In this document: positions 1 through 23,473 of the stretch, in pieces
Position numbering within the stretch: the first letter of the stretch is position 1
How the letters are laid out: the number at the start of each line of letters is the position of its first letter
From: a virus
IMG/VR virus record: IMGVR_UViG_3300030406_000846
Location: 1-23,473 of that record
Length of the DNA stretch: 23,473 nucleotides
Direction: 5' to 3' (one strand)
Notes under the pieces: generated by a model
Databases searched by the model: none
What the model was told of the DNA's origin: nothing
Seen by the model: only the letters and a program-made list of their open reading frames with translations
Translations under genes and position numbers: made by a program

Positions 1-228
1 AAGCTGATCTCCTACAGAAGCATAGACTGTAGATCCATTAGTGGTACGATCTGACTTGTATTTGATTGCTAATGCAGCATCGTCTAAAGCTTTCCTGGCT
101 GCTGCCACCTTCGCATCGTCTAATGTGACTTTATTACCGTCAGCATCAAACGCTCCAGCAGAATCGTCAATCGTTACGACAGGTTTTGCTTCAGATTTGT
201 ATGCTTCGTAAATCGCTTCGTGATCCAT
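1..228 (-). CDS. Partial fibre-associated tail assembly chaperone-like protein (3' end outside window)
   Basis: Open from an ATG at 228 to base 1 with no stop, so 76 N-terminal residues are visible and the C-terminus is missing. The start has a GGAG Shine-Dalgarno sequence at 236-239, seven bases upstream. The protein starts MDHEAIYEAYKSEAK and ends, at the window edge, with TVYASVGDQL. In between is an Asp/Ala-rich, probably helical stretch (LDDAKVAAARKALDDAALA). The YxSxGDQL ending is the beginning of the signature that in small fibre-associated tail assembly chaperones continues as QLDxLYxD. The 108-residue protein at 3721-4047 shows a related motif. It is the last gene visible in the fibre block, a usual place for such factors. 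The role is inferred from position and this partial motif. Confidence 0.6.
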   Translation of the reverse strand, partial: MDHEAIYEAYKSEAKPVVTIDDSAGAFDADGNKVTLDDAKVAAARKALDDAALAIKYKSDRTTNGSTVYASVGDQL

Positions 229-264
229 AAAAAAACTCCGTTTTACAATAATTTTAACTTAACA

Positions 265-882
265 TCAAGTGTTTGGCTCAAACTCCAAAACTTGAATACT
301 TGAACAAGGTCTTGCAATATAATTAGCATCAGTTGCATCAACGGTTCTATTTAAATAAACTGTATTGGTAGTATTATTTGAGTGACTTAATCTTACAGAA
401 TATGTTGTAGCATTTGTACTTGCTGCTTGAATTATTGTTTGAAAACTTTGATTAAAAGCATGTGAATTAGATGCTAATGCTTGTGTAGTTACTCTGCTCA
501 AATTACTTGCAGCATCACCTATAGCAGTCGAGACTGAACCTCCTATATAAAGAAGTGCTTTTATAGTCATAAAGCCAGAGTAATCACACCCACAATTTAT
601 GCTATAAGAAATTAATAATTTATTGTTGGTACTACTTGCAGTATGTGAAACTGAAATAGCATCACCACTTACACCAGCTTGGCCTAAACTTGCACTAAAC
701 GTATCCGTTTTTAAAGTATGAGAATAATTTACTAATTTACCTACACTTGAATTTGACGTAAGAATTGTTCCATCTGCTACATCAGGCAAAGTAAAAACTC
801 TATCATTACCAGAAGAAGAGGGTGCTTGTAAGCTAACTGACCCACCACCTGATGCTGCATTAAGCTTAATCTTTCCTGTCAT
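265..882 (-). CDS. Small tail fibre / jelly-roll-like structural protein (paralogue 1)
   Basis: A 205-residue protein. Its N-terminal module (IKL...GG..V....APSS...R.FTLP..ADG.ILT, about residues 5-43) is shared with the protein at 3080-3718. The junction KTDTFS near residue 58 begins a C-terminal beta-rich module containing SGDAISVSHTASSTNNKLLI, again shared with 3080-3718 and less closely with 879-1418. The protein ends with the relic of a shared pattern (VYLNR...SSIQVLEFE). Such proteins recur in fibre regions of marine phages and are probably trimeric, bead-like fibre heads; that fold is inferred. The start overlaps the previous stop as ATGA, preceded by GGAGG. A gap of 36 bases with nothing recognisable separates it from the next gene. 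No enzyme motif is visible. Confidence 0.75.
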   Translation of the reverse strand: MTGKIKLNAASGGGSVSLQAPSSSGNDRVFTLPDVADGTILTSNSSVGKLVNYSHTLKTDTFSASLGQAGVSGDAISVSHTASSTNNKLLISYSINCGCDYSGFMTIKALLYIGGSVSTAIGDAASNLSRVTTQALASNSHAFNQSFQTIIQAASTNATTYSVRLSHSNNTTNTVYLNRTVDATDANYIARPCSSIQVLEFEPNT

Positions 883-894
883 GCTGCTACCTCC
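879..894 (-). repeat. Repeated 16-base ribosome-binding/start junction, copy 1
   Basis: The minus strand reads GGAGGTAGCAGCATGA. It encodes the last residues (EVAA, stop) of the upstream fibre protein and supplies the GGAGG Shine-Dalgarno plus ATG of the downstream one. An identical copy lies at 3080-3095, at the junction of two other fibre genes; flanking bases differ. Confidence 0.8.
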
Positions 895-1418
895 ATTATT
901 GTAAATATTGAGGTTGATCTCGCGTCATCACCACCCTCTCTTCTGTTTATATATAAAGTAGAAGTTTGTGCATTACCATATAGTTTATATGTATGTGAAT
1001 TTGTATCACTAACTTGGTGCAAATATGAATGTGTTACATGATTTATTTGATCTCCTACAATTGCACTTGTACTTGCTTTGTTATAAGTAGCAAACCAAGC
1101 ATTTATAGATGATCCCCCAGTTCCATTAGCACCAGTTATTTCAGAAGAACCATCATATAATTTTCCATAAAAAATAGCATTTATTTCAGTACTCCATGCA
1201 ACATCTACTTGTATTAATAATTTATTTGTTGAAGCAGTAGGTGTTATGGTTGCATTTAATCCTGTAATTTCAGAAAAAGTATTATATGTATTAGCACTAA
1301 AAGTGTCTTTTTTAACTGTTTGAACAACTTGAATAATAGACCCACTAGACATTGCTGAATCTGGTAAGGCTGCTAGTCCTGTTACTGCTCCTGTTTGTCC
1401 GTTGATTGATACTGGCAT
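879..1418 (-). CDS. Small tail fibre / jelly-roll-like structural protein (paralogue 2)
   Basis: A 179-residue protein. The short N-terminal module MPVSINGQTGAVTGLAALPD differs from those of its paralogues, but from about residue 27 it rejoins them with SGSIIQVVQTVKKDTFS, almost the same as GNIIQVVQTVKTDTFS in 3080-3718. The rest is a beta-rich domain with ITPTASTNKLLIQVDV and an ending LYINRREGGDDARSTSIFTIMEVAA-like, close to the ending of 3080-3718. It overlaps its upstream neighbour as TAATG and its downstream neighbour as ATGA, which favours translational coupling. I infer a trimeric fibre-tip or bead domain. Function is judged from position and repeated modules, not from a catalytic motif. 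Confidence 0.75.
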   Translation of the reverse strand: MPVSINGQTGAVTGLAALPDSAMSSGSIIQVVQTVKKDTFSANTYNTFSEITGLNATITPTASTNKLLIQVDVAWSTEINAIFYGKLYDGSSEITGANGTGGSSINAWFATYNKASTSAIVGDQINHVTHSYLHQVSDTNSHTYKLYGNAQTSTLYINRREGGDDARSTSIFTIMEVAA

Positions 1419-1720
1419 TAGACCACCGTAAATGTTGAACCAGAAGGTATAGTCAAAGTATAAGTCGCCATTGAAAATTCGCCCGCCACCATTCCATTTT
1501 TACCAGTTCCAACTGTAATATTTCCAGTAGCAGTCGTAGGGTTTTGAAATATATCATCAGTAACTCCACTTGCAGGGATTGATATTGCATTAGTGGAAGC
1601 AGCAGTTATTCTGCCCTGTGCATCAACTGTGATAGCTGGTATTGCAGAAGCAGAACCATAACTCCCTGCTGAAACAGCAGTATTTGCAAGTCCACCTGAT
1701 TGTGTTTTGGTTAATCCCAT
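1418..1720 (-). CDS. Short tail fibre protein with fibre-shaft repeat motif
   Basis: A 100-residue protein. Residues about 18-42 carry the fibre motif GSYGSASAIPAITVDAQGRI, widespread in phage side-tail fibres where it forms a short beta repeat. The C-terminus TLTIPSGSTFTVV resembles that of the 689-residue fibre (VTVTIPSGSRYVVL), which suggests a common trimerising or end-capping beta motif. Start and stop both overlap neighbours as TAATG. The upstream GAGG, eight bases before the ATG, lies inside the C-terminal codons of the 58-residue gene. The protein is short for a fibre and may attach to, or cap, a neighbouring one. Confidence 0.75.
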   Translation of the reverse strand: MGLTKTQSGGLANTAVSAGSYGSASAIPAITVDAQGRITAASTNAISIPASGVTDDIFQNPTTATGNITVGTGKNGMVAGEFSMATYTLTIPSGSTFTVV

Positions 1721-1896
1721 TAGTCAGCCTCGTTAATAGTAATTGTACCAGCAGAAACTTGAGCCATTATTTCTGCATAATCTTTATTGCCTTCCGATAT
1801 TGGAACTGAACACTTAATACCATCAATAGTTGCAGATATAGCACTATTTTCTGTGTCGCCTTCAAATTTAATGTATTTTGCGTTAGTGATAATCAT
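1720..1896 (-). CDS. Small conserved fibre-region protein (58 residues)
   Basis: This fills the gap between two fibre genes. It reads from ATG at 1896 to TAA at 1720, starting MIITNAKYIKFEGD and ending SAGTITINEAD. The start overlaps the preceding stop as ATGA and the stop overlaps the next start as TAATG, the same junction style as neighbouring genes, which strongly supports it as real. The pattern NAKYI...IDG....VP...GN..YAEIM.QV.AGT.TI..AD is one I associate with small proteins in marine phage fibre clusters. Its function is not known to me; a fibre-assembly or attachment role is a guess from context. Confidence 0.75.
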   Translation of the reverse strand: MIITNAKYIKFEGDTENSAISATIDGIKCSVPISEGNKDYAEIMAQVSAGTITINEAD

Positions 1897-3083
1897 AGTT
1901 CTGCGTCTGCTGTGTATTGAAATGTAAAAGCTGGATGGGTTGTATCAGTTGCCATATAACCGATCATTCTTTGGCAACCCGAACTAGGTTGTGTATTAAG
2001 TCCAACCAAAGTATCTGAATTGTATTTGCTTACATTACCAGCAGTGTTTGCAACTCCATCCCTAGCAGGATAAAAAACTATTGTAGGTTGATCTCTCATA
2101 AGAACTGGAAAGTTACCTTCATAAAATGCTCTGTCTTGATCTCCGTCAAGACATTTTGCTGGAACTGCACCATATTGACAATATGTAGCAACCCCTGGGA
2201 ACCATTCCTGTGGTTGACCAATATCACCGCTTTTATGGAAATACCTTTGACACCTTCTTAATTCATCTGAAAAAGTTAAAAATTCAAATGAGGTGGCATA
2301 ATCCGAAACCTCTAATTGAACTCCTGTCAGTTCAAATGTTGCATTATTGGTTGTGTACCATGTTGAAGTAAAGTCAGGCATTCTCTCAGCACTATCATAT
2401 ACTGCCCATTGATTTAAAGTCGCATTGCTTCCTGTATTACTTGTTCCCGCAAATTGAAACCATGATATTCTTAAACCTTCTCCAGTATCATTATCAAACT
2501 GTAAATTACTATTTCCTTGAATTGTTTTTGTAATTTTAGTCCAAGTATTAGCAGTTAAAGAACCTGTTTCAAAAGGATAATTGTATGCAGTTCCATCGCT
2601 AGTTTTTATATGACCAAAAAAGTTTTGGGCAACACTTGATTTCACCCAAAAAGATAATGTAATAAAACTAGATGATGAAGTATAATTCCAACCGCTATTT
2701 GCAATATCTTGAGCTTCTATACGATGGATTATATTAACTCTATCAACAACACCAGCACCACTTGTTTGGTTTCCGTTAGTAACTTTAAATGCTTTTCTAA
2801 ATCCTAATGTGTAAGGTGTAGTACCACTCGCTACATCAACTTGTGATTGTGTTGGGTTTTCATCAGGTTGATTTAAGCCAACAGAAAATCTATCAATAGT
2901 TTGATGACCAGAGGAAGTAGATGACGTTCCCCTTTGGGCTATTCTCATATCTCCATTAATCGTGAGTCGTCTATTACTTAGGTTATTAGTAATGTTGGCA
3001 GTACACGTTCCATCGTTAGCTAACGTGATCGCATCGCTTGATGCACTAATTCCCTGTAACGCTCCAACTTTTAAGGTACTCAT
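1893..3083 (-). CDS. Tail fibre / putative receptor-binding protein
   Basis: A 396-residue protein. It opens with a short head (MSTLKVGALQGISASSDAIT, then ITLANDGT) typical of marine phage fibre heads. Residues about 37-52 carry the motif RRLTINGDMRIAQRGTS, recurrent in tail fibre proteins of cyanophages and other marine phages. The middle (about 100-260) is beta-rich with aromatic residues (FITLSFWVKSS, WTKITKTI, FELTGVQLEV), like a carbohydrate-binding jelly roll. The C-terminal third contains LRRCQRYFHKS, another frequent element of these fibres. No polysaccharide-degrading catalytic motif is evident. The start uses the repeated GGAGG junction at 3080-3095. It is a good candidate receptor-binding fibre; the ligand cannot be read from sequence. 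Confidence 0.8.
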   Translation of the reverse strand: MSTLKVGALQGISASSDAITLANDGTCTANITNNLSNRRLTINGDMRIAQRGTSSTSSGHQTIDRFSVGLNQPDENPTQSQVDVASGTTPYTLGFRKAFKVTNGNQTSGAGVVDRVNIIHRIEAQDIANSGWNYTSSSSFITLSFWVKSSVAQNFFGHIKTSDGTAYNYPFETGSLTANTWTKITKTIQGNSNLQFDNDTGEGLRISWFQFAGTSNTGSNATLNQWAVYDSAERMPDFTSTWYTTNNATFELTGVQLEVSDYATSFEFLTFSDELRRCQRYFHKSGDIGQPQEWFPGVATYCQYGAVPAKCLDGDQDRAFYEGNFPVLMRDQPTIVFYPARDGVANTAGNVSKYNSDTLVGLNTQPSSGCQRMIGYMATDTTHPAFTFQYTADAEL

Positions 3084-3095
3084 GCTGCTACCTCC
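3080..3095 (-). repeat. Repeated 16-base ribosome-binding/start junction, copy 2
   Basis: The minus strand reads GGAGGTAGCAGCATGA, identical to the copy at 879-894. It forms the last codons of one fibre gene (EVAA, stop) and the Shine-Dalgarno plus start of the next, with an ATGA overlap. Confidence 0.8.
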
Positions 3096-3718
3096 TCTAA
3101 AGTTATTATTGATGTGCTTCTAAAATGATGAACTACGTTAGCATCACCAGCACCTCTATTCAGATATAGAGTTCTACTAGCAGTACTATCTAAATTTACA
3201 AGTCTGTAAGAGTAAGTAACGCTACTTGTACTTGATGGAAAATGTAAAAATTCGTGACCTATCATCAATTGATGTGCAGTAGCAGAACTGCTATTTAATT
3301 GACCTCCTGTAGCAACTCTTGATCTACTGGCAGAAGCGTCACCTGTAGAGCCAGTAATTTCAGTTCCATCAGCATATATAACAATACCTATTCTATTATT
3401 ATTTGAACAAGAAACTGACAAAACTCCTCTTATTAAAACTTTGTTAGAAGTACTTGAAGGTGTTATAGAAGCTGAGATTGCATCACCTGATACACCTCCA
3501 CTTGTATTACCTGTTGCTGAAGCAGCAAATGAAAAAGTATCAGTTTTAACTGTTTGTACAACTTGAATAATATTACCTGTTTTTGGATTGGTCGTAGTGA
3601 GCATTTCCCCATCAGCATTGCCAGGTAAAGTTATGGTTCGATTTGCAGCAGGGTTAGAACTAGGCGCTGATATTATCACCCCATTACCACCGCTATGTAC
3701 TAATTTTATCTGGCTCAT
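3080..3718 (-). CDS. Small tail fibre / jelly-roll-like structural protein (paralogue 3)
   Basis: A 212-residue protein built from modules seen elsewhere in the window. Residues 1-42 (MSQIKLVHSGGNGVIISAPS, then RTITLPGNADGEMLT) match the head of 265-882. GNIIQVVQTVKTDTFS matches 879-1418. The beta-rich domain contains SGDAISASITPSSTSNKVLI. The end, RTLYLNRG...RSTSIITLEEVAA, matches 879-1418. It is therefore the most complete of the three related proteins. A trimeric jelly-roll bead or fibre tip is inferred from the alternation of short hydrophobic strands and the lack of catalytic motifs. It sits between the 108-residue chaperone-like gene and the 396-residue fibre, with a 2-base gap upstream. 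Confidence 0.75.
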   Translation of the reverse strand: MSQIKLVHSGGNGVIISAPSSNPAANRTITLPGNADGEMLTTTNPKTGNIIQVVQTVKTDTFSFAASATGNTSGGVSGDAISASITPSSTSNKVLIRGVLSVSCSNNNRIGIVIYADGTEITGSTGDASASRSRVATGGQLNSSSATAHQLMIGHEFLHFPSSTSSVTYSYRLVNLDSTASRTLYLNRGAGDANVVHHFRSTSIITLEEVAA

Positions 3719-3720
3719 AA

Positions 3721-4047
3721 TTAGCTAGGCTTTGGGTAATCTGATTTAATTTTAGCAATACCATCTTTCCATGTCGTTGTTCCATTAACACTATCCCAAT
3801 ATTGTTGATCCAGTTGTGTTTGCCAATCAGGATATTCTGCTGTTCTTTTTTGTTTATATTCATTAGCATTTTTCCATGCTGTAAAAGCTGCATTTAATTC
3901 ATCATCCGTAGGTTGTGAATCTTTATTAGCAGAATCCCATTCAATTATTTTATGAGGAACTACATTTTGATCTAATCTATAACGATTGGCATTTTTACCA
4001 AGTTGCAATAAAGCTAAATTTATGTCTGTATCTGAATTTATTGCCAT
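3721..4047 (-). CDS. Probable fibre-associated tail assembly chaperone
   Basis: A 108-residue protein with no hydrophobic or export segment. The C-terminal half has KRTAEYPDWQTQLDQQYWDS, then NGTTTWKDGIAKIKSDYPKPS. The combination AxYP....QLDxxYWD..NGTTTW...I..IKxxYPKP is that of the phage tail assembly chaperone-like family found next to tail fibre genes in many phages. The N-terminal half (NRYRLDQNVVPHKIIEWDSANKDSQPTDDEL) looks like the usual variable leader. The Shine-Dalgarno AAGGAGG lies in the end of the upstream gene (4050-4634), ten bases before the ATG. A role in folding or attaching the fibres encoded around it is inferred. Confidence 0.65.
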   Translation of the reverse strand: MAINSDTDINLALLQLGKNANRYRLDQNVVPHKIIEWDSANKDSQPTDDELNAAFTAWKNANEYKQKRTAEYPDWQTQLDQQYWDSVNGTTTWKDGIAKIKSDYPKPS

Positions 4048-4049
4048 GA

Positions 4050-4634
4050 TTATGCCTCCTTAAATATTTTTACAAGAGTATAGATTTCAGTACCAAAATC
4101 AGATGCATTTCCTAATCCAAGACTAGACTCAGTTGTAGAACATTGATGTTGAATTTCATAAATATTGTTTGCAGATATTGTTATACGAGCCGCACCATCT
4201 GAATCATTTTGGTCGCCATCAGCACCAGTATCGCTAGTTGTGCTTTTTCCATATTGAACTACAGCAGAGCCTGTAATGTCATATAAACGTGACTGATGTC
4301 TCCCACACCTCATTGCTGGACATGACCATTCAATTAAATAAGAACCAGCAGCTAATGTAAATTGATTACTTGAAATAGAAACTATACTATCTGTATCTGT
4401 TATCTCAGTATTTAAATCTCTTGTTCTCCAATCTCCGCTAGTAAATGTACCACCGTCTGTAGTGCTTGATTTTTGATCACAAATAATTGCATAACTTGTA
4501 AAAGTTTTAGATCCTATCTTAGGTGCTGTAACAGAATCAGCAGCAAGCATATCGGTATCAACAATACCGTCTGGTAGTCCTCCTACTGCTACCCCACTTA
4601 TAACATTTGTTGTTCCATTAAATACTAAAGCCAT
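4050..4634 (-). CDS. Tail fibre protein with C1q/TNF-like jelly-roll-like domain
   Basis: A 194-residue protein. The N-terminal 45 residues (MALVFNGTTNVISGVAVGGL, then IVDTDMLAADSVTAPKIGS) form the shaft-like leader common in phage fibres, where D.DMLA.DSVT.PKI repeats. Residues about 45-194 form a beta-rich domain with FTLAAGSYLIEWSCPAMRCG, then HQSRLYDITGSAVV and TISANNIYEIQHQC; strand order and the closing YTLVKIFKEA resemble C1q/TNF-type jelly rolls found at fibre tips. Three cysteine-containing strands are visible. It is probably an accessory receptor-binding tip. A TAGGAGG at the end of the upstream 689-residue fibre serves as both stop and ribosome-binding site. Confidence 0.7.
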   Translation of the reverse strand: MALVFNGTTNVISGVAVGGLPDGIVDTDMLAADSVTAPKIGSKTFTSYAIICDQKSSTTDGGTFTSGDWRTRDLNTEITDTDSIVSISSNQFTLAAGSYLIEWSCPAMRCGRHQSRLYDITGSAVVQYGKSTTSDTGADGDQNDSDGAARITISANNIYEIQHQCSTTESSLGLGNASDFGTEIYTLVKIFKEA

Positions 4635-4644
4635 AATTTACCTC

Positions 4645-6714
4645 CTATAACACAACATAACGTGAACCTGATGGAATGGTAACTGTTACTCCATTAGCTA
4701 CTGTAATAATTCCAACACTAAATCCTGATTTGTTTGTAGTCATTGTGTAATTATTTGAAATTGTTAGCGAGTTTTCTGTAACGCAACCATCCGCTTTCTG
4801 TGATGAAACTCCTGTCAAGGCAGATCCATCAATAGCTGGTAACGCTCCAGTAAGTGCAGAAGAGGGTAAGTTGGTTAAACTTGCACCCGATCCACTAAAT
4901 ATAGTCGCAGCAAGTAATCCTGTAGCAGCATTAAAGGTAAGATTTGATCCTGATTTAAGTGCCAAGTCTCCTGTTGCAGCAGTAGCGAACAAGGGAAAAC
5001 AGGTGGTGTCAGAACTTTCATCAGCAATCGTTGATGTACTTGCATTTCCAACCGCTATCTGAGTTCCCATATTGACAATGAAATATGTAGAACCGCTAGG
5101 AGGAGCAGAATCAAAGATAATATCTGTACCACTTACAACATATCCATCTGTCATATCTCCCTGTCCAGTTCCATCATTAGGTTGTTGCATGACACCATTG
5201 ATTGAGACTCGTAAGATCTCTGCATTTACAGGTGTTACTGCTGTACTTGTACCCTTCGTGACAAGCTTGAATCTATAAGCAGTACCATTAAAGGTTGCAG
5301 ATCCTCCACCAGTTCCAGAAGATGATGCAATATCTAATAAATCAGCACTTCCTGTACCGCCAGTAGAACCTCCGATTTCTCCCCATGAACTACCATCATA
5401 TCCTTCAAATTCTGATGTTTGACTATTAAATCTGAACATACCAGCAGAGGGAGAACCAGGTCTTTGGGCAGTCGTACCAGCAGCAATATCAATAGCTCCT
5501 GTACCTGTCATCAAAATATTGTCACTAACAGTAAATGTGCCAGTAACGTCCATATTCCCGCTAACACTCAAGCTAGATAAGAGAGTTCCTGTAGCTGTTG
5601 CAGAGTTTGTTGCTACACTATTACCCATCAACGAATGAGATGAACATTGGTAATGAATTACCATTGGAGTCGTATCACCTACAACAATCTGTGTATATGC
5701 ACCACTAGAGCCAGCAGTTCCGTTTGTTGTTACGTTTGTTGTATATGCTGTAGTTTTATTTGCGTCAAGATAAAAACGAAGAGGATGACCATTATTACTA
5801 TTATCTGATTGGTCAAATTTATATGTTCTACCTGGTGTAAGAGTTAAGAATGGTGCTTCCTTACCATCAATCTTATACCCATTACTTGACCCACTTCCGT
5901 TATATCTATGGGCTGCTGTTTTACTTGCAACTGTAACGGTAAAAGTTTTTATCGATCCAGTATATGTAGCATGAGTAGAAGCAAAACCTCTAATATTACC
6001 GTCATCAGTAAGAGTTAAAGTTCCTGTAAAATTAGGATCTGCATTTTGACCTGGAGCGACCCAAGATAAAACTCCACTTGCATTACTGGACAACACATAT
6101 CCACTTACACTCGCATCTGTAGCTGGTAATGTCCAAATTAAATTAGATGCAACTGTAGCTGGAGATTTAAAACCTACATAATGAGAAGAGTCATTATCTA
6201 AATATCTAAATTCTTTCTGACCAGAAACAGAAATATGCTCACTACTTGTCCAAGAATCTGTTGCATTTAACCAGTTAAAAGTTTTATCGCTTGCACCTTT
6301 TAGAGTTAAACCTCCTTCATTAGCAGTTGTATCAGAAGGAGTACTGACTTTTCCAAGCGTAATATTTTTATCTTCAACATCAAGGTTAGTAGTGTTTATA
6401 GTTGTAGTTGTTCCATTAACAGTAAGATCACCAGGAATGTTTACAAGGCCAGTAGCACTTATAGTCATTCGACCTACCCCTGCTGTACTGAAAGTCAAAG
6501 TATCAGAACCACCACTTATTCCAGAATTATTATCAGAATTAAAACTAAATGATGGAGCAGCAGCCGATCCATCAGGTGCTTTACTTAGTAAATTTGAATA
6601 TGCAATCTTTTTGTTTTTATCAGCACCAGTAGCACTTTGATCTATTATTGGTAGCGTATCTGTAGCTGCTGGAGCAGTTAAGGCGGTAAATTCTGATATT
6701 TTGCGATTTGTCAT
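4645..6714 (-). CDS. Large modular tail fibre with embedded cupredoxin-like domain
   Basis: A 689-residue protein. Residues 1-44 (RKISEFTALTAPAATDTLPI) are a short fibre-head motif. Residues 94-121 (GDLTVNGTTTTINTTNLDVE) are a marine-phage fibre motif common in cyanophages. Residues about 250-370 form a cupredoxin-like module with possible copper ligands H310, C357, H360 and M363 (see separate entry). Residues 413-448 (GTTAQRPG..., EFEGYDGSSWGEI) repeat a module also present in the collar fibre next door. Residues 455-552 form another recurrent fibre domain (LRVSINGVMQQPN, DIIFDSAPPSGSTYF). The C-terminus VTVTIPSGSRYVVL resembles that of 1418-1720. It follows the collar fibre with a 2-base gap. 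A structural fibre role is well supported; the purpose of the copper-like module is unknown. Confidence 0.85.
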   Translation of the reverse strand: MTNRKISEFTALTAPAATDTLPIIDQSATGADKNKKIAYSNLLSKAPDGSAAAPSFSFNSDNNSGISGGSDTLTFSTAGVGRMTISATGLVNIPGDLTVNGTTTTINTTNLDVEDKNITLGKVSTPSDTTANEGGLTLKGASDKTFNWLNATDSWTSSEHISVSGQKEFRYLDNDSSHYVGFKSPATVASNLIWTLPATDASVSGYVLSSNASGVLSWVAPGQNADPNFTGTLTLTDDGNIRGFASTHATYTGSIKTFTVTVASKTAAHRYNGSGSSNGYKIDGKEAPFLTLTPGRTYKFDQSDNSNNGHPLRFYLDANKTTAYTTNVTTNGTAGSSGAYTQIVVGDTTPMVIHYQCSSHSLMGNSVATNSATATGTLLSSLSVSGNMDVTGTFTVSDNILMTGTGAIDIAAGTTAQRPGSPSAGMFRFNSQTSEFEGYDGSSWGEIGGSTGGTGSADLLDIASSSGTGGGSATFNGTAYRFKLVTKGTSTAVTPVNAEILRVSINGVMQQPNDGTGQGDMTDGYVVSGTDIIFDSAPPSGSTYFIVNMGTQIAVGNASTSTIADESSDTTCFPLFATAATGDLALKSGSNLTFNAATGLLAATIFSGSGASLTNLPSSALTGALPAIDGSALTGVSSQKADGCVTENSLTISNNYTMTTNKSGFSVGIITVANGVTVTIPSGSRYVVL
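5605..5967 (-). other. Cupredoxin-like module within the 689-residue tail fibre
   Basis: This segment encodes about residues 250-370. It shows YKIDGKEAPFLTLTPGRTYK, then FDQSDNSNNGHPLRFY with H310, and after about 45 residues IHYQCSSHSLMGN with C357, H360 and M363. An upstream His and a late Cys-x2-His-x2-Met cluster on a beta-rich, roughly 110-residue unit is the arrangement of type 1 copper proteins; the short C-x2-H-x2-M spacing resembles that of some archaeal and microbial plastocyanin-like proteins. The ligands are seen in sequence; metal binding is inferred. Confidence 0.65.
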
Positions 6715-6716
6715 AA

Positions 6717-7643
6717 TTAAAATTTAATAACGTACATTAGAGCAATATTCTTAACTCTAACTTCAGCACCACCGTCAGAAGCAACACTAACAGATATTCC
6801 TGTATTTGCATCATTCATACTGGTACTGCTTGACCCTCCAGAAGTACTACCTGTAACATTACTACCTCCATCATCCTGTGTTCCATGTCCTTTAGTAACG
6901 TGTTTGTGACCTGGATCAGTAACAGATGCAGTATGAGCGTGAGTTTTGTTTTGATCTGCCTGACTAGAAGCAAAAGATCTTCCGTCATCTCCAGTATTTG
7001 AAGCATTATTAGCCCAACCTCTTACAAATTGTCCACGCAAATCAGGAAGATTAAATGTTGATGAGCCATCACCAGAACCAAAAGTTGTGCTGATTGTTGC
7101 AAACAAAGTAGCGTATGTGGAACGACTTATAGCAGCACCATTACATTCTAAATATCCAGAGGGTACGGTGGTAGATGCAAATGAGAAGATTGAACCCGCA
7201 GGTACTCCATTAGCAATTTCACCCCAAGCTGCTCCGTTATAACCTTCAAATTGTGAAAGAGTTGTGTTAAATCTTATATCACCTGTTGCTGCTGTTGGTC
7301 TTTGTGCTGTTGTTCCAGTAGGCAACTGCAAAGATCCAGTTCCAGACATTACAATATCACCCGCAGAAGTTATAGTTCCTGTAAAACTAGGTGAGGCAGT
7401 TGTGGCATGACCCATATTTGCTACATCTGTTTTGCCAAGTAATAAATAAGTTGGAGTACTAGCATTAGTACAAATATTTAAAGTATTATTTGATGTATTT
7501 ACAAATAATTTTCCTACGACATTACTTGAAGGAACAGATGTTCCGCTATTTGTTGACTGTATATCGCCTAAAACATTGTTTAAATCTGCTCTAAATGAAG
7601 CTCCAACTTGATCTGCAATATTATAATCATGCGTATTACTCAT
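6717..7643 (-). CDS. Tail-collar-domain fibre protein
   Basis: A 308-residue protein. Residues 1-40 (MSNTHDYNIADQVGASFRAD) are a head motif frequent in marine phage fibres. Residues 110-144 repeat the GTTAQRP...QFEGYNGAAWGEI module shared with the 689-residue fibre. Residues about 147-211 (VPAGSIFSFASTTVPSGYLE, then LPDLRGQFVRGW) are a phage tail collar domain as in T4 gp12. The C-terminal region has HAH at 235-237 and HKH at 246-248, plus H253, followed by Gly/Ser-rich sequence and the closing IALMYVIKF typical of collar-type fibres. HxH motifs in such tips are known to hold iron in trimeric needles. The Shine-Dalgarno AAGGAGGT is within the last codons of J. Confidence 0.85.
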   Translation of the reverse strand: MSNTHDYNIADQVGASFRADLNNVLGDIQSTNSGTSVPSSNVVGKLFVNTSNNTLNICTNASTPTYLLLGKTDVANMGHATTASPSFTGTITSAGDIVMSGTGSLQLPTGTTAQRPTAATGDIRFNTTLSQFEGYNGAAWGEIANGVPAGSIFSFASTTVPSGYLECNGAAISRSTYATLFATISTTFGSGDGSSTFNLPDLRGQFVRGWANNASNTGDDGRSFASSQADQNKTHAHTASVTDPGHKHVTKGHGTQDDGGSNVTGSTSGGSSSTSMNDANTGISVSVASDGGAEVRVKNIALMYVIKF

Positions 7644-10600
7644 TTATGTAACCTCCTTTCCAAAACCTGATGCAGCCCATACAAAAGATCTTGCTGCTGC
7701 TGCACTTCCATTAAACCATGATATTTGAAAACCTGTCCTCGATTCGTTAGCTAATACAAACCTATCGCCTGATTGTTGACCATTAGATGTTTGCGTAATC
7801 ACAATGTTTGGAGTTTGTTTAAAAGGCTTGGAAAAAGAAACAGTATATTGTGATGACCCAGTAGTAACTGGAGTTGAAATACTTTCTGTTCTTCCTTGTA
7901 ATTCTAGTGTAGCTCCTAACTCCGTAACAGCTATATTTTGGGTTGTGTCACTACTTGTTAATATTGCTTTAAATTGAAATGCTCTACCTGTAATAAGAAC
8001 ATTACTAAATTCTTTATATGCACTCCATGTAGGAGATCCAGAAGGATTATCATTTGTTGATCTTACATAAACCGCAGCATTACCTTTCGTAGCATTTGCG
8101 TTTGCAGATCCAATAGTATCAATAGAACCCCATGTATCAATTAAATCAGTTCGAGAATCCCATAAAGTAGCTGTATAAAAAGTATTAGCTTCTAAAACTT
8201 TTCTTAGGTTTACATCGTATGCCTGACCTAAATCTATTGAATTTGCAAAGATATATTCTCCTGATGTTGCAGTTGCATTATTAGTAACAGCAAGTTTTAG
8301 AGCATCTAATGATGAGTCGTAAACAGTATTACTTTTTGACCCAGTAAAGTTTGCTGTATGCTCATCTACAGTTCCAACAACAAGTCTCTGACTAGGAGCA
8401 GGGAGATTAGTTGTAACTCTAGTATTATTCCAAGCCGAATCTGTAGAACCAGGTGAAGGGGATTGTCTTCCACCGTCATCCTCAAATTTAATTAGATAAG
8501 TTCCCGCTAATAAAGGGACAATTTTTTGTGTTTGGTTTCCAGCAGCAGCTACTACAATATTCTGTGCGTTTTGCCATTGTGCTTGTGATGTTTTACTTGA
8601 ATGCCTAATTAAGGTTTTTCCTCCTAATAAAACGTCAAGTTCTGTTGCTCGATTCCAACTTAATATTGCACTTGTCTCGTCTATAGGAAGCAAACTTACT
8701 CCTGATACATTTGATGGAGGATCAGTTTTACCTTTAGCTACAAAAAATGGAGAAGCAGGACTCTGACCTGTTGTAGATCTTAAACCAGAAGAACTTACAG
8801 AAAAAACCTCTATCTCATAATTACCTGCAACAGTATCTAATATTTCAAAACTTTTAGAATTTTCTATAGTTCTCGAATCATAATTACCATTTTGCAATCT
8901 CCATCTTATGTAAACTTTATCAATATGAATACTTTTTAATTCGCCTGGTTTTAATGGATTTGGAATAGTAAAATCAGTTACCCAATTAACTATTATTTTT
9001 GTTCTTGCAATCCCAGTATTTTCATAAATAACTTCTGTTGCTCTTACAGATTTAGGTGGTTCTGGAGGTTCATCAAGATTAGTAATATCTCTTTTTGGAA
9101 GTGCAATACCATTCTCGACATGATTGTATTTACCCTCGTTATATTCACTTGCTGTTATTGAGTAAAAAGCTCTATCTTTTTCTTCAACTGTTAACACTCT
9201 CCATGTAGAAGCTTGAATATCATTTGTTTGATACAACCAAACACTATTAGGATTTGGTGCTGTAGAAAAATGCTGTCCTAAACTAAACACACCATTATTT
9301 AAACCAGAAACAGTTTTTTCTTCAGCAGTTCCATCAGGTAATATTGCAGTTAATGTTGAGTTTGTTTGCATACTCAAACCAGTAGCATCATCTACTGTGA
9401 CAGTATTTGTAGTTGCAGAAATTATCCTTCCGCTTCTTCTCTCACCCGCAACCATTGGATCTGCAATCTCAATAACTTGTCCTGGTCTTACTACAACTCC
9501 TGCATCAATAGCAGTACTAAAGGTAACAACACTTCTTTCTACGTTTGACATATATAACATCCACTTTGCTAATCGAGAAGCTTGACCTCTTGATGTGCAG
9601 GCGAAACTATCAATATTTTTAATAACTGTTCCGTACCTTGCTTGGTTTGCGGTATCAATTTGTTCAACGTAATTTATATCACGCAAGTCCATATCAAGAT
9701 ATTTAGCTATTACTACAGTTGGTCTTTGTTTTTGACTTACGTTGGAATAACTAAAACCAGGTTCTAAAACATTTGCTAATGAAAACAAGTATGTTGGATC
9801 TTTAGGAGCATCTTGAGTTATTGACAATGAACCCGCACTCCATAATGGCATTGCTCTAAAAACAGAACACATTTGATTTACTACGTTATAAGCTTCTTGT
9901 TGGTTTTGCAAAGAAACATTACAACTAAATCTAGGTTCTGTAGAACCTGTACCAGTTCCATCGTCAACTTGTGTACTGCAATAAACTGAAGCTGTGTAAA
10001 AACTAAATTTATCTAAATCTGCTTCTGTTAAATGATCCCCTAGCCCATACCTAGAGCTAGTGAGTAAATCGTATAAACACCAAGCGGGATCGTTTGTCCA
10101 TTGTGCTGCTCCTAATGTTCCATTAAAAACTCCAGAATATGACAAACTTCCATCTGCATTGACAGTCGCATTATGAGGAATTTTTACTTTTGTACCTTTT
10201 ATTAGGTATTTTCTTGTTGGTATAGAACTAAATTGTTCTGCATCAACTTTCAATCCAACAAGTGCTGTATTTGGATAAGTAAGTTTGTCATATTTTATTT
10301 CTACATAAGTATTAAATTGAAAAGCATTAGAAAGCTTACTGGAACTACTATCAGGTGTTATACGAGTTACTCTAATATTTACAGGAAAATTACCACTTAA
10401 ATTTATTAAATAATCTCTTAAATATGTATCAGGTGTTCTTCCAGAGATTGTACCTTTATTTCCAGAAACTACAGTTTGATATGATCCCCCTTGATATTGA
10501 ACTGCTATTGCTAATTCTACTGAAGTTCCAAAAATATCTCCTTCATCAGTAAATCTTTGTAAGACAGGAACAGTTATTTGTATTGAGACAGCATCAACAT

Positions 10601-10958
10601 CTGAATCAGTTATTTGTATAACCTTTGGTTGTGCTTGAGGTACAGTAGAAAAACCTGTTGATTTAGTTGTCGCTACATCTCTAGTGATTGGAATGGTTGT
10701 TTGACTAGATGTACCTGTTCTTGCTTCAAAACTAACATCTTTAAAATTAAATGATCCATCAGATGCCTGTAACGGTGTGTTGTTTAAAAATATTGATTTA
10801 GCACCGTTTTCGAGTCCTTGTATTTCTCCCTCACCTATAACATCTAAAACTCTTGCAAAACTTTTTGAGTCTAAATTATCTTTTGCTTCTGTTGGAGAGC
10901 GATCACCACCACCGCCTCCTTTTCCTCCTCCACCTCCAGAGCCTAAAATTTTACTCAT
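7644..10958 (-). CDS. Tail tip / host specificity protein (lambda J-like)
   Basis: An 1104-residue protein, close to lambda gpJ in length (1132). The N-terminus has a Gly-rich segment with one Lys (residues 7-18), then KDNLDSKSFARVLDVIGEGE, the standard J opening. The middle (about 280-600) forms the tail-hub core (WCLYDLLTSSRYGLGDHL, then LDKFSFYTASVYCSTQ). Two FN3-like segments begin near residues 636 (EPPEPPKSVRATEVI) and 743 (DPPSNVSGVSLLP). The C-terminus (FSKPFKQTPNIVITQ, then GFQISWFNGSAAAARSFVWA) is the beta-rich end found on many J proteins. It likely forms the trimeric tip that closes the tail and contacts the receptor. Its start overlaps gpI by ATGA and its end carries the ribosome-binding site of the collar fibre. 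Confidence 0.93.
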   Translation of the reverse strand: MSKILGSGGGGGKGGGGGDRSPTEAKDNLDSKSFARVLDVIGEGEIQGLENGAKSIFLNNTPLQASDGSFNFKDVSFEARTGTSSQTTIPITRDVATTKSTGFSTVPQAQPKVIQITDSDVDAVSIQITVPVLQRFTDEGDIFGTSVELAIAVQYQGGSYQTVVSGNKGTISGRTPDTYLRDYLINLSGNFPVNIRVTRITPDSSSSKLSNAFQFNTYVEIKYDKLTYPNTALVGLKVDAEQFSSIPTRKYLIKGTKVKIPHNATVNADGSLSYSGVFNGTLGAAQWTNDPAWCLYDLLTSSRYGLGDHLTEADLDKFSFYTASVYCSTQVDDGTGTGSTEPRFSCNVSLQNQQEAYNVVNQMCSVFRAMPLWSAGSLSITQDAPKDPTYLFSLANVLEPGFSYSNVSQKQRPTVVIAKYLDMDLRDINYVEQIDTANQARYGTVIKNIDSFACTSRGQASRLAKWMLYMSNVERSVVTFSTAIDAGVVVRPGQVIEIADPMVAGERRSGRIISATTNTVTVDDATGLSMQTNSTLTAILPDGTAEEKTVSGLNNGVFSLGQHFSTAPNPNSVWLYQTNDIQASTWRVLTVEEKDRAFYSITASEYNEGKYNHVENGIALPKRDITNLDEPPEPPKSVRATEVIYENTGIARTKIIVNWVTDFTIPNPLKPGELKSIHIDKVYIRWRLQNGNYDSRTIENSKSFEILDTVAGNYEIEVFSVSSSGLRSTTGQSPASPFFVAKGKTDPPSNVSGVSLLPIDETSAILSWNRATELDVLLGGKTLIRHSSKTSQAQWQNAQNIVVAAAGNQTQKIVPLLAGTYLIKFEDDGGRQSPSPGSTDSAWNNTRVTTNLPAPSQRLVVGTVDEHTANFTGSKSNTVYDSSLDALKLAVTNNATATSGEYIFANSIDLGQAYDVNLRKVLEANTFYTATLWDSRTDLIDTWGSIDTIGSANANATKGNAAVYVRSTNDNPSGSPTWSAYKEFSNVLITGRAFQFKAILTSSDTTQNIAVTELGATLELQGRTESISTPVTTGSSQYTVSFSKPFKQTPNIVITQTSNGQQSGDRFVLANESRTGFQISWFNGSAAAARSFVWAASGFGKEVT

Positions 10959-11569
10959 ACTTCCACCTGTTCATTTTCAATATTTGCTGAGACAGTTATT
11001 GATCCAGTTATAACACGACCATAATGTACAGGTACTGCAACGCCAGCTCTTGAAGTATTTTGGATGCCACTAAAGTTAAAAGACCTTCTTGGGTCTTGAC
11101 TATCTTCTGGGACAGGTGGTGTAGGTGTAAGCATTTGATCTATACCACTCAAAATCATTGAAGCACCCATAGCAGATACCATAGTTCCCATCTTTGTAAA
11201 AAATCCTCCCGTAACAGCAGGCCCAAACAAACCAGTAGTTCCAAACATCCCTGCACCAGGAAACATAAAGCTTGCTCCTATTAATATTGCACCAAATAAT
11301 ATTTGTCTTCCTGATGCCCCTCCCGCACCAGTAATAACAGGAACTATCTTTATATCGCTTTGTCCAGTTGGATAATGTAATTCTTTTTCCTCTAACTCCC
11401 AATCATTAATTATTACCTTGTAATACTTATCAGACATATATTTTTCAACAGTAGGAAAATTAGTGACTAAAAATCTTACTGCTTGTGCAGCATTATTAAC
11501 TTCTGCTTCAAAGGTTCTTTGACCTAGAAACTTCGCAAGTTCTCCGTATAGCTTAATTTTCCGTAGCAT
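10955..11569 (-). CDS. Tail assembly protein I-like
   Basis: A 204-residue protein of the lambda gpI family (lambda gpI is 223). Residues 1-80 form the ubiquitin-like N-terminal region (KIKLYGELAKFLGQRTFEAE, then AAQAVRFLVTNFP). This is followed by a glycine-rich hydrophobic stretch (about residues 81-145, ITGAGGASGRQILFGAILIG) and a C-terminal region with NTSRAGVAVPVHYGRVITGS, which is strongly conserved in the family. gpI acts in tail tip assembly with K and J and is thought not to remain in the virion; that is family knowledge. It overlaps K by 17 bases and J by 4, which is typical of this K-I-J trio. Confidence 0.9.
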   Translation of the reverse strand: MLRKIKLYGELAKFLGQRTFEAEVNNAAQAVRFLVTNFPTVEKYMSDKYYKVIINDWELEEKELHYPTGQSDIKIVPVITGAGGASGRQILFGAILIGASFMFPGAGMFGTTGLFGPAVTGGFFTKMGTMVSAMGASMILSGIDQMLTPTPPVPEDSQDPRRSFNFSGIQNTSRAGVAVPVHYGRVITGSITVSANIENEQVEV

Positions 11570-12260
11570 AACGAATCCTTTTACCTGTGCATTTTAGCAA
11601 CCATTCATCTAATAAATCACGACTTGATAATCTATTTTGCAAATGATGTAAAACGGTTTGCTCTCCTAAGTAAACACCAATATGGTTTAATCCGCTACTG
11701 CATATTGACATTAATAATAAATCACCTTTTTCTAACTCTTCTTCTTCTAATAATTCTCTAAAACCTGTTTCTTCATAACATCCATTAAACATTGGATTCT
11801 CAAGGAAATCATTGTGATCATTTGGTCTTTCCCAATCTCTTAGTTCTATCCCAAGTTCTTGATCGTACCAATCACGACATAAACTCCAACAATCAGTTAA
11901 ACCAAAAACCCATTTTCTTCCTATCAACGGTGCTTTATATCCGCATGGTTCAAATGATGTCCACTTATTAAGATTTGGTTGTACAATCCACCATTTAATT
12001 CCTGATTTTTCGCAAGCTATTTTATCTGCTTGACTTGGTTCTGGACTTGTTACAGGATGGCTATGAATTATAGCAGTTATTTCTCCTTGATCTTCTGCAT
12101 CAGCATAATCTTGTGGGTCTAAAATAAATTGATCTGTAGGATCAGGGGCTATATTTTTACAAGGAAAATATACCTCTTTTCCTTTTTTTATTAATAATAA
12201 ACCACAAGATTCTTTAGGGTCAGATTCTTGTGCGTGTTTTAATGCGAGTTCTTGCCACAT
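11553..12260 (-). CDS. Tail tip protein K-like: JAMM peptidase plus NlpC/P60 domain
   Basis: A 235-residue two-domain protein matching lambda gpK. The N-terminal MPN/JAMM domain has E17 in ESCGLL and the complete metal motif H66-x-H68-x7-S76-x2-D79, so it should bind zinc. The C-terminal NlpC/P60 domain has C124 in LTDCWSLCRDW, H193 in LNHIGVYLG and a polar third residue probably at H205, all in place for a cell-wall peptidase. In this family the protein processes tail tip components or cuts peptidoglycan during DNA entry; which applies here is inferred. It is encoded between L and I, the lambda order, with TAATG overlap upstream and a 17-base overlap downstream. Confidence 0.92.
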   Translation of the reverse strand: MWQELALKHAQESDPKESCGLLLIKKGKEVYFPCKNIAPDPTDQFILDPQDYADAEDQGEITAIIHSHPVTSPEPSQADKIACEKSGIKWWIVQPNLNKWTSFEPCGYKAPLIGRKWVFGLTDCWSLCRDWYDQELGIELRDWERPNDHNDFLENPMFNGCYEETGFRELLEEEELEKGDLLLMSICSSGLNHIGVYLGEQTVLHHLQNRLSSRDLLDEWLLKCTGKRIRYATEN

Positions 12261-12886
12261 TATGAGAAGAAAGATCCAACACCAGGAAAGTCTTGAGGTA
12301 AGATTTGACGTTTTGGCAATCTTACTCCTTGTAAATCAAAGCTTGCTGCAAGTTCAAATTCTACAACTGATCTATTTTCAGAAGCTTTACGATCAATAAA
12401 AAATACTTCTAACGGAAATAAGGCTGTAGGATCAGCAGTACCAAATGGATTTGCACCTGACTCAAGATCTGTAACACTACTATCTTCTTGTAGTAGAAAA
12501 GAACCGTCTTCTAACAAAATATCTCCACCTTCAAAATTTGCATCATCAATAAATCTTCTTAAAGTTCTTATTCTTGTCACCTTTGCTCCTTCTAAACCTT
12601 GAGGAAGTGTTAAGAGAATAGTTGTTATTGTTCCAAAAATATTAGAAATTTTTAATGTTGGTCTTGGTAATTGTTTACCATTAAATTGAAATCCACTTGC
12701 CTCGATAGGCATTCTTGTATATTCAATATTATTAAAAATTAGGTTTGTTTGATTATTGTCTCCAACTCCGTTATGAAAATAATATGTTTGAGAAATACCG
12801 TGCATAGTGGTATTAAGTTCTAATTGAAAAAGCTCAATAATATTATCTACATTTGGTTTCTGTAGCTCAGATACAGGTATTGCCAT
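12260..12886 (-). CDS. Minor tail protein L-like, without the cysteine-rich tail
   Basis: A 208-residue member of the lambda gpL family (lambda gpL is 232). N-terminal ELQKPNVDNIIELFQLEL and the middle pattern FQFNGKQLPRPTLKISNIFG are characteristic. After ANFEGG there is an insertion of about 23 residues (DILLEDGSFLLQEDSSVTD), then NPFGTADPTALFPLEVFFID and the DRKASENRSVVEFELAASFD motif. It ends LPKRQILPQDFPGVGSFFS, where lambda gpL continues into a C-terminal domain with four cysteines holding an iron-sulphur cluster. This protein has no cysteine at all. It joins tail tip assembly between M and K; start and stop overlap neighbours as TAATG. Confidence 0.9.
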   Translation of the reverse strand: MAIPVSELQKPNVDNIIELFQLELNTTMHGISQTYYFHNGVGDNNQTNLIFNNIEYTRMPIEASGFQFNGKQLPRPTLKISNIFGTITTILLTLPQGLEGAKVTRIRTLRRFIDDANFEGGDILLEDGSFLLQEDSSVTDLESGANPFGTADPTALFPLEVFFIDRKASENRSVVEFELAASFDLQGVRLPKRQILPQDFPGVGSFFS

Positions 12887-13233
12887 TAGGGTTCAAATAC
12901 TTCTCTAAAAGTAACAGTAATCGTAGCTCTACCAGGAAATTTTATTTGCTTCTTTCTATTTAAAGCACGATATTTACTTGTTGTAGCTTCATCAGGTGCT
13001 TGCCAGTTAAAGTAATCGCCATCTTCTATTCTTGCATTTAAAAAAGTTTCGATAGTATTACTTTCTGCGTTAGTAATATTATTAAAACTAAGACTATATT
13101 CTTTTGGATTGATGTTTAATCCAAATTTTATAACTTGTTCATAGCCATCTTGAAATCTTGTTGTAGTAACAAAAGGTTCTGTTGTTTTTGTAATTCCAAA
13201 ACTAGCTTCTATTGAAGGAAAAGTTTGTGCCAT
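12886..13233 (-). CDS. Minor tail protein M-like (distal tail protein)
   Basis: A 115-residue protein of the lambda gpM family (lambda gpM is 109). Diagnostic pattern: TTRFQDGYEQVIKFGLNINP, then a strand YSLSFNNIT, then FLNARIEDGDYFNWQAPDE and the closing KFPGRATITVTFREVFEP. gpM-type proteins form a hexameric ring linking the tail tube to the tip. It lies directly after the tape measure and before L, with TAATG overlaps at both ends. There is nothing abnormal in length or motif. Confidence 0.92.
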   Translation of the reverse strand: MAQTFPSIEASFGITKTTEPFVTTTRFQDGYEQVIKFGLNINPKEYSLSFNNITNAESNTIETFLNARIEDGDYFNWQAPDEATTSKYRALNRKKQIKFPGRATITVTFREVFEP

Positions 13234-15557
13234 TAACCTAATAAACCTCCAGGTCGTTTTTGTCTTATAAGCTCTGCTTGTATAGCAGCACCAAGAATGT
13301 TTCCAAGTTCTTGAGATTGATTGGTGTCACCTTCAACAGAAGAACCTGACGCATCTACATTTACAGTTATATTACCAATATTTCCACCTGATGCTTCTAC
13401 ACCAAGTTTCCCATCTCTACCTCTACGCAAAGGCATGATTGCTTCGACACTAGCTTCCCCTGCTAACGCTGCCCCATCAGCCAAAGGGAATAAGGTAGGA
13501 CGAGTAATTAGACCCCCTTTGGCATAGGGAACTATTTTGTTATTTGCAATAACATTTCCGTCTGCATTTTTAAAAGGATTTTTTATAAAAGATGTTGTAG
13601 ATGGGTTAAACATTGATGAATAATTACCTAAAGTATTACCTCCAAAATTCATTGAAAATGGATTGCGTGTGTTTTTTGGTTGGGGATTAAATAAATTCCC
13701 AAACATTCCTGTTAGTGGTTGAATTATTTGTGATCTTATAAATATTCTTGTAATATCAGCAATTATTGATTGTGCAAGTTTTCTAAAATTTAAAGTTCCT
13801 GTTTGTACAAATTCAACAAGTGCATCTTCTAATTTCTTAAATGTATTAACAAAAGAATTAGCTATATCTTGATTAACTTGTTTTACGGATTCTCTATACT
13901 TATCTAAAATATCTTTTGCTTTTTTTGTATCTTCTGCTGCTTCTTTAGAAACAGGATCTTGAAAAACATTACCATCTCCATCTTTTTGTGGAGCAAAAAT
14001 ATTTGGAAGATCTGAACTAAAATTTGGTATATCAAGTCCTAAATCAAAACTTTTTTCTTGAATGTTTAATATTTGATCCATCATTATTTTTCTTTCTTCT
14101 AATTCTTTTCTTAATTTTCTTTCATTTTTAATTTGTTCTATAATTGCTTGCTTATCTTCTTTAGTTCTAAACATATTTATAAGTTTTTGAAAATCTCTTC
14201 CTGTTGGTATTCCAAAAGCATTTAAAGCAGATTTTGATAGCTCATCAACAATAGTTCTATCCTTGTCTATACCAAGCTTTTTCATAAGCTCTTTTTCTCT
14301 TCTTATTGAATTTTCTAATGCAAATTCATCTCCAATTTTCATAAATTTTCTTAATCCTTCTATGAAACGATTAAGTGCATTTAAGGAAACTTCAGTCATA
14401 TCTTGTATTCTTGCCCCTATAGGTTGCAAGATGTCTCCAACGTTTTTCTTTAGTTCATCAAAAGTAACTTGCATACGTTGTCCAGCATCAGCAGAACTAG
14501 CTGCCATAGCTTTTGCAGCTTCAGAATGATCCTCACTTAACCTTACAACAAATTTCATTACATCATTTAAACCAACAGTTCCATCTCTCAAGTCTTTTTG
14601 CAATTGAGGTAATGTTCTTCCTGTCGCAGCAGCAAATTTTGTAACAGCTCCTGGTAATCTTTCACCGAGCTGACCTTGTAATTCTTCAGCCGACACCTTA
14701 CCTTTACCAAAAATCTGCGACATCGCTCGAATAGCAGATTTAACATCTTCTGCATCTCCACCTGTTGCTTTGATTGCTTCAGAAACACCTCTAAAAACTT
14801 TTTCTGCTTCATCAACAGATCCTCCCGCACCTACAACTGATGCTGTTAAAGTTGTAAATTGTTGAGTTGCAGCAGCTATTGGAACATTTAATTCTCTAGA
14901 AACTGATTTAATAACCTTTTGAGCTTTATTAAATTCACTTTGAGATTTTGTTACTCCTTTTAAAGCAACTTCAAGTCTTTTTATTTGAGCAGAATATTCT
15001 GCGGCTTCTTTTGCTGAAGAAGCTAAAGCTCCTACCGCTACTACTCCAGCACCAATACCAGCACCAGCAAGTCCACCTGCTAATGCACTTCCTCCCGCTG
15101 CTGTGCTAGCAGCAGCACCAGCACTAGCTAATCCAGCTATCGCAGGAGGTATTCCTAGTGAACTTCCAATATATGCACCAACACCTCCAATAGCTGCTGT
15201 TCCACCAGCACCTAACCCAGCAAACATTCCTTTGCTTTTTTTACCTGTTTGATTAAAAGCTTGTAATTTTGCTCTATTTTCATCTATTGCTTTTCCTAAC
15301 TTTTTAAATTGAGAACCACCGATTTTTACTTCATCTCTTAGTGCTTTTAATGTTCTTTCTTTTTGTTTAAATTGATTTATAGTTTTTGGGACAACAGCGA
15401 TTGTTTCCTTAATACCTTTATTTAAATTTTTTATTCCTACATCATTTAATGGCTTAAATGCTTTTGATAGTTGTTTTAATGAACGTGTTAAAGTCGTTAG
15501 ATCTTCTAAACCAGTAACATCAAAATCTAAAACAACTTTTCCAACTTTTTCTGCCAT
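13233..15557 (-). CDS. Tail length tape measure protein (lambda H-like)
   Basis: A 774-residue protein. Residues 1-105 are Lys-rich and helical; 112-182 form a Gly/Ala hydrophobic segment; about 185-370 is the tape measure domain (SRELNVPIAAATQQFTTLTA, then EELQGQLGERLPGAVTKFA). Next come charged coiled coils (about 395-560), then TLNFRKLAQSIIADITRIFI and, near the end, YAKGGLITRPTLFPLADGAA and GEASVEAIMPLRRGRDGKLG, which are standard C-terminal motifs of lambda-type tape measures. It sets tail length by spanning the tube, and its hydrophobic part probably helps DNA cross the inner membrane. At roughly 0.15 nm per residue this predicts a tail near 115-135 nm. The start overlaps the T reading frame stop as TAATG. 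Confidence 0.95.
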   Translation of the reverse strand: MAEKVGKVVLDFDVTGLEDLTTLTRSLKQLSKAFKPLNDVGIKNLNKGIKETIAVVPKTINQFKQKERTLKALRDEVKIGGSQFKKLGKAIDENRAKLQAFNQTGKKSKGMFAGLGAGGTAAIGGVGAYIGSSLGIPPAIAGLASAGAAASTAAGGSALAGGLAGAGIGAGVVAVGALASSAKEAAEYSAQIKRLEVALKGVTKSQSEFNKAQKVIKSVSRELNVPIAAATQQFTTLTASVVGAGGSVDEAEKVFRGVSEAIKATGGDAEDVKSAIRAMSQIFGKGKVSAEELQGQLGERLPGAVTKFAAATGRTLPQLQKDLRDGTVGLNDVMKFVVRLSEDHSEAAKAMAASSADAGQRMQVTFDELKKNVGDILQPIGARIQDMTEVSLNALNRFIEGLRKFMKIGDEFALENSIRREKELMKKLGIDKDRTIVDELSKSALNAFGIPTGRDFQKLINMFRTKEDKQAIIEQIKNERKLRKELEERKIMMDQILNIQEKSFDLGLDIPNFSSDLPNIFAPQKDGDGNVFQDPVSKEAAEDTKKAKDILDKYRESVKQVNQDIANSFVNTFKKLEDALVEFVQTGTLNFRKLAQSIIADITRIFIRSQIIQPLTGMFGNLFNPQPKNTRNPFSMNFGGNTLGNYSSMFNPSTTSFIKNPFKNADGNVIANNKIVPYAKGGLITRPTLFPLADGAALAGEASVEAIMPLRRGRDGKLGVEASGGNIGNITVNVDASGSSVEGDTNQSQELGNILGAAIQAELIRQKRPGGLLG

Positions 15558-16227
15558 TATTTTTTCTCCTTATTAATCTCTACGAGAGCTACAGATTCCA
15601 TGAGTTGTATGCCCTCTAGCATTTCTTGACGGTTTTCTACATTGTAAAGGTCAAATAGTCCACCAGCAAGCAGTAAGACCTCATATTTTAAACCTACCAT
15701 ACCTCCAAAAGAACAATCCCATTGTGTATTCATTCTTAAAAACATCATAACAATTTCCCAATTATCATCAATTACTTCAAATTCATCCCTTGATTCTAGT
15801 TGCTTCTCTATCTGAATACCAAATACTTCTGCATCTTTAGCGGTATCATCTATAACTTGTTTGCTGCCCGAAGCCCAATATAAAGCAGCATCAGTTAGTT
15901 TTTTACTTGTGCATTACTATAAAAATCTCTAAAACCATCTAATACACCCGCTACAAAATCTGTATCTTCAGCAAATTCTTTTAATATTGCTTGTGAAAAT
16001 TGTATAGGTGTCCCATCTTCTTCATTTACATCTTCCCAACCTACTAAAACTTTTTGCAAAGCATCATACTCAGTTGCTTCCTCAAAGTTATTAAGTTCAG
16101 ACCTTGATAAACGATTAAACTTAGCAGTAAATGTTGTTGTTTCAAACTCGCCTACTTTTGTTGTAGATGGTGTTTGTACTTTTACAGGCCAAGAATAAAC
16201 CTTAGTTTTTTTTCTTACAAAAGCCAT
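15557..16227 (-). CDS. Tail assembly chaperone GT fusion made by -1 frameshift
   Basis: Reading gene G to codon AAC (15900-15898) and slipping back one base gives CTA ACT GAT... to a TAA at 15557. This adds 113 residues to the 110 of G, total 223 (lambda gpGT is about 279). The T part starts LTDAALYWASGSKQVIDD and carries FEVIDDNWEIVMMFLRMNTQ with WDCSFGGMVGLKYEVLLLAG and LMESVALVEIN, which matches the DUF1799 pattern (NW..V..F....TQW...GG..GLKY) of T-type extensions. No independent start with a good ribosome site is present at the T part. GT-type proteins bind the tape measure before tube polymerisation. Everything needed (slip site, spacer, stem, open -1 frame, position before the tape measure) is visible. 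Confidence 0.88.
15862..15904 (-). promoter_or_regulatory. Programmed -1 ribosomal frameshift signal
   Basis: On the minus strand the zero frame reads GTA AAA AAC TAA, so the heptamer A_AAA_AAC (15904-15898) sits directly before the G stop. A 7-base spacer leads to a stem TGCTGC / GCAGCA (15890-15885 with 15867-15862) with a 17-base loop. This is the classic slip site plus spacer plus downstream structure. Confidence 0.85.
15895..16227 (-). CDS. Tail assembly chaperone G-like
   Basis: A 110-residue acidic, soluble protein (lambda gpG is 140). It starts FVRKKTKVYSWPVKVQTPST and contains TFTAKFNRLSRSELNNFEEA, VLVGWEDVNEEDGTPIQFSQ and ending FYSNAQVKN. The pattern VY.WPV.V..P......F.A.F.RLS..E plus VLVGW.....EDG.P..FS is that of tail assembly chaperones in siphophages. 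It lies between tail tube and tape measure, and its stop is directly after a -1 slip site. The ATG lacks an obvious Shine-Dalgarno. A 60-base AT-rich gap (16228-16287) precedes it, in which I see nothing convincing. Confidence 0.88.
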   Translation of the reverse strand: MAFVRKKTKVYSWPVKVQTPSTTKVGEFETTTFTAKFNRLSRSELNNFEEATEYDALQKVLVGWEDVNEEDGTPIQFSQAILKEFAEDTDFVAGVLDGFRDFYSNAQVKN

Positions 16228-16287
16228 AAAACTAAATAATATATATGTTTCTACACTTTAGCTAGGAAGTCAATATTTAGTAAGTAT

Positions 16288-17217
16288 CTATGTGTAAGTT
16301 ATTGTAAGTTCATCGTTTGCTGCGGTTGGAACTAATGTGTAAGGAATCTCTAGCATTTGTATTCCATCTTCTTCTGCATAAGCAACGTCACCAATATCTG
16401 CTTTTGTAGAAGATACTTGTACTTTGTTACCCGCAGTTGTTCCATGTAAGAATGTTAGGTTTCCTGTTGTTTCAGCAAGTGCAGCAGCAAAGAAATCCTT
16501 AGTTGCTAATGGTATAGCTTCTATAGAAACAGAACCAGTTATGTTTCTATTAACTAATAATGTTTCTTGTGAACCACCAACTAACTCACGATAAACAAGC
16601 TCATTACCTATATCTAAAGAGATTGAAGATAATGCACCAGAGTGTGAAAGTAACTGAAAACTACTTGTATTACCTTGCTTAAATATTAAAGGTGTTGCTT
16701 GATCTCCATAAGTGACAGTAGGTAAAGCTGTATCTGTTGGAGGGATATATATGCCTTGGAAAGTAAAGTCGATTGTAGGTATTTCACCAACAGATCCATT
16801 AATTACAAAACTGCCTCTTGCTCCAACCACTTTATGTCTAACACCATCTGTGTTGTAGTGAATAGTAACTGAAGAAAAACTTGTTGAAACAGGTGCATAA
16901 GTAACACTTGTTCCACTACTAACAGTCTCGCTAAAGCCACAGGCTTTTAGGGCATCTCCATATCTAGGAGCTGTGCCTGCGGTTCCAGAGCCTGCAAGTT
17001 CTACGGAAAAAGTTACCTCAACATTTGTGTTTGCTAATAGTTGTTGAAAAGCTCCTAAAAACGGTCTTACAACATCTCTACTTACAACATCGCTTGATTG
17101 TGGTGTAATACTCAAATCTCGTACAAGAACAGCATCAGCAGCAACTATTCCAGGATCTGATCCGTAGCTGCTCTCTGCTTCAATTAGAATTACTCTTTTT
17201 CTTGTCAGTAATGCCAT
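16288..17217 (-). CDS. Tail tube protein (V position)
   Basis: A 309-residue protein of the phage tail tube type (larger than lambda gpV at 246). Key stretches are LTRKRVILIEAESSYGSDPG, VRDLSITPQSSDVVSRDVVR, RPFLGAFQQLLANTNVEVTF and SGTAGTAPRYGDALKACGFS, which together define this tube protein family in siphophages. It polymerises in hexameric rings around the tape measure. The start was chosen because GAGG precedes it by eight bases. It overlaps the 3' end of a small upstream ORF (17180-17332) by 38 bases in another frame. It is followed by the chaperone pair, as expected. Confidence 0.92.
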   Translation of the reverse strand: MALLTRKRVILIEAESSYGSDPGIVAADAVLVRDLSITPQSSDVVSRDVVRPFLGAFQQLLANTNVEVTFSVELAGSGTAGTAPRYGDALKACGFSETVSSGTSVTYAPVSTSFSSVTIHYNTDGVRHKVVGARGSFVINGSVGEIPTIDFTFQGIYIPPTDTALPTVTYGDQATPLIFKQGNTSSFQLLSHSGALSSISLDIGNELVYRELVGGSQETLLVNRNITGSVSIEAIPLATKDFFAAALAETTGNLTFLHGTTAGNKVQVSSTKADIGDVAYAEEDGIQMLEIPYTLVPTAANDELTITYT

Positions 17218-17332
17218 CTTTAGTTACCTCAGTAGGGGGTTCTGCTTTTTTTGTTTGTTGAACTAGCTTTGCTTTGCCAGTTTTGGGGTCAAGTATGTAA
17301 GTACCGCCCTCAGTTGGATTTTCATTTACCAT
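17180..17332 (-). CDS. Small conserved-type ORF between tail terminator and tail tube (50 residues)
   Basis: Reads from ATG at 17332 to TGA at 17180, starting MVNENPTEGGTYILDPKTGK and ending ITDKKKSNSN. The sequence is hydrophilic and Lys-rich, probably disordered. The pattern NPTEGG.YI.DPKTGK..LV resembles small proteins I associate with the same position in other siphophages, though I cannot verify this here. Its 3' end overlaps the tail tube start by 38 bases, and its codons for PPTEVTKD include the tube gene's GAGG, so it could couple translation. Its own ribosome site is weak. It fills the otherwise empty 157 bases between U-like and tube genes. Function unknown. Confidence 0.6.
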   Translation of the reverse strand: MVNENPTEGGTYILDPKTGKAKLVQQTKKAEPPTEVTKDGITDKKKSNSN

Positions 17333-17374
17333 CTTAAACAATCAGGGTTAGTAGGGTACAACTTTTATTATAAT

Positions 17375-17794
17375 TCATGTGCTTAATTTGTTATATTCTG
17401 TTCTGTATTGTATTTCGTACTCACAAGTTATGACACCAGCAGGTTGATCTGCATCTAAAACTTCAAAACTTTGTGTTGATGGTTGAATATCAATCGCTAA
17501 ACCTCCAAGAGTTGTGTTAGTTAAGATTTTTGTATGTAAACTCTCAATAGTAGAATCAGCTATATTTTCTGGAATTTCTCCTCTAACAATCACGACAACT
17601 CTTATTCTTAATGTCCAATCAACTCTTGTATTATTAATATTAGGAGTATCAGTTATAGGTTCTAATACTAAAGCAGGAGATTCAGCTCTTGTTAAAGCTG
17701 CAACTCTAGATCTATAAATTCGTGTTCCTACTCCTGTAGTACCTGTAAGATTTGTTTTTATAGCAGCTAATATTTGTTCTCTTTTGCTAGCCAT
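17375..17794 (-). CDS. Tail terminator protein (gpU-like)
   Basis: A 139-residue protein, close to lambda gpU (131). It starts with a helix (KREQILAAIKTNLTG), then a variable loop RVAALTRAESPALVLEP, strands VDWTLRIRVVVIVRGEIPEN and a closing strand TCEYEIQYRTEYNKLST. Helix, PAL/V strand, long central WxLxIxVxV strand and the Y-x-I-x-Y end are the gpU pattern. It caps the polymerised tail tube and interacts with the head joining ring. It lies one base after the FII-like gene; lambda's gpZ would be expected in between and is absent. Identification is by order and fold pattern. Confidence 0.75.
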   Translation of the reverse strand: MASKREQILAAIKTNLTGTTGVGTRIYRSRVAALTRAESPALVLEPITDTPNINNTRVDWTLRIRVVVIVRGEIPENIADSTIESLHTKILTNTTLGGLAIDIQPSTQSFEVLDADQPAGVITCEYEIQYRTEYNKLST

Positions 17795-17795
17795 T

Positions 17796-18074
17796 TTAAA
17801 CCTTGCTTAATGAAAGTATGCATAATTTGCCATCATCTATTTTCTTAACACTACGAACTTTATAATTTACGGAGTTAACTGTTAGCGTTGAATCAAAAGC
17901 TGCACTTCCTAAATCAGAAGTTTTTGCAGTAAGTTGGTAATCAGTTGTCAATATGACACCATCTGCAATCATTTCATCAGGTTCATCTAAAATTCCTTTA
18001 TAAGTTACAGAATTAAAAACAACTGAATCTTGAAAATCAGAAAAAAATGTATCTAAATCTTCAGTAAATGCCAT
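17796..18074 (-). CDS. Head-tail joining protein (gpFII-like)
   Basis: A 92-residue protein if started at MAFTEDLDTFFSDF. An in-frame ATG at 18089 would add five residues, but it lies in the loop of an intrinsic terminator, so the 18074 start is preferred. The pattern F..DF.D...F...TYKGILDEPDEM, a YQLTAKTSDL strand, and VNYKVRSVKKIDDGKLCILSL is that of lambda gpFII-type connectors (117 residues), with the same D-x-P-x-E after a short strand and the closing DDG...L.L. These form the ring between the head completion ring and the tail. No close Shine-Dalgarno is visible apart from GGGG in the hairpin. Confidence 0.8.
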   Translation of the reverse strand: MAFTEDLDTFFSDFQDSVVFNSVTYKGILDEPDEMIADGVILTTDYQLTAKTSDLGSAAFDSTLTVNSVNYKVRSVKKIDDGKLCILSLSKV

Positions 18075-18075
18075 A

Positions 18076-18109
18076 AGAAAAAGCCCCATGAAAGGGGCTA
18101 TATTTTTTT
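18076..18109 (-). terminator. Intrinsic terminator after the decoration gene (potentially bidirectional)
   Basis: The minus strand has AGCCCC, loop TTTCAT, GGGGCT, then TTTTCTT. Arms lie at 18094-18099 and 18082-18087. On the plus strand the same hairpin is followed by ATATTTTTTTA. It begins nine bases after the stop at 18108 and is the only clear terminator I found in the window. Confidence 0.85.
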
Positions 18110-18491
18110 ATCCGTACTTCTTAGCAGCAACTAATGATATTCCGTAAACAAAAACAGGTGAAGAACCCGCTACTGTTTGAACTATCTTGATGAATCTTTT
18201 ACATTCATCTTTGTTAACTGCAAGACTCTGAAGAGATGCTGAAGTTGTTACTTCAGTAAAAGCTGCTCCAGACAAGTCTCCATAAGTACCACCTGATGTA
18301 TCAGAATCTTGAACTTTAATATTTAAAGTTGGAGATGAGCCTGTTCCTGCTGCACAGTTAAGAACAAGAACAACATCGCCATCAAATTCTAATAAATCGA
18401 TAGCACTTGATGTAGCTGTTGATGTAACAGAAGCAGATACTACTGCTGCTGTTATATCAAGCTTTTCCAAGTTTTGTTGAATGATTGCCAC
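18108..18491 (-). CDS. Probable head decoration / cement protein (GTG start)
   Basis: A 127-residue protein starting at GTG (18491), supported by GAGG nine bases upstream in the end of the preceding gene. The sequence is beta-rich with few charged residues: VSASVTSTATSSAIDLLEFD, then VVLVLNCAAGTGSSPTLNIK, VQDSDTSGGTYGDLSGAAFT and SSPVFVYGISLVAAKK. This pattern of two strands joined by GSSPTL(N/D)(I/V)K.QDSD is common in small structural proteins next to major capsid genes. Position in the lambda D/E neighbourhood suggests a capsid decoration protein. It is not a recognisable lambda gpD by sequence, so the role is inferred. Transcription after it meets a strong terminator. Confidence 0.6.
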   Translation of the reverse strand: MAIIQQNLEKLDITAAVVSASVTSTATSSAIDLLEFDGDVVLVLNCAAGTGSSPTLNIKVQDSDTSGGTYGDLSGAAFTEVTTSASLQSLAVNKDECKRFIKIVQTVAGSSPVFVYGISLVAAKKYG

Positions 18492-18492
18492 T

Positions 18493-18717
18493 TTAAGTTT
18501 CCTCTGTTGTAGTAGTCTGTTTTTTCTTAGGTTTTTGCTTTGCTTTTGGCTTTTCCTCTACAACTTCTTCTTCAACTAGAGTAGTAGTTTCTGAAGCTTC
18601 TATAGCTTTACCACTAAAAATAAGCAAGCGACCAACATTATTATCTACCTCAATAGTAGTGCCAGAGTCCGTTGGGACTCCAGCAATCATTGTTGATCTA
18701 ATTAGTTCAACTTTCAT
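18493..18717 (-). CDS. Small head-region protein (DUF7210-like), 74 residues
   Basis: The start MKVELIRSTMIAGVPTDSGT at 18717 was chosen because it lies one base after the capsid stop; a longer in-frame ORF would run into the capsid gene. The first half (MKVELI......G....SGTTIEVDNNVGRLLI, then SGKAIEA) is the pattern of small phage proteins, often beside the capsid gene, with a beta-rich core. The second half is a charged low-complexity tail (EEEVVEEKPKAKQKPKKKQ). It has a one-base gap to the decoration gene, whose Shine-Dalgarno lies in its last codons. Function unknown; perhaps a head or connector accessory. Confidence 0.7.
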   Translation of the reverse strand: MKVELIRSTMIAGVPTDSGTTIEVDNNVGRLLIFSGKAIEASETTTLVEEEVVEEKPKAKQKPKKKQTTTTEET

Positions 18718-18718
18718 A

Positions 18719-21466
18719 TTATGTGCCGAAGCAGAATGCAGTTGGTTGCTTGATAGCAAAGTCAACATCTTGTAATGCAACAATCTTGACAGTACCAGAA
18801 CCAGCCTTAGTGATTGTATCTACTGTAAGATCTAAACCACTCCACATACCAATACAGAACTGGCTGAAGTCACCAAATAGTGCATCGTTGTTAACAAGTT
18901 GGTTAGAAACAATAACTGGGTAGCCATTGATTTCATTGTTCTCAAAAACAAACTTACCTGTGTTTGAAGCAACTTCTGTACTCTTTAATGCACCTCTTGC
19001 AGAAGCATTAATGATGTAGAACATATTTGCTACATCTGCGTTTGCAGCAGCTACATCAGTTTCCATTCCGATGTACTCAGCGAATGTACCGAATGTAGTA
19101 ATTGTTTGTGTGCCAACACCAGTTGTATCTTTAATACCTAATGGTTGGTTTGAAGAACCTGTACCGTAGATAGCTGCGTTATCTAATTTTGTAGCAATAA
19201 CTCGTGCAATATCGTCCCGGATCATTGATTCAACGTCTATAGATGACTGCAATAACAAGCGTCTTGTGAATTCAACCACTCCACCGACCGTTTTTGGTGT
19301 CATGTTCACTTGGTCGAAGGCCTGCTGACTCTCGGTAGGCTCAGATCCTTCTCCAACGAAAAACCCTGTTGCTGTCTGAGTCATTCTAGGGATTGCAATG
19401 TTACCAGAAAGTCCTGTGAGCATTGTTGGATTTGCTGCCATAACAGCCATTCTTTTACGAAGAATATCTATAAAAGAACCAGAAAGTAATTCTGTTGGAA
19501 CTAAGTTACCACCCGCTGTTGCAGTACCAACATTCAAGTCTCTTTGTAAAACTTCGTTAGGAACTAAAATTCCATTTGCAGGTTTGTCATAACGCTTAGA
19601 TGCTTCGTCTGAAACTTCTCTTTCAAATGCAGCAGCCTCTTGTGCTGATCTGTCATTTGGGTTTGCTAAAGCATTTAATGCTCTTAAGAAGGAAAACTTC
19701 TTAACTTCTTTTGGTTCTAAACCAACTTCATTAGTTGTCATGTCTGTTGAACGAATTGGGGTATTGTTTGCCTCTGCCTTGTTTTTAACAAGATCGAGGA
19801 TTGCTGCTCTTGATTCAACAATAGATTTGTTGCTTTTTATAAGAGTCTCAGCTATCTCTTCTGCTCCATACTCTCCGAACTCACGACATAATGAAGTGAT
19901 AGATGCTGTACGAGCATTGTTTTCATCAATAGCACGTTGTACTTCGGCTTTGATGTCGATTTCAACGGATTTCTCCGTATCAACCGCAGTTTCTTTAGTT
20001 GATTCTTCCATGTTACGAACTTTGGGTGATGCGGAATCCTCCGCAGAGATAATCTCCTCGACTGGAGATTTACTTTCTATATTAATACTATTACCTTGAG
20101 AGGGGTCAATTAAACTTCTTCCGAAACCAATTGTAGGATCTGCTGGAACAGTAACAACTGATAATTCATGTACCGACCAAGAACGAGCTAGCATTCCATC
20201 TTCTGTCTCATCAATGTCATTAATAGAATAACCAAAAGATACACCTCTGATTACTCCATCTTCTACATCTTGTAAAACCTCAGTAGCTAATTTGTTTCTT
20301 GAGAAACGAATTTTTGCATAACCACGTTTGTCTTCTCCAATATATGCAGATTCAACTACACCTATTGGTTTATCCATATTGTGATTAAACAAAACCGCAC
20401 CGCCATCATTAAGTCTTGATAGATCAGCAGCACCACGTTCATGGCTTAAAATTTCTTTTCCAAAATAACGATTTACTGGATATTCTGACGAAAAAGGAAA
20501 CTCGAATGTTCTTGACTTAACATTTTTAAAATCAGTAACTTCTTTTCTTTGCAATTTATCATCAGCATCAATGCTTCTAATAGCTGCAATCTTAGTTAAA
20601 GCACTAAATCTATGACCAGCGAAGATATCAGTCTCCTCACCATTTCTGTAGACCTGTATTAGGGCAGCAGGGTCATCAGCAGTACCATTTATTACAAAAG
20701 AACTACTTGGGACATCAATTTGACCATCCCTAACAATTCTTGTAATTTTACCTCTAGCAGTACCACCACTAGCATTCCAGCGAACAAAATCGCCAGTCTT
20801 TAAAGCATCTGGTGCTGCTCTGTTGTCTTCAATAGTTTTTTGAGCCATAGTTTTTTCGTTAGTAGCTGGTTCAAATTTAATGGGATCAAATTCATTTCTC
20901 TCAAGCCAGGATCTAGCTTCAGAGACAGAATAATCGGATAATCTGAACCTTATTGATTGAAGTTCAGCACCCTCCTCATTATCCTTTATACCAAATATAA
21001 AGTCTATGCCTTGTGAGGCTTCATTATTAGACCGTCTAAATGTATCATATTGTTCTGGATTTGTAATAGTCGCTGCGTGTTCATTTGGATATGGTCTTGC
21101 AAGTTCTATTGGTTCTGCTCTTTCTCTAGCTTTTTTTATAGCGGCTGCTTTCCCTCTACTCCAACTAAAGCCTGCATCACCTCCCCAAGCAGCCCAAGCT
21201 GTACGTCCAGGACTAGGATATCCTTTCTCCCCAGGTCTAAAACCTTCTGCTTTTTTATCAACTTCATGCCGACTAAAAAAACTAAACATTCTAACCACAA
21301 CGTCAGGTGATAATTCATTACCACTTAATATTTGTGTCGCTCTTACTGCTGCAACTTGTGTACCACCTTTCCTCCCTTCTTTTTTCCATTCTTTATATCG
21401 TCTAGCCTCTGCTTTCATCCCATCTGTGGGTTTGAGATTAATCTCAGTTCCGCTTACATTTGCCAT
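18719..21466 (-). CDS. Prohead protease - major capsid protein polyprotein with extra N-terminal domains
   Basis: A 915-residue protein with at least five parts. Residues 14-104: conserved phage domain with FSFFSRHEVDKKAEGF and GRTAWAAWGGDAGFSW. Residues 155-200: a short SIRFRLSDY...EARSWLERNEF module. Residues 222-293: Tudor/SH3-like segment (KTGDFVRWNASGGTARGKIT) resembling the hypervirulence-associated Tudor family. Residues 308-452: U35 prohead protease with H362 in LFNHNMDKPIG, S410 in GVSFGY and H433 in VHELSVVTVPADP. Residues 453-630: acidic, coiled scaffold-like linker. Residues 631-915: HK97-fold major capsid protein (AGGNLVPTEL, EFTRRLLLQSSIDVE, GTGSSNQPLGIKD). Self-cleavage is expected to free the capsid protein. 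It lies 2 bases after the portal. Confidence 0.93.
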   Translation of the reverse strand: MANVSGTEINLKPTDGMKAEARRYKEWKKEGRKGGTQVAAVRATQILSGNELSPDVVVRMFSFFSRHEVDKKAEGFRPGEKGYPSPGRTAWAAWGGDAGFSWSRGKAAAIKKARERAEPIELARPYPNEHAATITNPEQYDTFRRSNNEASQGIDFIFGIKDNEEGAELQSIRFRLSDYSVSEARSWLERNEFDPIKFEPATNEKTMAQKTIEDNRAAPDALKTGDFVRWNASGGTARGKITRIVRDGQIDVPSSSFVINGTADDPAALIQVYRNGEETDIFAGHRFSALTKIAAIRSIDADDKLQRKEVTDFKNVKSRTFEFPFSSEYPVNRYFGKEILSHERGAADLSRLNDGGAVLFNHNMDKPIGVVESAYIGEDKRGYAKIRFSRNKLATEVLQDVEDGVIRGVSFGYSINDIDETEDGMLARSWSVHELSVVTVPADPTIGFGRSLIDPSQGNSINIESKSPVEEIISAEDSASPKVRNMEESTKETAVDTEKSVEIDIKAEVQRAIDENNARTASITSLCREFGEYGAEEIAETLIKSNKSIVESRAAILDLVKNKAEANNTPIRSTDMTTNEVGLEPKEVKKFSFLRALNALANPNDRSAQEAAAFEREVSDEASKRYDKPANGILVPNEVLQRDLNVGTATAGGNLVPTELLSGSFIDILRKRMAVMAANPTMLTGLSGNIAIPRMTQTATGFFVGEGSEPTESQQAFDQVNMTPKTVGGVVEFTRRLLLQSSIDVESMIRDDIARVIATKLDNAAIYGTGSSNQPLGIKDTTGVGTQTITTFGTFAEYIGMETDVAAANADVANMFYIINASARGALKSTEVASNTGKFVFENNEINGYPVIVSNQLVNNDALFGDFSQFCIGMWSGLDLTVDTITKAGSGTVKIVALQDVDFAIKQPTAFCFGT

Positions 21467-21468
21467 GA

Positions 21469-23031
21469 TTACTTAGTTTTTTTGCGTGTTTTCTTTGTTC
21501 TTGATGGTGCTGTAGGTTGAACAGTTGGTAAATCAAGTTCTAACTGACCTACCTCTACCTCTAAATCAAGATCTTTATCTAATGTAACTCCTAACTCTTT
21601 AGCGGTTTCCTGTTCTCTAGCTATTTCTGAAATAATATCGTCATAATCACCACCATTCGTCTGTGCTATAACTTGTGATTTACTCATATAACCAGCTTGT
21701 TCTGCCTCTCTAAACGCTTTTATTTCTTTAAGAGGATCGACATAATGTTGTGCTGGAGGTGTCCATCTTGGCTTCATATATCTTTCTGGCCTTATTGCAT
21801 AATCATCAAAATCTAATTCACCAACTAATACAGCTAGTTTCATCCATTCTTTGAATACTCTTAGGTGAAGATTGTTTATAAGATATTTTTGACAAAATCT
21901 CCAATGTTCCCTATCTTCTAACAAACTTAATCTAGAACTCGAATAATTAGTTTCACTAAAATCTTTACTGATAGTTTCAAAACTACATCCTAATCCTGTA
22001 GCAAATCGTCTGATTTTATTTTTTACAAACATCTCATACTGTTGAGATGGGTAATCTATATCAGGAATTGTTACTTTTTCATTAGGCATCAAATATCTAA
22101 ATGTACCTGGCTCAAATGATTGTATCCTCTGCCCATTAACGACATCATCTCCTATCAACTCTCCTTGGTCATTTTCCACAAAGCCCATTATGCTCGCACC
22201 TGCTCTAGCTCTTATGACTGCTGCCTCTTCATAACCCTGTAATTGATGCATATCTGCCATCACGCTATGAAACCAAGGCACTCCTCTATTCTGACCAGGT
22301 CTTTCTGGTAGATACAGATGAATAATATCTTCAGCAGAAATAAATATGTGTAATTTTTGATTATTTGAATAATCTAAGTAATAAGCATCCCCTGGATGTT
22401 TTGTAAGAATGGCATATCTCTGAGGCCTACCCCAGCTGTCAATCTCTACTCCGTTTCGCCATTCATTATCTTTTTTTAAAGTTTTACCTGTATATTCTTC
22501 ATCTAACATATCTGATTCAATTAACTGAAGAGCTAAAGGAACTTTTGAATTACCAAACTGTTGTCTAACTATTCTGAATATTGCTTCTCCTGACTCACAT
22601 AATGCACCCGCAGCTAACCACTCAAATTCATGGAAACCATAACGACCAGCACAGTCACAACTGCTTGGTGATGACCATTCAGCCCATTTTCGTTCAATTA
22701 AATCATTTATTGTTTTTGCTCTTCTACCTGTCTTTGATTGCAGAACACGAGATTGAAACTTCATTCCTGTTCCAACCATATTTATTTGTGTTGTCCTCTT
22801 AGCTTGTCTTGCATAAGGATTATTTCTTACAAGTTCTCTAGACCTATCTCTTAATTTTCTAAGACTATTTCTAATTTCAGCATCTGCACTTAACTGACTT
22901 GCCATCCAATCAGAAGTAAGCCTCGAAACTAATGCTCCTTGATAAGCTCTAATATTTTTTAGAGGATTAGCTTTTTTTCCAAAACCTAACACTCTTTTTA
23001 CTGTATTAGAAATGTTTGATCTGATTCCCAT
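21469..23031 (-). CDS. Portal protein (lambda B-type)
   Basis: A 520-residue protein (lambda gpB is 533). Conserved points in order: RDRSRELVRNNPYARQAKRT, then INMVGTGMKFQSRV, WAEWSSPSSCDCAGRYGFHE, GEAIFRI, LQLIESDMLDE, SAEDIIHLYLPERPGQNRGV, and FATGLGCSFETISKDFSETN followed by YSSSRLSLLEDREHWR, all of the lambda-type portal family. It forms the dodecameric DNA channel. The C-terminal tail after about 490 is acidic, then Lys-rich (TKKTRKKTK). The start overlaps the preceding stop as TAATG and lies immediately after a gpW-like gene, the lambda order W-B. Confidence 0.94.
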   Translation of the reverse strand: MGIRSNISNTVKRVLGFGKKANPLKNIRAYQGALVSRLTSDWMASQLSADAEIRNSLRKLRDRSRELVRNNPYARQAKRTTQINMVGTGMKFQSRVLQSKTGRRAKTINDLIERKWAEWSSPSSCDCAGRYGFHEFEWLAAGALCESGEAIFRIVRQQFGNSKVPLALQLIESDMLDEEYTGKTLKKDNEWRNGVEIDSWGRPQRYAILTKHPGDAYYLDYSNNQKLHIFISAEDIIHLYLPERPGQNRGVPWFHSVMADMHQLQGYEEAAVIRARAGASIMGFVENDQGELIGDDVVNGQRIQSFEPGTFRYLMPNEKVTIPDIDYPSQQYEMFVKNKIRRFATGLGCSFETISKDFSETNYSSSRLSLLEDREHWRFCQKYLINNLHLRVFKEWMKLAVLVGELDFDDYAIRPERYMKPRWTPPAQHYVDPLKEIKAFREAEQAGYMSKSQVIAQTNGGDYDDIISEIAREQETAKELGVTLDKDLDLEVEVGQLELDLPTVQPTAPSRTKKTRKKTK

Positions 23032-23473
23032 TAGTAAGATGCTCCGAAACGTACAAATGTAGCTCTTGGGTTTCCAAGACCATTAGCAATTAATTCTGCT
23101 TGTTTTTCTCTAATTAACTCAGCTTTATATCTGCTTTCTAACATTATTAATTCAGATAATTCATATTTTTTTGCTGTTCTTGTACCAATCTTATATTCTT
23201 GTACCACACCTCCACTAGTAATATTTCTAATAGCTTGTTGTATGGTATCAAGATCTTTTTCAACCTGACTTCTTCCATCAAATGCAGCAGGAGTACCTAT
23301 ATATGCTAATGATGCTAATACTTCAAAACTTCCTGTAAAAATTGTTTGTTTTTCTTGTCCTGATTTATTTGCAACTGCTTGATAAAACCAATTACCAGCA
23401 TCAAAATTTGTTGTTGTCGTAGCTGGAATACTAAATTGAAATCCATCATTAAAAGCAGAACTGTTTACAGTTG
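23031..23473 (-). CDS. Partial head completion protein: Ig-like region plus gpW-like C-terminus
   Basis: Open from the window edge (23473) to a TAA at 23031, giving 146 visible residues; the N-terminus is outside. The last 73 residues (LDTIQQAIRNITSGGVVQEY, then KYELSELIMLESRYKAEL and NPRATFVRFGASY) follow the lambda gpW pattern of helix, short hairpin, helix and an aromatic end. Before it lies a beta-rich stretch (DGFQFSIPA, AGNWFYQAVANKSGQEKQTI, TGSFEVLASLA) resembling an Ig-like domain. Proteins with Ig-like part, DGRS linker and gpW-like end occur just upstream of portal genes in many prophages, to my knowledge. gpW completes filled heads before tail joining. Position before the portal agrees. 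Confidence 0.75.
   Translation of the reverse strand, partial: TVNSSAFNDGFQFSIPATTTTNFDAGNWFYQAVANKSGQEKQTIFTGSFEVLASLAYIGTPAAFDGRSQVEKDLDTIQQAIRNITSGGVVQEYKIGTRTAKKYELSELIMLESRYKAELIREKQAELIANGLGNPRATFVRFGASY

Follow-up and report, generated by a model that had tools for sequence, protein, structure and literature searches.

The host-recognition regions of marine phages are known to vary strongly, and the rules of this variation are largely unclear. The question is raised in a concrete form by the window, i.e., the whole stretch of 23,473 nucleotides that was analysed, which is a contig of a lambda-like marine phage. The initial annotation saw here three fibre proteins (P1, P2 and P3) with a common hinge, whose heads and tails, shared in different pairs, would be the outcome of repeated recombination between tandem genes. 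Our own reading, to which we give a probability of about three in four, is that they belong to a modular host-recognition array, with N-terminal heads that name a slot, exchangeable C-terminal tips, a platform before the A-headed protein and a translation site embedded in the end of the body. Among isolates, the nearest relatives covering most of the window J protein are in the Prochlorococcus phages MED4-117 and P-HS2/MED4-184 (36%), and the portals closest to that of the window are those of the Synechococcus phages S-CBS3 and S-LBS1 (47%). The GTDB genomes yielded a single relative, with a J match of 31%. A picocyanobacterium is the likely host of the window phage.

The features of the array are listed here by window coordinates.

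1..228, minus strand: small ORF, truncated by the window end, following the B gene of triplet 2
265..882, minus strand: P1, 205 aa, B gene of triplet 2
about 742-882, minus strand: P1 head, B class by head class assignment
about 268-741, minus strand: P1 body, TNF/C1q-like by body HMM, 0.73 identical in L009
879..1418, minus strand: P2, 179 aa, A gene of triplet 2
about 1344-1418, minus strand: P2 head, A class, 100% identical in L094 and L098, whose bodies are 0.33 and 0.32 identical
about 882-1343, minus strand: P2 body, predicted TNF/C1q-like fold; 881-1337 is 94.5% identical (nt) in L102, with a C head there
1299..1338, minus strand: P2 hinge repeat (repeat D3), left border of the body
879..914, minus strand: P2 3' end, GGAGGTAGCAGCATGA, Shine-Dalgarno-like sequence within the EVAA codons, ATGA overlap with P1, repeat D4
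1418..1720, minus strand: short carrier, 100 aa, C-terminal platform at about 1421-1585, directly before the triplet-2 A gene; profile seed
1893..3083, minus strand: C gene of triplet 1, C head at about 2985-3083, different and larger body (phrog_4492)
3080..3718, minus strand: P3, 212 aa, B gene of triplet 1
about 3578-3718, minus strand: P3 head, B class by head class assignment
about 3083-3577, minus strand: P3 body, predicted TNF/C1q-like fold
3533..3572, minus strand: P3 hinge repeat (repeat D3), 90% to 1299-1338
3080..3115, minus strand: P3 3' end, embedded sequence as in P2, ATGA overlap with the C gene, repeat D4
3721..4047, minus strand: small ORF, 108 aa, separating the A and B genes of triplet 1, possibly coding for a chaperone of fibre assembly
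4050..4634, minus strand: A gene of triplet 1, A head at about 4563-4634, different body (phrog_24210)
4645..6714, minus strand: carrier fibre, 689 aa, last ~55 residues (about 4648-4812) forming the platform domain; platform profile seed

That the three minus-strand ORFs are related is clear, since they are homologous beyond chance. P1 and P3 align at 38% over nearly their whole length (BLASTP, E 2e-21), P2 and P3 at 37% from the hinge onward (E 9e-19) and P1 and P2 at 25% (E 2e-6). The head is indeed common to two of them, P1 and P3 (identity 0.43), that of P2 being different (0.20 to P3, 0.16 to P1). The hinge attributed to all three is almost identical in P2 and P3 (40 nt at 90%), but P1 has a diverged form only (LVNYSHTLKTDTFS). 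Likewise, P2 and P3 do both end in EVAA, as was noticed initially. However, of 221 distinct members from elsewhere than the window, 213 have Glu as the fourth-last residue and V/I/L/M as the next, and the exact EVAA ending is found in 52 of 224 members (in the tail-ending and body-identity sets only identical proteins were removed, so that near-duplicates remain). This ending is the family default, and the pairing of P2 with P3 on that basis is no sign of shared modules. The ending of P1, EPNT, travels with the P1 body and recurs in its L009 relative. A tail recombining separately, as a third module, is ruled out by the family-default ending together with the codon signature described below. 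The window has in fact five recognisable members and not three, as an A head (4050-4634) and a C head (1893-3083) are present on other bodies.

Each gene consists of a short slot-specific head (about 25-47 residues in P1-P3) and an exchangeable body, and the array repeats a set of three genes whose heads follow each other as class A, B and C. The window has two copies of this triplet (A1-B1-C1, A2-B2), the second of which should continue with C2 past the window end. Across 66 contigs, four near-duplicates included, 163 of 168 adjacent head pairs obeyed the order A-B-C-A, against a mean of 73.7 and a maximum of 97 in 2000 within-contig shuffles. Among cultured phages, P-SSP7 has platform-A-B, a weak C-like gene and then C, and SS120-1 has platform-A-B. 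Heads in the same slot of different contigs were 0.74, 0.69 and 0.65 identical (A, B and C), compared with 0.56, 0.44 and 0.55 between the two slots of one contig. Heads cluster by slot, not by genome, and appear to resist mixing. Nine repeat loci (L091, L095, L103, L104, L105, L114, L144, L146 and L147), from contigs already represented, were omitted from the order test, the head slot comparison and the head/body identity, tail, codon, motif, body-tree, body-pair and within-contig comparisons. Another four (L089, L094, L153 and L167) were retained in the order test and left out of the head slot comparison and of the gap-ORF and platform counts. Set A2 took in two window proteins and, out of 67 B-head members listed for other contigs, 51. 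Set A3 consisted of P2, one L102 protein with a C head and 43 of the A-head members, of which 52 were listed.

The bodies follow no such order. Head class is random relative to the body tree (142 members), with 57 head-class changes compared with 57.6 (51-64) in 300 label shuffles, and the head tree has 2; the phylogenies of the modules disagree, as expected if they have been re-paired. The deep branches of the body tree are at about 30% identity. Mean body identity is 0.328 within a head class and 0.326 between classes (23,100 pairs), and the 107 pairs with heads at least 95% identical have a median body identity of 0.35. There is some residual linkage, in that 33 of the 57 A/B/C pairs with bodies at least 0.5 identical have the same head class, where 40% would be expected. 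Bodies are also replaced between very close phages. Among 101 slot pairs with gpJ at least 0.85, which are not independent of one another, 86 had bodies below 0.45 and ten at least 0.85, all ten with J of 1.00 (omitted here were L144, L146, L147 and any locus, such as L184, whose J does not exceed 950 residues). The window and L121, for example, have J at 0.99 and identical A1 and C1 heads (1.00) carrying bodies at 0.20 and 0.35. L184 has a backbone at 91% nucleotide identity to the window, and the blocks of its array that align are heads, gene ends and small genes, among them 1301-1731 (96.8%) and 1-257 (94.2%).

The borders of the exchanged unit were examined in nine pairs, eight of them with the same body under different heads and the ninth (L009/P1) with the same head class. 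In eight of the nine, similarity sets in no more than 7 nt from the hinge glycine. Four are unbroken from the hinge to within 5 nt of the stop codon's end, and in the other five the high-identity stretch is fragmented, ends before the stop codon or passes it. In the cleanest pairs, where the breakpoints are sharp, the exchange unit runs from hinge to stop codon. The pair P1 and P3 by itself contains no breakpoint, a single BLASTP alignment covering head and body. Hinge codon entropy is near background at most positions, and lower at one isoleucine, and for this reason we do not claim a DNA-level recombination site at the left border. Of 12 related records, most of which are fragments, one had an Erf recombinase and none had YqaJ.

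With whom are the bodies exchanged? The body of P2 is found at 94.5% nucleotide identity under an unrelated C head in L102, a P-SSP7-like podovirus in which the 4.7 kb after the array, terminase gene included, are 72.9% identical to P-SSP7 over 89%. For the P1 and P2 bodies alike, the closest partners are in other viruses, that of P2 being this podovirus. The evidence for exchange comes mostly from metagenomic contigs. In the initial proposal, heads, bodies and tails were re-paired by tandem genes recombining repeatedly inside a single genome. The genes do lie in tandem, and P2 and P3 have short DNA repeats (D3 and D4) at both cassette borders that are possible crossover sites. However, bodies of the same contig (mean 0.312, maximum 0.45, n = 117 pairs) are no more alike than those of different contigs (0.322, n = 9,894), hinges have no same-contig excess either (p = 0.14), heads group by slot rather than genome and the tail is the family default. 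Tails at the 3' end resemble each other slightly more inside a contig than between contigs (0.736 vs. 0.701, p = 1e-4), and with this small exception we found no clear trace of exchange within a genome, the exchange that these comparisons point to being between genomes. The re-pairing of heads and bodies is thus strongly supported, but its placement inside one genome is not, and we consider the latter unlikely. To suppose instead that metagenome assemblers joined different phages at the heads, which are short conserved stretches where assemblies can cross, has some ground in contigs of this mostly metagenomic origin. Nevertheless, it is quite improbable, as the head/body layout and the platform-A-B order are present in the cultured P-SSP7 and SS120-1, the hinge and stop borders recur in several separate contigs and the genes past the array in L102 match P-SSP7.

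Explanations that dispense with exchange between phages altogether fare worse. Purifying selection on heads and diversifying selection on fast-diverging bodies would yield a conserved N-terminus and a variable C-terminus, and the median body identity is low everywhere (0.32). Such a process does not explain how one body, highly identical in nucleotides and sharply bordered, comes to stand under unrelated heads (L102/window, L003/L006, L138/L152, L081/L083), nor why heads of a single class sit on bodies of different families. Unless the contigs are chimeric, the re-paired bodies already refute selection as sole cause, and we hold it to be very unlikely. A diversity-generating retroelement or an invertible segment would account for the very rapid turnover of tips (J 0.99, body 0.20), but bodies are replaced whole and not point-mutated. 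Moreover, reverse transcriptase, serine recombinase and tyrosine recombinase were each absent from the 12 related records (mostly fragments) and from the 20 window proteins scanned with Pfam. The one inverted-repeat pair in window positions 1-6800 (26 nt at 81%) is away from the body borders, at which no inverted repeats of at least 18 nt were found in the same range. Programmed diversity is accordingly the account to which we give least credit. Exchange of bodies between phages is the reading we prefer, and it may be driven by homologous recombination of a relaxed kind in co-infected cells.

In 73 of 74 cases (three of which are seeds of the profile), an A gene is preceded by a gene with a conserved domain of ~50 residues at its end, and the same domain precedes 6 of 93 B genes and none of 64 C genes. 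The profile, built without P-SSP7 gp17, matches gp17 at residues 663-715 (E 1.8e-27 in a seven-protein search). In the reverse direction, 37 of 139 platform genes have no recognised head next, and an A gene is next in only 2 of 12 isolate regions bearing the platform. This domain is likely to be a docking platform for the A-headed protein. As for the small ORF between A1 and B1 (3721..4047), in L121 and L184 its place is taken by a PF16778 protein (Phage_tail_APC, E 4e-12 and 1.7e-12). The best match of the window protein is XkdW at E 0.029, under its cut-off, and PF16778 had no above-cut-off match in this ORF (3724-4047) or in the five other gap ORFs scanned.

The bodies of P2 and P3 are predicted to be TNF/C1q-like jelly rolls, resembling bacterial TNF-like lectins. 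The AlphaFold2 model of P3 has a pLDDT of 85.1 and a pTM of 0.78, with head regions of low confidence in the models (pLDDT about 53-65). Against the Pgp3 C-domain, PLTL, BC2L-C, BclA and C1q heads the P3 and P2 models scored Z from about 15 to 9, the values being 14.5/15.2 (P3/P2) for the Pgp3 C-domain and, among TNF-like lectin folds, 12.4/13.4 for PLTL and 12.1/13.1 for BC2L-C. The Pfam C1q family (PF00386) had no match for P1-P3 at E ≤ 1, and the B-slot protein of L121 reached E 0.0081 and 16.8 bits, under the cut-off of 23.7; we therefore claim resemblance of fold and not membership of the C1q family. A PHROG of phage tail fibre proteins (6942) was matched by P2 (E 2.2e-11) and P3 (E 1.4e-16), with no match for P1 in that search. 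By their predicted fold, these bodies may bind glycans and be the tip that contacts the cell surface.

The last codons of the body have a peculiarity of their own. Glu at -4 is coded GAG in 186 of 209 cases, compared with 57 of 384 elsewhere in bodies, and a core Shine-Dalgarno-like motif lies within the last 20 nt of 150 of 163 genes with an immediate start codon (any ATG that opens at least 55 codons and lies between 3 nt ahead of the stop-codon end and 15 nt past it). The motif is about as common without a near start codon (42 of 49, the difference not being significant), both figures being far over the background of 11%. With a stricter motif, and with ATGA overlap only, there was no difference either (68 of 114 with overlap, 62 of 100 without). 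GAG at -4 is similarly frequent without an immediate start codon (43 of 49) and with one (143 of 160), and this contrast therefore fails to prove the ribosome-site reading. We retain the idea because of the codon choice and because P1 is without the motif, the gene after it beginning 36 nt past the P1 stop with a GGAG of its own. The embedded sequence would thus act as the ribosome site of the next gene.

Put together, the N-terminal head is an address, giving the place in the array and probably also on the virion; the A-headed protein would dock on the platform that ends the product of the preceding gene, and the C-terminal body would be a tip touching the cell surface. The sequences themselves show the order of the heads, their independence of the bodies, the limits of the cassettes in the cleanest pairs, the passage between families, the Shine-Dalgarno-like end and the platform ahead of A. 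Bodies move between phages as hinge-to-stop cassettes, across head classes and across phage families (the window phage and a T7-like podovirus), and with a Shine-Dalgarno-like sequence in its last codons any plugged-in body could still drive translation of the next gene. More tentatively, and with odds somewhat below even, this may be an address code common to unrelated marine phage families, in which the C-terminal platform (on gp17 in T7-like podoviruses, and in lambda-like phages on a long fibre or on an adaptor of 100 residues) docks A heads, B and C heads assemble beside or after these in a fixed order, and any tip plugs onto any head by one hinge-to-stop exchange. Both families, presumably with the same picocyanobacterial hosts, would then draw on one pool of tips.

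The sequence thus yields a rule, in which the slot is named by a fixed head, tips cross phage families and a likely ribosome site rides in the tip. It would be a simple way for these viruses to change the cells they stick to. It also gives predictions that can be tested in the cultured P-SSP7, namely which domain docks which and which part decides adsorption. Tips in viromes could be tracked as units common to several phage families, which bears on how ocean phages keep pace with the variation of host surfaces.

Several known systems share part of this design. The branched tail-spike complex of the Ackermannviridae (TSP1-TSP4), with Gp10-like XD and TD N-terminal modules on its tailspikes, likewise has several receptor-binding proteins with conserved place-fixing N-termini, variable C-terminal tips and exchange by recombination (PMC11414711). 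Compared with that system, as far as the available text describes it, the window array differs in its ordered, doublable A-B-C triplet, heads of about 25-47 residues, TNF-like tips, embedded Shine-Dalgarno-like sequence and separate platform on the preceding gene; when ten array proteins were put through a general Pfam scan (E ≤ 1), no Gp10-like XD match came up. C1q-domain and tail-fibre genes with strong local variability, together with an XkdW gene, are found in the metaviromic islands of marine phages (PMC3909814), all of which recalls the window. That variability was detected by read recruitment, and head classes, a fixed gene order, re-pairing and platform are not described in the accessible parts of the paper. 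In the cyanophage fibre Pam3 gp24, similarly, the N-terminal part serves for docking, a TNF-like domain is present and a chaperone is dedicated to the fibre. However, it is a single fibre whose docking domain is helical and whose tip is rich in glycine, and the sections available describe no exchangeable gene array (PMC9608196). Bdellovibrio mosaic adhesive trimer (MAT) fibres have varied C-terminal tips including TNF-like domains, and one member was shown to bind glycans (PMC10769870). The tip of one of them, Bd2734, was among our fold matches (Z 8.7 and 9.6). They differ, in the portion of that work consulted, in being long fibres made by a bacterium, where the window has a gene array of a phage and heads specific to slots. 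That fragments continue to be shuffled among phage receptor-binding proteins, as in the window array, has been reported in a general survey whose accessible text does not describe such an ordered system (PMC10684548). The cyanopodovirus tail-fibre gene may be subject to exchange and is not congruent with the other core genes, according to the part of PMC4646655 available. In the mostly non-subscription literature searched, including available text of PMC3945230, PMC5345008 and PMC10575957, we found no account of the A-B-C head code or the platform domain. A cultured counterpart is P-SSP7 (PSSP7_036 to 041, NC_006882.2), in which gp17 ends in the platform and heads of classes A, B and C, the same body family and a similar small ORF are present. 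It differs in being a T7-like podovirus that has a single set, and in its annotation, which gives tail fibre or uncharacterised protein and names no head classes. The small ORF is PSSP7_040, similar in a by-eye comparison to the truncated window ORF at 1..228, relatives of which lie between B and C in other contigs.

The fibre array of the window is read here by head class (A, B or C) and by triplet, A1-B1-C1 being followed by A2-B2-C2, and its genes are the following, P1, P2 and P3 being three fibre proteins that each consist of a short N-terminal head and a C-terminal body:

4050-4634, minus strand, A1 gene, matched by the head profile
3080-3718, minus strand, P3, the B1 gene
1893-3083, minus strand, C1 gene, matched by the head profile
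879-1418, minus strand, P2, the A2 gene
265-882, minus strand, P1, the B2 gene

The window is an IMG/VR record, a linear contig 23,473 bases long, whose minus strand carries the main genes: lambda-type portal, protease plus capsid, head-tail attachment, tail tube, tape measure, tail L, JAB-NlpC and a gpJ-like tip protein, after which come a collar fibre and then the array. From this gene content we infer a virion with a long non-contractile tail. Prohead protease and major capsid protein form a single 915-aa ORF (18719-21466), in which a TUDOR-like segment (PF11160) precedes the protease domain.

We compared 116 loci found with P1-P3 as queries (the first set being the best 80 of 142) and the best 80 of 131 found with gpJ. 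Among these, an iterated body profile matched 315 ORFs, reduced to 224 distinct complete ones by removing repeated loci. Many array genes begin with one of three head classes, defined by profile matches for which the patterns are shorthand: A (M.[VI].[IF]NG...), B (KIKL/SQIKL..SGG...) and C (MS.L.V...ASSDAITL), with a class D in other phages (A 53, B 70, C 19, D 23 and none of these 59 among the 224). Elsewhere among marine phages, class D heads (MS[TQ]LKVN...) make up separate arrays in the order D, unclassified, D (L012, L018, L019, L028, L051, L053, L112 and others). A relative of these bodies also lies, with a peptidase annotated as lys, in a stretch of Limnohabitans phage DC33 (PQ492659.1, L205), which its record files under Inoviridae despite a 39-kb genome, a label that looks doubtful.

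Head class changed 57 times on a tree of 142 bodies (mean of 57.6 with shuffled labels) and twice on the head tree. Since identities of ca. 30% make the body tree weak in its deep branches, close pairs were compared as well: A/B/C pairs had the same head class in 3 of 7 cases with bodies at least 0.8 identical, and in 33 of 57 at 0.5 or more, somewhat above the 40% expected. To judge from these sequences, heads and bodies are independent of each other. Identical copies of the P2 head sit in L094 and L098 on bodies 0.33 and 0.32 identical to that of P2, and locus L102 has a C head on a body 0.89 identical to it. L009 joins a body 0.73 identical to that of P1 to a head resembling that of P3 (72.7% nucleotide identity over 110 nt); the closest partner of the P3 body among the matches listed is 0.44 identical. 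The gpJ of L121 is 0.99 identical to that of the window, yet the bodies differ in the three comparable slots (0.20, 0.22 and 0.35). With L184, whose backbone is 91% identical, heads, gene ends and small genes of the array align, but bodies do not.

Of the nine pairs whose borders were examined, eight combine one body with different heads (three of them including an unclassified head) and the ninth is L009/P1. In four (L003/L006, L081/L083, L102/window and L138/L152) unbroken identity runs from 3-6 nt inside the hinge, the head/body border, to within 5 nt of the stop codon end; in L038/L074 it begins at 5 nt and continues 16 nt beyond that end, and in the remaining four of the nine it is fragmented, stops early or extends into the next gene. 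A start codon lies from 3 nt before to 12 nt after the stop codon end in 163 of 212 genes, and codon use at the 3' end is biased: the Glu at -4 is encoded by GAG in 186/209 (57/384 elsewhere in bodies). The sequence ATGGAGGTAGCAGCATGA, the codons for MEVAA, includes a GGAGG seven nucleotides upstream of the next ATG; P1, whose stop is separated by 36 nt from the following start, lacks this end. Genes that no start follows immediately show the bias to about the same degree, which we read as a probable carry-over from body exchange.

Among the 66 contigs that have two or more A/B/C heads, four near-duplicates included, 163 of the 168 pairs of neighbours keep the order A-B-C-A, against at most 97 in within-contig shuffles. 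A second triplet follows the first in 24 contigs (20 without near-duplicates); in the window, C2 would be expected past the end, where L184 carries it. Same-slot heads across phages are more alike than the two slots of one phage, so that the doubling looks old and the slots not homogenised. The small ORF between A1 and B1 (window 3721-4047; L121 10270-10629; L184 5880-6239) is a Phage_tail_APC in L121 and L184, two phages with a backbone very similar to that of the window, whose version differs; it varies as if exchanged along with the A1 body and may be a body-specific chaperone.

A conserved C-terminal domain of ca. 50 residues, the platform, ends the gene directly before the A gene in 73 of 74 cases, and is found directly before B in 6/93 and before C in 0/64. 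Three such genes, two from the window and one from L102, served as seeds of the platform profile, which went on to detect P-SSP7 gp17, a protein kept out of the seeds, at E 1.8e-27. The carriers are 58 to 1,323 residues long, some being truncated by the end of a locus. After 139 platform genes the next gene was A in 74, D in 13, B in 6 and had no recognised head in 37, the remainder being at the locus end or unclear. Twelve of 15 annotated regions of named isolates, picked from the matches, have the platform. An A gene comes directly next in two of them (P-SSP7 and SS120-1); in the others B or C genes lie close by or none was recognised. A 60-residue platform query matched 99 phage records, of which 77 bear the name Synechococcus, Prochlorococcus or cyanophage.

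Beyond its array, L102 has 4.7 kb that are 72.9% identical to P-SSP7 over 89%, terminase gene included, and by this measure is not of the window's phage kind. As its copy of the P2 body has 94.5% nucleotide identity over 457 nt, one body is common to the lambda-like phage of the window and a T7-like podovirus. In P-SSP7, gp17 is followed by an A and a B gene, then by a weak C-like gene, a small ORF and finally a C gene. The initial annotation had proposed that recombination between tandem fibre genes re-paired heads and tails of P1-P3. The homology of the three is clear, and the observation holds in part: P1 and P3 have head and body in common, P2 and the others the body alone, and the hinge and tail that the annotation described are two short DNA repeats of P2 and P3, of 40 nt (90%) at the hinge and 36 nt (81%) at the 3' end. 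Recombination was the correct idea, but its place probably was not, the exchange visible here being between phages rather than between tandem genes of one phage. An Erf-type annealing recombinase could be the motor: G001, a related 41-kb record, has an Erf-like protein (PF04404, E 2.5e-12) and a RusA-like resolvase, and Rad52-like recombinases, Erf included, are described as working on diverged sequences and short homology stretches (PMC3945230). With Erf in just one of 12 related records, mostly fragments, this motor is plausible, no more. A conserved N-terminus with an exchangeable tip is of an already known kind; what sets the window's array apart is the order of its head code, its platform, the ribosome-site-like sequence embedded in gene ends and a body common to a lambda-like phage and a podovirus of the T7 type.

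The models of P3 (pLDDT 85.1, pTM 0.78) and P2 (86.2, 0.80), of low confidence in the head regions, show a TNF/C1q-like jelly roll whose closest structural matches are the Pgp3 C-domain and the TNF-like lectins PLTL and BC2L-C; from this likeness of fold the bodies are predicted to bind glycans. The 689-aa carrier fibre (4645-6714) has an internal stretch, SPAT...WTLPAT...GYVLSSNASGVLSW, that by eye is B-head-like, which suggests that B heads derived from a fibre shaft repeat.
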